Part shown: positions 1 to 64,000 of the stretch, one piece after another
How the letters are laid out: each line of letters starts with the position of its first letter
Numbering within the stretch: the first letter of the stretch is position 1
From: Acetivibrio sp. MSJd-27
GTDB lineage: Bacteria; Bacillota; Clostridia; UMGS1840; HGM11507
Assembly: GCF_018918095.1 (NCBI RefSeq)
Contig: NZ_JAHLPV010000007.1
Coordinates: 1-64,000, forward strand
Length of the DNA: 64,000 bases
Direction: 5' to 3'
Notes under the pieces: generated by a model
The model's database searches: none
The model's input: only the letters and a program-made list of their open reading frames with translations
Told to the model about the DNA's origin: nothing
Program-made: the position numbers and the translations under genes

Positions 1-161
1 TCATCGATTTTGATTTCAGAGTATTGTTTTACCCAGCGGCTGATGGCTGTGAGGGAGATGCCGTATTCTTTTGCAAGCTGTGTTTGCGTCTTACCATTTT
101 GATGGAGCGTGACAATGCTTTTCTTGAAATTTTCATCATATTTTCTTTGTGAAGTTGACAT
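1..161 (-). CDS. IS3-type transposase OrfA, partial
   Basis: The reverse strand opens with ATG at 161 behind a strong AGGAGGT site (168-174) and reads MSTSQRKYDENFKKSIVTLH before running off the window edge. The basic N-terminus, the QTQLAKEYGIS helix-turn-helix and the SRWVKQYS segment are typical of the small OrfA (transposase_8) of IS3-family elements, which binds the element ends; OrfB would follow outside the window. The insertion sequence end must lie between about 175 and 191, just before the truncated toxin gene, so this element probably cut that gene. Confidence 0.75.
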   Translation of the reverse strand, partial: MSTSQRKYDENFKKSIVTLHQNGKTQTQLAKEYGISLTAISRWVKQYSEIKID

Positions 162-191
162 ACAAATACCTCCTTGTAGGGTGTGTAAAAA

Positions 192-779
192 ATGATATCA
201 TATTTTATATTTTCTGTCTACTTTTTTAATATAACACCAGATAATCTTGAGAAGCAAGGATATAATATAGGCAATATGAAACAAGAGGTTGAAGAATTGG
301 CAAATGTAGTTCGTGCGATAGGCGATAAACAAAAAATACCTTCAACACAGGTTAAATTAAATGATAAAGTGTATAAAAATTTAACAAGTACAGAAGCTGT
401 GCTTTTTTATACAAACCCGACGCAAGGAGTAATTGTAGGATTAGCTGCTGATAGCGCTATTAGTACTACAAAATCAGAGTATGGTCATAATAATGACAGC
501 ACAATTGCTAATGCATTTCAGCATGCTTTATGGAATGCAATATCGGTTGCTAGCGGAGCAGGAAGCGAGTTTACAAGATTATTTACGAATGCTCATGAGT
601 ATGGTATACCTGATAATTTTAATGATATAGCAGCTCTCAATAGAACAAAAATGGATTTATTTCATAATGGCGTGGGGCGCTATCAAGGAAGTCTTTGTTA
701 TTCAGAGCATAGAGTTGCAGAGGCAATTAAAAGGATAAAAGAGAGAGCGAATAATGGCGGATTAATCTATCTTGAATAG
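192..779 (+). CDS. C-terminal toxin tip of a polymorphic toxin (DUF6973-like), truncated
   Basis: 195 codons, AT-rich, no signal peptide. The motifs ANAFQHALWNA (about residue 105) and MDLFHNGVGR (about residue 155), with a histidine-glutamate pair between them (NAHEYG), match the DUF6973 tip domain found at the C-termini of Rhs and other polymorphic toxins. No delivery or repeat portion precedes it. The first 15 or so residues look like chance coding from the insertion-sequence junction, and ATG 276 (MKQEVEE) is an alternative start. The gene probably lost its N-terminal part to the adjacent insertion. It is followed after 9 bases by a small membrane-anchored protein that fits an immunity gene. 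Activity of the fragment is unknown; domain assignment is from memory of motifs, not a search. Confidence 0.55.
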   Translation: MISYFIFSVYFFNITPDNLEKQGYNIGNMKQEVEELANVVRAIGDKQKIPSTQVKLNDKVYKNLTSTEAVLFYTNPTQGVIVGLAADSAISTTKSEYGHNNDSTIANAFQHALWNAISVASGAGSEFTRLFTNAHEYGIPDNFNDIAALNRTKMDLFHNGVGRYQGSLCYSEHRVAEAIKRIKERANNGGLIYLE

Positions 780-788
780 GGGAAAATT

Positions 789-1163
789 ATGAAAAAAATT
801 TTTTTAAGTTTAGTTAGTATAATTTTTATAGTGATTTTATCATTTATATTATTATTATGTTACAGACATATGCAAATAGATGATAATACTAATATTATTT
901 TGACGGAATTTTCTATAGAAGTATGGAATGAAAATCCAGATAGTAGAATTTATATCGTAAATGATCTGGAACACAAATATGATATAATTTCTATGAATAA
1001 AAATGAAATTTTAAACTTATTAGGACAAAACCAATGTGTAGTATCTAATGATCATATAACCTATACATTAGGAAAAAAGAAAGAAGATTTATTTTTAAGC
1101 TATTATAGAATCGATTTCAATGAATATGATGTAGTTATAAAAACGAGTATATATCAAGATTAA
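789..1163 (+). CDS. Small membrane-anchored protein, candidate immunity protein
   Basis: 124 residues with one N-terminal membrane segment (about residues 4-24, rich in Ile/Leu/Phe), then a roughly 95-residue soluble part rich in Asp, Asn and Ile. I do not recognise the family. It starts 9 bases after the toxin-tip gene with a GGGGAAAATT-type spacer and has the same AT-rich composition. Position and size are what is expected of an immunity protein that protects against the upstream tip; a membrane anchor would suit a toxin acting at or outside the membrane. The function is inferred from context only. From 1164 to 1320 I find no gene. Confidence 0.45.
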   Translation: MKKIFLSLVSIIFIVILSFILLLCYRHMQIDDNTNIILTEFSIEVWNENPDSRIYIVNDLEHKYDIISMNKNEILNLLGQNQCVVSNDHITYTLGKKKEDLFLSYYRIDFNEYDVVIKTSIYQD

Positions 1164-1320
1164 TATTGAAAATGCCAAGCGACAGTTCTATTGACATCCT
1201 TAGAATTGCCAGTTTTCTGAAGTTATCAATAGCACCGCCTCTTTGATACATTAACCGAAAATACATTGCGAGCAGAACACGGACTTACTAACCAGACGGC
1301 ATATTAAGGAGATGATTACG

Positions 1321-2019
1321 ATGAAAAAATTGATAATCGCAGTTGTTGCAATAATGTATCTTTTAGGGATGATAAATGTGTATGCTGATAATTCTTGTGT
1401 TTTAGAAATTAGGACTATGCTAAATCAGTTAAATATTCTTGACGAAAGTGGTTTTTCTAATCCTGACGCAATTACCCGCGAAGAATGTTTGGTTACGATT
1501 ATGAGAGTGATTGGAGTAACTGATGAGGAAATAGAAAAACTGAATGGTGCTGATTTGATTTCCTTTGCGGACACAGCTGCTTTTTCATATTTTGGATGTG
1601 CAGATTTAGCTGGAATTGCATACGGCGAGGAATGTGTGGTTGATTATCCGACAGAAAGAACATCGCACACATTAAAAAATACGGATTTTTTCTTCTTCCC
1701 CAAACGGGCAGTTACTACAAAAGAATGTTTAGCGTTTATGATTAGATGCCTGCAATCTGACAAAGCAGACTTTGATTTAATCCTTGAAAAAGCGAAAGAT
1801 CATGGACTGATGAATGATAAAGATGATTTTATTCAAAATCCAAATTCCATTATCAGCCAAGACGATTTTTTTGTACTGCTTGAAAGGTTTTTACATCAAA
1901 AAAGATATAAGTATTACGACAGAGTGGACAACAGATTTAGAATGGACGGATATATTGATGAGGAACAAAGCATGACATATTTAGAATTTTTAACACAGAG
2001 GCAAATGGCTGAACAATAA
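1321..2019 (+). CDS. Small secreted SLH-domain protein
   Basis: 232 residues from ATG 1321, chosen over 1312 because AAGGAG (1306-1311) lies 9 bases upstream and the product then starts with a clean signal peptide (MKKLIIAVVAIMYLLGMINVYA). The mature part has two S-layer-homology-like blocks: ITREECLVTIMRVIG at about residues 55-70 with FADTAAFSYF after it, and AVTTKECLAFMIRCLQ at about 130-145. SLH blocks normally bind pyruvylated cell-wall polymer; three are usual, so two degenerate ones may be weak. It stands between two toxin fragments and could be a surface component of the same island. No partner is evident. Confidence 0.6.
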   Translation: MKKLIIAVVAIMYLLGMINVYADNSCVLEIRTMLNQLNILDESGFSNPDAITREECLVTIMRVIGVTDEEIEKLNGADLISFADTAAFSYFGCADLAGIAYGEECVVDYPTERTSHTLKNTDFFFFPKRAVTTKECLAFMIRCLQSDKADFDLILEKAKDHGLMNDKDDFIQNPNSIISQDDFFVLLERFLHQKRYKYYDRVDNRFRMDGYIDEEQSMTYLEFLTQRQMAEQ

Positions 2020-2032
2020 TAAAAATTTTCCA

Positions 2033-2060
2033 TTATGGGGCAGAGCAATCTGCCCCATAA
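2033..2060. terminator. 12-bp perfect hairpin after the SLH gene
   Basis: TTATGGGGCAGA pairs with TCTGCCCCATAA around a GCAA loop. There is no T-run on the plus strand, but the minus-strand reading is followed by a T-rich stretch, so it may terminate in either direction or be a transposition scar. Confidence 0.45.
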
Positions 2061-2113
2061 GAGAAAAAAGTTAAAAACAACAAAATCAAGCATTTATAAA
2101 GAGGTTTGTATAA

Positions 2114-2503
2114 CTACCGATTATGTTTGTTGATCCGAGTGGACTAGCACCATTTGATCATTTTTCATCAGCCGACGAAGCAGCAGACTTTGGACTGTAT
2201 ATTGGACAGAAGTCTATTGATGATAAAGAAGAATATTTTTTGTTCATTTTTATGGGCATTGATGAAGATGGAAATGAGTATTTCTATTATGATGAGCCAA
2301 GAAATGATTATGAAATACATGAAGAGAGAAGCACAGGTTTTTATTTTAAAGAGTTTGACTCTGATGCCATTGCGATAACGCATACACATGGATCATACGA
2401 TGCTAATACGGGAAATACAAAAGATGGATTTTCTTCACCAGGAAATGTGGCGCCTGAAAAAAATACTCATTTTCTGAAACTGTTGTTAGAACAGTCCCTC
2501 TGA
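2114..2503 (+). pseudogene. Rhs core end plus broken DUF4329-like tip
   Basis: The open frame begins just after a stop at 2111 and reads LPIMFVDPSGLA, the hallmark end of the Rhs/YD-repeat core, from which ATG 2123 is only an internal Met. A tip follows with the motif ITHTHGSYDANTG and then GFSSPGN, which resembles DUF4329, a JAB-like domain carried at Rhs C-termini. The frame ends early in unrelated sequence (LKLLLEQSL), so both the core and the end of the tip are missing. This looks like a displaced or orphan tip cassette left by recombination. It may not be translated, since no ribosome site precedes ATG 2123. Confidence 0.55.
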
Positions 2504-2590
2504 TACCTGCCGCTTTGATAGTTTGTGTTTGAAAAAACAATAAAAAGACTTTCCTTTTCTGACAAAGTATGATAAAATATTTTTTGTAGT

Positions 2591-2606
2591 ACGCACACTG
2601 GTGCGT
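2591..2606. promoter_or_regulatory. Palindrome upstream of the symporter
   Basis: ACGCAC-ACTG-GTGCGT is a perfect 6-bp inverted repeat about 50 bases before the symporter start and just after an A/T-rich TATGATAAAAT stretch that could hold a -10. It could be a regulator site. No cognate regulator is visible. Confidence 0.3.
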
Positions 2607-2654
2607 GTAGGGTTATATCAATATGTAAAAAATGGAGAAGGACGGTAGGTAAAA

Positions 2655-4181
2655 ATGGTACAGACTGTATCGATTGTCGCATTATGTCTCTTTGCGATTC
2701 TAATGGTGGCGGTGGGCGTTATCAGCTCAAAGCATACCAAAACAATGGATGGCTTCTTGCTTGGAGGCCGGAAAATCGGGGCATGGGTTTCAGCCTTTGC
2801 TTATGGCACATCCTATTTTTCAGCAGTTATCTTCGTAGGTTATGCGGGAAAACATGGCTGGGATATTGGCTTTGCAAGCATTTGGATCGGCGTTGGAAAC
2901 GCCATACTGGGATGTCTGCTGGCATGGCTTCTGCTGGCAAAACGCACCCGTTCCATGACACACACTTTGAATGTGAAAACAATGCCGGAATTTTTTGAGG
3001 GGCGTTACCATTGTACCGGCATGAAAATATATGCGGCTATCATTATTTTTATTTTTCTGGTTCCCTATTCCGCCGCAGTCTATAAAGGGCTCGGCTCAAT
3101 GTTCAACGCGGTTTTTCCATCGGTTTCCGTGACCGTTTGGATTTTGATTGTAGCTGTTCTGACCGCTGTTTATTTGGTGTTGGGCGGCTATGTAGCAACC
3201 GCTTACACGGATTTTATACAGGGGATTATCATGATATTCGGCGTGATTGCGATGGTGATTGCGATTGTGATGAATCCAGCTGTCGGCGGATTTTCGGAAG
3301 GGATTGCAAAAATCAAAGCCATCGATCCCATGCTGACAAATATATGGGGCGGAGATAACTGGAAGTTTTTATGCACAAATATATTGCTCACCAGCTTTGG
3401 AACTTGGGGATTGCCCCAGATGGTAAACAAATACTATGCGATTAAGGATGAGAAAGCGATTAAGACGGCAACCGTGGTCTCAGCGCTTTTTGCTTTGATT
3501 ATTGGATGCGGTGCATATTTTATCGGTTCACTTTCCCGTCTGCTTTTGAACAATCAGCTGCCCCAGGGCGGGCATGACGCTGTCATTCCTTCCATGCTGA
3601 TGCAGGCTTTGGGCGGCAGCAATCTGATTACCAATATCATTCTTGCCGTTATACTGCTTTTGCTGCTTTCCGCTTCTATGTCTACACTGGCTTCGGTTGT
3701 ATTGACCTCGGCATCGGCGATATCGGTGGATTTGATTCCTACGGTAAAAAAGAACTATTCAGCAAAGCATCAGATGGCGCTGACACGCTTCCTGTGCTTC
3801 CTCTTTGTGGGCTTATCCTTCTGGTTTGCCACGATGAATTTGGCGATTATCGTATCGATTATGTCTTTTTCCTGGGGGGGTGTATCCGGTTGCTTCATCG
3901 GTCCTTATCTCTGGGGAATCTACTCCAAAAAGGTTACGAAAGCGGGTTCATGGGCCGGGATGCTTGGCGGTCTTGTGACAGTCGGCGGAATGCTACTGTT
4001 TGATATGATGACAAGCCCTCAATTGGCAAACGGACTCAACGCTGCATTCAAAGCGGCAAGTGCGAATGCTCCTACATATGGGGTTGCGGCAATGGCGGTT
4101 TCCCTGCTCATTGTTCCTCTTGTCAGCCTGTTTACCAAAAAATTACCGGAAGAGTATTTGGAAAAGGTTTTTAAAAATTAG
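2655..4181 (+). CDS. Sodium:solute symporter (SSS family)
   Basis: 508 residues, almost wholly hydrophobic with about 13 predicted membrane segments, the usual size for the SSS (PutP/SGLT) family. The N-terminal part has the family layout: a first helix, GFLLGGRKIGAWVSAFAYGT, then SAVIFVGYAGKHG, and later a WGLPQMVNKYYAIKDEKA loop that corresponds to the conserved GxPH/Q region. These carriers couple Na+ entry to uptake of sugars, amino acids, nucleosides or organic acids; the substrate cannot be read from sequence. A GGAGAAGG site lies upstream. The gene is monocistronic and ends at a strong bidirectional terminator shared with the aldolase gene on the other strand. Confidence 0.85.
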   Translation: MVQTVSIVALCLFAILMVAVGVISSKHTKTMDGFLLGGRKIGAWVSAFAYGTSYFSAVIFVGYAGKHGWDIGFASIWIGVGNAILGCLLAWLLLAKRTRSMTHTLNVKTMPEFFEGRYHCTGMKIYAAIIIFIFLVPYSAAVYKGLGSMFNAVFPSVSVTVWILIVAVLTAVYLVLGGYVATAYTDFIQGIIMIFGVIAMVIAIVMNPAVGGFSEGIAKIKAIDPMLTNIWGGDNWKFLCTNILLTSFGTWGLPQMVNKYYAIKDEKAIKTATVVSALFALIIGCGAYFIGSLSRLLLNNQLPQGGHDAVIPSMLMQALGGSNLITNIILAVILLLLLSASMSTLASVVLTSASAISVDLIPTVKKNYSAKHQMALTRFLCFLFVGLSFWFATMNLAIIVSIMSFSWGGVSGCFIGPYLWGIYSKKVTKAGSWAGMLGGLVTVGGMLLFDMMTSPQLANGLNAAFKAASANAPTYGVAAMAVSLLIVPLVSLFTKKLPEEYLEKVFKN

Positions 4182-4252
4182 TTTCTGCAGGGATAAAAAT
4201 ATCTTATCAAACAAGTGAGATTTAAAAGGCAAAATGATAATGGCAGGCACAA

Positions 4253-4290
4253 AAAAGGCGCCGCTCAAAATTATTTGAGCGGCGCCTTTT
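4253..4290. terminator. Bidirectional intrinsic terminator
   Basis: AAAAGGCGCCGCTCAAA and its exact complement form a 17-bp stem with an ATTA loop. A-run on one side and T-run on the other make it work for both converging genes, the symporter (+) and the aldolase (-). Confidence 0.9.
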
Positions 4291-4303
4291 GAACCGTTTG
4301 AAA

Positions 4304-5155
4304 TTACGCTTTATTGCAGGAACCGAACATTTCGATTTTGCTCATAACAACCTTTTTCATATTTGCCATGGAAGCTGTCAGCAGTTTTCTGGGATCGTAT
4401 TCTTCCGGTTTGTTCTGGAAAACTTCTTTCAGAGCATCGGAGAAAGCGACACGGATATCGGTGTCAATATTGATTTTGTTAACGCCCAGTTTCGTTGCTT
4501 CGCGAATCTGATCTTCCGGAACGCCGGACGCTCCGTGAAGAACGATCGGGATGTTGACCAGTTTTTTGATCTCCTGCAGTCTGTCAAGATCCAGTTTCGG
4601 GATCCCTTTGTATTTTCCGTGGGCGGTACCGATGGAAATCGCCAGGGAATCAACGTCGGTTTCTTTTACGAAAGTGACCGCTTCCTGCGGATCGGTATAG
4701 AATGCGTCCTTCTCGGAAACGGAAATATTGTCCTCTACACCGCTGAGTCTGCCCAGCTCCGCTTCAACGGAAACGCCGACAGCTCTTGCGACTTTGATAA
4801 TTTCGCTTGTCACAGCAATGTTTTCTTCCAGCGGATGGTGGGAGCCGTCAATCATAACGGATGTCCAGCCATTCCGGATACAGCCGATAATGGTTTCATA
4901 GGTTGTCCCATGATCCAGGTGCAGTGCAACCGGAACAGGTGTTTTGTCAGCCAGCACCTTAACAATAGCGGACAATTCCTGGAAGCCTGCATATTTGATT
5001 GCGCTTTCAGATGTCTGTAAAATAACCGGCGCTTTGCACTCGGATGCAGCGTCAAGCACAGCCTTTGCAATTTCCAGATTGCTGATGTTGAACGCGCCGA
5101 CAGCATAGTTGTTTTTGTGTGCGTGCTGTAAAATCTCTTTTCCTGTAACTAACAT
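4304..5155 (-). CDS. fba: Class II fructose-bisphosphate aldolase
   Basis: 283 residues. Catalyses reversible cleavage of fructose 1,6-bisphosphate to dihydroxyacetone phosphate and glyceraldehyde 3-phosphate, in the cytoplasm. Class II signature regions are present: HLDHGTTYE (zinc His and catalytic Asp), IDGSHHPLEEN, SIGTAHGKYKG (zinc His), LHGASGVPE (zinc His) and NKINIDTDIR. The length is typical of the short FbaA/GatY group, so tagatose-bisphosphate aldolase is a possible alternative, but no galactitol or tagatose genes adjoin. It is the second gene of a two-gene unit behind a zinc-ribbon protein (16-base gap) and is read from the promoter at 5841-5869. Confidence 0.92.
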   Translation of the reverse strand: MLVTGKEILQHAHKNNYAVGAFNISNLEIAKAVLDAASECKAPVILQTSESAIKYAGFQELSAIVKVLADKTPVPVALHLDHGTTYETIIGCIRNGWTSVMIDGSHHPLEENIAVTSEIIKVARAVGVSVEAELGRLSGVEDNISVSEKDAFYTDPQEAVTFVKETDVDSLAISIGTAHGKYKGIPKLDLDRLQEIKKLVNIPIVLHGASGVPEDQIREATKLGVNKINIDTDIRVAFSDALKEVFQNKPEEYDPRKLLTASMANMKKVVMSKIEMFGSCNKA

Positions 5156-5171
5156 TGTGTTACCTCCAAAA

Positions 5172-5765
5172 TTATTTATTTTCTAATGTTTTTAAAAAGT
5201 TATCCACTTCATCCAAAGGAATGGGCTTGCACTTGTGACAGGATTTGCAGATGATATAGATATCACAGTCGTTGTAGGCAAGGGTGAGATCGGGTTCCTC
5301 ACAGCTGCATATCTGAAAGCAGTCCTTTTCCTTGTCCAAAAGGTGAATGCTTTTACAGGTATTGTATAGGAGCTCCAGATCCATTCCCTTGGCGGGCGAT
5401 TCATTTTTTATCTGCTGCAATTCCTCATTAATATATTCTGTCACGCATTGCTCGATTCTATCAGCTTCCCCGATAAATAAAATATTAGCCTCGTAAAAGG
5501 GACACGAAAAAATCAAAGGTTCCCCGCTCCAGAACTGGCTTTGGGAAACGGTGAAGGCATGCTTTTCCATACAGATAGGGCAGTCCATATCAAGTTTAAA
5601 GGTTTTTGTTGTATTCTTCGTGATTTCAAGCTGGGAGCCCTTGCAGCTGCACTCCAGCTTCTGTTTCCTGGAACCCGAAAACACAAAGGCGTTCAGGCTG
5701 AAAAAGGAGTATTCGCCGCAGGAGGAGCACATATACGCGACAGCTGTTTTCTTATCGATACTCAT
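5172..5765 (-). CDS. Cysteine-rich zinc-ribbon protein of unknown function
   Basis: 197 residues with six Cys clusters: MCSSCG (residue 12 on), ECSCKG, DCPICME, a single SCPF, QICSCEE and IICKSCHKC near the C-terminus. The pattern suggests two or three small zinc-binding folds, similar to CpXC-type proteins, separated by an acidic helical segment (about residues 100-135). It has no signal peptide or membrane segment. It is co-transcribed with the aldolase gene; fba is a zinc enzyme, so a role in zinc supply or in controlling fba is possible, but that is a guess. I do not recognise a characterised relative. Confidence 0.6.
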   Translation of the reverse strand: MSIDKKTAVAYMCSSCGEYSFFSLNAFVFSGSRKQKLECSCKGSQLEITKNTTKTFKLDMDCPICMEKHAFTVSQSQFWSGEPLIFSCPFYEANILFIGEADRIEQCVTEYINEELQQIKNESPAKGMDLELLYNTCKSIHLLDKEKDCFQICSCEEPDLTLAYNDCDIYIICKSCHKCKPIPLDEVDNFLKTLENK

Positions 5766-5840
5766 ACTGGTTCTCCTTTGGTTCTGTCACACAAGTGTTT
5801 TGGATTTTTGCCAACAACTTTGTCTTAACTTTATCAATTT

Positions 5841-5869
5841 ATTATAGCTCAAATATGCATATTATGCAA
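5841..5869 (-). promoter_or_regulatory. Promoter for the zinc-ribbon/fba unit
   Basis: On the minus strand TTGCAT, a 17-bp spacer and TATAAT, about 75 bases upstream of the zinc-ribbon gene start. Confidence 0.65.
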
Positions 5870-5929
5870 TTGTTTTTTCAAATTACCTCCCATTTACGGC
5901 AGGAAAACACAAAACATTTGAATTTATGC

Positions 5930-5958
5930 TTGTATTTTTGTGCGGAATGTGATAAAAT
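5930..5958 (+). promoter_or_regulatory. Promoter for secG
   Basis: TTGTAT, 17-bp spacer, TAAAAT, followed 35 bases later by secG. It is divergent from the fba-unit promoter. Confidence 0.55.
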
Positions 5959-5992
5959 AGCAAAAGCAATATTGATTAGTGGAGGTGTGAAG

Positions 5993-6235
5993 ATGGAAGT
6001 CGCAAAGACCGTACTTTTGATTGTACAGATCATTGTCGCATTGTTTTTGATTGTTACTGTTCTGTTGCAGCACGGAAACAGCTATGGCTTATCCGGAAGT
6101 ATTGCCGGCGGTGCTGAAACATTTTTCGGAAAAAATAAGGGCCGTACGATAGACGGTATGTTAAAGAAGATGACAGAGATTTCCGCAGTATTGTTTGTGG
6201 TTATTTCACTTGTTTTGGCATATTTATTAAAGTAA
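5993..6235 (+). CDS. secG: Preprotein translocase subunit SecG
   Basis: 80 residues starting at ATG 5993, placed 5 bases after GGAGGTG; longer upstream readings have no ribosome site. Two membrane segments (about residues 5-25 and 57-79) flank the conserved cytoplasmic loop LLQHGNSYGLSGSIAGGAET. SecG associates with SecYE and aids SecA-driven export. The order secG then rnr is common in Firmicutes. A hairpin terminator follows immediately, so the two are largely separate transcription units. Confidence 0.93.
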   Translation: MEVAKTVLLIVQIIVALFLIVTVLLQHGNSYGLSGSIAGGAETFFGKNKGRTIDGMLKKMTEISAVLFVVISLVLAYLLK

Positions 6236-6237
6236 TC

Positions 6238-6270
6238 AAAAAGCTCCGCTTTGGAAGGCGGAGCTTTTTT
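6238..6270 (+). terminator. Intrinsic terminator of secG
   Basis: AAAAAGCTCCGC pairs with GCGGAGCTTTTT, loop TTTGGAAG, followed by a T-run. Confidence 0.9.
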
Positions 6271-6383
6271 GATATTTTCTTGATATCTTGATAGATAGAA
6301 AAAATGTGTTTTTCAAAACGGTTTTACATATAACTAAAATTGAGATAGCTTCTTAAGATTTTACAGAAAAAAGAGGAATTGGA

Positions 6384-8492
6384 ATGGATAGAAAACAAAA
6401 AGTATTTGAATTTATAAAGGAGACAAGAAATACTCCTCTGCGCTTGGACGAGCTGATGGCAGTGCTTGAGGTTCCGGAAAGCGACAAGGAAGAATTCACA
6501 GAGGTTTTAAGGCAGCTTTTGCGGGAGGATAAGCTCCACTTGACCAAAAAGAAACGGTATGCTTATAACGAGAAAGGCGACTGTCACAAGGCGAAATTTG
6601 TAGGACATGACAAGGGATTTGGATTTGCCGAGCTTCTGGAAGAGGAAGGACAGGATATTTTTATCAAAAGCGATTGTGTCAACGGCGCAATGAACGGCGA
6701 CACCGTTCTGATTAAAATTGTCAGGCAGGCAACGGAAGACAGGCGAAGCGAAGGGGAGGTTGTGGAAATTCTGGAGCGTGCCAATACACGTTTAGTCGGC
6801 ACCTTTCAAAAATGTAAGAACTTTGGATTCGTGATTGCGGATGAAAAGAAAATGAATATGGACATCTATATCCCGTCCAAAGGGATAAACGGCGCGAAAA
6901 ACGGACAGAAAGTGGTCTGCCGTTTAACCCAGTACGGAGGAAAAAACAAGAAGCCGGAGGGGAAAATTGTTGAGGTGATCGGTTTTCCGGATGAAGCGGA
7001 CAACGATATTTTATCGGTCATCAAGCAGTATGGGCTGTCCGAGGAATTCCCCAAAAAGGTTATGGCGGAGGCAAAGCGCGTCAGTAAAATCAGTGATGAG
7101 GATAAAAAGGGACGTCTGGATTTGACCGGGGAGACCATTATCACCATCGACGGCGATGACGCGAAGGATTTGGACGATGCCATTTCTTTGAAAAAACTGG
7201 AAAACGGAGATTATTATCTGGGCGTGCACATTGCGGATGTCAGCCATTATGTGCGGGACAAATCCCAGCTGGACAAGGAGGCGTTTGAGCGGGGAACGAG
7301 CGTCTATCTGGTGGATCGGGTGATTCCGATGCTGCCGCGGGAGCTTTCCAACGGCATCTGCAGCTTGAACCCTCACGAGGACAGACTGGCAATGAGCACT
7401 TTCATGACGATCGATCAAAGCGGAAAGGTGAAGGATCATCAGGTACATCCGTCGGTCATCCGATCCTGCCACCGGATGACTTACCGGAATGTGACAAGAA
7501 TTCTTGAGGGAGATTCCGGGGAGGACCTGAAGCAATACAAGGATATTGAGCCGATGCTGTTTCAGATGAAGGAACTTGCCATGCTGCTGCGGGAAAAACG
7601 CAGGGCCCGGGGAAGCCTGGATTTCAATTTTCCGGAGTGTAAGGTGGAGCTGGACGAGAATAACCGGCCTGTCGGTATATATAAATATGAACTGAGTATT
7701 TCCAATTTTATCATTGAAGAGTTTATGCTGATTACCAATGAAACCATTGCGGAATATGTTTTCTGGCAAAACAAGCCTTTTGTATACCGCATTCATGAGG
7801 AACCGGAATCCGAGAAAATGCAGAAATTTTTCATTCTGGTGAAAAACTTGGGATACCGCATCAAAATGCCAAAGGAGATAAAGCCCCGGCAGCTTCTGGA
7901 GATTTTAGAGCTGTGCAAGGGAAAAAAGGAAGAAAAAATCATTTCCACTATCATGCTGCGCTCTTTAATGAAAGCAAAATATTCCCCTGAGAACAAAGGG
8001 CATTATGGGCTTGCGGCAAAGTATTACTGTCATTTCACCTCTCCTATCCGGCGGTATCCGGACTTGATTATCCACCGGATCTTGAAGCTTATTCTGGAGA
8101 ATAAAATGGAGGGTGAGGCGCTTGCCAGATATCAGGCGCTGACCGAACGGGCGGCTCTGCAGTCCTCCGATCGGGAAATGATTGCCGACAATGCGGAGCG
8201 GGATACACAGGATATCAAGAAAGCGGAATACATGCAGCAGTTTATCGGGGAAGAGATGGAAGGAATCATCTCCTCCGTTACCGGTTTCGGCATTTTTGTG
8301 GAACTGGAAAACACCATTGAAGGATTGATTCGCTATGCGGATATTGAGGGAGAGTTTTTTGATTTTATCGAAACGAACTACACGGCGGTCGGAAAGCGCA
8401 CCGGCAAAACCTTTTCCATCGGCGATCGGGTGCGGGTACGCGTCAAGGCAGCTTCACCAGCTTTGCGGCAAATTGACTTTGAATTATTGTAA
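6384..8492 (+). CDS. rnr: Ribonuclease R
   Basis: 702 residues, normal for Gram-positive RNase R. This 3'-to-5' exoribonuclease degrades structured RNA and takes part in trans-translation and rRNA quality control. Order of domains: winged-helix (about 1-70), two cold-shock folds (about 70-220), the RNB catalytic domain (about 245-575) with the metal-binding run TIDGDDAKDLDDAIS, FTSPIRRYPDLIIHR near its end, and a C-terminal S1 domain (EGIISSVTGFGIFVELENTI). There is no lysine-rich tail. smpB often follows rnr in Firmicutes but is not here; instead comes a 435-bp non-coding stretch rich in hairpins. Confidence 0.95.
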   Translation: MDRKQKVFEFIKETRNTPLRLDELMAVLEVPESDKEEFTEVLRQLLREDKLHLTKKKRYAYNEKGDCHKAKFVGHDKGFGFAELLEEEGQDIFIKSDCVNGAMNGDTVLIKIVRQATEDRRSEGEVVEILERANTRLVGTFQKCKNFGFVIADEKKMNMDIYIPSKGINGAKNGQKVVCRLTQYGGKNKKPEGKIVEVIGFPDEADNDILSVIKQYGLSEEFPKKVMAEAKRVSKISDEDKKGRLDLTGETIITIDGDDAKDLDDAISLKKLENGDYYLGVHIADVSHYVRDKSQLDKEAFERGTSVYLVDRVIPMLPRELSNGICSLNPHEDRLAMSTFMTIDQSGKVKDHQVHPSVIRSCHRMTYRNVTRILEGDSGEDLKQYKDIEPMLFQMKELAMLLREKRRARGSLDFNFPECKVELDENNRPVGIYKYELSISNFIIEEFMLITNETIAEYVFWQNKPFVYRIHEEPESEKMQKFFILVKNLGYRIKMPKEIKPRQLLEILELCKGKKEEKIISTIMLRSLMKAKYSPENKGHYGLAAKYYCHFTSPIRRYPDLIIHRILKLILENKMEGEALARYQALTERAALQSSDREMIADNAERDTQDIKKAEYMQQFIGEEMEGIISSVTGFGIFVELENTIEGLIRYADIEGEFFDFIETNYTAVGKRTGKTFSIGDRVRVRVKAASPALRQIDFELL

Positions 8493-8549
8493 GAAAGAAT
8501 CATAAAAATTTCTTTCAAAACCATTATGGTTGTGGTATAATAAAATCAA

Positions 8550-8596
8550 ATTGAAAAGATAGGAATCTTTTCAATTGCTTGCAAGGCAAGCTTTTT
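8550..8596 (+). terminator. Double hairpin ending rnr
   Basis: An 11-bp palindrome (ATTGAAAAGAT/ATCTTTTCAAT, 8550-8575) abuts GCTTGC-AAG-GCAAGC followed by five T. The second hairpin is a normal intrinsic terminator. A TGGTATAAT sequence lies just upstream near 8530. Confidence 0.7.
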
Positions 8597-8639
8597 GCAT
8601 TTGTAAAATACAAAAATGATTTTGATTACACCGAAAATA

Positions 8640-8708
8640 CTGCCGTGTTGTCAAGCATGACAACGGCGCGAATGTTTTCGCGCACTCAAAACTTCGTTTT
8701 GACGGCAG
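8640..8708. ncRNA. 69-nt four-way-junction sequence, possible structured RNA or DNA cruciform
   Basis: An outer stem CTGCCG (8640-8645)/CGGCAG (8703-8708) encloses three consecutive perfect 7-bp hairpins: GTTGTCA/TGACAAC (8647-8664), GCGCGAA/TTCGCGC (8666-8683) and TCAAAAC/GTTTTGA (8686-8702). Linkers are only 1 or 2 bases and loops 3-4 bases. All four helices are fully Watson-Crick. It lies between the rnr terminator and a dispersed repeat. It is not a tRNA: arms are equal, there is no T-loop and no acceptor end. Whether it acts as RNA or as folded single-stranded DNA is unknown. Confidence 0.5.
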
Positions 8709-8713
8709 ATTTA

Positions 8714-8830
8714 TGGTATAATAACCTCATAGACCTCTAAAACATTGAAAATGTTAAGAGGTTTGGAGAACGATTGAATCACAATACTGCGGCGACATTC
8801 CGCCGCCTTCATTGTTGTGGTATCATAATT
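8714..8830 (+). repeat. Dispersed intergenic repeat, type C, copy 1
   Basis: About 117 bp bounded on both sides by TGGTATAATAA-like or TGGTATCATAA sequences (extended -10 boxes). Inside are CCTCTAA...TTAAGAGG (a hairpin) and CACAATACTGCGGCGA with a GCGGCG/CGCCGC hairpin. A second copy with the same order of blocks is at 55968-56082. It sits in the leader of the methyltransferase gene and may supply its promoter. Confidence 0.7.
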
Positions 8831-8927
8831 TTTAATAATACACAGTTGGAAAATAGTGAGCAAAGCAAGCGTGTGTTTTTCGGAATGAAAAATTTTTTAT
8901 AATATCAAGAATTGCAGAGGTTGGCAT

Positions 8928-9800
8928 ATGATGTGGCTTTCAGACGAATGGAAAGATTATGAGATTCTGGACACGGCGGACGGAGAAAAGCTGGAACGGT
9001 GGGGCAATTTTACCTGCATCCGTCCGGATCCTCAGGTAATCTGGTCTTACCGCAATGCAAAAGAAAAATGGCACCGGGTTTCCGGCAAGTATATCCGCAG
9101 CAAAAAGGGCGGGGGAAATTGGGAGATCTACGACGAAAAAATGCCTCAGAGCTGGAAAATAAATTATAAGGATTTGAAATTTATCGTGCGGCCCACCGGC
9201 TTTAAGCATACTGGATTGTTTCCAGAGCAGGCCTGCAACTGGGATTTTGCGCGGGAGAAAATCGCGGGTGCGAACCGCCCGATCAAGGTTTTGAATCTCT
9301 TCGGCTATACCGGCGGCGCGACGGTAGCGGCTCTGAAGGCGGGGGCGCAGGTCTGCCATGTGGACGCCTCCAAAGGGATGGTGGCCTGGGCAAAGGATAA
9401 CGTTGCGGCGAACGGGCTTCAGGAGAAACCGGTCCGCTATATTGTGGATGACGCTGTAAAATTTGTAGAGCGGGAAATCCGCCGCGGCAGTTTTTACGAA
9501 GCGGTCATCATGGATCCCCCCTCTTATGGCAGGGGACCAAAAGGAGAGATATGGACGCTGGAAGATAAAATTTTCGATCTGGTGGAACTGTGTTCCCGGG
9601 TTCTCTCGGACAAACCGCTGTTTTTTATCATCAATTCTTATACCACCGGTCTTGCACCGAATGTGTTGTACAATATATTGATGATGACAGTGGGCAGGCG
9701 TTTTTCCTGCAAGGTGGAGGCCAACGAAATCGGTCTTCCGATTTCGGACAGCCCGTATGTGCTGCCTTGCGGTTCTACCGGAAGATGCGTGTTTCTGTAG
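8928..9800 (+). CDS. SAM-dependent methyltransferase, RlmI/RlmK-like
   Basis: 290 residues. The C-terminal two thirds is a class I Rossmann methyltransferase: LNLFGYTGGATVAALKAGA (motif I, about residue 122), a HVDASKGMVAWA acidic end of strand 2, and the catalytic MDPPSYGRGPKG (motif IV, about residue 197). DPPS/F motifs of this type occur in RlmI/RlmK-type 23S rRNA cytosine or guanine methyltransferases. No N-terminal PUA domain is present, so this is a short family member; target is uncertain. ATG at 8931 is an equally good start. It is followed at 33 bases by the ECF ATPase gene. Confidence 0.75.
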   Translation: MMWLSDEWKDYEILDTADGEKLERWGNFTCIRPDPQVIWSYRNAKEKWHRVSGKYIRSKKGGGNWEIYDEKMPQSWKINYKDLKFIVRPTGFKHTGLFPEQACNWDFAREKIAGANRPIKVLNLFGYTGGATVAALKAGAQVCHVDASKGMVAWAKDNVAANGLQEKPVRYIVDDAVKFVEREIRRGSFYEAVIMDPPSYGRGPKGEIWTLEDKIFDLVELCSRVLSDKPLFFIINSYTTGLAPNVLYNILMMTVGRRFSCKVEANEIGLPISDSPYVLPCGSTGRCVFL

Positions 9801-9833
9801 AACGTAATTTCATACAATTTGGAGTTGAAGCAA

Positions 9834-10694
9834 TTGGAAGAAATCATTCAAGCCATGGATCTTTCCTATCAGTATATGAATGAGGATGAGGAAAGCGTTC
9901 TGGTTCTAGATCATTTAAACATCACGGTGCCCAAGGGACAGTTTTTGTCTGTTCTGGGGCACAACGGCTCGGGGAAATCCACTTTTGCCAAACATCTGAA
10001 CGCCATTCTGCTGCCCTGCGGCGGAAAGGTGTACGTGGCCGGGCTGGATACCTCCTGTGAGGAAAAAACATTGGAGGTGCGCCGCAATGTGGGCATGGTA
10101 TTTCAGAATCCCGACAATCAGATTGTAGCTTCTGTGGTGGAGGAGGACGTGGCTTTCGCCTGCGAGAATCTTGGCGTGCCTCAGGCGGAGATGCGAAAGA
10201 GAGTCGATGAGGCTCTGAAATCGGTCGGAATGTATGAGTACCGGGACAGGGCACCTCATATGCTTTCCGGCGGGCAGAAACAGAGGGTGGCAATCGCCGG
10301 CATCATCGCGATGCGGCCGGAATGTATTGTTCTGGACGAGCCAACCGCCATGCTGGATCCCATGGGGCGGCAGGAAGTCTTGAAGACGATCAAAAAGCTG
10401 AATAAGGATTATGGGCTGACCATTGTGCTTATCACCCATTATATGGAGGAGGCGGCTCTGTCCGACCGGATTATCGTTCTGGAGAAAGGGCAGGTTCTTA
10501 TCGATGACAAACCGCGGGATGTCTTCAAGAACGTAGCGGTTTTAAAACAGACCGGACTGGACGTCCCGCAAACCACAGAATTATTGTTTGAGCTGCGGCG
10601 CGCGGGTATCCATGTGCCTTTTGATAAACTGACCGTTGCGGAATGCGTCGGTGAATTGGAGAAACTGTTAGGGGGAACGGAGAAGTGCTGTTAA
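9834..10694 (+). CDS. ecfA1: ECF transporter A component 1 (ATPase)
   Basis: 286 residues from TTG 9834; GGAG at 9821-9824 is 9 bases upstream, which favours it over TTG 9819 or 9825. Energy-coupling factor ATPase that with EcfA2 and EcfT drives uptake of vitamins or metals bound by separate S components. Motifs: Walker [11 protein letters not shown]-loop FQNPDNQI, signature LSGGQKQR, Walker [14 protein letters not shown], switch His in ITHYMEE. No S component is encoded nearby, as expected for a shared group II module. Overlaps ecfA2 by 10 bases. Confidence 0.93.
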
Positions 10695-11551
10695 AAGTAG
10701 AAAACCTGACTCATATTTATATGCCGGATACTACTTTTTCAAAGACTGCGATTGAGAATGTCAGTTTTTCCATTGAAAAAGGAGAATTTATTGGCTTGAT
10801 TGGCCACAGCGGCTCGGGAAAATCCACTTTGATTCAGCATTTGAATGGGCTGCTTACGCCGACAGAGGGCAAAATATTTTATAACGGCGAGGATATCTGG
10901 TCTGACAAAGAGAAAATCAGGCGGATACGTTTTGAGATAGGGCTGGTGTTTCAATATCCCGAGGCACAGCTGTTTGAGGAAACCGTGTATAAGGATATTG
11001 CATTCGGACCGAAAAACATGGGCCTTTCGGAGGAAGAAATCAAACAGAGGGTCTATGACGCCTGCGATATTGTGGGAATCCGGGAGGAAATGCTGGAGAA
11101 ATCTCCGTTTGAACTCTCCGGCGGACAGAAGAGAAGAGTGGCGATTGCCGGTGTTCTGGCGATGAAACCTTCCATTATTATTTTGGACGAGCCGACAGCA
11201 GGGCTGGATCCCAAAGGCAGAAATTCGATTTTGAACCGGATTAAGCAGCTGCACGAAAGCTGGGGGATCACCGTTATTCTGGTATCTCACTCGATGGAGG
11301 ACATTGCGAACAATGCTTCCAGAATTATCGTGATGGATCACGGGAAAATCGTGATGGACGGAGGAACCGAGCAGGTCTTTTCCAGAGTGGATGAACTGGA
11401 AAAAATCGGTTTGTCTGTTCCCCAGGTGACAAAGGTATTCTTCGAGCTGAAAAAGGCCGGTTATCCGGTCAACACAAATATACTGACAACCGGGGAAGGA
11501 CGGGATGAAATCTTGCGTGTGCTGGGGAAACGGGGGGATATGAAATGCTGA
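10685..11551 (+). CDS. ecfA2: ECF transporter A component 2 (ATPase)
   Basis: 288 residues from GTG 10685, overlapping the end of ecfA1. Walker [20 protein letters not shown]-loop, signature LSGGQKRR, Walker [14 protein letters not shown] and the switch His in VSHSMED are all intact. [13 protein letters not shown] in place of FQNPDNQ is typical of the A2 partner. Forms a heterodimer with EcfA1 under EcfT at the membrane. Translationally coupled to both neighbours (10-base and 7-base overlaps). Confidence 0.93.
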
Positions 11552-12363
11552 AGGACATCACTTTGGGACAGTATTATCCCGCTGATTCTGTTGTACATAA
11601 GCTGGATTCCCGAACCAAGATTCTGATCACCCTGCTCTATATGGTGATGATCTTTGTGGTGGATGGCTTTATCGGTTTTGGCGTTCTTTTGTTATTCAAC
11701 ATTTTTTTGCTCTTTCTTTCTAAGATTCCTGCAAAATTCATTTTTAAGGGCTTGAAACCGATCTTGTTTTTTGTGGTATTCACCGTAATCCTGAATATGT
11801 TTATGACCGATGGAAAAGTAGCGTTTCGGTTTATTTTCTGGGATGTGACCTATGAGGGTATCTTTACCGCCGTCTTTATGGCGCTTCGGATTATCTTTTT
11901 AGTGATCGGGACTTCCTTTTTAACCTATACCACCAGCCCAATCACATTGACAGACGGCATTGAACGGCTGCTGTCCCCTTTTCAGAGAATCGGGGTGCCG
12001 GCGCATGAACTTGCCATGATGATGAGCATCGCGCTGCGCTTTATTCCCACACTGATTGAGGAGACGGACAAAATCATGAAGGCGCAGAAAGCCAGAGGCG
12101 CGGATTTTGAGACAGGGAGTTTGATTAAGAGGGGGAAAAATCTGGTTCCGATTCTTGTGCCCCTGTTTATCAGCGCTTTCCGGCGTGCCGAAGATCTTGC
12201 CACCGCTATGGAGGCGAGATGCTATAACGGCGGCGAGAACCGCACCAGGCTCAAAGAGCTCAAGTATACCAGGCTGGACGCGTACGCCTGGGGCTTCATG
12301 CTCTTGCTGTTTGCTTTGATTCTTATCATCCGGATCATTGGATTCGATATCAGAGGGTTTTAA
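11545..12363 (+). CDS. ecfT: ECF transporter transmembrane T component
   Basis: 272 residues with about five or six membrane segments, from ATG 11545 inside the end of ecfA2. It has the two coupling-helix Ala-Arg motifs that press on the ATPases: QKARGADF (about residue 180) and MEARCYNGG (about 222). EcfT moves the substrate-loaded S component in the membrane. The order ecfA1-ecfA2-ecfT-truA is the classic Firmicutes arrangement. Confidence 0.92.
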   Translation: MLKDITLGQYYPADSVVHKLDSRTKILITLLYMVMIFVVDGFIGFGVLLLFNIFLLFLSKIPAKFIFKGLKPILFFVVFTVILNMFMTDGKVAFRFIFWDVTYEGIFTAVFMALRIIFLVIGTSFLTYTTSPITLTDGIERLLSPFQRIGVPAHELAMMMSIALRFIPTLIEETDKIMKAQKARGADFETGSLIKRGKNLVPILVPLFISAFRRAEDLATAMEARCYNGGENRTRLKELKYTRLDAYAWGFMLLLFALILIIRIIGFDIRGF

Positions 12364-12370
12364 GAAAAGA

Positions 12371-13132
12371 ATGAGAAATTTATTATTTCGCTGTTCCTTT
12401 GCAGGAACAAATTACTTTGGCTTCCAAAAACAAAAACGGTTTATCAGTATTGAGGAAACGCTGGAAAAGGCTTTTATGGAACAGACCGGCGAGCAGGTAA
12501 CCGTCATAGGCTGCGGGCGTACCGACGCCAGAGTGCATGCTATGAATTTTTATTTCAATGTGACAACAAATTCCGGAATTCCAGAAGAACGCTTCCCGCT
12601 GGCATTAAACTGTATTCTTCCTGATGACATTGCAGTTCATGAATGCAGGGAGGTACCCATGGAATTCCATGCCAGATACCATACGAAGGGAAAGACCTAT
12701 CTGTATCAGATTTGGAACGATAGAACCCGCAATGCGCTTCTGGCAGACCGCGCTTACTTCTATCCCGGCGAGGTGGATGTGGAGAAGATGCGGCGGGCAG
12801 GGCAAGATCTTTGCGGCACACATGATTTTTCCGCTTTTATGGCGGCGGGCGCGCAGGTGAAGTCTCCGATCCGCACCATCTATGATTTGACCGTGGAAAA
12901 AAGCGGTCCGATGATATCCATTGAGGTGACTGGAAACGGCTTTTTGTACAATATGGTGCGGATTATAGCGGGAACTCTTCTGAAAATCGGACGCGGCTCC
13001 TTTCCGGAAGACTGCATTCCGGGTATTCTGGAAGGAAGGGACCGGCGAAAGGCGGGCTCTACCGCGCCGCCTCAGGGGCTTTATCTGAAAGAGGTATATT
13101 ACGATATTTCGAAATTTGAGAACAGGCGGTGA
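12371..13132 (+). CDS. truA: tRNA pseudouridine synthase A
   Basis: 253 residues from ATG 12371, 7 bases after ecfT; upstream readings would overlap ecfT. Makes pseudouridine at positions 38-40 of tRNA anticodon stems. The catalytic Asp is in CGRTDARVHA. The more familiar form of this loop is GRTDAGVHA, so Gly is replaced by Arg next to the active site. YHTKGKTYLYQIWN and the GNGFLYNMVRIIAGTL block near the C-terminus are conserved. The ribosome site is weak, so translation is likely coupled to ecfT. Confidence 0.93.
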   Translation: MRNLLFRCSFAGTNYFGFQKQKRFISIEETLEKAFMEQTGEQVTVIGCGRTDARVHAMNFYFNVTTNSGIPEERFPLALNCILPDDIAVHECREVPMEFHARYHTKGKTYLYQIWNDRTRNALLADRAYFYPGEVDVEKMRRAGQDLCGTHDFSAFMAAGAQVKSPIRTIYDLTVEKSGPMISIEVTGNGFLYNMVRIIAGTLLKIGRGSFPEDCIPGILEGRDRRKAGSTAPPQGLYLKEVYYDISKFENRR

Positions 13133-13138
13133 GACAAA

Positions 13139-14341
13139 TTGGACGAACAGGATAGAATCAATGAACAGAAAAATGAAGAATTCTTACAGAACCGCCGGCT
13201 GCAGAAGGAAAAACGCCTGCGCCGCCGCCGTGTTACAACGGGGGTTCTCATTGTATTGATTGTTCTGATCTCTTTGGGCGCTTACCTGATCACCTCCAAT
13301 CAATTTATACGGGGGATGCTGTACCACGATTTGAATCAAAAGGCTGCAGTGAATATACCGGTGGACGGCAGTTTCGTCACCGAGTATGACGTCTTTTCGC
13401 AGCATGTGATAAGCTGCTCCAAAAATGGCATAAAAGCGTATGATTTGAACGGAAAAGCCGCCTGGGAAGCCACTTTCAGCAATCTAACGACCCAGATGGT
13501 TTCGTTCAATGCTCCGGTTCTGCGTACAGGGGAGAGCCACTGCATCGTTTATGACAGGGGCGGAAAAAGCATTATCAAATTTAATCAGCGAAGCGTATCT
13601 CCAGTCATAACCACCGATTACAATATCATTTTTGCAAAGCTGTTTGACAATGGGTATATTGCCGCGGTGACAGAGGATTCCGGTTCCAAGGAACAGGTCA
13701 AAATTTATGATAAAGACGGTCAGGAGATTTTTATATGGCATTCCGGGGAAAGCAATATTTTGGACGCGGCCCTTTCGGACAACGGGCAGAGCCTTGTCAT
13801 TTCTTCCGTGGATATCACAAGCGGAAAGCTGAACAATCATTTAACGTTTTTTCAGATTACACAGCCGGAGCCTTACGCTCGGTCGGCAAAAGAAAATATG
13901 CTTTTGACGAATCTGAAATTCTATAATGGGAATAAAAATATTGTGGGCGTCTCGGATACCAGTGTTATCCACTTTAATGAAAAAGGGGATACGGTTTACA
14001 GCTATGATTATGAAGGACGTGAGCTCTCCGCTTTTCAGTACTTAAACGGCGGCGAAGTGGCTTTGGTGTTCAACAGCAATTACGAGAGCAAATACCGCAT
14101 CGTTATTGTCGATGAAAAAGGCATAGAAAAAGGAGTGTATGTATCGGATAAGGAGATCGGGAACCTATCCTTTGACGGCCGAAATATCATCGCTAACGTA
14201 AAAAAAGGGTTTCATGTTGTCAGCCGAAACGGCAAGGAGCTGCGGCGTCAGGAAATTTCCAAGGATATCAAAAAAGTGCTCTCCGGAGGAAAGGGAAAGA
14301 TTGTCCTGGTGGGCACCACCGAGATTGATATTGTAAATTAA
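13139..14341 (+). CDS. DUF5711-type membrane-anchored propeller-like protein
   Basis: 400 residues from TTG 13139, 6 bases after truA, behind a GGTGAG site. The first 35 residues are charged and Arg-rich (cytoplasmic), then one membrane segment (about 35-55, VLIVLIVLISLGAYLI). The remainder is extracellular and made of repeated short strands with GKxxxxxDxxG-type turns (KAYDLNGKAAWEA, KIYDKDGQEI, VIHFNEKGDTVYSYD), suggesting a beta-propeller. This pattern fits the DUF5711 family often found before CvpA-like genes in Clostridia. Function unknown. Confidence 0.65.
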   Translation: MDEQDRINEQKNEEFLQNRRLQKEKRLRRRRVTTGVLIVLIVLISLGAYLITSNQFIRGMLYHDLNQKAAVNIPVDGSFVTEYDVFSQHVISCSKNGIKAYDLNGKAAWEATFSNLTTQMVSFNAPVLRTGESHCIVYDRGGKSIIKFNQRSVSPVITTDYNIIFAKLFDNGYIAAVTEDSGSKEQVKIYDKDGQEIFIWHSGESNILDAALSDNGQSLVISSVDITSGKLNNHLTFFQITQPEPYARSAKENMLLTNLKFYNGNKNIVGVSDTSVIHFNEKGDTVYSYDYEGRELSAFQYLNGGEVALVFNSNYESKYRIVIVDEKGIEKGVYVSDKEIGNLSFDGRNIIANVKKGFHVVSRNGKELRRQEISKDIKKVLSGGKGKIVLVGTTEIDIVN

Positions 14342-14399
14342 ATCGATTTCCCAGATGTTACGTTCAACTCCTAATGCTTATGAGGGAAAGGAGCGCTGT

Positions 14400-15062
14400 A
14401 TGCCTTTTACCATTACAGGAATTAGTATTCTTCTTATCATTCTCGGCTTTACCGTTTACGGGATCAAGGCCGGGCTGATCCGCGCGGTCTTCAGCCTGTT
14501 TTCCATCTTTTTCACCACGGTGTTTACCTGGCTTATTTATCCGTGGGTTGCCGGGCTTCTGATGAACACGCCTCTGTTTAACGGTATCCGTGACTGGATT
14601 TTTCATTCCCTTGATTCCAATCAGCAGATGGCGCAGTCCATGCCGGAATTCTTTCAAAATCTGCCCGGTTTTCTGCGCAATTCTGTGGAAAAAGCGGTGA
14701 CGCAGACAACGGACAGCATTCTTGTTTACTGTGCGGAAGCACTTGCTGTTTTAACCATCAATGTCATCAGCATCCTGTTGCTTTTTGTGGGGATTCGTCT
14801 TTTGATTACTCTGGTGAAAAAAATCGGAAAAGCTGTCAATAAAGTCAAAATTATCGGGCCGGTTAATTCGTTTTTAGGCGGGATTTTCGGTTGTGTCCAG
14901 GGGATTATTGTGGTATACTTAATCATAATGGTGATATCTTATCTTCCAACGACCAAGGCTTATGAGGTTGTGCGGGATGATTTGCAGGTATCGGCTGTGG
15001 GCAGAATACTGTATAATGAGCGGATAACGCTCTTTGGGATGAAGCCCAGATATCCTCTGTAA
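14400..15062 (+). CDS. CvpA-family membrane protein
   Basis: 220 residues from ATG 14400, set by GAAAGGAG 8 bases upstream; the frame is open further upstream but without a ribosome site. Four membrane segments: about 3-24, 30-50, 110-135 and 155-185. The layout, with a YGIKAGLIRAVFSLFSIF start and a KIIGPVNSFLGGIFGCVQG late loop, is that of CvpA/YshB-like proteins, named for colicin V production in E. coli but with a general envelope role in Firmicutes. It probably belongs to the same unit as the DUF5711 gene. Confidence 0.75.
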   Translation: MPFTITGISILLIILGFTVYGIKAGLIRAVFSLFSIFFTTVFTWLIYPWVAGLLMNTPLFNGIRDWIFHSLDSNQQMAQSMPEFFQNLPGFLRNSVEKAVTQTTDSILVYCAEALAVLTINVISILLLFVGIRLLITLVKKIGKAVNKVKIIGPVNSFLGGIFGCVQGIIVVYLIIMVISYLPTTKAYEVVRDDLQVSAVGRILYNERITLFGMKPRYPL

Positions 15063-15330
15063 TACATAAAAACAAACAGGATTTTTCTCTGTATGCTTTT
15101 GCTGGGAAGGTTTATACCGTCCGGCAGAGCGTTTCTGTTGCATTTCTGAATGGCTGGGAATAATTGTTCTCGCCCTTTGCCAGCGGCAAAGGGCAAAAAA
15201 TATATGAGATAAAAAAGTTTTTCATTCTGAAAAACGCAGCCGCGCTTCGCACGCTGTTTTTTGAAACATGCAATTGCGCATGATTCCGCGCAATTTTTGA
15301 TGTTATAAAAAAGAAAAGAAGGTGAGACGA
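15063..15330. other. Hairpin-rich intergenic stretch before corA
   Basis: No gene seen. It holds GCCCTTTGCC-AGC-GGCAAAGGGC (15172-15194), GTTTTTC...GAAAAAC near 15220-15234, and AATTGCGC...GCGCAATT followed by T-rich sequence near 15269-15298. The last could terminate cvpA transcription. Confidence 0.5.
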
Positions 15331-16254
15331 ATGTACTACATCTACAAGTCAAACAATGGCAGGATTGAAGAAATCAATACATTTGAACCAGGTTGCTGGA
15401 TAAATATGGTGGCTCCTTCCTCACAGGAACTGGAGTTGATGGTCAGGCAGTTTCATGTGGATCCCTCTTTCCTGAATGCCGCATTGGACGTGGAGGAGAC
15501 TTCGCGTATTGAAGCGGAGGACGGGCAGACTTTGATCGTAGTGGACGTTCCGACCACCGAAAAGGAAGAGCAGAAGGTTATTTTCGAGACGCTGCCTTTG
15601 GGGGTCATCACGACGGAGAGCTGTATCATTACCGTCTGCACCAAGGATACCTCAGTGGTGAACGGTTTTGTGACCGGCCAGGTGCGCAATGTGCACACCC
15701 ACATGAAGACCCGGTTCATTCTGCAGATTTTGTATCGGGTGGCAACCCGTTTTCTGTTCTACCTCAAACAGATTGACCGCATCAGCAAGAATGTGGAAAA
15801 ACAGCTCCACCGTTCCCTGCGAAACAAAGAGCTCATCCTGCTTTTGGATTTGGAGAAAAGCCTTGTGTTCTTCTCCACCTCTCTCAAAGCGAATGAGATC
15901 ACTATGGAACGGATGCGCCGGGGAAGGTTTGTCAAGATGTATGAGGAGGATGATGAACTGATGGAGGATGTTCTGATAGAAACCAAGCAGGCGATTGAGA
16001 TGTCCAACATTTATTCCAGCGTCCTGAGCGGAACAATGGACGCCTTTGCATCGGTTATCTCCAACAACTTGAATATCGTGATGAAGGTGCTGACCTCCAT
16101 CACAATTCTGATGGCGATTCCAACGATGATATCCAGCTTTTATGGAATGAATGTGGAAGGGCTGCCGGTACCGCATTTTTGGTTTCCCATTGTATTGTCT
16201 CTTGCAATCACCGGCATAGCAGCTATTTTTCTTGCGAAAAAAGACATGTTTTAA
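15331..16254 (+). CDS. corA: CorA-family divalent cation transporter
   Basis: 307 residues from ATG 15331, 6 bases after AAGGTGAG. The long cytoplasmic N-terminal domain (about 1-245) ends in a stalk helix, then two C-terminal membrane segments (about 250-270 and 282-302). The loop between them carries the signature YGMNVEGLP, the GMN motif that forms the outer mouth of the Mg2+/Co2+ channel. Functions as a homopentamer. Short relatives of this kind may carry Mg2+, Ni2+ or Zn2+, so the exact ion is open. Confidence 0.9.
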   Translation: MYYIYKSNNGRIEEINTFEPGCWINMVAPSSQELELMVRQFHVDPSFLNAALDVEETSRIEAEDGQTLIVVDVPTTEKEEQKVIFETLPLGVITTESCIITVCTKDTSVVNGFVTGQVRNVHTHMKTRFILQILYRVATRFLFYLKQIDRISKNVEKQLHRSLRNKELILLLDLEKSLVFFSTSLKANEITMERMRRGRFVKMYEEDDELMEDVLIETKQAIEMSNIYSSVLSGTMDAFASVISNNLNIVMKVLTSITILMAIPTMISSFYGMNVEGLPVPHFWFPIVLSLAITGIAAIFLAKKDMF

Positions 16255-16319
16255 AATAAAAGAATCATTCGTGAGGTTTCCCGTATTTCGGAAGATGCGG
16301 GAGGGAAAGGAATAACTTT

Positions 16320-17765
16320 ATGTTTTCTGTGAAGGAGATTGAAAACTATAAGATTGATGAACTCAAGGCGTATGCCAAAGAGTTAAAAATCAAAGGAAGC
16401 TCCAAGTTAAAAAAGGAGGAGCTGAAAACGCTTATCCGAGAAACCGTGGAAAAGCAATACGCCGAAGGATCCCCCCGGAAGGGGAAGACACCCAAAGCAG
16501 ATGAAGAAAAAGGTTCCATTGAAAAGGAAACTTTAAAAAAAGAGCCGGCTTTGCAGGAAACAGCGGAAAAGGAAAGAAGAATAAAACCGGAGGAAAAAAC
16601 GGTGAAAGCCGAGAAGGCGGCATTTGTCTTTCAGAAACCGCAGGAGCAGCCAAAGGACAACGACCACGTGGGCGGGATTCTCGAGGTGCTGGAGGACGGA
16701 TACGGATTTCTGCGGGGCGATAACTATCTGTCCTGTCCCGATGATATTTTTGTGTCTCCGACCTTTATCCGCAAATTTAATTTGAAGACGGGCGACTGGC
16801 TGAAGGGAAAAGCGCGGATGCAGAGGGAGGGCGAAAAATTTGCGGCTCTCATCTATATCGACAGCATTAACGGCGATCCGCCGGTGTCTGCCATCCGAAG
16901 GGTTCCTTTTGAACAGCTCACGCCGATTTATCCCAACGAGAGACTCCGGCTGGAAGCAAAATCCAACGCCTTTGCCATGCGGATGATTGATCTGATTGCC
17001 CCGATCGGCAAGGGACAGAGAGGTTTGATTGTGGCGCCGCCAAAGGCGGGAAAAACCACTCTGCTCAAAGATATTGCCAACAGCATCAAGCACAATCATC
17101 CCGAGGTGCTTTTGATTGTGCTTCTGATTGATGAACGTCCGGAGGAAGTGACGGATATCAAGCGCAGTGTGGACGCGGAAGTCATTTACTCCACCTTTGA
17201 CGAACTGCCGGAAAACCACACCATCGTTGCGGAAATGGTGTTGGAGCGGGCGAAGCGTTTGGTGGAACACAAAAAGGACGTGGTGATTCTTCTTGACAGT
17301 CTGACCCGTTTGGCAAGGGCGTACAACCTGACGGTTGCCCCCTCCAGCAGAACCCTGTCCGGCGGCTTGGATCCGGCGGCTTTGCACAAGCCGAAAAAAT
17401 TCTTCGGCGCTGCCCGGAATATTGAGAACGGCGGCTCTTTGACCATTCTGGCCACCGCGTTGGTGGACACTGGAAGCCGGATGGACGATGTGGTATTCGA
17501 GGAGTTTAAAGGCACCGGAAATATGGAGGTTCATCTGGATCGGAGACTTTCAGAGAAAAGAGTGTTCCCGGCTATCGATATCAACCGTTCCGGTACGCGA
17601 AAAGAGGATTTACTGTTGGATTCCAATGAATTGCAGGCTATCTGGGCAATCCGTAAAGCACTTTACGGTCAGAACGTGATGGAAGTGACGGAGAATGTCA
17701 TCAGCCGTCTGGTCTGTACCAAGGATAACAAGGAATTTGTAGATAATTTGAGACGATCCTTCTAA
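16320..17765 (+). CDS. rho: Transcription termination factor Rho
   Basis: 481 residues, longer than E. coli Rho because of a charged Lys/Glu linker (about 50-110). Order: N-terminal Rho_N helix bundle (about 1-45, [20 protein letters not shown]), the linker, the cold-shock RNA-binding fold ([19 protein letters not shown], about 120-190), then the RecA-like ATPase. Walker A is [11 protein letters not shown], Walker [17 protein letters not shown], the Q-loop RTLSGGLDP and the R-loop region [14 protein letters not shown]. Hexameric helicase that ends transcription on unstructured RNA. Ends 45 bases before rqcH. Confidence 0.95.
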
Positions 17766-17810
17766 GGATTTTTTGATGGAGCCGCTTGGGCGGCGGAATG
17801 GAGAAATACT

Positions 17811-19568
17811 ATGGCATTTGACGGCGTGGTGCTGCACGCGGTAAAGACAGAACTGACGGAAAAACTGCTGGGGGGCAGAGTGGACAAAGTCTACCAGCCG
17901 GAGAGCGACGAGATTGTGCTGCTCATCCGCAACGGCGGAGAAAACTATAAATTGTTTTTGAGTGCGGACGCAAACTATCCCCGGATTCATCTGACCGATG
18001 AAAGCTTCAAGAATCCGGCCTCCCCTCCCTTGTTCTGCATGCTTTTGCGAAAGCATCTGGGCTCGGGGAAAATAACCGGAATCCGTCAGATAAAATCAGA
18101 CCGAATCCTCTGTATCTGTGTGGAAACCTATAATGAACTGGGCGATCTTTGTGAGAAATCTTTGTATATTGAGATCATGGGGCGGCACAGCAACATTATC
18201 CTGGTCAGCGAAAAGGGGCTGGTCATCGACTCCATCAAGCGGGTTGATCTGACGGTTTCCAGCAAACGCCAGCTTCTGCCAGGCCTTTTTTATGAGACGG
18301 CACCCGCGCAGGATAAGCTGGATTTTCTGGACTATGACACGGCGGAGCTGAAGGAAGCTCTCTTGATAAAAGAGGATATCCGCGCGGACAAATTTGCCAT
18401 GGAGACCTTTCTGGGTGTTTCTCCGGTGGTATCCCGCGAGATCGCTTACCGTGCTTTCGGTACCTTCCAGGAGATCCTCACCTCCGACAATATGTCCGGC
18501 AGGGCGAGGCTGATGACCGAAGCGGAAGCCTTTTTTCAGGATATGAAAGACGGAAGATTTCACCCGTGCATCGTGTCAGAGCAGGGAATGCCGAAATATT
18601 TTTCCTGTGTGGAGCTGACACAGTATAGGGAAGGCTTTTCCACTGCTTATTCGGATTCCGTGAGCGGGATGGTGGATACTTTTTACCGCCGGCTGCACTT
18701 GAAGCGGAAGATGAATCAGCGCAGCCATGATCTGCAGAAGCATTTAAACAGCCAGATGGAAAAGCTGGAAAAGAAAATCGGCATTCACTCCCAAACCCTT
18801 TTCGATGCGTCGGACAAGGAAAAATACCGTCTTTACGGCGAGCTTATCACCGCCAACATGTACCGCTTAAAGGGCGGTGAAAAGGAACTGGAAGCGGAAA
18901 ACTATTATGAAGGGAATCAGAAAATTGTGATTCCGCTGAATGAAAACAGTTCACCTGCACAGAATTCCCAACGGTATTATAAACGCTATCAGAAGATGAA
19001 AACGGCGGAAGAAATGGCTGCTAAGCAGCTGGAAAAAGCAAAGAAAGAACTGTTTTATCTGGAAAGCGTACAGAATTCTTTTGCGTGGATTACCACCCAG
19101 GATGAGATCGATGAGATAGCGGAGGAGCTTGCGCAGGCGGGGTACCTCAAAGCGAAAAGCGGGAAAAAGAAAAAGCTGGCCAAAACCGCCTATCAGGAGT
19201 TTGTCAGCAGTGATGGATTCCCGATTTTGGTGGGGAAAAACAACCGTCAAAATGATGAATTGAGTTTTAAAATCGCGCGCCCAAGGGATCTGTGGCTTCA
19301 TGTAAAAACCTATCCCGGATCCCACACCCTGGTGGTAACCAATGGACTTGCGGTACCGGATACGACCTTGTACGAGGCGGCCGTTCTGGCGGCGATCCAT
19401 TCCAAAGCGAACACCTCGGGCAAAGTGGAGATTGATTATACCGAGATTAAATTTGTGAAAAAACCGCCGGGTGCAAAACCGGGCATGGTGACCTACAGCA
19501 ACTTTAAAACCATACTGGTACCGCCCGATGTCTCTGTGATGGAGCGCTGCGGGAAGAAAACAAAATAG
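17811..19568 (+). CDS. rqcH: Ribosome quality-control factor RqcH (NFACT family)
   Basis: 585 residues. RqcH (older name fibronectin-binding protein) binds 50S subunits with trapped peptidyl-tRNA and adds C-terminal alanine tails. Domains: NFACT-N (about 1-170), two helix-hairpin-helix segments, a long coiled coil (about 290-435) and NFACT-R (about 450-565, ILVGKNNRQNDELSFKIAR and DLWLHVKTYPGSH). The key DR pair needed for tailing in Bacillus is present as SDRIL with Asp97 and Arg98, at the same numbering. It sits downstream of rho; a terminator-like hairpin follows. Confidence 0.93.
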   Translation: MAFDGVVLHAVKTELTEKLLGGRVDKVYQPESDEIVLLIRNGGENYKLFLSADANYPRIHLTDESFKNPASPPLFCMLLRKHLGSGKITGIRQIKSDRILCICVETYNELGDLCEKSLYIEIMGRHSNIILVSEKGLVIDSIKRVDLTVSSKRQLLPGLFYETAPAQDKLDFLDYDTAELKEALLIKEDIRADKFAMETFLGVSPVVSREIAYRAFGTFQEILTSDNMSGRARLMTEAEAFFQDMKDGRFHPCIVSEQGMPKYFSCVELTQYREGFSTAYSDSVSGMVDTFYRRLHLKRKMNQRSHDLQKHLNSQMEKLEKKIGIHSQTLFDASDKEKYRLYGELITANMYRLKGGEKELEAENYYEGNQKIVIPLNENSSPAQNSQRYYKRYQKMKTAEEMAAKQLEKAKKELFYLESVQNSFAWITTQDEIDEIAEELAQAGYLKAKSGKKKKLAKTAYQEFVSSDGFPILVGKNNRQNDELSFKIARPRDLWLHVKTYPGSHTLVVTNGLAVPDTTLYEAAVLAAIHSKANTSGKVEIDYTEIKFVKKPPGAKPGMVTYSNFKTILVPPDVSVMERCGKKTK

Positions 19569-19601
19569 ATAAAAGAGAAACGAATTCTCTCCGAAAAAAA
19601 T

Positions 19602-19624
19602 GCCTCTCAATCAAATTGAGAGGC
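19602..19624 (-). terminator. Hairpin after rqcH
   Basis: GCCTCTCAAT-CAA-ATTGAGAGGC, a perfect 10-bp stem. The T-run is on the minus-strand side (seven A at 19594-19600 on the plus strand), so it looks like a minus-strand terminator although no minus-strand gene is near; it may be part of the repeat cluster. Confidence 0.5.
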
Positions 19625-19645
19625 CAAGGTGGAGGTTATATTGTG

Positions 19646-19735
19646 TTCAATAAGGGGCATTCGCCCATTATTCAACGGTTTCAGCGGATGAAATCCCGCT
19701 GAAAAATGAAGGGGTAAACCACTTCATTGAGTTAT
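19646..19735 (+). repeat. Hairpin repeat type B, small copy
   Basis: Starts with TTCAATAAGGGG and contains TTTCAGCGG...CCGCTGAAA as a stem. Same start and stem layout as the copy at 48375-48480. It lies head to head with the larger type B copy that follows. Confidence 0.6.
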
Positions 19736-20150
19736 AACTGCGGGCAAGATGGCCCCCGCCTCTTAAGCATTAGAGAGTAGAACACAATATGGTTTCCACA
19801 GGCAAATTTTCCGCAATCCTGCGTCAAAATGCTCGTCAATCCGTCAGGATTATCTGCGCTTTTTCCTTGTCTTACAAAAAATTTGCTCTGTGGAAACTCT
19901 TCGACCCTGCATGCAGGAAAAATTTCGTTTTTTTGGTGCGTAAGGGTGCAGCAAGGCTGACGCCTTGCAAGACCGACAATCCGAAAAGGCGAAAGTTTAA
20001 CAAGTGCAGGGCATATAGGGTTCGACTCTCTAATGCTTAAGGCGGCGGGTTCCATATCCGCAATCAGCGGGAGTGCAATCTCTCACTGATTGCGGCACTG
20101 CTATGCAGTGCCCTTGTCCTCGTTGAATGACGGGACAAGCCCTTATTGAA
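19736..20150 (-). repeat. Hairpin repeat type B, interrupted by a MITE
   Basis: Read on the minus strand from 20150 it begins TTCAATAAGGGCTTG and matches the uninterrupted copy at 24315-24457 closely, including GGCACTGC-ATA-GCAGTGCC and CCGCAATCAG stems. At its TTAA (20037-20040) it is broken by the 278-bp element at 19763-20040; the match resumes on the far side with AGGCGGGGGCCATCTTGCCC. Confidence 0.8.
19763..20040 (+). mobile_element. MITE-like element, copy 1 (TTAA target)
   Basis: 278 bp including both TTAA copies. Terminal inverted repeats read GCATTAGAGAGT at the left and ACTCTCTAATGC at the right, extending with mismatches to GAAC and ATATG. It is flanked by direct TTAA repeats. A nearly identical copy is at 48081-48357. 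It encodes no transposase. The empty target site exists in this window at 24425-24428. The minus strand carries a long open frame, which is not a gene. Confidence 0.85.
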
Positions 20151-20301
20151 GTGGGGTTTCATCTTTTTAGACTTGTACCAGGTTAAAAAAGTTTCAATAA
20201 TTTCAAAAATTTCAGATTTTTTTGCAAAGAGGAACGAAATTTTTTCGGATGGTTCTGAAAAAAGGAAAAAAGCCGGCGAAAACGGCAGATTGGAGCATTT
20301 T

Positions 20302-21741
20302 ATGGCAAAGGATTTAAATCTCTCATTGCTGACGGACTTCTATGAATTTACCATGTCCCAAGGCTATTTTAACAATCATTTTAAAGACACCGAAGCAGTG
20401 TTCGATATGTTTTTCCGAAAGGTGCCGGACGAGGGCGGTTTTGCCATTATGGCCGGCTTGGAACAGCTTGTGGAATACTTGAATGATCTGAAGTTTGACG
20501 ACAGTGATATCGAATACCTTCGCAGCAAGCACATTTTCAGCGAGGATTTTTTGGAGTATCTCCGAAACTTTGCATTCACCTGTGATGTTTGGGCGGTGAG
20601 GGAAGGGACGCCAATCTTCCCCAACGAGCCGATTGTGACGGTAAAGGGGCCCATCATTCAGGCGCAGCTGGTGGAGACCATGCTTTTGCTGACGGTAAAC
20701 CATCAATCCTTGATTGCAACCAAGGCAAACCGGATTGTCCGTGCGGCAAACGGAAGGGCCGTCATGGAGTTCGGTTCCCGCCGGGCACAGGGAATCAACG
20801 CTGCTGTCTACGGAGCGAGAGCGGCTTATATCGCCGGCTGTGTCGGGACAAGCTGTTCGATTACGGACAAAATGTTCGGAATTCCTGCGCTGGGCACGAT
20901 GGCACACAGCTGGGTGCAGAGCTTTGACAGCGAATACGAGGCGTTCAAGGCCTATGCGGAGATGTTTCCCGGTGACTGTACCTTGCTGATCGATACCTAC
21001 AATGTTCTGAAATCAGGGCTTCCCAATGCGATTAAAGTGTTTAATGAAGTGCTGGTGCCGCAAGGATTTCGGCCTAAGGGCGTACGGATCGACAGTGGGG
21101 ATATTGCTTACCTGTCTAAAAAAATGCGGCGAATACTGGATGAAAACGGGTTTGAGGACTGCAAGATCGTGGTATCCAATTCCCTGGATGAATATATTAT
21201 TCGGGATACCTTGGTGCAGGGAGCCTGCATTGACACCTTCGGGGTCGGCGAACGGCTGATTACCTCCAAATCGGAGCCAGTATTCGGCGGCGTCTATAAA
21301 CTGTCCGCGGTCTTTCAGGACGGAAAGGAAATTCCCAAAATCAAGGTCAGCGAAAATGTGATGAAGATCACCAATCCGGCTTTTAAATCCCTGTACCGGC
21401 TTTATAATAAAGACACCGGCATGGCCGTGGCGGATGTGATCACGCTGTTTGATGAGGAGATCGATGAGTCAAAGCCTTATGAACTGTTTGATCCGGAGCA
21501 TACCTGGAAACGCAAAAAGGTTACCAATTTCAAAGCGGAAAAGCTGCTGGTGCAGGTGATGGACAAGGGCAGGCTGGTCTATGACTTTCCGCCTTTATCC
21601 GAGGTGAAATCTTATTGCCTGAATGAAATTGACCGTATCTGGGATGAGGTGAAACGGTTTGAAAACCCGCACAGCTATTATGTGGATTTGTCCCAGAAGC
21701 TGTGGGATATCAAACAGAAATTGCTGGTGGAAAATTCTTAA
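20302..21741 (+). CDS. pncB: Nicotinate phosphoribosyltransferase
   Basis: 479 residues from ATG 20302, 6 bases after GGAG; upstream the frame runs open into repeat sequence without a ribosome site. Converts nicotinate and PRPP to nicotinate mononucleotide in NAD salvage. Family regions present: LLTDFYEFTMSQGYF at the N-terminus, FGSRRAQG (active-site loop, about residue 155), GTMAHSWVQSF (about 200, with the His that is phosphorylated in this enzyme class) and VRIDSGDIAYLS (about 260). Length and motifs fit the Gram-positive PncB group. It ends 113 bases before the MATE gene. Confidence 0.93.
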   Translation: MAKDLNLSLLTDFYEFTMSQGYFNNHFKDTEAVFDMFFRKVPDEGGFAIMAGLEQLVEYLNDLKFDDSDIEYLRSKHIFSEDFLEYLRNFAFTCDVWAVREGTPIFPNEPIVTVKGPIIQAQLVETMLLLTVNHQSLIATKANRIVRAANGRAVMEFGSRRAQGINAAVYGARAAYIAGCVGTSCSITDKMFGIPALGTMAHSWVQSFDSEYEAFKAYAEMFPGDCTLLIDTYNVLKSGLPNAIKVFNEVLVPQGFRPKGVRIDSGDIAYLSKKMRRILDENGFEDCKIVVSNSLDEYIIRDTLVQGACIDTFGVGERLITSKSEPVFGGVYKLSAVFQDGKEIPKIKVSENVMKITNPAFKSLYRLYNKDTGMAVADVITLFDEEIDESKPYELFDPEHTWKRKKVTNFKAEKLLVQVMDKGRLVYDFPPLSEVKSYCLNEIDRIWDEVKRFENPHSYYVDLSQKLWDIKQKLLVENS

Positions 21742-21854
21742 CATGGCAAATGGAGCGGCGGCGCTCCTATGGAATGGGAACAAAGATATGTTGAGTGATA
21801 GAGGACAGGAGCGCTGCGCTTTTTGCCCTCTATTCTTTTGACAGGAGGAGTTTT

Positions 21855-23240
21855 GTGGAATTGAGAAACAGAGAACATTTTTTAAGACAGCTGATGTTGC
21901 TTGCCATACCGATTATGTTTCAAAATTTAATCAGCGTCAGCTTGAACATGGTGGATATTCTGATGATCGGGCAGCTGGGAGAGGTGAACGTCTCGGCCGC
22001 GGCTATGGCGAACCAGCCCTTTTTTATTTTTACCCTGTTTGTGTTTGGGCTCTCTTCCGGTTCCTGTGTGCTGACCTCTCAATACTGGGGCAGAAAGGAT
22101 ATTCACAGCATCAATAAGATCATAACCATCTCCCTTTGCTTCAGCCTGGGGCTTTCCCTGCTGTTCAGCCTGCTGGTATGCCTGTTTCCGTCGCAGGTTC
22201 TGCGCATTTATACCAATGAGGCGGATGTCATTGCGCAGGGGGCCAAGTATCTGCGGATCGTGGGTTTGTCTTATCTGTTCAATGCCTTTTCCACCACAGT
22301 GCTGTCCATTCTCCGCAGCGTGGAGAAGCTGAAAATTCAGCTTTATGTGACGGGGAGCTCGGTGGCGGTAAACGCTGTTCTCAACTATATTTTTATTTTC
22401 GGGAAGCTGGGGGCGCCGGCGATGGGGATAGAAGGCGCGGCGCTGGCCACATTGATTGCCAGAATCTATGAATTTGCCTTCACGGCGTTTTATCTTTTCC
22501 GGGTGGATTCCTTGCTTCGGTACCGGATTCAAAAATATTATAGAATGGATCGGCAAATCTTCCGGGATTTTATCCGCTATTGTCTGCCGGTTATCTTCAA
22601 TGAACTGGTATGGGGCATTGGGATCTCCTTTCACAGTGCGATGATCGGCCGGCTTGGAACCGGATCCATCACAGCCTATTCCATCACCTCAACCCTGGAA
22701 CGGCTGGCAACGGTCGCTGTGTACGGCTTTACAGGGGCCGCTTCCATCACGATAGGGAAACTTGCGGGAATGAGCGAGTTTGACAAGGCATACCGCTGTG
22801 CCAAAACCATATTGAAGTCCTCCGTGGTGCTGGGGCTGGTGTGCGGCGGTTTGGTGTATCTGTCTTCCCCCCTGATTTTAAAACTTTATAAAATCGATGA
22901 CTCCACACGGGCCATTGCAATGCACATGATTCTGGTGATGTTTCTGATTATCACCTTCCGCGCCATCAACAATTCGGGGATCGTAGGGATTCTTCGTGCA
23001 GGAGGGGACATTAAGCGATCGCTGATGATTGATATCCTGCCGCTTATCTTCCTTTCCAATCCTGCGGGGGCTGTGTGCGCTCTTGGATTCCAGGTTTACG
23101 CGCCGGTGGTTTATCTGGTGCTGAACAGCGACCAGCTGATCAAAACCGGTTTGGTTCTTAAGCGGATTCAATCAAAGAAATGGATGAATAATCTGACCAG
23201 AACACGGGAACAAGCCGTGCAGAACGTTGAGGTGGAGTGA
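21855..23240 (+). CDS. MATE-family efflux transporter
   Basis: 461 residues from GTG 21855, 5 bases after AGGAGG. Twelve membrane segments in two six-helix halves, as in MATE drug/sodium or proton antiporters. Typical MATE positions: MLAIPIMFQNLISVSLNMVD in helix 1, DILMIGQLGEVNVSAAA, then a second-half repeat IGISFHSAMIGRLGT. Substrates of such pumps include cationic drugs and secondary metabolites; nothing local identifies one. The stop at 23238-23240 is immediately followed by the RAYT gene, whose ribosome site lies inside this gene's end. Confidence 0.88.
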   Translation: MELRNREHFLRQLMLLAIPIMFQNLISVSLNMVDILMIGQLGEVNVSAAAMANQPFFIFTLFVFGLSSGSCVLTSQYWGRKDIHSINKIITISLCFSLGLSLLFSLLVCLFPSQVLRIYTNEADVIAQGAKYLRIVGLSYLFNAFSTTVLSILRSVEKLKIQLYVTGSSVAVNAVLNYIFIFGKLGAPAMGIEGAALATLIARIYEFAFTAFYLFRVDSLLRYRIQKYYRMDRQIFRDFIRYCLPVIFNELVWGIGISFHSAMIGRLGTGSITAYSITSTLERLATVAVYGFTGAASITIGKLAGMSEFDKAYRCAKTILKSSVVLGLVCGGLVYLSSPLILKLYKIDDSTRAIAMHMILVMFLIITFRAINNSGIVGILRAGGDIKRSLMIDILPLIFLSNPAGAVCALGFQVYAPVVYLVLNSDQLIKTGLVLKRIQSKKWMNNLTRTREQAVQNVEVE

Positions 23241-23241
23241 A

Positions 23242-23757
23242 ATGGCAGAGTTGCCGAAAAGAAAGCCAACAAGGTTAAAAGGGTATGATTACAGTCAAAA
23301 CGGCGCCTATTTTGTGACGGTATGTACAAAAAACAGAAAAGAAATTTTAGGCCAAATAATTGATGGTAATACAGGGGATGATGCGGGCGTCGTCCCAAAA
23401 ATAGAATTATCCGAATACGGGGAAATTGTACATAAATATATTAGCAGAATAAAGGGAATTGAAAAATATGTAATAATGCCAAATCATGTTCATATGATTA
23501 TCGCTATTCAAGCGGAAAAAGATGGGACGATGTGGGCATCGTCCCCTACGCAGTCTATACCGCAATTGATCCAATCTTTTAAAATTATGGTAACAAAAGA
23601 AATCGGATTTTCAGTATTTCAGCGTTCCTTTCACGATCACATTATCCGAAACGAACGGGATTATCAAAAAATTTGGGAGTATATTGATACCAATCCCATA
23701 AGATGGAAGGAAGATTGTTTTTATCCCGGGCAAGCAGAACGGGAACAATCATTGTAG
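23242..23757 (+). CDS. REP-associated tyrosine transposase (RAYT)
   Basis: 171 residues from ATG 23242, 4 bases after GGTGGAG. Single-strand DNA transposase of the Y1/HuH class. NGAYFVTVCTKNR at the start, the HuH metal site PNHVH (His82 and His84), RSFHDHIIRNERDYQKIWEY with the likely catalytic Tyr141, and DTNPIRW. RAYTs mobilise REP palindromes rather than themselves. Two REPs lie inside this gene in frame, coding GDDAGVVP and DGTMWASSP, and an inverted pair follows the stop. The gene appears intact. It was probably inherited with the MATE operon but is functionally separate. Confidence 0.88.
   Translation: MAELPKRKPTRLKGYDYSQNGAYFVTVCTKNRKEILGQIIDGNTGDDAGVVPKIELSEYGEIVHKYISRIKGIEKYVIMPNHVHMIIAIQAEKDGTMWASSPTQSIPQLIQSFKIMVTKEIGFSVFQRSFHDHIIRNERDYQKIWEYIDTNPIRWKEDCFYPGQAEREQSL
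23375..23396 (+). repeat. REP palindrome 1, inside the RAYT gene
   Basis: GGGATGATGCGGGCGTCGTCC plus C, an imperfect inverted repeat. Diverged form of the REP at 23524-23549; in frame with the RAYT coding sequence. Confidence 0.7.
23524..23549 (+). repeat. REP palindrome 2, inside the RAYT gene
   Basis: GGGACGATG-TGGG-CATCGTCCC followed by CTAC. Identical over 26 bases to the REP at 23859-23884, and in frame, adding WASSPT to the protein. Confidence 0.85.
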
Positions 23758-23884
23758 GGGACGATGCCCACATCGTCCCGAAAAATAGTTATGTATATCA
23801 GCAGAATGAATCGTTGAATCATCCCTATTTATTAATTGTTATGGAATCAGAGCATGGCGGGACGATGTGGGCATCGTCCCCTAC
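23754..23884. repeat. Inverted REP pair (BIME-like) after the RAYT gene
   Basis: GTAGGGGACGATGCCCACAT (23754 on) is the exact reverse complement of the REP at 23859-23884. The two are separated by 79 bases. GTAGGGG/CCCCTAC is the asymmetric foot of the REP that a RAYT would recognise. An open frame across this stretch is REP-derived, not a gene. Confidence 0.85.
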
Positions 23885-23962
23885 ACGGCTGTTTTACAGG
23901 ATATTATCGTAAATAAAAAACGAGTGTGTAATACACACTCGCAGTTGTCCCTATGAGGAAAT

Positions 23963-24217
23963 TTATTTATTGTCTTCTTCCCAGTTAAACAAAGTATTAG
24001 GCTCAACACCTAATACTTTGGCAATGCCATCAATTTCAATATCATTGATGGCGCGGTTTCCGTTTTCTATTCTGGAAATAGAACCTCTGCAAAGATACAC
24101 AGGAATGAGTTCTAATTTTTCTGATAAAATTTTTTGACTCATTTTCTTCTCTTTGCGAATTTTCTTAATCCGAGAACCGATGATATTCAATTTATCATAT
24201 TGTTGAATCTTTTTCAT
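23963..24217 (-). CDS. XRE-family transcriptional regulator
   Basis: 84 residues. A Cro/CI-type helix-turn-helix fills most of it: IGSRIKKIRKEKKMSQKILS (about 13-32), SRIENGNRAIND and IAKVLGVEPNTLFNWEED. There is an odd insertion around LELIPVYLCRGS between helices 2 and 3, where the family normally has a short turn. No effector domain. The gene is AT-rich compared with its neighbours. Its own upstream region holds two near-identical palindromes, so it is probably self-repressing. No other target gene is obvious in the window. Confidence 0.85.
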   Translation of the reverse strand: MKKIQQYDKLNIIGSRIKKIRKEKKMSQKILSEKLELIPVYLCRGSISRIENGNRAINDIEIDGIAKVLGVEPNTLFNWEEDNK

Positions 24218-24230
24218 AATAAAACCTCAT

Positions 24231-24301
24231 TTTGTCTTGACAATAGGACAAAGATATTATATACTGGATTCACAAAAATCATGTCCTACTGACAGGACAA
24301 A
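24231..24301. promoter_or_regulatory. Twin operators and promoters upstream of the XRE gene
   Basis: TTTGTC-TTGACAATA-GGACAAA (24231-24252) and TGTCCTACTGACAGGACA (24282-24299) share the pattern TGTCyTAyTGwCArGACA. A plus-strand promoter TTGACA (24238-24243) with TATACT and a minus-strand TATAAT-type -10 both lie between or over them, so binding would block transcription both ways. Confidence 0.65.
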
Positions 24302-24314
24302 ATGAAAATTGCTT

Positions 24315-24457
24315 TTCAATAAGGGCTTGCCCCGTCATTCAACGAGGACAAGGGCACTGCATAGCAGTGCCGCAATCAGCGGGAGATTGCACTTCCGCTG
24401 ATTGCGGATATGGAACCCGCCGCCTTAAGAGGCAGGGGACATCTTGCCCGCAGTTAT
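24315..24457 (+). repeat. Hairpin repeat type B, uninterrupted copy
   Basis: 143 bp starting TTCAATAAGGGCTTG and ending near GCCCGCAGTTATA. Two strong stems: GGCACTGC/GCAGTGCC and CCGCAATCAGCGG/CCGCTGATTGCGG. It contains the single TTAA (24425-24428) that is the MITE insertion point in the copy at 19736-20150. Confidence 0.8.
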
Positions 24458-24474
24458 ATTTTTAAATATGAAAG

Positions 24475-24596
24475 AGATAGTATGAAAAAGTTGTTCGTTG
24501 TGTTTGGTTGTGTGTATCTATATCAAATGGGTGAAAATAATTGAGAGAGTGGTTTTCATACTATCTGAAAAAGCAGCTGTGGAAAGCTGCTTTTTT
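24475..24596 (+). ncRNA. Candidate small RNA or element: 14-bp inverted repeat plus terminator
   Basis: AGATAGTATGAAAA (24475-24488) and its exact complement (24553-24566) enclose 64 G/T-rich bases. Directly after comes GCAGCT-GTGGAA-AGCTGC with six T, an intrinsic terminator. No protein is encoded. It could be a short transcript with a long closing stem, or a small terminal-repeat element next to a terminator. No clear promoter is seen. Confidence 0.4.
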
Positions 24597-24656
24597 GCTG
24601 TAAGAATATTTTACTCGCTAAAATATCATGAAACGGTAGATTTTTTAATTGCCGGA

Positions 24657-24665
24657 TGGTATAAT
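24657..24665 (+). promoter_or_regulatory. Extended -10 promoter for the amidohydrolase unit
   Basis: TGGTATAAT, an extended -10 box, with no strong -35. It is about 150 bases upstream of the amidohydrolase start. Confidence 0.5.
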
Positions 24666-24812
24666 AAAATCAATCTATCACAAAGGATAGAAGAAAATGC
24701 GCATTGCACGCTGTGCTTTGTGCTTTTTTACGGGTTTATGACTCGGCTGAATCGGTTGTTCTACTGGTTGCTGTCAACCGGAAGCTCACTACTATATAAC
24801 GGAGAGGAATAC

Positions 24813-25973
24813 ATGATAATAAAAAACGGAACCATCCTGACGATGGATGGCGGAAAAATAATTGAAAAGGGTTTTATCCAGACAGAGGGAAAATTGATTT
24901 CCGCGCTGGGTGAGATGAAGGACTGTCCTGCGGATGACAAGGATGTGATTGACGCCGCCGGGCAGTTTGTTCTGCCGGGGCTGGTGGAAGCCCACTGCCA
25001 TATCGGGCTGATGGAGGATGGTCTTGGATTTGAGGGAGATGACATCAACGAGGACTCGGATCCGGTTACACCGCATCTTCGGGCCATCGACGGCATCAAT
25101 CCGTTTGACCATAGCTTTGAGGAAGCTTGGCGGGCAGGAGTCACAACGGTAGTGACAGGGCCGGGCAGTGCCAATGCAATGGGCGGCAGCTTTGTCGCCA
25201 TGAAAACCTACGGCAAATGGGTAGACCGGATGATTTTGAAGAATCCGGCGGCGATCAAATGTGCTTTCGGGGAAAATCCGAAAAGCGTTTATCACGACAA
25301 AAACCAGTCTCCGGTGACCAGGATGGCGACTGCCGCTTTGATTCGGGAACAGCTCTCCAAGGCTAGAGAATATCTGGATGCAATGGAGAAATATGAAAAC
25401 GGGGAAGAGGACTGTGAAAAACCAGAGTATGACGCGAAGTGTGAGAGTCTGCTGCCCCTTCTGCGTGGGGAAATACAGATGAAAGCCCATGCCCATCGGG
25501 CGGACGATATGATGACCGCTGTGCGGATTGCCAGGGAATTTCATTTGGACTATACCCTGGATCACTGCACGGACGGACGTCAAATCAAAGAGGAGCTGAA
25601 GGAGCTGAATGCAAAATGTTTGGTGGGGCCCTGCCTCTGCGAACGCTCCAAACCGGAACTGAAAAATTTGTCCTTTCAAACGCCGAAAGAGCTCTCCGAG
25701 ATGGGAATGGATATCTCATTGATAACCGATCATCCGGTTATTCCGATTAATTATCTGCCTCTTTGTGCCACTCTGGCCTGGCGGGAAGGGATGGAATATC
25801 AAAAGGCTTTGGAGGCAATCACCATAAATCCTGCCAGAAGCGTTGGAATCGACGCCTTTGTGGGTTCGCTGAAGGAAGGGAAACACGCGGACATCGTGGT
25901 CTTTGACAAACAGCCGCTCGACATTATGGCTCATATCATGCATGTTATGATAGAAGGCAAAATCATTATCTAA
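24813..25973 (+). CDS. Amidohydrolase-family metal-dependent hydrolase
   Basis: 386 residues from ATG 24813, 5 bases after GGAGAGG; an open frame continues upstream without a ribosome site. TIM-barrel amidohydrolase with the metal ligands in order: HCH in LVEAHCHIG (about residue 60), His in KAHAHRADD (about 225), His in LDHCTDG (about 250) and Asp in LITDHPVIP (about 300). Best general match is to imidazolonepropionase- and dihydroorotase-like hydrolases of cyclic amides or N-acyl amino acids; substrate is unknown. Sixteen bases upstream of the phosphofructokinase gene and likely co-transcribed. Confidence 0.85.
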   Translation: MIIKNGTILTMDGGKIIEKGFIQTEGKLISALGEMKDCPADDKDVIDAAGQFVLPGLVEAHCHIGLMEDGLGFEGDDINEDSDPVTPHLRAIDGINPFDHSFEEAWRAGVTTVVTGPGSANAMGGSFVAMKTYGKWVDRMILKNPAAIKCAFGENPKSVYHDKNQSPVTRMATAALIREQLSKAREYLDAMEKYENGEEDCEKPEYDAKCESLLPLLRGEIQMKAHAHRADDMMTAVRIAREFHLDYTLDHCTDGRQIKEELKELNAKCLVGPCLCERSKPELKNLSFQTPKELSEMGMDISLITDHPVIPINYLPLCATLAWREGMEYQKALEAITINPARSVGIDAFVGSLKEGKHADIVVFDKQPLDIMAHIMHVMIEGKIII

Positions 25974-25989
25974 AGGAGTAAGAAAAACA

Positions 25990-27207
25990 ATGGGAAATTT
26001 ACTGGTTGGGCAGTCGGGGGGACCGACTGCGGTGATCAATTCTTCGCTTGCGGGGGTTGTAAGCGCGGGATTGAGAAGCGGGCGCAAGGTCTATGGCGCT
26101 ATAAACGGGATCAATGGTGTTGTTGGGGAACACATCATTTCCCTGGACAAATTCGAGGATGAAAAGATGCTTCAGCTTTTGAAGCAGACACCTTCTTCCT
26201 ATCTGGGGTCCTGCAGGAAAAAGCTTCCTGCAGTGGATGAGGAGGAAGCAGTCTATGAAAAAATCTTTTCGGTTTTCCAAAAGTACGATATCGAGTATTT
26301 CCTCTATATCGGCGGAAACGATTCAATGGATACGGTAGATAAACTTTACCGCTATGCACAGAAAACAGGAAAAAATCTAAAAATTGCCGGTGTTCCGAAA
26401 ACCATTGACAATGATTTGGCGGGTACCGACCATACGCCCGGCTATGGTTCCGCAGCGAAGTTTGTGGCCAATGCCGTCCGCCAGCTTACACTGGACGCAA
26501 AGGTGTACGATATCAATTCCGTGACGCTGGTGGAAATTATGGGGCGCAACGCGGGATGGCTCACCGGAGCGGCTTGTCTGGCAAGGGATAAGTACTTTCA
26601 TGGGGCAGATATCGTGTGCCTGCCGGAGGTTCCCTTTGAGATGGAGGAATTTCTCAGGCAGATCGAGAGGAAGAACAAAACCTGCAAGAGCTTGATTGTA
26701 GCGATATCCGAAGGGATTAAGGACGCCAACGGCACTTATATCTGCGAATATTCCGACAAGAAATCAAATCAGGACGATCAGTTTGCACATGCTGTTCTGG
26801 GCGGTGCCGGACGCACGCTGGAACATTATATCAAAAAAAATCTGGGCTATAAAACCCGTACGGTCGAGCTCAACACTCTGCAGAGATGTTTTTCCCAGGG
26901 AGCCGCGAAAAATGATGTGGAGGAAGCTTTTCTAGCAGGTCAGAAAGCGGTGGAATGGCTGGAGAACGGAGACAACGGGTTTATGATTTGCTTTGACCGC
27001 AAAGACACCGCTTGGTATGAAATTGATTATACGCCGAAACCTGTGGCTGACATTGCAAATCTGGAGAAGAAAATGCCCCTGTCTATGATCGAGAAAGATG
27101 GCTCCGGGGTTACGGATGAATTTTTTGATTATGCACTGCCCCTGATTCAAGGGGAACCGGAATTGATTTGCAAAAATGGAATGATTTCCTTCTGTACCAG
27201 AGCTTAG
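25990..27207 (+). CDS. PPi-dependent 6-phosphofructokinase
   Basis: 405 residues. Phosphorylates fructose 6-phosphate reversibly, most likely with pyrophosphate. The two sites that separate PPi from ATP enzymes both point to PPi: YIGGNDSMDT has Asp where ATP enzymes have Gly104, and PKTIDNDL has Lys where they have Gly124. The usual Asp103 equivalent is Asn here, as in one subgroup. GRNAGWLTGA and the PEVPF loop follow. PPi use saves ATP in glycolysis. It ends at a strong terminator (27301-27336). Confidence 0.85.
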   Translation: MGNLLVGQSGGPTAVINSSLAGVVSAGLRSGRKVYGAINGINGVVGEHIISLDKFEDEKMLQLLKQTPSSYLGSCRKKLPAVDEEEAVYEKIFSVFQKYDIEYFLYIGGNDSMDTVDKLYRYAQKTGKNLKIAGVPKTIDNDLAGTDHTPGYGSAAKFVANAVRQLTLDAKVYDINSVTLVEIMGRNAGWLTGAACLARDKYFHGADIVCLPEVPFEMEEFLRQIERKNKTCKSLIVAISEGIKDANGTYICEYSDKKSNQDDQFAHAVLGGAGRTLEHYIKKNLGYKTRTVELNTLQRCFSQGAAKNDVEEAFLAGQKAVEWLENGDNGFMICFDRKDTAWYEIDYTPKPVADIANLEKKMPLSMIEKDGSGVTDEFFDYALPLIQGEPELICKNGMISFCTRA

Positions 27208-27300
27208 GAAAGATAAACCTGTTGCAGAAAAGGGAATCCTGTACTATAATCATATTGTAAGTTTTTGTGGTACATATATGAGGATTCTTCCAAAAACAGG

Positions 27301-27336
27301 GGCCTGTTTCAGAGTTTGAAACAGGCCTTTGTTTTT
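27301..27336 (+). terminator. Intrinsic terminator after phosphofructokinase
   Basis: GGCCTGTTTC pairs with GAAACAGGCC, loop AGAGTTT, followed by a T-rich tail. Confidence 0.9.
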
Positions 27337-27380
27337 CGCCTTCTCTTGTTTTATTACAGATTTTTCAATGAATAAATATA

Positions 27381-27408
27381 TTGACTTTTTGAAATAAATT
27401 TGTATAAT
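27381..27408 (+). promoter_or_regulatory. Promoter of the riboswitch-controlled glycan operon
   Basis: TTGACT, 16-bp spacer, TATAAT. The transcript would start near 27415 and begin with the c-di-GMP aptamer. Confidence 0.75.
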
Positions 27409-27445
27409 GATAATATAAGCGTGTTGTATAGGATACGCCGTCAAA

Positions 27446-27533
27446 ATGTGATAAGAGCAGCCCTGCTGAAAAGCAGGTACGCAAAGCTATAGGGTCTAAC
27501 ACTCTTCTTAAGGGTTATGATAGCCAGTTACCG
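27446..27533 (+). ncRNA. Cyclic di-GMP-I riboswitch (GEMM)
   Basis: Aptamer hallmarks in order: GTGATAAGAGCAG, a CCTGCT-GAAA-AGCAGG hairpin with a GNRA-type loop, the conserved ACGCAAAGCTATAGGGTCTAA, a second hairpin (CTCTTCTTAAGGGT), then ATGATAGCCAGTTACCG. This matches the class I c-di-GMP aptamer, including the tetraloop arm and the CAAAGC/GGGTCTAA core. The 3' end merges into the left arm of the next terminator, so ligand binding and termination are exclusive or cooperative; the sense of control cannot be fixed by eye. Confidence 0.88.
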
Positions 27534-27565
27534 CAAGCCAGTCTTTCTGGGTTGCGGTTTTTTTT
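27530..27565 (+). terminator. Riboswitch expression-platform terminator
   Basis: CCGCAAGCCAG pairs with CTGGGTTGCGG (one internal mismatch), followed by eight T. It overlaps the last bases of the aptamer and lies 115 bases before the first gene. Confidence 0.85.
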
Positions 27566-27680
27566 GAAATAGGGGGCTTCTGATAAAGTTTACAAACTCA
27601 TGAAATAAAATGGAGTTTTCGATTCAGAAAGCCTTATTTAATGTGTGTGGGTTCAAGATGGTAAGGGGGTATTCATAATT

Positions 27681-28889
27681 ATGTGTTCAGAAAGACAGAT
27701 ACCATTTTCTCCGCCCGATATATCAGAGGAAGAAATTCAACAGGTAATCCGTGTCCTGAAGTCCGGCTGGATTACAACCGGACCGAAAACAAAACGGTTT
27801 GAACAGAAGATAGCGGAGTTTTGCCGCACGAAGAAAGCGGTCTGTCTCAGTTCGGCGACTGCCTGTCTGGAAATGACCTTGAGAATATTGGGGATTGGCC
27901 CCGGGGATGAGGTGATCACCTCCGCTTATACATATACAGCTTCCGCAAGCGTGATTGCGCATGTGGGGGCGATACCGGTATTGGTCGACGTTGCCAAGGG
28001 TTCCTATGAAATGGACTATACGCAGCTGGAACATGCAATTACCGAACGCACAAAAGCAGTTATTCCGGTTGACTTGGCGGGAATTATGTGTGACTATGAT
28101 CGGATATATGACGCTGTTTATCAAAAAAAGGAATTGTTTCATCCTCAGAATGATTTGCAGAAGGCGTTTGGAAGAGTTGTAATTATAGCTGACGCGGCGC
28201 ATTCCTTTGGAGCTGCCCGTCATGGAATGCTGTCCGGTCAGGCAGCGGATTTCACGTGTTTTTCGTTCCACGCGGTCAAGAACTTGACGACAGCGGAAGG
28301 AGGGGCGGTGACCTGGCGCGGCATGTCTGGAATCGATTATGAGGAGTTATACCGTAAGTATATGCTGCTGTCCCTGCACGGACAGGACAGAGACGCGTTT
28401 TCCAAAAGAGAAGCGGATGCCTGGGAATATGATATTATATCCCTTGCCTACAAATGCAATATGACGGATGTTGCCGCTGCGATCGGGCTGGGACAGCTGG
28501 ACAGATATGAAGAGATGATGAGCAGAAGAAAAAAAGTGATTGGGATATATAATGAGGGCTTGAAGGATTTAAAAGTACAGGTTTTGAACCATTTCGGCCC
28601 TGCGCACCGCTCAAACGGGCATTTGTACTTAACACGGCTTACGGATAAGAGCCGGGAGTATTGTGACATATTTATGAGGAAACTTGCCCAAAAAGGGATT
28701 TCGAGCAATGTGCATTATAAACCGCTCCCAATGCACACCGCATATAAAAATATGGGTTTCCGCATAGAAAATTATCCAAATGCATATGAAATGTTTGAAA
28801 ATGAGGTCACCCTTCCGCTGAACTCCAAAATGACGGAAGATGACGCGTATTATGTGGCTGAAACGATAAAACGTATTTTAAAGGATTGA
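27681..28889 (+). CDS. DegT/DnrJ/EryC1-family sugar aminotransferase
   Basis: 402 residues from ATG 27681, 11 bases after AAGGGGG; GTG 27645 is an alternative. PLP-dependent transfer of an amino group to a 3- or 4-keto nucleotide sugar. Diagnostic parts: PFSPPDISEEEI and LKSGWITTGP at the N-terminus, SSATACLEM, the cofactor Asp in IIADAAHSFGA, and the PLP lysine in SFHAVKNLTTAEGG. C-terminal VHYKPLPMH is typical of the family. First gene of the riboswitch operon; its product could be the amino sugar acted on by the GNAT enzyme two genes on. Confidence 0.87.
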   Translation: MCSERQIPFSPPDISEEEIQQVIRVLKSGWITTGPKTKRFEQKIAEFCRTKKAVCLSSATACLEMTLRILGIGPGDEVITSAYTYTASASVIAHVGAIPVLVDVAKGSYEMDYTQLEHAITERTKAVIPVDLAGIMCDYDRIYDAVYQKKELFHPQNDLQKAFGRVVIIADAAHSFGAARHGMLSGQAADFTCFSFHAVKNLTTAEGGAVTWRGMSGIDYEELYRKYMLLSLHGQDRDAFSKREADAWEYDIISLAYKCNMTDVAAAIGLGQLDRYEEMMSRRKKVIGIYNEGLKDLKVQVLNHFGPAHRSNGHLYLTRLTDKSREYCDIFMRKLAQKGISSNVHYKPLPMHTAYKNMGFRIENYPNAYEMFENEVTLPLNSKMTEDDAYYVAETIKRILKD

Positions 28890-28894
28890 GAGTT

Positions 28895-29530
28895 ATGTAC
28901 GGAAAATATATAAAACGTGTTTTGGATATTTTGCTTTCCCTTATGGCATTGCCGTTTTTTTTCCTTCTTTTCCTTGTGCTTGCGCCGGTTATTTATGCCT
29001 CAGACAGAGGCAGCGTATTTTACAATGCGTACCGCCTTGGGAAAAACGGGAAACGATTTAAAATGTACAAATTCCGTACCATGCGCGTGAACGCGCCTGA
29101 TTTGAGAAATGCGGACGGTTCCACATACAACGCTTTGGACGATCCGAGACTCACAGGAATTGGAAAATTCATCCGAAGGATAAGTGTTGACGAGGCGCCG
29201 CAGATTTTAAATGTTCTGAAGGGGGATATGAGTTTTATCGGACCTCGGCCTGATCTTCCGGAACAGTTTTCCCTCTATGTGGGAGAGGAATGCAGAAAAT
29301 TGGAGGTTCGTCCGGGTATCTCAGGTCTGGCACAGGCTTATTACCGGAATTCCATTGATTGGAAACAGAGGATTGCCCTTGATATCTACTATATCGATCA
29401 TATCTGTTTTTGGCTTGATGTTCGGATCTTTTTTAAGACCATTTTCAGTGTCATCAAAAGGGAGAGTGTTTTCACCGGACAACCGGAAGAGAGAGAAGAA
29501 GAAGCATCTGTATTGGAGAAAATTATATGA
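28895..29530 (+). CDS. Initiating sugar transferase (polyprenyl-phosphate glycosyl-1-phosphate transferase)
   Basis: 211 residues from ATG 28895, 9 bases after AAAGGA. One N-terminal hydrophobic re-entrant helix (about 8-35) then the conserved catalytic core: YKFRTMRVN, the essential DE pair in RRISVDEAPQ, NVLKGDMSFIGPRPDLPEQ and VRPGISGLAQ. This is the small PglC-like form that loads a sugar phosphate onto undecaprenyl phosphate at the inner face of the membrane, the first step of capsule, O-unit or glycoprotein glycan assembly. Overlaps the next gene by the ATGA arrangement. Confidence 0.9.
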   Translation: MYGKYIKRVLDILLSLMALPFFFLLFLVLAPVIYASDRGSVFYNAYRLGKNGKRFKMYKFRTMRVNAPDLRNADGSTYNALDDPRLTGIGKFIRRISVDEAPQILNVLKGDMSFIGPRPDLPEQFSLYVGEECRKLEVRPGISGLAQAYYRNSIDWKQRIALDIYYIDHICFWLDVRIFFKTIFSVIKRESVFTGQPEEREEEASVLEKII

Positions 29531-30270
29531 GTGTACTGAAAATCCAGCCCCTTGCTTGGGATACCGATTTTTTTGGCTGTCCCTGTGCGAAAGCAGTGAT
29601 AAACGGGGCAATGGACGAAGAGGATATAAAGCGGCTGATTTCGGCTTCGGATCAATATCCGTTTCTGACCATTGTGAACACTGCCGATCTGCACTGTAAT
29701 AACCGTATGATTGGCTCCAAGACGAAAGCTTATCTTGCGGATATCAACATTCAGTTTGAAAAGAAGATTCTCTCCGGCGGTACCGGTATAACAAGTGGTC
29801 TGAATTATGAGATTGCAGCGGATAAGCCTCGGGATGAAACCGTTTTACAAATTGCCGAGGGCGCATACTGCTATTCCAGATTTCATACGGATCCGTTTCT
29901 GAAAGCACTGAATGGAGACAATGTGCACATCAAATGGCTGGAAAATGCGTTTGATAAACCGGATAAGTATTTTCTGACAGTGAAAGAAAAGGGAAGCTGC
30001 GTCGGTTACATTTTGTTCTCCATGAATTTTGAAACCAAGAGCGCCCGGATTGAACTGATTGCGGTTTCTTCCTCTTTTCGAAGGCAGTCAATCGGAGGGG
30101 AAATGATAGGAAAACTGAAAGGTTTTTTAGCCGCCAAAGGAATGAAATTCATTCTGGTCGGTACACAGCTCAACAACACGCCTGCAGTCAATTTTTATCA
30201 CAAGTGCGGCTTTTCTGAAAAATCGTTGAACAGTATTTATCATCTGTGGAATGAGGAGGAACGGGCATGA
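29527..30270 (+). CDS. GNAT acetyltransferase, WecD/FdtC-like
   Basis: 247 residues starting in the ATGA overlap. The N-terminal half has the LAWDTDFFGCPCAK segment typical of WecD-type enzymes that acetylate 4-amino-4,6-dideoxyhexose nucleotides, and the C-terminal half is a GNAT core: IELIAVSSSFRRQSIGGEMI (acetyl-CoA pyrophosphate loop) and TQLNNTPAVNFYHKCGF. With the aminotransferase encoded two genes upstream it could complete an N-acetylated amino sugar. The exact sugar is not readable. Confidence 0.75.
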   Translation: MSVLKIQPLAWDTDFFGCPCAKAVINGAMDEEDIKRLISASDQYPFLTIVNTADLHCNNRMIGSKTKAYLADINIQFEKKILSGGTGITSGLNYEIAADKPRDETVLQIAEGAYCYSRFHTDPFLKALNGDNVHIKWLENAFDKPDKYFLTVKEKGSCVGYILFSMNFETKSARIELIAVSSSFRRQSIGGEMIGKLKGFLAAKGMKFILVGTQLNNTPAVNFYHKCGFSEKSLNSIYHLWNEEERA

Positions 30271-31493
30271 ATATTTTGTATCTCTCCACGGTGTTTCCTG
30301 CCGAACAGGAAGGCGCGACAATCTATACGGATTTGGCGGAAGCCCTTCATGAGGCTGGACATCAAATGACTGTCACTGCAGCTGGCAATACCGCGGACGG
30401 TGTCACACGGATCGGCACGGAAAGGAATCTTTCGGTTCTGCGGGTGCGTACGGCGCCGTACTATAATGTGAATTTTATCCGAAAAGGAATGGCCGCCTAT
30501 TTGCTTCCAAGGCAGATGATACGCGGAATCAGGAAATATATTGGAAAACAGGCATTTGATCTTATTTTATTTGAATCGCCGCCGGTTACTTTATCGAAAA
30601 CGGCCGCGTGGGCAATGAAATATTTCAAATGCCCTTCTTTTTTGATGCTCAAGGATATTTTTCCGCAAAATGGGGCCGATCTCGGCTTATACCGTCCCAA
30701 TGGTGTTCTCTATCGGATTTTTCGTTCTCAGGAGAAAAAGCTTTACAAATGTGCCAGTTATATTGGTTGCATGTCGGAGGCAAACCGGCAGTATCTTTTG
30801 AAGCATAATCCGCAGCTTCCGTCAGATAAACTGTCGATTTTTCCAAACACCAAAAAGCTCCGTCCGCTTGCGCCGCGTTCCGAGGAGTTTCCGCTCCGCC
30901 AAAAATATGGAATTCCTGACGACGCGGTGGTTTTTCTCTTTGGAGGCAATCTGGGAAAACCGCAGGCGCTTGACTTTTTGACGGAAACTATGATATCCTT
31001 AAAAGAAGAGAAAAAAATCTTTTTTGTCCTGGTGGGGCGCGGGAGTGAAAAGAATTCTGCAAAAATGCGGCTGGAACGGGGCGGATGCAAAAACTATGTT
31101 ATGCTTGAAAATCTGCATCGTGAGGAATATGAAGCCTTTGTGCGGGAATGCGATGTGGGACTGATCCTGTTGGACTGCCGTTTTACGATTCCGAATTATC
31201 CATCCCGTATTCTGTCCTATATGGAGTTTGGCATGCCGGTGTTGGCGGCGACGGATCGGGTGACCGACATTGGGGATATGATACGTCAAAGCGGATGCGG
31301 CGCCGCGGTTTATTCCGAGGATGCGGCAACCTTTGCAGCTCAGATAAAAAGAATGGCTTGTGATGGTAAATTGCGCCGTAAAATGGGACTTGCAGGGCGC
31401 ATCTATGCGGAAAAACATTTTGATGTCGCCGTATCCGTAGAAAAAATAACCGAATTTTTGGAAGAAAACAGGAAATCATCACAAATAGAATGA
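30267..31493 (+). CDS. Glycosyltransferase family 4, WbuB-like
   Basis: 408 residues, GT-B fold, starting in an ATGA overlap. N-terminal domain opens with LYLSTVFPAEQEGATIYTDL, the C-terminal Rossmann domain has FGGNLGKPQALDFL, FVLVGRGSEKN and the donor region PNYPSRILSYMEFGMPVLAA with the family Glu. Relatives named WbuB transfer N-acetyl-L-fucosamine in loci that also hold the CapE/F/G trio, exactly as here. It would act at the cytoplasmic face on the polyprenyl-linked first sugar. Confidence 0.85.
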   Translation: MNILYLSTVFPAEQEGATIYTDLAEALHEAGHQMTVTAAGNTADGVTRIGTERNLSVLRVRTAPYYNVNFIRKGMAAYLLPRQMIRGIRKYIGKQAFDLILFESPPVTLSKTAAWAMKYFKCPSFLMLKDIFPQNGADLGLYRPNGVLYRIFRSQEKKLYKCASYIGCMSEANRQYLLKHNPQLPSDKLSIFPNTKKLRPLAPRSEEFPLRQKYGIPDDAVVFLFGGNLGKPQALDFLTETMISLKEEKKIFFVLVGRGSEKNSAKMRLERGGCKNYVMLENLHREEYEAFVRECDVGLILLDCRFTIPNYPSRILSYMEFGMPVLAATDRVTDIGDMIRQSGCGAAVYSEDAATFAAQIKRMACDGKLRRKMGLAGRIYAEKHFDVAVSVEKITEFLEENRKSSQIE

Positions 31494-31507
31494 AAGAGGA
31501 GAGCGAG

Positions 31508-32563
31508 ATGGCAGAATCCATGTTTCATGAAAAAACACTATTGATTACCGGGGGGACTGGTTCGTTCGGCAATGCGGTATTGAACCGTTTTTTGGATACC
31601 GATATCGGCGAGATCCGCATCTTTTCCCGGGATGAAAAAAAGCAGGATGATATGCGGCATACATACCAGGTAAAATATCCGGAATTGAGTGAAAAGATTA
31701 AGTTTTATATCGGCGACGTGCGTGATCTGGCGTCCGTCAAAAACGCGATGCACGGGGTGGATTATATTTTTCACGCTGCTGCACTAAAGCAGGTTCCCTC
31801 CTGCGAGTTTTTTCCGCTGGAAGCAGTGAAAACCAATGTGATAGGCACGGACAATGTTCTGACCGCCTCCATCGAAGAGCGGGTAAAAAAAGTAATCTGC
31901 CTGTCCACAGACAAGGCGGCTTATCCGGTGAACGCGATGGGAACCTCAAAAGCCATGATGGAAAAAGTGTTTGTGGCGAAATCCCGTACGGTATCACCGG
32001 ATAAAACCTTGATCTGCGGAACTCGTTACGGCAACGTGATGTGTTCCAGAGGTTCCGTGATTCCGCTGTTTATCGAACAGATCAAAGCCGGAAAGCCGCT
32101 GACTGTGACCGATCTGAAAATGACCCGCTTTATCATGAGTCTGGAGGAAGCGGTAGAGCTGGTGCTGTTCGCCTTTGAAAACGCGCAGAGCGGGGATATC
32201 ATGGTGCAGAAAGCACCCGCCTGTACCATTGGAGTGCTGGCGCGGGCGGTGAAAGAGCTGTTTCATGCGGAGAATGAAATCAAAGTCATCGGGATTCGGC
32301 ACGGCGAAAAAATGTACGAGACACTTCTCACCAACGAGGAGTGCGCCCATGCAATTGACATGGGGAATTTTTATCGCGTACCTGCGGACAAGCGCAGTCT
32401 GAATTACGATAAATATTTTAAGATAGGCGATAAGGAGCGCAATTCTCTGACAGAGTTCAACTCTAATAATACAGAGCTTCTGACGGTGGAACAGGTGAAG
32501 GAAAAGCTTCTCAGCCTGAGATATATCCAAGATGAAATCGCACAGTGGGAGGAGAGACGATGA
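31508..32563 (+). CDS. capE: UDP-GlcNAc 4,6-dehydratase/5-epimerase, CapE/FnlA-like
   Basis: 351 residues from ATG 31508, 7 bases after AGAGGAG (ATG 31490 is less likely). First enzyme of UDP-N-acetyl-L-fucosamine synthesis: it removes water from UDP-GlcNAc and inverts C5. Rossmann loop TGGTGSFGNAV, FHAAALKQVPSCEFFP, LSTDKAAYPVNAMGTSKAM. In the last, the usual YxxxK catalytic pair is MxxxK (MGTSK), which is the known form in CapE-type enzymes. Followed by capF (4-base overlap). Confidence 0.92.
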   Translation: MAESMFHEKTLLITGGTGSFGNAVLNRFLDTDIGEIRIFSRDEKKQDDMRHTYQVKYPELSEKIKFYIGDVRDLASVKNAMHGVDYIFHAAALKQVPSCEFFPLEAVKTNVIGTDNVLTASIEERVKKVICLSTDKAAYPVNAMGTSKAMMEKVFVAKSRTVSPDKTLICGTRYGNVMCSRGSVIPLFIEQIKAGKPLTVTDLKMTRFIMSLEEAVELVLFAFENAQSGDIMVQKAPACTIGVLARAVKELFHAENEIKVIGIRHGEKMYETLLTNEECAHAIDMGNFYRVPADKRSLNYDKYFKIGDKERNSLTEFNSNNTELLTVEQVKEKLLSLRYIQDEIAQWEERR

Positions 32564-33720
32564 GGCTGCTGATTACCGGAGCCAAGGGCTTCGTCGGAAA
32601 AAATCTGATCGCACAGCTGCATAATATAAAAGACGGCAAGGTTAAAAAGGATGGGCTGACTTCGGAGCTCACCCTTTATGAATATGATATGGATACCAAT
32701 CCCGAACTGCTCGATCTCTACACAAAGGATTGTGACTTTGTGTTCCATCTGGCGGGCGTGAACCGTCCAAAGGATGAGAACGAATTTATGGAGGGAAATT
32801 TCGGATTCACTTCAGTACTGCTTCAATCCCTGAAAAAGAATGGGAACAAAGCGCCGGTATTGATTACTTCCTCCATTCAGGCGGCCCTTGATAATCCTTA
32901 CGGGCGATCCAAAAAAGCGGGAGAAGACTTGCTTTTGGATTACGGCAGGGGAAATGGGGTAAAGACGCTGGTCTACCGGCTTCCCAATGTGTTTGGAAAA
33001 TGGTGCCGGCCCAATTATAACAGCGCTGTGGCGACCTTCTGCCATAATATTGCCAACGGCTTGTCCATCCAGATAAACGATCCCAATACGGATATGAAGC
33101 TGGTATATATTGACGATGTGGTGGAGGAGTTTCTCTGCGCATTGTCGGGACAGGAAAACCGAGAGGGTGATTTCTGTTCGGTTCCGGTGGTTCACGCCGT
33201 TAAACTGGGAGAAATTGCGGATTTGCTGTATTCCTTTCGGGAGAGCCGAAAGACCCTGTCTGTGCCCAAGCTGGACAACCCTTTTGAGAAGGCGCTGTAC
33301 AGCACCTATTTAAGCTATCTTCCCAAAGATCAATTCAGCTATCCGCTGAAAATGAATATCGACGAACGGGGAAGCTTTACCGAGATCATCCGCACGCCGG
33401 ACCGGGGACAGTTCTCCGTCAATATCTCCAAGCCTGGTATCACAAAGGGGAACCACTGGCACCACACGAAAAATGAAAAATTTGTGGTGGTCAGTGGAAA
33501 AGGGCTGATCCGGTTTCGGAAAATCGGCGGCGATGAAGTGATCGATTACCATGTCAGCGGCGAGAACATAGAAGTTGTGGATATCCCCACCGGATACACT
33601 CACAGCATCGTCAATGAGGGGGAAACCGATCTGGTGACCTTTATGTGGTGCAATGAATGCTTTGATCCGGACCGGCCGGATACTTACTTTGAAGAGGTTT
33701 CACGAGGAGAAGGAATATGA
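32560..33720 (+). CDS. capF: Bifunctional nucleotide-sugar reductase with cupin, CapF-like
   Basis: 386 residues from ATG 32560 in an ATGA overlap. The N-terminal SDR domain has TGAKGFVGKNL and YGRSKKAGED (YxxxK); it reduces the 4-keto intermediate. The C-terminal cupin (about 270-385) has KGNHWHHTKNEKF and IPTGYTHSIVNEG, which hold a metal and support epimerisation. This two-domain layout is specific to CapF. Second step of UDP-N-acetyl-L-fucosamine synthesis. Confidence 0.93.
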   Translation: MRLLITGAKGFVGKNLIAQLHNIKDGKVKKDGLTSELTLYEYDMDTNPELLDLYTKDCDFVFHLAGVNRPKDENEFMEGNFGFTSVLLQSLKKNGNKAPVLITSSIQAALDNPYGRSKKAGEDLLLDYGRGNGVKTLVYRLPNVFGKWCRPNYNSAVATFCHNIANGLSIQINDPNTDMKLVYIDDVVEEFLCALSGQENREGDFCSVPVVHAVKLGEIADLLYSFRESRKTLSVPKLDNPFEKALYSTYLSYLPKDQFSYPLKMNIDERGSFTEIIRTPDRGQFSVNISKPGITKGNHWHHTKNEKFVVVSGKGLIRFRKIGGDEVIDYHVSGENIEVVDIPTGYTHSIVNEGETDLVTFMWCNECFDPDRPDTYFEEVSRGEGI

Positions 33721-34859
33721 GTAAACTGAGACTGATGACCATTGTGGGAACAAGGCCGGAGATCATCCGCCTTGCCGCCGTGATCAAAAAATGCGATATC
33801 TATTTTGAACAGATTCTGGTGCACACCGGACAGAACTATGACTATGAGCTCAACCAGGTGTTTTTTGACGATCTGGGGCTCCGCGCGCCGGATTTCTATC
33901 TGGACGCGGTGGGGAACGATTTAGGCGAAACCATCGGCAATATCATTGCAAAGTCTTACCGTCTTATGGCGGAGCAGAAGCCGGACGCGCTTCTGATACT
34001 GGGCGATACCAACTCCTGCCTTTCGGCAATCAGTGCAAAGCGCCTGCACATTCCCATTTTCCATATGGAAGCGGGAAACCGCTGTTTTGACGAGTGTCTG
34101 CCGGAGGAGACCAACCGGAGGATTGTCGACCATATTTCCGATGTGAACCTGTGCTACAGCGAACATGCCCGCCGCTATTTGAATGCGGAGGGGACGGCGA
34201 GGGAAAGAACCTATGTGACCGGCTCGCCGATGGCGGAGGTGCTCCATGCCAATCTGGAAGCCATTCAAAAGAGCGATGTGCTGAACTGCCTTGGTTTGAA
34301 AAAAGGAAACTATATTCTGCTCTCCGCGCACCGGGAGGAAAACATTGACACTGAAGAAAACTTTTTCAGCCTGATGAACGCGGTAAACGCGCTGGCGGAA
34401 AAATATGATATGCCAATCCTTTACTCCTGCCATCCCAGAAGTGCGAAGTATATTGAAAAACGGAAATTTCAGTTTGACCCGAGAGTCATACAAAATAAAC
34501 CGCTCGGGTTCCATGACTACAATCATCTGCAGATGAATGCGTTTGCGGTGGTTTCGGACAGCGGTACACTGCCGGAGGAAAGCAGCTTTTTCCTGTCGGC
34601 AGGTCATCCGTTTCCGGCGGTCTGTATCCGAACGAGTACCGAACGGCCGGAGGCGATGGACAAAGGCAACTTTATTCTGGCCGGAATCACGCGGGAACAG
34701 GTACTCCAAGCCGTGGACACGGCAGTGGAAATGAATCAAAACAGGGATTACGGTATCCCTGTTCCCGACTATACGGATGAAAATGTATCGGTGAAGGTTG
34801 TGAAGCTGATTCAAAGCTATACGGGAGTCGTAAACAGAATGGTCTGGAGAAAGGATTAA
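33717..34859 (+). CDS. capG: Non-hydrolysing UDP-sugar 2-epimerase, CapG/FnlC-like
   Basis: 380 residues, ATGA overlap with capF. WecB-type fold with IVGTRPEIIRLAAVI at the start, VHTGQNYDYELNQVFFDDL, MEAGNRCFDECLPEETNRR, SAHREENIDTEENF and SDSGTLPEES. The C2 epimerase in the CapE-F-G trio yields UDP-N-acetyl-L-fucosamine. Plain WecB (ManNAc) is possible by sequence alone, but the neighbours decide for CapG. Last gene of the riboswitch operon; terminator follows directly. Confidence 0.9.
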   Translation: MSKLRLMTIVGTRPEIIRLAAVIKKCDIYFEQILVHTGQNYDYELNQVFFDDLGLRAPDFYLDAVGNDLGETIGNIIAKSYRLMAEQKPDALLILGDTNSCLSAISAKRLHIPIFHMEAGNRCFDECLPEETNRRIVDHISDVNLCYSEHARRYLNAEGTARERTYVTGSPMAEVLHANLEAIQKSDVLNCLGLKKGNYILLSAHREENIDTEENFFSLMNAVNALAEKYDMPILYSCHPRSAKYIEKRKFQFDPRVIQNKPLGFHDYNHLQMNAFAVVSDSGTLPEESSFFLSAGHPFPAVCIRTSTERPEAMDKGNFILAGITREQVLQAVDTAVEMNQNRDYGIPVPDYTDENVSVKVVKLIQSYTGVVNRMVWRKD

Positions 34860-34866
34860 AAAATAA

Positions 34867-34910
34867 GGCTGATAATTGAGGCGTTTTTGTCACGGTTATC
34901 AGCTTTTTTT
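34867..34910 (+). terminator. Terminator of the glycan operon
   Basis: GCTGATAA (34868-34875) pairs with TTATCAGC (34896-34903), 20-base loop, seven T after. From here to 35129 no gene or clear promoter is seen. Confidence 0.75.
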
Positions 34911-35129
34911 GATAGCCGGCTGCGCACACGGAGCCACTTTCCTTTGTCTGATATCACTGAAATCTCTGTTTGCTTTTTGGGAAATAGTATGCAGTATCCT
35001 CAAAAATAGCAATCATTGTACAACAGTACCGCATATTATGACAAAGACAAAAAAGGAGTATTTTGATAAAATAAAAGAAAAGAATAGTGGTTTCATGGCG
35101 ATAGGAAACAGAAAAGGAACTGAGGTGCT

Positions 35130-36053
35130 ATGGAAGAGATATTCAATTTCAAGAAGCAATATAAAGGGAAATTGCATTTTAATAATTGTTACACGGAAAA
35201 TCAGGACATCTCTGACGAGATAACATTAATTCAAATCGGCGATCTTTTCTGCGAGGGTGACAGGTTCATTGAAAAGCATGAGCAAATCTGCTATGAGATC
35301 AGCCTGGTTATTTCAGGGTACGGTACGTTCTGCACAAACGATCAAAGCTATAAGGTCAAGCAGGGAGATATTTATTTGAATGTGCCTGGAGAATTTCACT
35401 CGGGAAAGGCAGATGCAAGCGAACCTTTCCGCTATTTTTATCTGGGATTTGATTTTAATGAAAAATCACTGCACAACGATCTGCTTTGTAAAATCAAACA
35501 GGCTTTTGACAGGGTTGTTTACCCGATTGCGAGGGATACCATTGGGATGGAATACCCTTTCGTCAAATTCTTTTCCGAGATTATAGAGAACAATGAGTGC
35601 TCCAAAGAAATGATGAAGATGTTTTTGAAACAGATTGTTATAATGGCGTATCGAAGCTTTTCCGGAAATTCTTCGACTCCTTATTTGCCTGAAAATGAAC
35701 GGGATGCGGGAAACAAGATTGTCTATAAAGTGATTCATTATCTCGAAAACAATATCGAGGGAATTCAGAATCTTCCTTTGATTGCGGAGAAGCTTGGATA
35801 CAGCTATTTTTATATCTCTCATCTTTTCGCGAACAAAACCGGAAGATCCTTGCAGGAATATTACAATGAAATCCGTTTTGAGAAAGCAAAAGATTTTATA
35901 CAAAAGGATCAGATGAGTTTTACACAGATTGCCGAGAAATTAAATTATGGATCCATCCATTCTTTTTCCAGGGCATTTAAAAAAATGGCCGGCTATTCCC
36001 CTTCGGAATTCAAACGATTGCAGGAACAATCGCTGGAGAAGCCGGAGACATAA
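35130..36053 (+). CDS. AraC-family transcriptional regulator
   Basis: 307 residues. N-terminal cupin-like sensor (about 40-115: KHEQICYEISLVISGYG, KQGDIYLNVPGEFH) then a helical linker and two C-terminal helix-turn-helices (about 210-300): LPLIAEKLGYSYFYISHLF, KTGRSLQEYYNEIRFEKAK and the second, QIAEKLNYGSIHSFSRAFKK followed by GYSPSEFKR. Such regulators usually activate sugar-use genes when a ligand binds. It is 44 bases ahead of the SLH gene cluster and in the same direction, so it most likely controls that cluster and itself. Confidence 0.9.
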   Translation: MEEIFNFKKQYKGKLHFNNCYTENQDISDEITLIQIGDLFCEGDRFIEKHEQICYEISLVISGYGTFCTNDQSYKVKQGDIYLNVPGEFHSGKADASEPFRYFYLGFDFNEKSLHNDLLCKIKQAFDRVVYPIARDTIGMEYPFVKFFSEIIENNECSKEMMKMFLKQIVIMAYRSFSGNSSTPYLPENERDAGNKIVYKVIHYLENNIEGIQNLPLIAEKLGYSYFYISHLFANKTGRSLQEYYNEIRFEKAKDFIQKDQMSFTQIAEKLNYGSIHSFSRAFKKMAGYSPSEFKRLQEQSLEKPET

Positions 36054-36097
36054 CAAAGATATCAGGAATGATATACAATAAATAGGAGGTATGTGAA

Positions 36098-39000
36098 ATG
36101 TATGTGAAAAAAACATTGCGGGTTTCCCTGTGCTGTTTGCTGATATGTGCTCTTTGTATGGGCGCGGTTCCAGCTCTCGCAGTGGAAGTTCTGCCGTCAG
36201 AGGAAGGGGAAGTGTTATTTTCTGACGACTTTGAAGGGTATGAGGCGGGGACTGTAGTTCCCGGATCGTCCAACGTGTATGTCTACGGGACAACCAACTG
36301 GTCCGGCGTAGCGGAGGACAAGACAATGGTTGTATACGACGGTGCGACCGATAACAAGGTTGTGAAATTTTATAACACCACGGATACGACCGTCAGTGTA
36401 GACATGTTAAAGTCTCTTAACACAGCGGCGGATCCCACCGACTTTCGGATCGATTTTGATTTGAAAACCATGGGAAACAATATTTATTGTTTTTTACAGG
36501 AATACGGTTTTTTGACAAACGATGTGCTGGTCAATCTGATTGAAAACAAAGTGCAGGGGCAATATGTAACCACTAACGGTTCCAAAGCTTATCAGGATTT
36601 GATGAACTACGAATATATGCAGTGGAACCACTTTACCATTTTGTGCGACGTACAGGCGAATCAGATGAAGCTGTTTGTCAATGACGAGTTCGTTGCAGAG
36701 AAAATAATCTATGCGAAACCGCCGAATCCCCATGTTTTGCGCGTGATTAAATTCCGTGCTGACCTTTCAAAGGGAAAGGAGGTATATTTGGACAATGTAA
36801 GAGTGACCAGAATCAAAACCAGCTATACCGGAACGGATACCCCCGGGCAAGGCCAGGACGAGGATGACGGACAGCCGCTGACCACCGGGCCTTCCTTCAC
36901 AGTGCCGGTGGATCTGGGAGGCGTTGTGCGTCTTGGCTCTGCCATGAAAGCAGCGTACGGCTATGACGCAGACGGAAATCCGGAGGTCTATTTTGTCGCA
37001 TCCGGCGCACCCGGTACCTTCTGTGTGGTCGATGCGGAGACAGGAGAGCTGAAATCCTCCAAGCCGATCCCGGGGATCACCAGAGCGTGGGCTGTCGCGA
37101 AGGGACCCAATGATCTGATTTATTTTGCCGGGACAAACGACGGGAAATTACATAGCTATAATCCCATCACCAAAGAATATGAGGATTTGGGCGTTGTGTC
37201 CCCGACCCATAAGTTTCTTTGGCATATCGTTCCCGCAAGCGGCAACAAGCTGATCATTGCGGGCTATGCCAGCAAGCAGGACGGTCACGCCATTGAATAC
37301 GATATTTCGTCAAAGACCTATACGGATCTCGGCGTGATGAAGGAAGGCGCGGACTATGTGCAGGGCTTGTACGCTACGGATAAATATCTGTATGCCGGCT
37401 GCGGCGGTAACGTTAACGTGCAGGCGCTGATTCAGTACAATCGCGAAACGGGAGAGAAAATAGAACTTCCACAGAATACAAGGGAATCCGGAGGTACGTT
37501 CATTTCCAGGGTTTCTGTCGCAAACGGCAAGATATTTGTCGCTTTCAGCACAACGGTTTATGTCATTGACGAGGAAACCTTCGAGACGGTGGATCAGTTT
37601 AAAATTCAGACGGCAGGCGGATATTACGCGATTTCTCCACCATCTCCGGTAAATCCAAGCCTGATTTATTTCGTGGCGGGAAATAAAGTATACAGTTATA
37701 ACACCGATACAAAAGAAAAACAGGAGATTGGGACTGTCCCTGAAAACGTTATGGGCTCCAGCCATATCGGCTTCGACTGGCTGAAGCTGCGCGACGGCAG
37801 ATGGGCATTGATGTGGATGAATGGTGAAATGCTCAACAGCTATATCGTTCCGGAGGAGGGGGTTCTCCATCCGGTGCCGACCGATTTCGGTACGACGGAG
37901 GCAGGCTCCTTTGTCACACCGACCGCTATCCGCTGCTCGGAGGACGATATCATCTATATCAGCGGAAACGAGGGTTCCACCAGCGCTTATGACATCAAAA
38001 CCGGAAAGATTCTGTTTAACATTCCGAATTTCCGTCAGATCGAAGGCTTGGGTATCTGGAAAGGAAAGGTTTATTACGGAACGTATACAGGCTCTGCCTT
38101 TTACCGGTATGATCCGAATAAACCAGTCAACTACTTAAAGGGCGATCCGGCGGGGAATCCCGGATTAATCTATGACGAGAATGACGGGCAGGATCGGCCT
38201 TTTGTCGTAGAACCTGCGGGTGACATGCTTCTGTTTGGTACCATTGCGTCTTATGGAAAGCATGACGGAGCGATCTTTGTCTACACCGAGGACGAGCAGG
38301 GAAATCCGAATACCAAAGCCTATGTAGGAGCGATCAAAAACCAGGGGATTTCCGGTTTGGCGTATAAGGACGGCAAAATTTATGCAAGTTCGACCATTGT
38401 CGGCGGTCTCGGAGACGATCCGATTGAATCGCAGGCAAAAGTAGCCGTGCTGGACGCACAGACCGGCGAGGTGCTGAAAGAGGTTGTGCCGGATATTCCG
38501 AAAGTGGGGACTACTTCCGTCGTCATCGGGCGGATGAGCTTCGGTCCCGACGGGCTTTTGTGGGCGGTATCCGACAAGGATGGAACCATCTTTGCCATGG
38601 ATCCGGATACGTTAAAGGTTGTGAAGAGCAAATCTCTCTATCCCGGTGCTTCTCAGGGAAGTAAGTTTGTCGGGCATGAAATTCTGTGGGGAGATGACGG
38701 AACCATGTATACTACCGCCGGCAGAAAGATAACGGCAGTCAATGTCGAGACAATGGAATCCAAAACCCTCTACAAAGGACCGAGAGACATCATGTATCTG
38801 TGCCGTGACAGCGAGGGCAATCTGTATTACCAGAACGGAACTTCGCTGGCTCGCTTGCCCATGAATCAGCGGCAGCGGCTGCGCGCTATCATTGAAAAAG
38901 CGGATAAAATGAAACAAGGCGATGCGGATGAAGCGCAGTGGAGTGCTTTCACCGAAGCGCTGACTAAAGCGAAAGCGATCACTGCAGAGACGGATATCGA

Positions 39001-39772
39001 AGAGGTGAAAGCGGCGTCCAAAGCGGTTGTAAATGCGATGAAAGCAGTAAACGGCGAGGAAGTCCCTAAGGAAGATAACACGCCGTCCGATCCGCAGCCT
39101 ACCACGAAACCGTCTGAAGGAACAGGAAACAGCGGATCTGGAAGCGGCGGTTCTTCCGGGCAGGGAGGAACGGGCGGAACAGGCGGAACAACCCCAACCA
39201 CACCTCCTGCAACCGGTGAAAATCAGGGAGAGAAAACCCCGGCGTTTACGGACATGGCCGGCTTTGAATGGGCGAATGAGGCTGTGGAAGCTTTAGCGGA
39301 AAAAGGTGTTTTACAGGGGAAAGCGGAAAAACGGTTTGCACCCGGCGATCCTGTGACCCGCGCAGAATTTGTAAAGATTGTGACGGAGGGTTTTGAGATT
39401 AAGGCAAACACCGATAAGAATCCATTTCAAGATATTCAGAGCACGGATTGGTTTTACCGCTCTGTGCTGGCGGCAAACGAAAATGGGATTGTTTCCGGCG
39501 TGGAGGAGAATCTGTTTGCACCGGAGGAGCAGATTACACGCGAGATGGCGGCTGTGATACTCCGGCGCGTCTGCGGACTTAGAGAAATCGAATTGCCGCA
39601 GTCGAAGGATGATTTCACCGATTACGCTTCCATTTCCGATTATGCGAAGGAAGCGGTGGCACTGCTGTACGGCTCCGGCAAGATCAAGGGTGTCGGGGAC
39701 GGACAGTTCGCCCCGAAACAGAATTTGACCAGAGCGGAGGCCGCACAGCTGATATACAATATCATGCAGTAA
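36098..39772 (+). CDS. Large secreted SLH protein with LamG-like and propeller domains
   Basis: 1224 residues. Signal peptide 1-28 (ends PALA). LamG-like jelly-roll, about 42-245 (SDDFEGYEAG to VYLDNVRV). A long beta-propeller, about 265-920, with blades of the form DGKIY, SYNPITKEYEDLG and FGPDGLLWAVSD. A FIVAR-like helix bundle (about 925-985), then a Gly/Ser/Thr/Pro linker. Three C-terminal SLH domains (about 1045-1224) with TRAEFVKIV, TREMAAVIL and TRAEAAQLI. It would be anchored by SLH to the wall polymer with the propeller outside. The propeller is paralogous to that of the gene at 58516. Starts the operon with two more SLH proteins and GH20. Confidence 0.85.
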   Translation: MYVKKTLRVSLCCLLICALCMGAVPALAVEVLPSEEGEVLFSDDFEGYEAGTVVPGSSNVYVYGTTNWSGVAEDKTMVVYDGATDNKVVKFYNTTDTTVSVDMLKSLNTAADPTDFRIDFDLKTMGNNIYCFLQEYGFLTNDVLVNLIENKVQGQYVTTNGSKAYQDLMNYEYMQWNHFTILCDVQANQMKLFVNDEFVAEKIIYAKPPNPHVLRVIKFRADLSKGKEVYLDNVRVTRIKTSYTGTDTPGQGQDEDDGQPLTTGPSFTVPVDLGGVVRLGSAMKAAYGYDADGNPEVYFVASGAPGTFCVVDAETGELKSSKPIPGITRAWAVAKGPNDLIYFAGTNDGKLHSYNPITKEYEDLGVVSPTHKFLWHIVPASGNKLIIAGYASKQDGHAIEYDISSKTYTDLGVMKEGADYVQGLYATDKYLYAGCGGNVNVQALIQYNRETGEKIELPQNTRESGGTFISRVSVANGKIFVAFSTTVYVIDEETFETVDQFKIQTAGGYYAISPPSPVNPSLIYFVAGNKVYSYNTDTKEKQEIGTVPENVMGSSHIGFDWLKLRDGRWALMWMNGEMLNSYIVPEEGVLHPVPTDFGTTEAGSFVTPTAIRCSEDDIIYISGNEGSTSAYDIKTGKILFNIPNFRQIEGLGIWKGKVYYGTYTGSAFYRYDPNKPVNYLKGDPAGNPGLIYDENDGQDRPFVVEPAGDMLLFGTIASYGKHDGAIFVYTEDEQGNPNTKAYVGAIKNQGISGLAYKDGKIYASSTIVGGLGDDPIESQAKVAVLDAQTGEVLKEVVPDIPKVGTTSVVIGRMSFGPDGLLWAVSDKDGTIFAMDPDTLKVVKSKSLYPGASQGSKFVGHEILWGDDGTMYTTAGRKITAVNVETMESKTLYKGPRDIMYLCRDSEGNLYYQNGTSLARLPMNQRQRLRAIIEKADKMKQGDADEAQWSAFTEALTKAKAITAETDIEEVKAASKAVVNAMKAVNGEEVPKEDNTPSDPQPTTKPSEGTGNSGSGSGGSSGQGGTGGTGGTTPTTPPATGENQGEKTPAFTDMAGFEWANEAVEALAEKGVLQGKAEKRFAPGDPVTRAEFVKIVTEGFEIKANTDKNPFQDIQSTDWFYRSVLAANENGIVSGVEENLFAPEEQITREMAAVILRRVCGLREIELPQSKDDFTDYASISDYAKEAVALLYGSGKIKGVGDGQFAPKQNLTRAEAAQLIYNIMQ

Positions 39773-39794
39773 ATCCGGATGGAGGAGGAGAAGA

Positions 39795-42700
39795 ATGAAA
39801 TTTTTCAAAAAGGGAACAGCCGTTCTGCTCAGCACACTGATCGTTCTGTCCTGTTTGACAGTGTTTCCGGTGCTGGCGGAAAATCCGGCATTTACCTATT
39901 ACTATGATGAAGACTATGTCAAGAATTATGAACCGGATGAAACCGAGATTCACGTGCTGAAAGGAAGTCTGGATCCAAAATATTTGAATGCGCTCAACAA
40001 AGGGACGGCCGGCAACTGTTTCCGGTATGTCGATGAAACCGGCAACGGAATGCTCCGAATGACCTGCACGGCGGGGTCAGGAACCAACAATGTGGAAGTC
40101 AATAAAATTTTCACACCGCCCGGCAAACCGAAAATGGTTCTGGAATTTCGGTACAGACGCCTGAATCCCAGTGCGACCAACAGCCTTACCTATCACGGTG
40201 AGGCGGGAGGCACCCCGTTCTGCTTGATCAAGAAAATAGCTGGCACCAACATGGACGGCATTTATGACAAAAACGGCGGAACACTCTTGGGAACCGCTCC
40301 GATCAATGAATGGAACACCATCACGGTGGTCTATGACAACCAGGAGGCAAAGAGGACGATTCTGCTGAACGGAGAGATTGTCGGTTCTGATATCCCGGGG
40401 AACGGATACGCCACCTCCGGCAGTTTCCGTCTGCGTATGCTGGGAAATATTCAGTGGGGAGGAACCTCCTTTATTGACATTGATTACATGAAAATTTATG
40501 AGTATCCTACGGTCAGAAATACGGAGATCAACAACCCGGAGAACTCCGAGGTGAAGGAACTGAGCATCAATCTAAGCTGTATCGCGGATTTGAATACCGT
40601 GAAGCCGGGATCCTTCTCTTTGGAGGGGACTGACGCTGTTGTGACAGAGGTTAAACAGAGCGTGCTCAATCCCTATGACTTTACGCTGATTCTGGATAAA
40701 CCGCTGGATTACGAGACGAAATATACGCTGAAAGGCGTCGGCTTGCGGGATATTGACAATCTGGAGATCCCCTGCCAAAAATCCTTTACGACGAGAAAAG
40801 CTTATCTCTATGCCGAACAGATGAAGCTGAGCGACGGCACAGACGAAATCCAGTGGCTTCAGCCCGGCACTTTCCAATATCAGGCGAATGTAAAGAATGA
40901 AACCGCCGGCGAGGAGACAATCGCTCTGTACGCGGCGTATTACAGTGCGCAGAATGAGCTGAAAAAGTTGGCTCAGCACCCAGTGAGCATGACAGCGGGC
41001 AGTGAAAAGACGGAGCGTACGGAAGTGACAGTGGACAGCGATATTGCAGACGGAGAAAATCTCAGTTTGTTTGCATGGAAAGCAGAGGGACTGCCGATTC
41101 CGGTTTCCTCAGTGGTTTCCTATGGAAATACGGAAAAGAGCTCTTCCGCTTATCAGATGCAGGTTCCGGCTTATGAAGGGACCTGGGAGGTTTCCACTCA
41201 GGTGGATACGGACACCTCCATGATCACCGTCGCAATTGACACCAAAGAGCCGGATGTTGTCCGGGAAGCGGCCGTTCTTGTAAGAAGACAGGGAAAAGAA
41301 GGGGAAGCGGAAGCGGCTCCCTCCTTTGCGGCACAGAAAAAGACAACAGACGGAAAAGCGGAATTTGTCTTTCAGATGGAAGGCGAGAGCGGAATCTATG
41401 AAGTACGCAGCGGCGTAAACGGTGCTGCGGATGTCCAGACCGATGCGATCCGATATTATACCGCGGACTATATTCAGAATGGATTGGATCGCTTCAACGC
41501 GGCGGAGAATGCCCAGACAGCAGATGAGTTGATCTCGGGATATCAGGAATCGTTCGGGATGGATGCCTCTGCATATGATCTGCTGTCTCCGGAAGGAAAA
41601 GCGACTGCCTGCGAAGCGTTGATCGCGATGCGCGGCAGCTTGCCGGAACAGAAGTTTCAGAGCGTCAACCAGCTGAATGAAATATTCGGTTACGCCTGTG
41701 TGCTGGGAAAAATTTATGACAAGAAGGATGTCGGCGCTATTCTGGACGGCTATCATGAAATCTTTGGGTTTGATCCGGCGGTTTATGAGGTTTACAGCAA
41801 GGTGATTTCCGACCGTGCAAAAACAGAGACGCAAAGCAGACTGGGCGGTGTGAAATATACGGTTCCGGAAACATTGGCGGAGGACTTTGCAAAACAGACG
41901 ATCTTAAGCGGCTTTTCCTGTTCTGAAAACTATAAACAGACCAAAAAGCTGATCACCTCCATGGATGAGCAAATCGGTTTGTCCCTCACGGAATACAATC
42001 GCTTAAAAGATACGGATCCCGTTGATATCGGAATGACGGGAAAGCAGTTTTCCGATTTCACGGAACTGAAAACCAAGTTTGACGCGCTGGTGACGCAGGC
42101 GAAGAAAGAGGAAAACAGTCAATCGGGCTCCGGCGGAAGACCGTCTTCCGGCGGCTCTTCCGGCGGTGGAACGATTGTCGACTTCGGTCCCTCTGCCACG
42201 CCAACGCCCGTGCCGACCTCCTCGCCGGAACCGGCAGACACACCGGCATTTGACGATATGCAGGGCTATGATTGGGCGCAGGAAGCGGTGAATGCGCTTT
42301 ATAAAAAGGGCGTGGTCAAAGGGCAGGCGGAAGGAAAATATGTTCCGCAGAATCTGGTAACCCGAGCAGAGTTTGTGAAAATGCTGGTTCTCGCGTTCGA
42401 TCTCAACAACGGCGAGAAGGAGATTCCCTTTGAGGATGTCGGGGAAAACGACTGGTTCCGGGATTATGTGGCGATTGCTTATCACAGCGGAATTGTCAGC
42501 GGAACCGATAAAACCGTTTTCAGCCCGCAGGAACCGCTTACCCGTGAGATGGCCGCTGCAATGCTCTACAAAACGGCACAGCGGAAGGGAACCTCCCTGA
42601 ATGAGCGTTCCGAGCAGTTTGCGGATATGAATCTGGTTTCCGGTTATGCCTATGACGCGGTTGCCGCTCTGAGCGCGGCGGGCATTCTTTCCGGCTATGA

Positions 42701-42800
42701 GGATGGTACGGTAAGGCCGCAGGACTTCTGTGACAGAGCCCAGGCCGCTCAGCTGGTCTATCAGCTTATGGGAATAGAAGGGGATGAGAAGGATGCGTAA
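39795..42800 (+). CDS. Large secreted SLH protein with LamG-like and Ig-like domains
   Basis: 1001 residues, 22 bases after the previous gene, GGAGGAGGAG site. Signal peptide about 1-28 (ends PVLA). LamG-like domain about 55-238 (PKMVLEFRYRR, FIDIDYMKIYE), an Ig-like Big_5-type domain about 239-335 (NLSCIADLNTVKPGSFSLEG, LKGVGLRDIDN), then beta-rich and helical segments of unknown type. A Gly/Ser then Thr/Pro linker (about 775-813) leads to three SLH domains (816-1001) with TRAEFVKML, TREMAAAML and DRAQAAQLV. Probably a glycan-binding or structural surface protein. I see no catalytic motif. Confidence 0.85.
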   Translation: MKFFKKGTAVLLSTLIVLSCLTVFPVLAENPAFTYYYDEDYVKNYEPDETEIHVLKGSLDPKYLNALNKGTAGNCFRYVDETGNGMLRMTCTAGSGTNNVEVNKIFTPPGKPKMVLEFRYRRLNPSATNSLTYHGEAGGTPFCLIKKIAGTNMDGIYDKNGGTLLGTAPINEWNTITVVYDNQEAKRTILLNGEIVGSDIPGNGYATSGSFRLRMLGNIQWGGTSFIDIDYMKIYEYPTVRNTEINNPENSEVKELSINLSCIADLNTVKPGSFSLEGTDAVVTEVKQSVLNPYDFTLILDKPLDYETKYTLKGVGLRDIDNLEIPCQKSFTTRKAYLYAEQMKLSDGTDEIQWLQPGTFQYQANVKNETAGEETIALYAAYYSAQNELKKLAQHPVSMTAGSEKTERTEVTVDSDIADGENLSLFAWKAEGLPIPVSSVVSYGNTEKSSSAYQMQVPAYEGTWEVSTQVDTDTSMITVAIDTKEPDVVREAAVLVRRQGKEGEAEAAPSFAAQKKTTDGKAEFVFQMEGESGIYEVRSGVNGAADVQTDAIRYYTADYIQNGLDRFNAAENAQTADELISGYQESFGMDASAYDLLSPEGKATACEALIAMRGSLPEQKFQSVNQLNEIFGYACVLGKIYDKKDVGAILDGYHEIFGFDPAVYEVYSKVISDRAKTETQSRLGGVKYTVPETLAEDFAKQTILSGFSCSENYKQTKKLITSMDEQIGLSLTEYNRLKDTDPVDIGMTGKQFSDFTELKTKFDALVTQAKKEENSQSGSGGRPSSGGSSGGGTIVDFGPSATPTPVPTSSPEPADTPAFDDMQGYDWAQEAVNALYKKGVVKGQAEGKYVPQNLVTRAEFVKMLVLAFDLNNGEKEIPFEDVGENDWFRDYVAIAYHSGIVSGTDKTVFSPQEPLTREMAAAMLYKTAQRKGTSLNERSEQFADMNLVSGYAYDAVAALSAAGILSGYEDGTVRPQDFCDRAQAAQLVYQLMGIEGDEKDA

Positions 42801-45429
42801 TATTCGGAAAATGATTGGGCTGTTTTTGGCCTTTGCGATGTTTTGGCAGGTGTTCCCCGCTTTTGCGGAGGATACCGGTGCAGAGAATACGGAAAAATAT
42901 ATTCAAAACATACAGCTGCTTGTGCGGCTGGGCTTCTGCGATGTGAAAGACGAGGCAGTCAGCGGGGAAAACAAGGTAACCCGTGCGGATTTCAGCACGC
43001 TGTTGGTAAAGATGATGAATATGGATATAGCGCTCTCCGGCGGAGAAGCTTTTGCAGATGTGCCGGCTTCCCACAGCGCCGCGTCAGCGATTGAGATCCT
43101 CAGTCAGCTGGGAATCCTGAACGGTTCAGAGGGGCTGTTCCGGCCGGGGGATGAGATTACTTATGCGGAAGCGGTCGCCGCTTTTGTGAAAGCTTTGGGA
43201 TACGGACAGCTTGCCCAGTACTCCGGCGGATATCCCAGCGGTTATTTCTCGGTTGCCAATGAGAAGGGCATGTTAAAAGGGCTGAAGATTGCGCAGAGCG
43301 AGACCGTTACCTTAGGTCAGCTGGCGCTTCTCTCTTCCAATTTTCTGGAGACCGATCTGTTTCAGGTGATCCGTGTGGGAAGCGATGGCTCTGTTTCCAG
43401 ACAGGAAGTGAAAGGGCAGAATGTATTGTCCCAGTATCACGGGATTTATACCTTAAAGGATGTGGTCAACGGAAATGAACATACGCTGCTGAACAAGCCG
43501 GAGGGACTCCCGCAGGGCTATGTGAAAGTCGGGAATCTTCTGCTGAAAGCAAACGGCACGGATATCGGGGAACGCCTCGGCTATAAGGTTAAGGTCTATT
43601 ACAATCAGGCGGAGGAAACCGTTGTTTGCTATCAGGAACTGGAGGACAACAGGGCTGTCACTGTCACCTCCGCACAGATGGTTGGCTATGAAAACGGAAG
43701 TCTTCTTTATGAGAACAATGACAAGGATTACAAACTGAAAATTTCTCCTGCCGCAAATATTATATATAACGGCAAGGCGATTGAGGAATTTGACAAGGGA
43801 CTGTATCAGATTAAGGATGGTACGGTCACCTGTATTGAAAACAATGACAGCGGCAGCTATAACATTGTGATCATCACGGATTACGAAACCTTCATTGTGG
43901 ATAAAATCAGCACCGACAATGAGGTGATTCAGCTGAAATACAACGCTTCCCCCATTTCGGTCCGGGACATTGACGACTGTATCATTTATGATCAGGACGG
44001 CAGGAAGATCGATGTGTCTTATCTGCTGGAATGGAATGTGCTGAGTGTTCTTCAAAGCAAGGATGGGAAGCTTTGCCGGATCTACCGCTCCAACAGCAAG
44101 AAGGTCGGAGCGATCCATGAAATTTTTCTGGATTCCAAAGAGGGATATATCACGCTGGATACCGGCGACCGCTTTGCGATCACCAAAGACTTTACCGATC
44201 GCTATCCCGCTTTGAAGACTGGCTCTTTCGGCGTCTTTCTCTTAAACACAAACGGAAAAGCAGCCGGTTATAAGCCGAAAAACGGCAGTGAGAGCGGTTA
44301 TGCTTATCTGCTTGGAATGATGAAGGAGGATACTTTTTCCGATTTCTTAAACGTGAAGCTGTTTACCGATCAGGACGAAATGAGGATTGTGAAAACTGGT
44401 GAGAAGATCACGGTGGACGGCACGAGAGACAAAACGCTCTCCGCTGTAAGCGGATTTTTCGATTCGGAGCGAAATGCTTTAAAAGAACGGCAGATGATTC
44501 GGTACGAGATCAATGAAAACGGTGTTTTGACCACCATTGATACCGTCGCGAGAAACGGCGGGGAGGACAGCGCCAATACGCTGACGCAGCTGACAAAAAC
44601 GGTAGGGCGCGATGAGGTTAAGGATTTTTCCATGAAGTATTATCTCTCCACCACCCAGTTTGACGGCGAGGTATTCTTATCTTCGGACTGCAAGGTGTTC
44701 ATGCTGCCGGAGGGTGATATCGCCGCGGCTGCCGACGACGATTTTTCCATTGTCAAGCCCAGCGCTCTGACAAACGGGCAAACCTATTCGTTCACGGCGT
44801 ATAAGCTGACGGATTCTGAGCTGGAGGCCTCGGCAATCATGCTTCAGGGAACCGCGGCGAATAGTTTCGGAACCTATGAAGTTTGCAGTCTGATTGAAAA
44901 GATTGTGACAGCGGTCAATGAAAAGGGCGATATTGTCCACAAGGTAACCTACTGGTATCAGGGAGTTAAGAGGACTGCCTTCACGAAGGACGGCGAGCTG
45001 TTTGCGGATATCACACCGGGAGACGTCATGTTCCTCGGAAAGAATGCAAAGGGTGAGATTTCCTACTTTGACCTTCTGTTCGACTATTCCGAACAGAAGA
45101 ATATAAAGGGAGATCCAGCGCCGGCTTACGGAGCAGGACGGGATTATGTCTACGGATATATCTGCAGCGTATATAAAAATGTTTACACGGTCACCAAGGA
45201 AGATCCCGCAGCCATACCGCCGGAAAATCTGGCGGCGGAGGAAAAGGGTCATCGGCTGGCAAAGAGCATGTATGTCTTTGATGACACAAAGGGTGACAAT
45301 AAAGTGCGGCTCGGCAACTATGGAGATCTGATGGGCTATAAGCAGAATCCGAAGGAATACTATAAAGTATTTATCTTCCAGCTTTATGCTTACGACTATG
45401 ACGCGGTGATTTACAAATGCACGGATTAG
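42793..45429 (+). CDS. Secreted protein with N-terminal SLH domains
   Basis: 878 residues from ATG 42793, chosen because AGAAGGGG lies 9 bases upstream; ATG 42784 has its ribosome site touching the start. Overlaps the previous stop by 8 bases. Signal peptide about 1-26 (ends PAFA). SLH-like blocks follow at once, about 35-180 (TRADFSTLLVKMM, FADVPASHSAASAIE, ITYAEAVAAFVKA). The rest, about 700 residues, is beta-rich with no motif I recognise. Unlike its two neighbours the anchor is at the N-terminus. Third gene of the SLH operon. Confidence 0.75.
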   Translation: MRNIRKMIGLFLAFAMFWQVFPAFAEDTGAENTEKYIQNIQLLVRLGFCDVKDEAVSGENKVTRADFSTLLVKMMNMDIALSGGEAFADVPASHSAASAIEILSQLGILNGSEGLFRPGDEITYAEAVAAFVKALGYGQLAQYSGGYPSGYFSVANEKGMLKGLKIAQSETVTLGQLALLSSNFLETDLFQVIRVGSDGSVSRQEVKGQNVLSQYHGIYTLKDVVNGNEHTLLNKPEGLPQGYVKVGNLLLKANGTDIGERLGYKVKVYYNQAEETVVCYQELEDNRAVTVTSAQMVGYENGSLLYENNDKDYKLKISPAANIIYNGKAIEEFDKGLYQIKDGTVTCIENNDSGSYNIVIITDYETFIVDKISTDNEVIQLKYNASPISVRDIDDCIIYDQDGRKIDVSYLLEWNVLSVLQSKDGKLCRIYRSNSKKVGAIHEIFLDSKEGYITLDTGDRFAITKDFTDRYPALKTGSFGVFLLNTNGKAAGYKPKNGSESGYAYLLGMMKEDTFSDFLNVKLFTDQDEMRIVKTGEKITVDGTRDKTLSAVSGFFDSERNALKERQMIRYEINENGVLTTIDTVARNGGEDSANTLTQLTKTVGRDEVKDFSMKYYLSTTQFDGEVFLSSDCKVFMLPEGDIAAAADDDFSIVKPSALTNGQTYSFTAYKLTDSELEASAIMLQGTAANSFGTYEVCSLIEKIVTAVNEKGDIVHKVTYWYQGVKRTAFTKDGELFADITPGDVMFLGKNAKGEISYFDLLFDYSEQKNIKGDPAPAYGAGRDYVYGYICSVYKNVYTVTKEDPAAIPPENLAAEEKGHRLAKSMYVFDDTKGDNKVRLGNYGDLMGYKQNPKEYYKVFIFQLYAYDYDAVIYKCTD

Positions 45430-45438
45430 GAGAATGCC

Positions 45439-47286
45439 ATGATAAGCAATGATACGTTTTCAAAAATAAAAAACACGGTATTTCCGCTGCTTGGATTTAC
45501 TTACGACGGATATATCGAGACGATAGAACACGAGGGGATTTTTGTCAGCTTCGAGAACGGCAAGGCGGTGATCGGCGCGGCGGATAAGACGTCCGCCGCC
45601 CGCGGGCTGATGCTGATGGCGAAAAACATCTTTGAGGGAAAAAAGAGTTTCACGATTATGGAGAAGCCGTGCTTCTCCTCCTGCGGGATCATGCTGGATA
45701 TGTCCCGCGGCGGTGTGATGAAAGTGGAAGCTGTGAAAAAATATATCAGTTATATGGCGGCTCTGGGCATGAATTTTCTGATGCTCTACACAGAGGATGT
45801 CTATGAGCTGGAGGACTATCCATTCTTTGGATACCGCCGGGGGCGCTACACCGTTGAGGAGCTTATGGAAATTGACCGGTTTGCCGACAGCATGGGGGTG
45901 GAGGTTGTACCCTGTATTCAGACGCTGGGGCATCTGGAGAAATATTTCCGGTGGAGCGAGGCGGATCCCGTCAAGGATACCGACAGCGTTATCCTGTGCG
46001 GGGAGGAGAAGTCCTATGAACTGATTGACGCGATGATAAAAACCATGCGCAAAGCCTTCCGCAGCGGCCGCATCCACGTGGGAATGGATGAGACTTTCGG
46101 TGTCGGAATGGGCAATTATTTCAAAAAACACGGCGCTGCGGATAAATATGATATGATAAACAGGCATCTTGCCAGAGTGACGGAAATCTGCAAAAAATAC
46201 GATTTCAGGCCGATGATGTGGAGCGATATGTTTTTCCGTTTCGGTTCGGAAACCGATGAATACTATGATCGGAACAACAGTGTGCCGGAGGAAAAAATTG
46301 CTGAAATTCCGGATGTGGATTTGGTATACTACGATTATTATCATACCGATGAGGAGGATTACAGCGCACTTATCAAAGCCCATCAGAAGCTTGGGAAAAA
46401 GATTTTGTTCGGCGGTGGAATCTGGACTTGGTGCGGGCTTCTGCCCAACATCGAGTTCACCTTTCAATCCATGATCCCGGCGATGAAGCAGTGCTGTGAG
46501 AAGGGTATTACCGATGTATACGCTACCATGTGGGGAGACGACGGCACGGATACAAACCACTTTCTTGGACTTGCGGGGCTTCCGGTTTTCTCAGAATATT
46601 GCTACCACGGCAGGGATTGTTCTCTGGAGCACATCAAGGATATGGTAACCTTTGTAACCGGTTATGACTATGACGAGATGGCGGCTGTTTCGCAGTTTCA
46701 CTATCCCTTCACAAAGGATTGCACCTGGGAAGGACTGATTCATCCGAATTATATGGGCAAAAAGATATTCTATTCGGATCCGATGTACAATATGACCGGA
46801 AGGTCCGATTTGAGTGATATTCAAAAGCGGTATGAAGAGGCTTTGGAGGTTGTGCGGCAGCAGAAAAACCGCCATCCAATGCTGATGGAGTATGTGCAGA
46901 TGGTACTGCGGATCTCCATTGAAAAATGTGAGATTCTCACAAGGCTGCGCCCGGCATATGAAAACAAGGATATGGATTATCTGGAATACCTGTATGAGGA
47001 AAAACTTCAGAGTCTGACGGAGCACTATCATGAACTTTGGAGCCTGCACCGGAAAATATGGATGGATTTCTACAAGGCGTTTGGCTGGGAGACGATAAAT
47101 GCCCGCTACGGCACAATGATTTACAGGCTTTATGACATGAAGGTACGGCTGGGAGATTACCTGATAGGAAGAATCGATGAGATGGAAGAATTGAGCTATG
47201 ACTTTATCGAGACACCTCATCATGCCTTCCGCTGCGGCGGAATGGCATCCTTTAAGGATGTGAGCTTTACCGGGCTTACGATTTAG
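45439..47286 (+). CDS. GH20-family glycoside hydrolase (beta-N-acetylhexosaminidase-like)
   Basis: 615 residues, 9 bases after the SLH genes. The GH20 catalytic barrel follows a small alpha/beta domain: GIMLDMSRGGVM, LEDYPFFGYRRGRYT, PCIQTLGHLEK and the paired catalytic Asp217-Glu218 in HVGMDETFG. These enzymes remove terminal GlcNAc or GalNAc by substrate-assisted catalysis. There is no signal peptide or anchor, so it acts in the cytoplasm on imported glycans, unlike its secreted operon partners. No transporter gene is nearby. Its end overlaps the opposite-strand AraC gene by 11 bases. Confidence 0.82.
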   Translation: MISNDTFSKIKNTVFPLLGFTYDGYIETIEHEGIFVSFENGKAVIGAADKTSAARGLMLMAKNIFEGKKSFTIMEKPCFSSCGIMLDMSRGGVMKVEAVKKYISYMAALGMNFLMLYTEDVYELEDYPFFGYRRGRYTVEELMEIDRFADSMGVEVVPCIQTLGHLEKYFRWSEADPVKDTDSVILCGEEKSYELIDAMIKTMRKAFRSGRIHVGMDETFGVGMGNYFKKHGAADKYDMINRHLARVTEICKKYDFRPMMWSDMFFRFGSETDEYYDRNNSVPEEKIAEIPDVDLVYYDYYHTDEEDYSALIKAHQKLGKKILFGGGIWTWCGLLPNIEFTFQSMIPAMKQCCEKGITDVYATMWGDDGTDTNHFLGLAGLPVFSEYCYHGRDCSLEHIKDMVTFVTGYDYDEMAAVSQFHYPFTKDCTWEGLIHPNYMGKKIFYSDPMYNMTGRSDLSDIQKRYEEALEVVRQQKNRHPMLMEYVQMVLRISIEKCEILTRLRPAYENKDMDYLEYLYEEKLQSLTEHYHELWSLHRKIWMDFYKAFGWETINARYGTMIYRLYDMKVRLGDYLIGRIDEMEELSYDFIETPHHAFRCGGMASFKDVSFTGLTI

Positions 47287-48049
47287 CGTATTTTCCGGGG
47301 GTTACGCCGGTGAACTGCTTAAACTGGCGGATAAAGTGATAGGGATTGCGGTATCCTGCCATCTCGGCGATCTGCTCGACGGTATAACGGTTTTGCATTA
47401 ACAGGATTTTTGCGTGTTCGATACGAGTTATCTGCAAATCATGTTTTGGAGTTAAGCCGAAAATCTGTTTGTACAGCGAATAAAAACGGGAGGGGCTCAG
47501 ACTGATTTCCAGAGCCATTTTCTCTACGGTCCAGTCCTGCTCAAACGTCTGATGGATCCGGCTGCGCAGTTCCACAAAGCGCTGTCTGATATCGGGTTGA
47601 ACCGCCACCCTGTGCTCCGGCGGACAGAGAAAGCGGGCAAGATGGGCAAAAAGCTCTTCCGCTTTCAGGGCGCAAATGTCTTCAAAGAACGGTTTCCGGC
47701 TCAGCATTTCCAGCTCAATTTCCTGTATAAGACGGGTGATCCGTTCATCGTGGGCAGGATAATAGATCTGATTGAAGGATAGCTTATATTTTTTCATAAC
47801 GGCCCTGCAATCGCCTTCTGCGTGAAACCAATCATGCAGAAGGCGGTTTTCTTTTGTGCGGAACCGCTGTAAGGAATGGGCGTCATAAAAAATACAGGCG
47901 CCGGTTTCAACGGGATTCCAGCGCCCGTCCAGCCAAACCTCGGCCGGCGACAGAAAATGAAGAAAAATAGATTCCTCCCCGGTATCCGGCCGCTCTAAAT
48001 AGAAATGTTCTTTTTCAGGCCACAGGGATTTGACGCGAATGAATTTCAT
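47276..48049 (-). CDS. AraC-family transcriptional regulator
   Basis: 257 residues from ATG 48049 (MKFIRVKSLW), chosen because the frame upstream runs into the MITE and AAGGAGGA lies 7 bases before this ATG. N-terminal sensor about 1-90; two helix-turn-helices at about 155-255: EKMALEISLSPSRFYSLYKQ, GLTPKHDLQITRIEHAK, and EQIAEMAGYRNPYHFIRQFK followed by TGVTPGKYAK. It is divergent from the GH2 gene with a MITE and a type B repeat between, and convergent with GH20. It may act on GH2, GH20 or both. Confidence 0.88.
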   Translation of the reverse strand: MKFIRVKSLWPEKEHFYLERPDTGEESIFLHFLSPAEVWLDGRWNPVETGACIFYDAHSLQRFRTKENRLLHDWFHAEGDCRAVMKKYKLSFNQIYYPAHDERITRLIQEIELEMLSRKPFFEDICALKAEELFAHLARFLCPPEHRVAVQPDIRQRFVELRSRIHQTFEQDWTVEKMALEISLSPSRFYSLYKQIFGLTPKHDLQITRIEHAKILLMQNRYTVEQIAEMAGYRNPYHFIRQFKQFTGVTPGKYAKS

Positions 48050-48080
48050 GAAGGTTTCCTCCTTTTTTCGGAAATATATT

Positions 48081-48357
48081 TTAAGCATTAGGGAGTCGAA
48101 CACAATATGGTTTCCACAGGCAAATTTCCCGCAATCCTGCGTCAAAATGCTCGTCAATCCGTCAGGATGATCTGCGCTTTTTCCTTGTCTTACAAAAAAT
48201 TTGCTCTGTGGAAACTCTTCGACCCTGCATGCAGGAAAAATTTCGTTTTTTGGTGCGTAAGGGTGCAGCAAGGCTAACGCCTTGCAAGACCGACAATCCG
48301 AAAAGGCGAAAGTTTAACAAGTGCAGGGCATATAGGGTTCGACTCCCTAATGCTTAA
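48081..48357 (+). mobile_element. MITE-like element, copy 2 (TTAA target)
   Basis: 277 bp, nearly identical to 19763-20040 and in the same orientation. Inverted repeats GCATTAGGGAGTCGAAC and GTTCGACTCCCTAATGC, flanked by TTAA on both sides with different outer bases, so TTAA is the target duplication. One base shorter in a T-run. It separates the AraC gene from the GH2 gene and may have moved their promoters apart. Confidence 0.88.
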
Positions 48358-48374
48358 GAAACGGTATCATTTTA

Positions 48375-48480
48375 TTCAATAAGGGCAAAGCCCCATTCTT
48401 CCATTTTTTCAGTGGGAGATTGTACTCCCACTGAAAAAATGAAGAGGAACCCTTAGCCTGATAAGGCGGGGAACATCTTA
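48375..48480 (+). repeat. Hairpin repeat type B, copy 3
   Basis: Begins TTCAATAAGGGC 17 bases after the MITE. Its stem TTTTTTCAGTGGGAG/CTCCCACTGAAAAAA is the strongest in the family. Ends with GGCGGGGAACATCTT, as in the other copies. Confidence 0.65.
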
Positions 48481-48553
48481 ATTTCCTTATATTATCGTAT
48501 AAATAAGAGAAAAAGTCAATTATTTAAGATGATAAATCATTGAAATAACAGAT

Positions 48554-48567
48554 GGAAAGCGCTTATA
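48554..48567 (+). promoter_or_regulatory. Possible cre site before GH2
   Basis: GGAAAGCGCTTATA matches 11 of 14 bases of the palindromic CcpA site TGAAAGCGCTTTCA, 33 bases before the GH2 start. HPr with Ser46 is encoded in this window, so CcpA control is plausible. A LacI-type operator is another reading. Confidence 0.45.
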
Positions 48568-48599
48568 ATAAGAAAAAAACAGAAAAGGAAGTGCTGGAA

Positions 48600-50312
48600 A
48601 TGTCAATTCCACGACCGGAATATCCCCGCCCAATCCTGCAAAGAGATCAATGGCTCAATCTAAACGGAGAATGGGAGTTTGAAATCGACAACGGAAAAAA
48701 CGGGATCGAGAAAAAATTTTATGAAAGAACCCATTTGAAAGGACGGATTACCGTTCCGTTTTGTCCGGAAAGCAAGCTTTCCGGTATCGGAAATACTGAT
48801 TTTATGAACTGTGTGTGGTACCGAAGAAGCGTGTCTATTCCAGAAGAATGGAGCGGAAAACACGTTATTTTGCATTTTGGCGCGGTAGATTATTCTGCAA
48901 GAGTTTATGTCAATGGCAGTTTGGCAGGAGAACACAGGGGAGGTTATACTCCCTTTCGGTTTGATATTACCGAATGGCTGAAGGAGGGGGAAAACAGTAT
49001 TGCGGTCTGCGCGGAGGATGATATCCGAAGCCATAACCAGCCTGCGGGAAAGCAGTCTGCTGAATATCATTCCGCCGGATGTTTCTATACAAGAACGACG
49101 GGAATCTGGCAGACCGTCTGGATGGAATGTGTAGATGAATGCCATATCAAGCAGGTGAAAACGGTTCCCGACACGGAAAACGGTGCAGTGACTATCACGG
49201 TGATATTCCCGAAAGCAGAGCCGGAAGTGGTTGTCACGGCGTCTGCCTCCTTTGAAGGAAAGCCGATGGGAACGGCAAGCACAAAGGGTGTTTCCGGCTG
49301 TGTAACATTCTCCCTTTCCCTGAAGGAAAAGCACTTGTGGGATATCGGACAGGGGAATCTGTATGATTTGCAGCTTACGGTTGAGAAAGACGGGAAAATA
49401 CGCGATTCGGTGCAGAGCTATTTTGGACTGCGTTCGGTAGGGCTTGACAGAAAGGCGCTTCTGCTGAACGGAAGAAAAGTGTTCGGCAGATGGGTGTTAG
49501 ACCAGGGCTTTTATCCCGACGGCATTTATACCGCGCCGGATGATGAGAGCCTGAAAAAGGATATATTATACGCTATGGAGCTGGGCTTCAACGGCGCCCG
49601 CCTGCATGAAAAAATCTTTGAACCGCGGTTTCTTTACTGGGCGGATAAGCTGGGATATCTGGTCTGGGGTGAGCATGCAAACTGGGGGCTGGATATCACC
49701 GAAAAAGGGCAGGTATCCTATTTTCTTCCCGAATGGCTGGAAGCGGTGGAGCGGGACAGCAGCCATCCCTGTGTGATAGGCTGGTGCCCCTTCAATGAAA
49801 CCTGGGACTTTAACGGCAGATGTCAGGACGACCGGGTTTTGGAAATGGTGTACCGGGCGACCAAAGCGGTTGATCCCACGCGTCCGGTTATAGATACCAG
49901 CGGAAATTATCATGTGATGACCGATATTTTTGATGTGCACGATTACTGCCAGGATGGGGAAGAATTCCGCACGCATTATGAAACCAAATATTTTAATCCC
50001 TTTGAGGAGAGACAGACATACCGGGGAGAGCCCTATTTTGTCAGCGAATATGGAGGGATTCAATGGAGCGGCGAACAGAAAGGCGGATGGGGCTATGGGG
50101 AAGCGCCCGCGACGGAGGAGGAATTTATTAACCGTTACCGGGCTCTGACCGAAGCGCTTTTGAAAAACGAAAACATCATGGGCTTCTGCTATACCCAGCT
50201 CTATGACGTGGAGCAGGAACAGAACGGCTTGATGACCTATGAACGGAAATTTAAATTTGATCCGGACATCTTCCGGGAGATCAATACGCAAAAAGCAGCG
50301 ATGGAGGAGTAG
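48600..50312 (+). CDS. GH2-family glycoside hydrolase
   Basis: 570 residues from ATG 48600, 8 bases after AAAAGGAAG. GH2 layout: sugar-binding jelly-roll (about 15-180, LNLNGEWEFEID, VWYRRSVSIPEEW, GGYTPFRFDIT), Ig-like middle domain (about 185-290) and TIM barrel. Acid/base Glu400 is in WCPFNETWDF and the nucleophile Glu483 in FVSEYGG. This enzyme class includes beta-galactosidase, beta-glucuronidase and beta-mannosidase; the short form here is nearest in style to a small beta-galactosidase or glucuronidase, but the sugar is not fixed. No signal peptide, so it is cytoplasmic. Confidence 0.87.
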   Translation: MSIPRPEYPRPILQRDQWLNLNGEWEFEIDNGKNGIEKKFYERTHLKGRITVPFCPESKLSGIGNTDFMNCVWYRRSVSIPEEWSGKHVILHFGAVDYSARVYVNGSLAGEHRGGYTPFRFDITEWLKEGENSIAVCAEDDIRSHNQPAGKQSAEYHSAGCFYTRTTGIWQTVWMECVDECHIKQVKTVPDTENGAVTITVIFPKAEPEVVVTASASFEGKPMGTASTKGVSGCVTFSLSLKEKHLWDIGQGNLYDLQLTVEKDGKIRDSVQSYFGLRSVGLDRKALLLNGRKVFGRWVLDQGFYPDGIYTAPDDESLKKDILYAMELGFNGARLHEKIFEPRFLYWADKLGYLVWGEHANWGLDITEKGQVSYFLPEWLEAVERDSSHPCVIGWCPFNETWDFNGRCQDDRVLEMVYRATKAVDPTRPVIDTSGNYHVMTDIFDVHDYCQDGEEFRTHYETKYFNPFEERQTYRGEPYFVSEYGGIQWSGEQKGGWGYGEAPATEEEFINRYRALTEALLKNENIMGFCYTQLYDVEQEQNGLMTYERKFKFDPDIFREINTQKAAMEE

Positions 50313-50555
50313 CTGCCAAAACCGCTTTTTTCGGTATAAACTTGTGGCTGGATTCTTCCCTGTGCAAGGTTGAAGCACTTGCATTGCGCACAGAACAAGC
50401 CGATCCGTGTTTTTGCCGCATCTTGGACTGGTGCAGTGAAGTTATGAAATCGAACGGACGGTTTCGGAGATTTCGTAATTTTCGAAAAAAGAATTCCGTT
50501 TTTTTGTTTGATTGATACAATTTTTCGATTATTTTTGTGAATTGAAATATGGGTA
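50313..50555. other. Non-coding stretch after GH2
   Basis: No gene. ACCG-CTTTTTT-CGGT lies just after the stop. Two alternative stems compete at 50360-50393: CTGTGC/GCACAG and TGCAAG/CTTGCA. The last part is A/T-rich and leads into the peptide promoter. Confidence 0.4.
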
Positions 50556-50584
50556 TTGACAAATGGAAAGTTTTTGATTATAAT
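50556..50584 (+). promoter_or_regulatory. Perfect consensus promoter of the peptide gene
   Basis: TTGACA, 17-bp spacer, TATAAT. Expected start near 50591, 60 bases before the peptide. Confidence 0.9.
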
Positions 50585-50651
50585 ATGAGTAACGAACTGG
50601 AACGGGAGAACTTTGGATGACATTATAAAAAGGTAAAGGAGGGCGGTTGTA

Positions 50652-50816
50652 ATGAAAAAATACGTTAAGCCTGAGTTGGAAATGAAAAAATTCGTTTCCA
50701 ATGAGACAATTGCAGCAGGAACCTTAAATGAATTTTTGGCGGAAAATGGGATCGATTCTGATGTTGGAATTACTACATATCAATCCAATTCCCAGGGCGG
50801 TTTTGATGTTGTTTAA
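50652..50816 (+). CDS. 54-residue orphan peptide, possible RiPP-like or signalling precursor
   Basis: 54 residues beginning MKKYVKPELEMKKFVSNETI and ending NSQGGFDVV. AAAGGAGGG lies 8 bases upstream, and the gene has a perfect promoter and its own terminator, so it should be well expressed alone. The start KKYxKPELEMKKF with Thr at residue 19 resembles the YxxPxL...T leader of lasso-type peptides, and a Gly-Gly (49-50) near the end resembles a protease cleavage site. But no modification, protease or export gene is nearby, and the rest (acidic, Asn/Ser-rich, no Cys) does not match a known core. Similar short KKYxxP proteins occur in gut Clostridia without known function, to my recollection. 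No function is claimed. Confidence 0.7.
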   Translation: MKKYVKPELEMKKFVSNETIAAGTLNEFLAENGIDSDVGITTYQSNSQGGFDVV

Positions 50817-50845
50817 TTGATTTGAATTTTTATATTGTTTTTGAA

Positions 50846-50873
50846 AGCTTCGGAAACATCCGGGGCTTTTTTT
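50846..50873 (+). terminator. Terminator of the peptide gene
   Basis: AGCTTCGG pairs with CCGGGGCT (two G-T pairs), AAACAT loop, seven T after. Confidence 0.85.
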
Positions 50874-50903
50874 GTATCATTTTCACAGAAATCAAAATCG
50901 GCA

Positions 50904-50932
50904 TTGACAAGAAAAGAAAAAAAGGATATAAT
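50904..50932 (+). promoter_or_regulatory. Perfect consensus promoter of the his genes
   Basis: TTGACA, 17-bp spacer, TATAAT, about 50 bases before hisZ. Confidence 0.88.
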
Positions 50933-50951
50933 GAGTTTAATAATTTAGAAC

Positions 50952-50965
50952 TTTAGCATGCTAAA
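50952..50965. promoter_or_regulatory. 14-bp palindromic operator candidate of the his genes
   Basis: TTTAGCATGCTAAA is a perfect palindrome placed about +12 to +26 from the expected start. This is a good position for a repressor. A TrpR-type histidine regulator (HisR/YerC) is one candidate in Firmicutes, by analogy; none is encoded here. Confidence 0.55.
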
Positions 50966-50984
50966 TCAGAAAGGTGCGTTTGCC

Positions 50985-52250
50985 ATGAGAAAATTATCCA
51001 TCCACACGCCGGAAGGGGTTCAGGATACTCTTTTTGAGGAATGCCATCACAAACGGCTGGTGGAAAGCGATGTCATGAATGTATTTGAGGGATGCGGTTA
51101 TTTTGAGGTGGAGACGCCTTCCTATGAATATTATGATGTGTTTGACGGTCTTGACGGGATCGAAGCGGAAAAATGCTTTCGCTTTTTTGACCGTCAGGGA
51201 CGTATTTTGACCCTTCGCCCGGATTTGACGACACCCATTTCCAGAATCATGGCGACCAAGCTGGAAAATGACGGCTTTCCCATGCGGATTTCCTATTTGG
51301 GCAACGCGTTCCGCTATGAGGATGTGGAGAAGGGCGGCCGCCAGCGGGAGTTTACCCAGTCCGGCATTGAACTTTTAAACGATCCCTCCTCCGAAGCGGA
51401 TGCGGAAATTATCATTACCACCATCAAAGCTTTGCTGGCGGCAGGTCTGGAAGAGTTCAAGATAGAGATTGGACAGGTGATGTTTTTTCGGGGTTTGATG
51501 GAGGAAGCAAAGATCGAAAAGAATTTGATGGCTCAGATTGTGGACTGTATCAATATGAAAGACGGCTTTGGGTTGAACGCGCTTTTGGAATCCATCCCCC
51601 TAAGTGCTGAGAAAAAAGAGATCCTCAATCAGATCACGTTGGCGTCCGGCGGTGCGGAGCTGTTGGATCAGCTGGCGGAATATCCCTTAAACGCCACCAG
51701 CAGAGGCGCGCTTTCCAATCTGAAAGAGGTTTACGGTATTATTGAGGAATATGGCTTTGAAAAATATGTTTCCATTGATCTGGGAATGATACAGAGTTTA
51801 AAGTACTATACTGGGATTACCTTTAAAGGATTCACCTATGGCGTTGGATTCCCCATCTGCGGCGGCGGAAGATATGATAAGCTGTCAAAGAAATTCGGGG
51901 CGGAAATCAGCGCCACCGGCGCTGCGATTTCCATCAGCCGTTTGGCGTCATCCCTATATTATCAGAAAAAGGATTATGAGAAGGTCAGAGAGGACGTGCT
52001 GATCGCATACGCTGAGAATAAACGGAAGGAAGCCATTTTTCTGGCGGACACACTGCGGCATGACGGCTATTGCGTGGTTATGAAAAAAGCAGATGCGCCG
52101 GATAGGGAATACATTGCAAAAAGAGAAATTCCCTCCGCCATCTTCCTGCTGGAGGACGGCAGAGTTGAGCTGTTCGACGGCACAGAGTCGGAATTTACCA
52201 CGTATGAAGAACTGATAAAAGAGGAGGATATCCATCCATGCGATATATAA
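50985..52250 (+). CDS. hisZ: ATP phosphoribosyltransferase regulatory subunit HisZ
   Basis: 421 residues from ATG 50985, 7 bases after GAAAGGTG (ATG 50958 is less likely). Paralogue of histidyl-tRNA synthetase without tRNA charging; it activates the short HisG. HisRS-like motif 2 is [12 protein letters not shown] followed by [14 protein letters not shown], and the active-site strand [26 protein letters not shown] is near the C-terminus. No anticodon-binding domain of normal kind beyond a short C-terminal part. Overlaps hisG by 13 bases, which fits the HisZ-HisG complex. Confidence 0.92.
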
Positions 52251-52876
52251 CGGTTGCGCTTGCAAAAGGACGGCTTTCCAAACTGGCGATTGACATTTTC
52301 ATCAAAGCGGGGTTACAATGTGAAGAGATGACCAAAGAAACCCGGAAATTAATTTTTACCGATGAGGTAAACAAGTTCAAATTTATTTTGGTAAAGGCCT
52401 CCGACGTGCCGACCTATGTGGATTACGGGGCGGCGGATATTGGTATTGTGGGAAAGGATACGCTGCTGGAGGAAGGCAGAAATCTTTATGAGCTTCTGAC
52501 ACTGAGTTTTGGAAACTGCAAGATGTGCGTCTGCGGCTTGCCGCAGATGAAGGGCAGGCTGGAGCACATCAATAATATCCGGGTTGCCACCAAATATCCG
52601 AAAATTGCAAAGGAATACTTTGAAATGCAGAAGGGGCAGACCATTGAGATCATCAAGCTGCACGGCTCCATCGAACTGGCTCCGCTGGTCGGACTGTCTG
52701 AGGTGATTGTGGATATTGTGGAGAGCGGACAAACATTGAAAGAAAACGGCCTGACGGTTCTGGAAGAAATCTGTGACATCAGCGCCCGTTTTGTGGTGAA
52801 CCGGGTCAGCATGAAGATGGAGCGGCAACGGATTGAGACGCTGATGGAAAAAGTGAAGGAGATATACGGAGCATAG
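52238..52876 (+). CDS. hisG: ATP phosphoribosyltransferase, short form
   Basis: 212 residues. First step of histidine synthesis: joins ATP and PRPP. It has the two-lobed periplasmic-binding-like fold: [43 protein letters not shown] and [20 protein letters not shown] with [11 protein letters not shown]. The C-terminal regulatory ACT-like domain of long HisG is missing, so it depends on HisZ. A 334-bp REP-filled gap separates it from the rest of the his genes. Confidence 0.95.
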
Positions 52877-52884
52877 AAAGAGCG

Positions 52885-53150
52885 CACTGTACGATGTACG
52901 AAAAGATGGGCGAACGTAGGAAAACCCCTACAGGGAATGGAATGGTGCGGTCGGCTGATATCGCCCCTACGGCGGGAGGGGATGGAACCCCTCCCCTACA
53001 AGGGAATACCAGAAAATGCAGCGTAGGGGACGATTCTATATTGTCCCGAAAGAAACATCCCGTAGGGCAGGGGCTTGCTCGTGCCGCAAGGGGCGCAGAG
53101 AACAAAGAGCATAGAACAATGCGCTTTGCACGCTGTTCTATGCACTGAAA
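52885..53150. repeat. REP-like cluster in the his operon gap
   Basis: Repeated CCCCTAC/GTAGGGG feet with palindromes: GGAGGGG-ATGGAA-CCCCTCC (52976-52995), GTAGGGGACGATTC with ATTGTCCC (53021-53045) and several shorter ones. The same GTAGGGG-ACGAT foot is in the REPs beside the RAYT at 23754-23884. No protein gene is credible here. Confidence 0.65.
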
Positions 53151-53210
53151 TGCGGGCGAACGCAGAAGTGCCTGCAAAGGCAAAGAAGAAAGGATTAAGG
53201 AGGCTGTCAG

Positions 53211-53810
53211 ATGATTTCGATCATTGACTATGGTGCGGGAAATTTAAACAGCGTGGAGAAAGCGGTGCGTTTTTTGGGATTTGAGTGCACGGTAACCGGA
53301 GACAGGGATGAAATTTTAAGCAGTGACAAACTCATTCTGCCTGGCGTGGGCGCTTTTGAGGACGCTATGAAGCACCTGCAGGATACCGGACTTCACAGGG
53401 CGGTTTATGACGCTGTGGAGAAAAAGATTCCCATTCTAGGTATTTGCCTTGGCATGCAGCTGTTCTATGAGCAGAGTGAGGAAGGAAACGGACCGCTTGG
53501 GCTTGGTATCTTAAAGGGGAAAATCAAGCGCTTCCCTGATACACTGGATCTAAAAATTCCGCAGATGGGCTGGAATAATCTAAAGATACAGAAAAAGTGC
53601 AGGCTGTTTGACGGCCTGGAGAATCCGTATGTCTATTTCGTGCACTCCTATTATCTGGAGGCGGAGAACCGCAATGAAGTCGCGGCAACCTGTGAATACG
53701 GCATTTCCTTTGACGCGGCGGTGGAAACGGGGAGCATCTTCCTCACCCAGTTTCATCCGGAGAAGAGCGGGGAAACCGGGTTAAAGATACTGAAAAATTT
53801 CATGGAATAA
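53211..53810 (+). CDS. hisH: Imidazole glycerol phosphate synthase, glutaminase subunit HisH
   Basis: 199 residues, AAGGAGG 8 bases before ATG. Class I glutamine amidotransferase that feeds ammonia to HisF. The nucleophile Cys is in LGICLGMQLFYE, the oxyanion region PGVGAFED, and the His-Glu pair in TQFHPEKSGETG. IIDYGAGNLNSVEKA at the start is typical. Confidence 0.95.
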   Translation: MISIIDYGAGNLNSVEKAVRFLGFECTVTGDRDEILSSDKLILPGVGAFEDAMKHLQDTGLHRAVYDAVEKKIPILGICLGMQLFYEQSEEGNGPLGLGILKGKIKRFPDTLDLKIPQMGWNNLKIQKKCRLFDGLENPYVYFVHSYYLEAENRNEVAATCEYGISFDAAVETGSIFLTQFHPEKSGETGLKILKNFME

Positions 53811-53830
53811 AACATACGAAGGAGAAAACA

Positions 53831-54541
53831 ATGATCATCTATCCTGCAATTGATATCAAAGACGGAAAATGTGTTCGCCTGTATAAGGGGGACTATGATA
53901 AGGTTACCGTGTATAACGAAAACCCTCTGGAAGTAGCACAGGGCTTTGCGGAAGCGGGAGCGGAATTTATCCATCTGGTAGATCTGGACGGTGCGCGGGA
54001 CGGGGAGAGCAAGAACAAAGAGATTCTTTTTGAGATCGCTGAGAAGATGCCGGTTCCCGTTCAGACCGGCGGGGGTATTCGCAGCCTGGAGACAGTGAGA
54101 GACTATCTGTTTCACGGTGTACAGCGAGTGATTCTGGGAACCAGCGCTATTCAGGACAAAGGCTTTCTGGAATTAGCGGTGGAGGAATTCGGCGAGAAGA
54201 TCGTGGTCGGCATCGATGCCAAGGATGGTTTTGTCGCCTATTCCGGCTGGGAGAAGCTGAGCACCTCCCGCGCGGTGGAGTTTGCAAAGGAGGCGGAAGC
54301 CATCGGTGTTCGGACAATTGTGTACACCGATATTGCCACCGACGGCACTCTGCAGGGACCTAATTTTAAAGAGATGGCACAGATGGCGCATTCCGTTGGT
54401 ATGAATGTGATTGCATCCGGCGGTGTTTCCTGTCTGGAGGATATTGAAAAGCTGAAAGAAACCGGCGTAAAAGGTGTGATTGTCGGCAAGGCAATCTATA
54501 CCGGTAACGTGGAACTGAAGGAAGCAATCCGAATCGGATAG
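53831..54541 (+). CDS. hisA: ProFAR isomerase HisA
   Basis: 236 residues, 20 bases after hisH. Beta/alpha barrel catalysing the Amadori rearrangement of ProFAR to [24 protein letters not shown] holds the catalytic Asp near residue 8, the second Asp is in YTDIATDG (about 129), and phosphate sites QTGGGIRS and [10 protein letters not shown] are intact. Confidence 0.95.
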
Positions 54542-54552
54542 GAGGAACCGAT

Positions 54553-55311
54553 ATGCTGTCAAAACGAATCATTCCCTGTCTGGATGTGCATAATGGCAGG
54601 GTGGTCAAGGGTGTGAATTTTGTCAATCTGCGTGACGCAGGTGATCCGGTGGAAATCGCAAAGGAATATGACCGCCAGGGGGCGGACGAGCTGGTATTTT
54701 TGGATATTACGGCTTCCTCTGACGCCCGGAATATTGTGATTGACATGGTGGAGGCAGTGGCGAGCCAAGTATTTATTCCCTTCACAGTTGGAGGAGGAAT
54801 CCGCACGGTGGAGGATTTCAGAGACATTCTCCGTGCCGGGGCGGATAAGATTTCCATCAATTCCTCTGCTGTGGAGAATCCGCAGCTGATCCATGACGCC
54901 GCGGAGAAGTTCGGCAGCCAGTGCGTTGTGGTGGCAATGGATGTGAAGCGGAAAGAGGATGGCAATTACTCGGTCTATGTACACGGCGGACGAAAGGATA
55001 CCGGTATAGACGCTTTGGAATGGGCGAAAAAAGCGGAGGCGCTGGGGGCTGGAGAGATCCTTTTGACCGCCATGGATTCCGACGGGACAAAGAATGGTTA
55101 TGACAATGCGATCACAGCAAAGATATCCGAGATGGTGTCGATTCCCGTCATCGCCTCCGGCGGCGCGGGAAAGCTGGAACATTTCTATGACGGCATTGTC
55201 AAAGGGAAAGCGGACGCTGTGCTGGCCGCCTCCCTGTTTCACTATAAGGAGCTGACGATACGCCAGGTGAAGGAATACTTGAAGGAGCGGGATATTCCTG
55301 TAAGAATATAG
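54553..55311 (+). CDS. hisF: Imidazole glycerol phosphate synthase, cyclase subunit HisF
   Basis: 252 residues, 11 bases after hisA, GGAGGAA site. Uses ammonia from HisH to make imidazole glycerol phosphate and AICAR. The catalytic Asp near residue 11 is in [15 protein letters not shown] and the second in [14 protein letters not shown] (about 130). [11 protein letters not shown] and [11 protein letters not shown] bind the phosphates. Confidence 0.96.
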
Positions 55312-55323
55312 GAGGAAGCATAA

Positions 55324-55941
55324 ATGGAACTGAAATTTGGAAAGGACGGGCTGATACCTGCCGTGGTGCAGGACGCGGATTCCCGTGATGTATTGATGGT
55401 GGCATATATGAACCGGGAAGCTTTTGATCTGACCTGCAGGGAGAAGGTTGCCTGGTTTTACAGCCGCAGCCGGCAGAAGCTGTGGAAAAAGGGTGAGACA
55501 TCGGGAAATATCATGCAGGTGCAGAAGATTTATCTGGACTGTGACAATGATACCGTATTAATCAAAGCAAAACCTGCGGGACCTGCCTGCCATACAGGGC
55601 AGTATTCCTGTTTTTACAAAGAAGTGGAGGAAACCGATATGAAAGAAATGGAAACCAAAAAGACACAGACGATTTTAGAGGAAGTTTACGATGTGATTGC
55701 CGACAGGGACAAGAACCCGAAAGAAGGCTCTTACACCAACTATCTTTTGGAAAAAGGCATTGACAAAATGCTCAAGAAGGTGGGAGAAGAATCCGCTGAG
55801 GTGATCATTGCCGCCAAAAACAGAAGCAAGGCCGAGGTGAGCTATGAGGTGGCAGATCTGATGTATCATGTCAGCGTTGTACTCTATGAGCAGGGACTCA
55901 CCTGGAATGATATCTTTGAGGAATTGAAAAAGAGAAGATAA
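55324..55941 (+). CDS. hisI: Bifunctional PR-AMP cyclohydrolase/PR-ATP pyrophosphatase
   Basis: 205 residues; a fused HisI-HisE. Residues 1-110 are the cyclohydrolase: VVQDADSRDVLMVAYMN, AWFYSRSRQKLWKKGETSGN and the zinc Cys pair in PACHTGQYSC. Residues 115-205 are the pyrophosphatase: TILEEVYDVIADR, SYTNYLL and KVGEESAEVIIAAKN. Steps two and three of the pathway. Last gene of the cluster, 12 bases after hisF. Confidence 0.95.
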   Translation: MELKFGKDGLIPAVVQDADSRDVLMVAYMNREAFDLTCREKVAWFYSRSRQKLWKKGETSGNIMQVQKIYLDCDNDTVLIKAKPAGPACHTGQYSCFYKEVEETDMKEMETKKTQTILEEVYDVIADRDKNPKEGSYTNYLLEKGIDKMLKKVGEESAEVIIAAKNRSKAEVSYEVADLMYHVSVVLYEQGLTWNDIFEELKKRR

Positions 55942-55967
55942 AAAATGTTGCTAAAACAATGGAAATG

Positions 55968-56082
55968 TGGTATAATAACCTCACGAATCTCTAGCGCATT
56001 AAAAATACGAAGAGTTTCGGAGAACATTGTATCACAATACTGCGGCGATATTCCGCCGCCTTCGTTGTTGTGGTATAATAAC
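55968..56082 (+). repeat. Dispersed intergenic repeat, type C, copy 2
   Basis: Same block order as 8714-8830: TGGTATAATAACCTCACGA, a CTCT/AGAG stem, GGAGAACAT, ACAATACTGCGGCGA with GCGGCG/CGCCGC, then TTGTTGTGGTATAATAA. Both ends have TGGTATAATAA. Here it follows the his genes and precedes HPr. Confidence 0.75.
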
Positions 56083-56124
56083 TTCACGAAATGAAGAGGA
56101 AAACCGGAAAAAACAGAAAAAGTG

Positions 56125-56153
56125 TTGACTATTGAAAAAAAATTTAGTATTCT
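56125..56153 (+). promoter_or_regulatory. Promoter of the HPr gene
   Basis: TTGACT, 17-bp spacer, TATTCT, about 48 bases before the start codon. Confidence 0.6.
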
Positions 56154-56200
56154 AGTACTTACCATAAGTTACTATTACGCTTAAAAAGGAGCGGTTATTC

Positions 56201-56464
56201 ATGTATTCTAAAGAAGTTGTTGTACAAAATCAAGTTGGCCTCCATGCGCGGCCTGCTACATTTTTTATCCAGAAAGCAAACGAGTTTAAATCGACTATCT
56301 GGATCGAGAAGGATGAAAGGCGCGTCAGTGCCAAGAGCCTTCTTGGTGTTTTGTCACTGGGAATCACCCGGGGAATCAATGTGACATTGATTGCAGAGGG
56401 GCCGGACGAGGAACAGGCAGTCAATCAGCTGGTGGATTTAATCAATTCCAATTTTGACGAATAA
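56201..56464 (+). CDS. ptsH: Phosphocarrier protein HPr
   Basis: 87 residues, AAGGAG 9 bases upstream. The catalytic His15 is in QVGLHARPATFF and the regulatory Ser46 in SAKSLLGVLSLGI, so it can be both a PTS carrier and, when phosphorylated by HPr kinase, a CcpA partner. No enzyme I gene is adjacent. Crh can be told by lack of His15, so this is HPr proper. Own terminator follows. Confidence 0.95.
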   Translation: MYSKEVVVQNQVGLHARPATFFIQKANEFKSTIWIEKDERRVSAKSLLGVLSLGITRGINVTLIAEGPDEEQAVNQLVDLINSNFDE

Positions 56465-56473
56465 TGTGTGTAA

Positions 56474-56494
56474 ACGCCCGAAAGGGCGTTTTTT
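56474..56494 (+). terminator. Terminator of ptsH
   Basis: ACGCCC-GAAA-GGGCGT followed by a T-run. Confidence 0.92.
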
Positions 56495-56557
56495 GCTAGG
56501 ATCATTTTGCGGATTATCTTGGATGAATGGCAGGTGGAATCAGGAATGGAGCGGATA

Positions 56558-58396
56558 ATGGAGCAAATTAAGGAGAAATTAAAGCTGCTGCCGGAAAAGC
56601 CCGGCGTATATTTGATGAAAAATCAGAACAATGATATCATCTATGTAGGAAAGGCTAAAATTCTGAAAAACAGGGTACGCCAGTATTTTATGAAGTCGAA
56701 ATCCCACAATAATAAAACGCTTACGATGGTCAGCCATATCCGGGATCTCACTTGGATTGTGACGGATTCCGAGGTGGAGGCTTTGATGCTGGAGTGCAAT
56801 CTCATCAAAAAGTACCGGCCGAAATATAATATTCTGCTGAAAGACGACAAGACGTTTCCCTATATCAAGCTGACGGTAAACGAGGATTATCCAAAGATAC
56901 TGATGACACGCAGGATTGACGACAAAAATGCGAAATTTTACGGACCTTTTGTAAGCTCCTTCGCTGTAAAGAACACGATTGATCTGCTGAAAAAAACGTT
57001 TCAGATCCGCGGCTGCAACCGGAATCTGCCGAAGGATATCGGTAAGGAACGGGAATGTTTGAACTATCATATCAAACAGTGCAGCGGTCCCTGTATGAAT
57101 TACATCACAAAAGAGCAGTACCGTGAGAATTTCAGCGATGTGATTGATTTTCTGGAGGGAAGATCCGACAAGATCATCAAAAAGCTTCAAGCGGAAATGA
57201 TGCAGTATTCCGAACAGCTTTTGTTTGAACAGGCGGCGGATACAAGGGATAAAATCAATTATTTGAAGAGTATCTTAGAAAAGCAGAAGATTTCCGCGCC
57301 CAGGGATGCAAACTACGATATCATTGGGACCAGCTGTGATGAAAAAAGCACCTGCTTTACCATTCTTTTTATCCGCGGCGGCAAGCTGCTGGGCTCCAAG
57401 AACATGTTTATTCCCGATGAGGAAAAGACAGATGACATGCTGGGGGATTTTTTGAAACAGTTTTATGACGAGCCGGACAGGATTCCCAAAGAGATTCTGC
57501 TTCCCTGCGAACCGGAGGATATGGATGTTCTTTCGGCGTATTTCAGCCATTTGAAAGGGCAGAATGTCTATCTTGCCGTTCCGCAGAAGGGGAAGAAAAA
57601 AGAACTGGTGGATCTGGCCTATAAAAATGCGCTGGAGGCGGTAAAACAGCGTTCCAACAACAAAAAGACCTATCTTCTGGAACAGCTGAAACAGCTGCTG
57701 GATTTGCCGGCGATTCCAAGACGGGTGGAGGTTTACGATATATCCAATACCTCGGGCACGGATATTGTCGGGTTTATGACCGTCTTTATTGACGGAATGC
57801 CAAGAAAAAAGGAATACCGTAAATTTAAAATAAAATACGTGGACGGGCAGGATGACTATGAGTGCATGAAAGAAGTGATATACCGAAGGCTGGTGCGCTA
57901 TCTGGAGGAAAAGCAGCTTCTGGAAGAGGAAAAAGTGGAGGCGAAGGATTTGAAATTTATCGATCTGCCGGATCTCATCTTTGTGGACGGAGGGGCGAAC
58001 CATGTACGGATTGCCAAGGAAGCGCTGGCACTCTCCGGTCTGGAAATTCCAATGTTCGGCTTGGTGAAGGACAATAAACACCGTACCCGCGACATTACCT
58101 CGGATGAGAGAGAGTACCATGTCTATGACAATCCGCCTCTGTTTCATCTGGTTGCCGCCATGCAGGAGGAAACCCACAATAACGCCGTGCGGTATCACCA
58201 TCTGGTGCGCACCAAAAATACGACCAAATCGGAACTGCTGCAAATAAAAGGGGTGGGGCCGAAGACAAGGGAAAGCTTACTCAAAGCGTTTGGTTCTCTG
58301 ACGGCAATCAAACAGGCTACTGCCGGAGAACTGGCAAAGTGTGTTTCCCGTCAGGCTGCGGAAAGCATTTACGCCTATTATCATCCTGAGAATTAA
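56558..58396 (+). CDS. uvrC: Excinuclease ABC subunit C
   Basis: 612 residues from ATG 56558, 6 bases after GGAG; ATG 56546 and 56507 are upstream options without a better site. Dual-incision nuclease of nucleotide excision repair. GIY-YIG domain (PGVYLMKNQNNDIIYVGKAK) with its Tyr and Arg (RVRQYF); Cys patch GCNRNLPKDIGKERECLNYH with CSGPC; UVR UvrB-binding domain (about 195-240); RNase H-like nuclease (YDISNTSGTDIVGFM, VDGGANHVRIAKEA); and C-terminal helix-hairpin-helix (LLQIKGVGPKTRESLLKAFG). Confidence 0.95.
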   Translation: MEQIKEKLKLLPEKPGVYLMKNQNNDIIYVGKAKILKNRVRQYFMKSKSHNNKTLTMVSHIRDLTWIVTDSEVEALMLECNLIKKYRPKYNILLKDDKTFPYIKLTVNEDYPKILMTRRIDDKNAKFYGPFVSSFAVKNTIDLLKKTFQIRGCNRNLPKDIGKERECLNYHIKQCSGPCMNYITKEQYRENFSDVIDFLEGRSDKIIKKLQAEMMQYSEQLLFEQAADTRDKINYLKSILEKQKISAPRDANYDIIGTSCDEKSTCFTILFIRGGKLLGSKNMFIPDEEKTDDMLGDFLKQFYDEPDRIPKEILLPCEPEDMDVLSAYFSHLKGQNVYLAVPQKGKKKELVDLAYKNALEAVKQRSNNKKTYLLEQLKQLLDLPAIPRRVEVYDISNTSGTDIVGFMTVFIDGMPRKKEYRKFKIKYVDGQDDYECMKEVIYRRLVRYLEEKQLLEEEKVEAKDLKFIDLPDLIFVDGGANHVRIAKEALALSGLEIPMFGLVKDNKHRTRDITSDEREYHVYDNPPLFHLVAAMQEETHNNAVRYHHLVRTKNTTKSELLQIKGVGPKTRESLLKAFGSLTAIKQATAGELAKCVSRQAAESIYAYYHPEN

Positions 58397-58431
58397 AAAA
58401 ATTGTTTTTGTTGGAAAATTTCAATAAAATC

Positions 58432-58460
58432 TTTACGAATGGCGATAACTATTGTATAAT
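58432..58460 (+). promoter_or_regulatory. Promoter of the propeller/stalk gene
   Basis: TTTACG, 17-bp spacer, TATAAT, 55 bases before the start codon. Confidence 0.7.
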
Positions 58461-58515
58461 GTAGCTGTGGTATTGGGCTAAACCACAATAAAAATTTTAT
58501 AAGGGAGTGTGACTT

Positions 58516-61500
58516 ATGAACAGAATGTTCAGAAAAGCCATCGCTGTGGGTATCACAGCAGCAGTAGCAATCGGTTCCTTTACCGTTGCCTCTGCGCAGG
58601 ACGCAGCGTATCAATCGGAAAAGCTCAACAATCTCCATTTTGTTGAGGCAGTTAAGGCGATTAAGCCGTTTGAAGAGGTGACAACCCACGACTGTGTGGT
58701 TGGAAAGGAAGACGGAAAAAATATTCTGTATTCAGCTTCTACCGGAAAACCGGCAAGTTTCAATGTGTATGATATGGACAACATGAAGCTTCTGCGGACT
58801 TATCCGCTGACCGGTACTTCCGCTGTCGAGCACAATATCGATAAGGATGGAAATGTCTATATTCTGACTTCTACACCGGCTTATTTATACCGGTATTCTC
58901 CGGTGACAAAAGAGGTGGAAAACCTTGGATCCATCCTCGGAAACGGAAATGCTTACCAGAGCTGCTTTGATGAGGAAGGCAATTTGTATATGGGGACGTA
59001 TCCCAGCGGGGCAGTGGTAAAATACGATCCGAAAACAAAGAAATTTACCGATTACGGACAGGCACATCCCAACAACCCCTATGTGCGGTCTCTCTCCTAT
59101 TATAACGGTTTCCTGTATGCAGGGAGCAACGGCACCGGAAATGCGGTTATGGTGAAGATCAATCCGAAAAACGGCGAGAAAAAAGTGATTGAAGTTCCGA
59201 TCCGCCCGGAGTACTACACGGAAGTGACCAACGTGTACGCACAGACGGTTGTGGGAAACAAAATCATTACATACGGTGCGGCAGGCAAGGGCAACAATGT
59301 GTGGATGCTCTTTGATCCCGAAAAGGATGAATATACCGACAAGGTCTTTAAAAACGCGGGCGGCGGTCTGTACGCCTCTCCAGAGAAGGATGGAAAATCC
59401 TATCTGATGTTTGACGGGCAAATCCAGGAGTTGGATTTGGAAACATTAGAAACGACTCCAACAGGAATTAAAACAACCTTTACAAACCGCAAAGGTTGGT
59501 GGGTAGACTTTGAAGGTCGTGATGATGGATTCGGCAAGAATACGCTGGTCAGTATCAGCTATGCCGGGAAACCGATTTTTTTGAATATGGAATCCAAAAA
59601 AATTCAGACCATGACCGGCGGGGATGAGATGAAGGGCGGTGACCTGAGCATGCAACACATCGTCACCGGACCCGATGACAAGATTTATGCAGGTGCATAT
59701 CTGGGTTCAAAAGGGATTGAATACAATACGCAAACAGGAGAAACCAGATATTTCCCTATGGGACAGACTGAAAATATCAAATGCATTGACGATAAGCTGT
59801 ATTTCGGTGTCTATGCACAGGGAGATGTGCGCTATTTTGATCCGGAACAGGAGGTCAGCAAAAACAATCCGAAAGTCCTGTTTACCATCAAAAACGATCA
59901 GGACAGACCGTATATCATTGACGACGCGGGCGATTATATCATCGTCGGCAGTATCGCGACTTACGGCAAGGTTGGCGGCGCTCTGTCCATTATGAATAAA
60001 AAGACCGGCGAATATGAAGTGTACCGCAATGTGGTAAAGGACCAATCCATTGTAGGATTGGCATATAAAGACGGCATTATTTACGGCTCCACAACTACCT
60101 CCGGCGGCTTGGGAATCGAATATCCGGAGAAAAAAGCAAAAATGTTCATGTTTGATCTGGAAAAACGGGAAAAGATCAAAGAATGGATTCCAGAGTGGCC
60201 GGCGGAGATGAAAGGCAATGTAAATATTATCGGTGATATTGAGGTTGGTCCGGATGGACTGTTATGGTGTGCTTCCAAGGGATATCTGTTTGCGATAGAG
60301 CCGGGAACCGGCAATATCGTGAAGTCCAAGGTGATTGGCGATGTAACATTCAGTGATTCCGGTCACCAGTGGCAGCCCAGACACATTCGTTTTGACAAAA
60401 ACGGTCTTCTCTATATTACCGTCGGCGGTATCAATGTAGTCGATCCGGAAACCATGGAGAACATTGACTTAAAGCAGTATTCCAAATATGAGCCCAACCT
60501 GATGGACATTGATTCGGAAGGAAATATCTATTTTGGCAATGCGGCGAACATGATGAAAATCGCGGTGACCAACACGGAGGTTACCTCCTCGGATAAAAAA
60601 GAGCTTTATCATCTGTTGGACGGCGCAATCGCCATGAAACTGGGAGACGCCAACGCGGTTGCAAACGGTGAAATTCAGCAGATTGATCCGGCGAACGTGT
60701 CCGTCCGTCCCATCACGAAGGATGACAGAACCCTGCTTCCGGTACGGTTTATTGCGGAGAGCCTAGGCGCGGAGGTCGGCTGGGATGACGCGACGCAGAC
60801 TGTAACGCTGAAAACATCCGACAAGACGATTAAATTGGTGATTGGCAGCAATCAGATGGATGTAAACGGGAATACCGTCACACTGGATGTTCCCGCACAG
60901 ACAGTGAATGACCGGACACTGCTGCCGCTGCGGGCACTGGCGGAGCAGGCTTTCGGCAAACAGGTATTCTGGGATGACAGCGGTCTGATTATTGTAAGCG
61001 ATAAGGAAAACATTTTGGACAATACAGCCGACGCGGAGACGGTTCGGAAGCTGAACTCCTATCTGCACAGCTACGGCCCTTATGATTATTCTCAAAAGGA
61101 AGCGGAGGCACAGAGACTTGAGGATATTGCGAAAGAAGAAGCCGAAGCAAATCGTTTCGATAGGGGCAAGGTGACCAATGCGGACTTTGAGGAAGGCGCA
61201 CCCGGGACAATGATTCCGAAGGGCTGGTCACAGGTGTTTAAAAATATGGAAGGTTTCACCATGGGGATTTCCGATGAAAAATCCTATAAAGGAAACCAGA
61301 GCTTTAAGCTTATCGATACCAAAACAGACGCCAGCAACGGCATCTTAAGCGATCCGATTCCGGTCACGCCGGGAAAGACGCTGGTTCTGAATACAAAGCT
61401 GTTTATCAACTCCGGTAGAACGAGCGTTTCCATAAAGTTCTGTGACGAAAACATCAATGAGATTGGGAATACCATTTCCGAGAATGTCCAGACCGGGCAG

Positions 61501-61632
61501 GGTCAATGGCAGACTGTGATCGTACAGTCAAAGGTTCCGGACAACGCGAAATATGTACGGGTGATGCTCTCCTGCAGCAATCTGTGGGTCACGGAAGCAT
61601 ACTATGACAATGTGATTGTCTATCAGCAATAA
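58516..61632 (+). CDS. Large secreted propeller protein with copper-amine-oxidase-like stalk domain
   Basis: 1038 residues, AAGGGAG site. Signal peptide about 1-27 (ends VASA). Propeller about 55-700 with the same repeated phrases as the protein at 36098: QDRPYIIDDAGDYIIVG, GLAYKDGIIYGS, VGPDGLLWCASKG. Next a copper-amine-oxidase N-terminal-like (stalk) pair, about 725-835: DDRTLLPVRFIAESLGA and VNDRTLLPLRALAEQAFG. It ends in a lone jelly-roll, about 885-1038, beginning VTNADFEEGAPGT, like a carbohydrate-binding module. No SLH, so wall attachment is by the stalk domain or absent. Monocistronic. Function unknown; likely surface glycan handling. Confidence 0.82.
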   Translation: MNRMFRKAIAVGITAAVAIGSFTVASAQDAAYQSEKLNNLHFVEAVKAIKPFEEVTTHDCVVGKEDGKNILYSASTGKPASFNVYDMDNMKLLRTYPLTGTSAVEHNIDKDGNVYILTSTPAYLYRYSPVTKEVENLGSILGNGNAYQSCFDEEGNLYMGTYPSGAVVKYDPKTKKFTDYGQAHPNNPYVRSLSYYNGFLYAGSNGTGNAVMVKINPKNGEKKVIEVPIRPEYYTEVTNVYAQTVVGNKIITYGAAGKGNNVWMLFDPEKDEYTDKVFKNAGGGLYASPEKDGKSYLMFDGQIQELDLETLETTPTGIKTTFTNRKGWWVDFEGRDDGFGKNTLVSISYAGKPIFLNMESKKIQTMTGGDEMKGGDLSMQHIVTGPDDKIYAGAYLGSKGIEYNTQTGETRYFPMGQTENIKCIDDKLYFGVYAQGDVRYFDPEQEVSKNNPKVLFTIKNDQDRPYIIDDAGDYIIVGSIATYGKVGGALSIMNKKTGEYEVYRNVVKDQSIVGLAYKDGIIYGSTTTSGGLGIEYPEKKAKMFMFDLEKREKIKEWIPEWPAEMKGNVNIIGDIEVGPDGLLWCASKGYLFAIEPGTGNIVKSKVIGDVTFSDSGHQWQPRHIRFDKNGLLYITVGGINVVDPETMENIDLKQYSKYEPNLMDIDSEGNIYFGNAANMMKIAVTNTEVTSSDKKELYHLLDGAIAMKLGDANAVANGEIQQIDPANVSVRPITKDDRTLLPVRFIAESLGAEVGWDDATQTVTLKTSDKTIKLVIGSNQMDVNGNTVTLDVPAQTVNDRTLLPLRALAEQAFGKQVFWDDSGLIIVSDKENILDNTADAETVRKLNSYLHSYGPYDYSQKEAEAQRLEDIAKEEAEANRFDRGKVTNADFEEGAPGTMIPKGWSQVFKNMEGFTMGISDEKSYKGNQSFKLIDTKTDASNGILSDPIPVTPGKTLVLNTKLFINSGRTSVSIKFCDENINEIGNTISENVQTGQGQWQTVIVQSKVPDNAKYVRVMLSCSNLWVTEAYYDNVIVYQQ

Positions 61633-61651
61633 AAAGAAATAAATATTGGAA

Positions 61652-61687
61652 AAGGAAGGGATGCCGCATTAGCGGCATCCCTTCCTT
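61652..61687. terminator. Hairpin between convergent genes
   Basis: AAGGAAGGGATGCCGC with its exact complement, ATTA loop, 16-bp perfect stem. Serves both the propeller gene and the opposite-strand anti-sigma-like gene. T-run weak on both sides. Confidence 0.75.
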
Positions 61688-61707
61688 GGCTTTCCAAATG
61701 GAGCCGC

Positions 61708-62682
61708 TTATTCAGCGAGCTCTTCGATCGTAAGCTGTTTTGATGAAAAGTGATACGTAATTGCCGCCGGAACAACAATTTCTGCGCCATTATAGCTTAA
61801 ATCTGCCTGAAAGGATAGGATATCGTTGGACAGCCAAGAGATATCCTTCGGGTTCAGACCAGTGTAATTCTCGTGGTCGATGCGTTCCCAGACGGTTAGC
61901 TGCCTGTCCTGTGCGAGACGCAGACGGGCAGAATCGATCAGCTCGGGACTGACCGTTGTTCTGGCGGAATCGAAAATGACCAGGTAGCTGCTTTTATTGG
62001 AGCAAGTGGAAACTGCGAAAAGCTTTCCGTCCGGGGAAGGAATAATAGAGGTAATATACATATTTGGTTCCTGAAAGGAATAAAATTTGCTGAGAATACC
62101 GTCTTTTATCATCCATATTTCATTGTGGCTTCCATAATCGGAATAGTCGGGGAAAAGGGTAAAAATTTTAACCTCTTCGTCCAAATGATAAATGTTGGGG
62201 TTGTCATAGGTTTTGTTCAGAATGCTCAGCGCCAAAGAAGCGGCCTGTTTCAGCTTTTGTTCCGGATTGTCCAGGAAAGGGGAAATGGCTTTGACGGCCT
62301 TTTGCCGGATGGGTTCTTCGTTATAATATTCTACCAGCTTATTGATGGAAAAGTATTGTTCATAGATATCGTCCGATTCCAACCCTTTCAGATAAATATC
62401 CGGTCCATACTGCTGCGCTTGCGCATCTGCCATCGCCATTTTTTCGATGGACAGATAGCGCAGGTAAAACTCCATGGTGTAATTTTGCACGGCATTGGCG
62501 GCCAAGGCTGTGACCGCCAGCACGATACAAAGGCAGGCGGCACCCATGGCAATCATTGGGCGGATATGTTTTTTGCCTTGGTATGAAACCTTCCTCCGGA
62601 TGCTGTCTTTCAGCGTGCCGCTCATATGCATTTCACGCAATGCGGAGTCAATCGTCTCTTTTATTTTATTGTTCAAGTTCAT
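61708..62682 (-). CDS. Membrane protein downstream of ECF sigma factor, likely anti-sigma factor
   Basis: 324 residues. Short cytoplasmic N-terminus (about 1-42, with a zinc-free helical SIRRKVSYQGKKHIRP end), one membrane segment (about 42-62, MIAMGAACLCIVLAVTALAA) and a 260-residue outside part. The outside part has a helical HEAT-like stretch (PIRQKAVKAISPFL, LKQAASLALSIL) then a strand-rich section. Start overlaps the sigma gene by 17 bases. This is the layout of membrane anti-sigma factors. No family name is certain. Confidence 0.65.
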   Translation of the reverse strand: MNLNNKIKETIDSALREMHMSGTLKDSIRRKVSYQGKKHIRPMIAMGAACLCIVLAVTALAANAVQNYTMEFYLRYLSIEKMAMADAQAQQYGPDIYLKGLESDDIYEQYFSINKLVEYYNEEPIRQKAVKAISPFLDNPEQKLKQAASLALSILNKTYDNPNIYHLDEEVKIFTLFPDYSDYGSHNEIWMIKDGILSKFYSFQEPNMYITSIIPSPDGKLFAVSTCSNKSSYLVIFDSARTTVSPELIDSARLRLAQDRQLTVWERIDHENYTGLNPKDISWLSNDILSFQADLSYNGAEIVVPAAITYHFSSKQLTIEELAE

Positions 62683-63157
62683 TCTCTCCTTCCAATTGGA
62701 TTTTCAGCTGCTCCCGCGCCCTTTTCAGACGGATGGATACCGTAGATTCCGGAATGTACAGAATGTCAGAGATTTCCCGTATTTTCAGTTCCTGATAATA
62801 ATAGAGAAGCAATACTTCTTTGTATTTCGGCGGCAGATTTAAAATGCGGGGCAGAAGGTCATCCTCCTCTGGAAATTCTTCTGCGGACAGGGAATCCAAA
62901 AGCACGGGGGATGGCACCACTCTTCTCAGCCAGCCCGTGCGCAAGTAATTTTTACAGACATTGATCGCAATCCGCATCACCCAGGTTTTTTCAGATGATT
63001 TTCCCTGAAATCCGTGATAGCTTTTGTAAATTTTAAGGAAAGTGTCCTGCACAGCGTCCTCCGCGAGATGATAGTCCTTAAGATACAGGTAACTCATCCG
63101 CAGAAGGGCGTCTCCGTATTGCTCCATGATTCTTTCCATATCGGTGAACGGTTCCAA
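62666..63157 (-). CDS. ECF RNA polymerase sigma factor
   Basis: 163 residues from TTG 63157, chosen because GGGGGGAG is 7 bases upstream; the ATG further up has no site. Region 2 (MEQYGDALLRMSYLYLKDYH, EDAVQDTFLKIYKSY, KTWVMRIAINVCKNYLR) and region 4 (LPPKYKEVLLLYYYQELKI, EISDILYIPESTVSIRLKRA) are complete. Typical extracytoplasmic-function sigma factor, held by the membrane protein encoded next. Its targets are unknown. From 63218 to about 63425 upstream no gene is seen. Confidence 0.92.
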   Translation of the reverse strand: MEPFTDMERIMEQYGDALLRMSYLYLKDYHLAEDAVQDTFLKIYKSYHGFQGKSSEKTWVMRIAINVCKNYLRTGWLRRVVPSPVLLDSLSAEEFPEEDDLLPRILNLPPKYKEVLLLYYYQELKIREISDILYIPESTVSIRLKRAREQLKIQLEGENELEQ

Positions 63158-63425
63158 GTTTCTCCCCCCTTTCTGATGCTTAGACACAGCTTGGATTAGA
63201 ATTCTTTCAAAATACACAAATTTTTTTCATGAGAAATGATGCGGATGGAATCGTAATTGCCTATTTTAAAAACAGCAAGCAATGCGGGCTTATGTTTTTC
63301 TGTTATTTCTATGAAAAGTGTAGCATGAAAATGGCGCGCTGGCAACTTTTGTTTCATAAAAAGCCAATTCGCAATACAGGCAGTTTTAACGATTCGGAAG
63401 CATCTTAAAATAATTCAAAAAGTAC

Positions 63426-63476
63426 TTGACAATTTCATTATACATTTGTATAATGAAATTAGCTTATACAAATGTA
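63426..63476. promoter_or_regulatory. BlaI promoter with two perfect operators
   Basis: TTGACA (63426), 17-bp spacer, TATAAT (63449). Over and after it lie TCATTATACA-TT-TGTATAATGA (63435-63456, perfect 10-bp arms) and TTATACAAATGTATAA (63464-63479). Both hold TACA-2-TGTA, the BlaI/MecI dyad. Self-repression is very likely. Confidence 0.85.
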
Positions 63477-63570
63477 TAAAAAGAATTAAATGCTTGTGCG
63501 GACGGAAGGATATTTTCGAGAAAAAATGGAAGCAAACGCTTCCCGACTGATTGAAAGAGGAGTGAAAAGA

Positions 63571-63945
63571 ATGACAAAATTGCAAAAGCTTCCTGAAACG
63601 GAGCTTCTGGTGATGCAGATTATCTGGAAAAACGGGAAAAGCGCCAATTCCGATATCATTGTGGGGGAATTCAACAAGCAAAAATCCTGGGAGCGCTCCG
63701 CTGTTTTAACGCTGTTGAAACGGCTGGAGGGGAAAGGCTTTGTGACCAGCGGCAAGGAGGGAAAACGCAATGTTTACACGCCTGCTGTTTCGGAAAAAGA
63801 ATATCTGGAATTTGAAAGCAAGAGTTTTTTGGAGAAAGTGTGTGGGAACTCTGTAAAAAAACTGATTGCTTCCCTCTATCAGGGTAACAATCTTTCCAAA
63901 GAGGACTTGGAAGAACTGAAACAATTTATCGAGGAGGCGGAATAG
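63571..63945 (+). CDS. blaI: BlaI/MecI/CopY-family repressor
   Basis: 124 residues from ATG 63571, behind GAAAGAGGAG; ATG 63490 upstream would add 27 residues without family match. Winged-helix domain 1-75 (LPETELLVMQIIWKNGKSANS, WERSAVLTLLKRLEGKGFV, KEGKRNVYTPAVSEKEY) and a C-terminal dimer helix with LIASLYQGNNLSKEDLEE, cut by BlaR1-type protease in relatives. The two operators before it match the family. The actual inducer (a beta-lactam or another wall signal) is not known here. Confidence 0.92.
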   Translation: MTKLQKLPETELLVMQIIWKNGKSANSDIIVGEFNKQKSWERSAVLTLLKRLEGKGFVTSGKEGKRNVYTPAVSEKEYLEFESKSFLEKVCGNSVKKLIASLYQGNNLSKEDLEELKQFIEEAE

Positions 63946-64000
63946 ATGCTCGGCAATATTTTCAGCATATCCCTCTCTATGTCAGTGGTGATAGCGGGTT
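63946..64000 (+). CDS. BlaR1/MecR1-type M56 peptidase, 5' end only
   Basis: Starts with ATG 63946, one base after the blaI stop. The first 18 residues MLGNIFSISLSMSVVIAG form a membrane segment. Position directly after a BlaI repressor and the hydrophobic start fit the sensor metalloprotease, but only about 55 bases are visible. Confidence 0.6.
   Translation, partial: MLGNIFSISLSMSVVIAG

Follow-up and report, generated by a model that had tools for sequence, protein, structure and literature searches.

Modified-peptide (RiPP) precursors usually consist of a conserved leader joined to a variable core. The closest known system to the one analysed here is that of the linear polyphosphorylated peptides (LPPs), described in Paenibacillus in May 2026 (Popov et al. 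2026, PMC13381572), in which an RRE binds the leader YxxP (residues N33, D70 and F74 of LppB holding the leader Pro and Tyr), a kinase adds several phosphates to core Ser3, and a signal-peptidase-like protein (LppS) cuts the leader, aided by the RRE (PMC13381572). The roles of the Paenibacillus kinase and peptidase were shown by gene deletion (PMC13381572). We consider that a 54-residue ORF found in the window (i.e. the whole 64-kb stretch of Acetivibrio sp. MSJd-27 DNA that was analysed) is, with a probability of roughly 0.8, the free-standing precursor of an LPP-type RiPP system, which a maturation operon located on another contig (C20) would bind, phosphorylate, cleave and export, and whose product would act outside the cell.

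The precursor ORF (50652..50816, + strand; MKKYVKPELEMKKFVSNETIAAGTLNEFLAENGIDSDVGITTYQSNSQGGFDVV), identified by ORF calling, translation and homology, is preceded by a sigma-70-type promoter (50556..50584, +; a 12/12 pattern match to TTGACA-17-TATAAT with the 17-nt spacer) and by a strong ribosome-binding site read directly from the sequence (AAAGGAGGG, 50635..50643, +), and is followed by an intrinsic terminator recovered by terminator search (50843..50877, +), made up of a hairpin (50843-50870, z = -2.15) and a T tail. Exact TTGACA-17-TATAAT matches occur 3 times in the 64-kb window (mean of 0.00 in 100 shuffles); the two additional perfect promoters are found at 50904-50932 and 63426-63454 (+), with 0 expected by chance in 64 kb. 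Upstream, the nearest neighbour is a GH2 glycosidase ending at 50312, and downstream lies an ORF that reads, by sequence, as HisZ; since the latter has its own perfect promoter (50904-50932) and the glycosidase lies on the other side, the peptide gene forms a separate transcription unit, with a constitutive-looking promoter. A role as his-operon leader peptide was ruled out on sequence grounds (no His residues, own terminator, next gene with its own promoter). No maturation or partner gene was found among the local neighbours inspected, and the first-pass annotation, which had described a perfect promoter, 54 codons, an own terminator and no local partner, agrees with the window sequence on all of these points. 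The window also encodes a protein bearing both a signal peptide and an S-layer-homology domain (PF00395; 42784-45429, +), 5 kb upstream of the peptide, and a c-di-GMP-I riboswitch aptamer (27446-27535, +, 67 bits).

Neither the window peptide nor 30 of its relatives has a significant family in Pfam or NCBIfam, and when the peptide by itself was first used as query against named genomes, no match was obtained. A search of its own genome (a draft of 104 contigs) recovered a paralogue on contig C24 (E 7e-7; 2 copies in all), and a genome of the same family (G003) was found to contain about 17 copies. The peptide family is widespread, without a name in either database, and its precursors (up to 17 per genome) are encoded in trans. 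Across 57 distinct peptides, aligned on Tyr as anchor, the high-information columns are Tyr0, Pro+3, hydrophobic residues at +5/+7, F/I/L at +10, acidic residues at +13/+14, Ile+16 and Ala/Thr+17, and column information drops to about 0.7 bits or less beyond +21. Considered together with the RRE contact residues and the LPP leader data (PMC13381572), this profile suggests that residues 1-21 (50652..50714, +) make up the leader, with Y4xxP7xL9 as the putative RRE-binding motif accompanied by E18, I20 and A21. By comparison with homologues, residues 22-54 (50715..50813, +) would form the variable core, with [IV]TT[YF]xxxS near its end (Ser47), an ending common to the cores of related peptides from its own family. 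Serine is present in every core, at a frequency close to chance expectation. In slightly differing G003 copies we observed 3-7 synonymous versus 1-2 non-synonymous codon changes, and this excess of synonymous changes in near-identical copies indicates that the frame is translated and kept. The lasso-type YxxPxL...T spacing previously noted holds for Tyr4, Pro7 and Leu9, which belong to the conserved motif; Thr19 is not conserved in homologues, and the same is true of the Gly-Gly near the C-terminal end to which attention had been drawn. Taken together, the window peptide is very probably a RiPP precursor that is matured in trans.

Only one PqqD-type RRE exceeds the cut-off in the genome of origin (PF05402, 69 bits), and it is encoded on contig C20, in an operon with an HprK-like kinase, an archaeal-type signal peptidase and an MsbA-like exporter, adjoining an S-layer-homology protein. 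The two precursors are found on contigs C7 (that of the window) and C24, and as the window peptide lies at least 50 kb from both ends of its contig, the C20 operon would act on it in trans. Since no peptide gene of this genome is found inside the C20 operon itself, what links the two is homology and the lack of any other RRE. The kinase carries P-loop SGTGKST and NDD motifs, and its confident AlphaFold model (pLDDT 94.5) matches PEPCK and HprK folds. The RRE model, likewise confident, matches leader-bound TbiB1 (TM 0.8); its residues N35, D72 and F76, which do not vary across 13 RREs, correspond in the alignment to LppB N33, D70 and F74 (PDB 9x8z); in that alignment the Asn is missing from TbiB1, and both Asn and Asp from the paeninodin RRE. 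The peptidase matches TIGR02228 (sigpep_I_arch) with 26 bits, below the cut-off of that model, and has Ser35, His73 and Asp88 within GNSM, LHR and GDN motifs, while the top NCBIfam match of the exporter is MsbA_rel, also below cut-off. No NTP transferase (PF14907) is encoded in the 19-kb operon locus. The only NTP_transf_5 (LppN-like) gene of this genome is found on contig C11 (near 56360-57061, L298), within an apparent polysaccharide locus. S-layer-homology proteins flank the C20 operon, and one also lies upstream of the peptide in the window.

Within the 291 genomes of the class that were searched, the HprK-like kinase is found in 86 and the peptide profile matches 35, of which 2 cover inner positions only, without the Tyr, and were counted as false. 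All 33 remaining peptide genomes encode the kinase, as compared to 53/258 others (Fisher 2e-20, uncorrected for phylogeny), and in 14 genomes the peptide gene adjoins the kinase gene, typically in the order RRE, peptidase, exporter, secreted protein, peptide, kinase and S-layer-homology protein. Eight further kinase loci were viewed, of which all except that of G005 have an RRE and three a peptidase; G017 and G066 have the NTP transferase (PF14907) in their clusters. One G066 locus (L124, G066:C3:145000-160000) contains three precursors, the kinase, peptidase, exporter, RRE and NTP transferase, and an ORF reading as radical SAM; two of its cores have several Cys, and it perhaps typifies a further-modified branch of the peptide family. 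In Paenibacillus contaminans (L144) a 33-residue peptide (MKKEYEKPQIEIEEYELPCICSESGGLGDGEDF, 9813-9914), located directly upstream of kinase, RRE, peptidase and NTP transferase, is a Bacilli member with a leader nearer to the gut family. The first-pass annotation had pictured a small modified peptide with maturation genes in trans, and this picture has gained substance: the operon that encodes the sole over-threshold RRE, together with kinase, peptidase and exporter, lies on a different contig, and operons of this kind contain homologous peptide genes in other genomes. The search for related short proteins and their neighbours that it advised gave the C24 paralogue, about 17 copies in G003, and 33 peptide genomes, 14 of them kinase-adjacent.

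Outside the window, 52 of the 56 peptides have a same-strand gene at most 150 nt upstream, and a signal peptide is predicted in 40/52 of the upstream proteins versus 58/313 other ORFs (Fisher 2e-16; signal peptides were called by a simple rule, and some upstream ORFs were clipped at the fetched ends). Furthermore, 22 of the upstream proteins (272 to 1999 residues) have in common a C-terminal domain that is absent from Pfam. A profile of this domain was made from peptide neighbours without own-genome sequences, so that only own-genome and non-adjacent matches are independent; it identified 24 places in the own genome. We inspected 22 of these 24: a signal peptide is present in 21, and 18 end no more than 15 residues before the stop. 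One of the 24 domains belongs to a secreted protein whose gene follows that of the C24 peptide at a distance of 41 nt. In G003 a peptide gene directly follows 10 of 26 such domains, while the window peptide itself has no secreted-protein neighbour with the shared domain. These observations suggest that the mature peptides work together with these surface proteins. A further step, which we regard as possible though rather doubtful, would be that a single operon serves many precursors, and that the matured, probably phosphorylated peptides dock on, complete or attach to the shared C-terminal domain, the pathway thereby serving surface-protein assembly and not antibiotic production. A fusion of the peptide core to a secreted protein was sought with a core profile, which gave no credible C-terminal match among 3061 ORFs. 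One minus-strand ORF of 905 residues (L275, G000:C9:29600-37000) encodes a secreted protein in which the shared domain is succeeded by a tail (ESVNAFLQSNGSEPIPYTSYELPEQTQEE) that resembles the window core (local score 32, reached by 41/10000 shuffles, the tail having been picked post hoc from 22); it may represent a natural fusion of peptide core and partner, and is a lead only.

On the proposed mechanism, the peptide would be made from its own constitutive-looking promoter, and the YxxPxL of its leader would be bound by the PqqD-type RRE of the sole maturation operon (C20), after which the HprK/PEPCK-fold kinase would phosphorylate a core serine and the archaeal-type signal peptidase would remove the leader near Glu18-Thr19-Ile20-Ala21; we infer these binding, phosphorylation and cleavage steps by analogy with the characterised Paenibacillus LPPs. 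Export of the core by the MsbA-like ABC protein is hypothesised, as is a subsequent extracellular action, probably with the secreted proteins encoded beside its relatives.

The resemblance to lasso precursors that the first-pass annotation had pointed out is real as far as the leader is concerned, for both the profile and the model of the RRE match lasso B1 proteins. A lasso precursor (with B2 as leader protease and a C enzyme of asparagine-synthetase type, encoded at another locus, closing the core into a ring) would fit the YxxPxL leader and an RRE whose closest PDB structure is the lasso B1 TbiB1, and Gly23 and Glu31 would permit a nine-residue ring. However, there is no conserved Thr at -2 before Gly1, the Gly is not invariant, B2 (PF13471) is missing from the own genome and from all 33 peptide genomes, and the peptide is not found in any of the five genomes of the class in which B2 passes the cut-off. 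The cyclase C (PF00733) is represented in the own genome by partial matches only (33-118 of 354 positions), away from the operon. As B2 is absent and no full-length asparagine-synthetase-type cyclase was found, we consider the peptide not to be a lasso precursor, a reading to which we assign a very small probability; where the first-pass annotation had advised looking for B1/B2/C or other maturation genes elsewhere in the genome, an RRE with kinase, peptidase and exporter was found on C20, and B2 and a full-length C were not.

It is likewise improbable that the ORF has nothing to do with the operon and encodes a peptide that stays unmodified and acts in signalling or regulation, whether secreted or inside the cell: its stand-alone unit with strong promoter and terminator, and the location of the maturation genes outside its neighbourhood, would suit such a role, but it has no signal peptide, and the leader/core pattern, the kinase co-occurrence and the operon adjacency of its homologues would be unexpected. 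The absence of an adjacent secreted-protein gene (unlike in most homologues), together with a longer C-terminus and the lack of the W of the G003-type core, could also mark a relic or poor substrate, i.e. a gene that lost its neighbour and is transcribed without a function of its own. This we deem unlikely, given that the ORF is intact and has a consensus promoter, ribosome site and terminator, that every leader position is kept, and that the peptide scores best of all in the family profile (which includes it). An LPP-type precursor matured by the C20 operon remains our preferred reading.

What is new here is the presence of many trans-encoded precursors, mostly just downstream of secreted-protein genes, many of which share one C-terminal domain; a search of open-licence papers gave no previous description of such sets. 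The LPP-type core machinery of gut Clostridia, with dozens of precursors, most of them paired with secreted proteins, leads to a concrete function hypothesis, and the secreted-protein neighbours offer a first clue to the role of such peptides. If the surface-partner reading is true, a RiPP pathway would serve surface-protein assembly instead of antibiotic making. Moreover, most precursors of systems of this kind are missed when RiPPs are mined by cluster, and the short genes described here constitute a testable family named by neither Pfam nor NCBIfam.

In comparison with other known systems, the paeninodin-type lasso peptides share with the present one the RRE, the HprK-like kinase, the exporter, sometimes the NTP transferase, and a [Y/W]xxPxL leader; here B2 and cyclase are absent, the RRE is without the paeninodin W-pocket pattern, and the peptides are predicted to be linear. 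The make-up of the SynChlorMet cassette includes PqqE-like radical SAM/SPASM genes, which the C20 operon lacks, and its ScmC (TIGR04249, 44 bits) and ScmD (TIGR04248, 25 bits) are distantly related to the C20 kinase and RRE, respectively, both far below cut-off. The PQQ precursor/PqqD system shares the PqqD-fold peptide chaperone and a lasso-like leader motif, whereas the operon described here is without PqqE and its precursors are numerous, with long and variable cores. The LPP systems of Paenibacillus are the nearest, having in common with the present one a discrete RRE, HprK-like kinase, archaeal-type signal peptidase and MsbA-like exporter in one operon, the YxxP leader, the N/D/F contact residues of the RRE, and the lack of lasso cyclase and B2. 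They differ in that LPP clusters include an NTP transferase (PF14907), which the C20 operon does not, and in the leader (YxxPxVLxHQxIxFETxxS), of which only YxxP is found here, with a hydrophobic residue at +5 and Glu at +14, without VLxHQxIxFETxxS and with a different junction. LPP precursors number 1-3 per cluster and reside in it, whereas those described here are dispersed, encoded in trans at up to 17 per genome and mainly within secreted-protein operons; they lie outside the operon in the genome of origin but inside it in 14 relatives. A further difference is that, in the set searched, the present system never occurs alongside lasso genes. Finally, LPPs occur in Bacilli and are surrounded by capsule loci, while the present system belongs to gut Clostridia and has S-layer-homology and secreted-protein surroundings.
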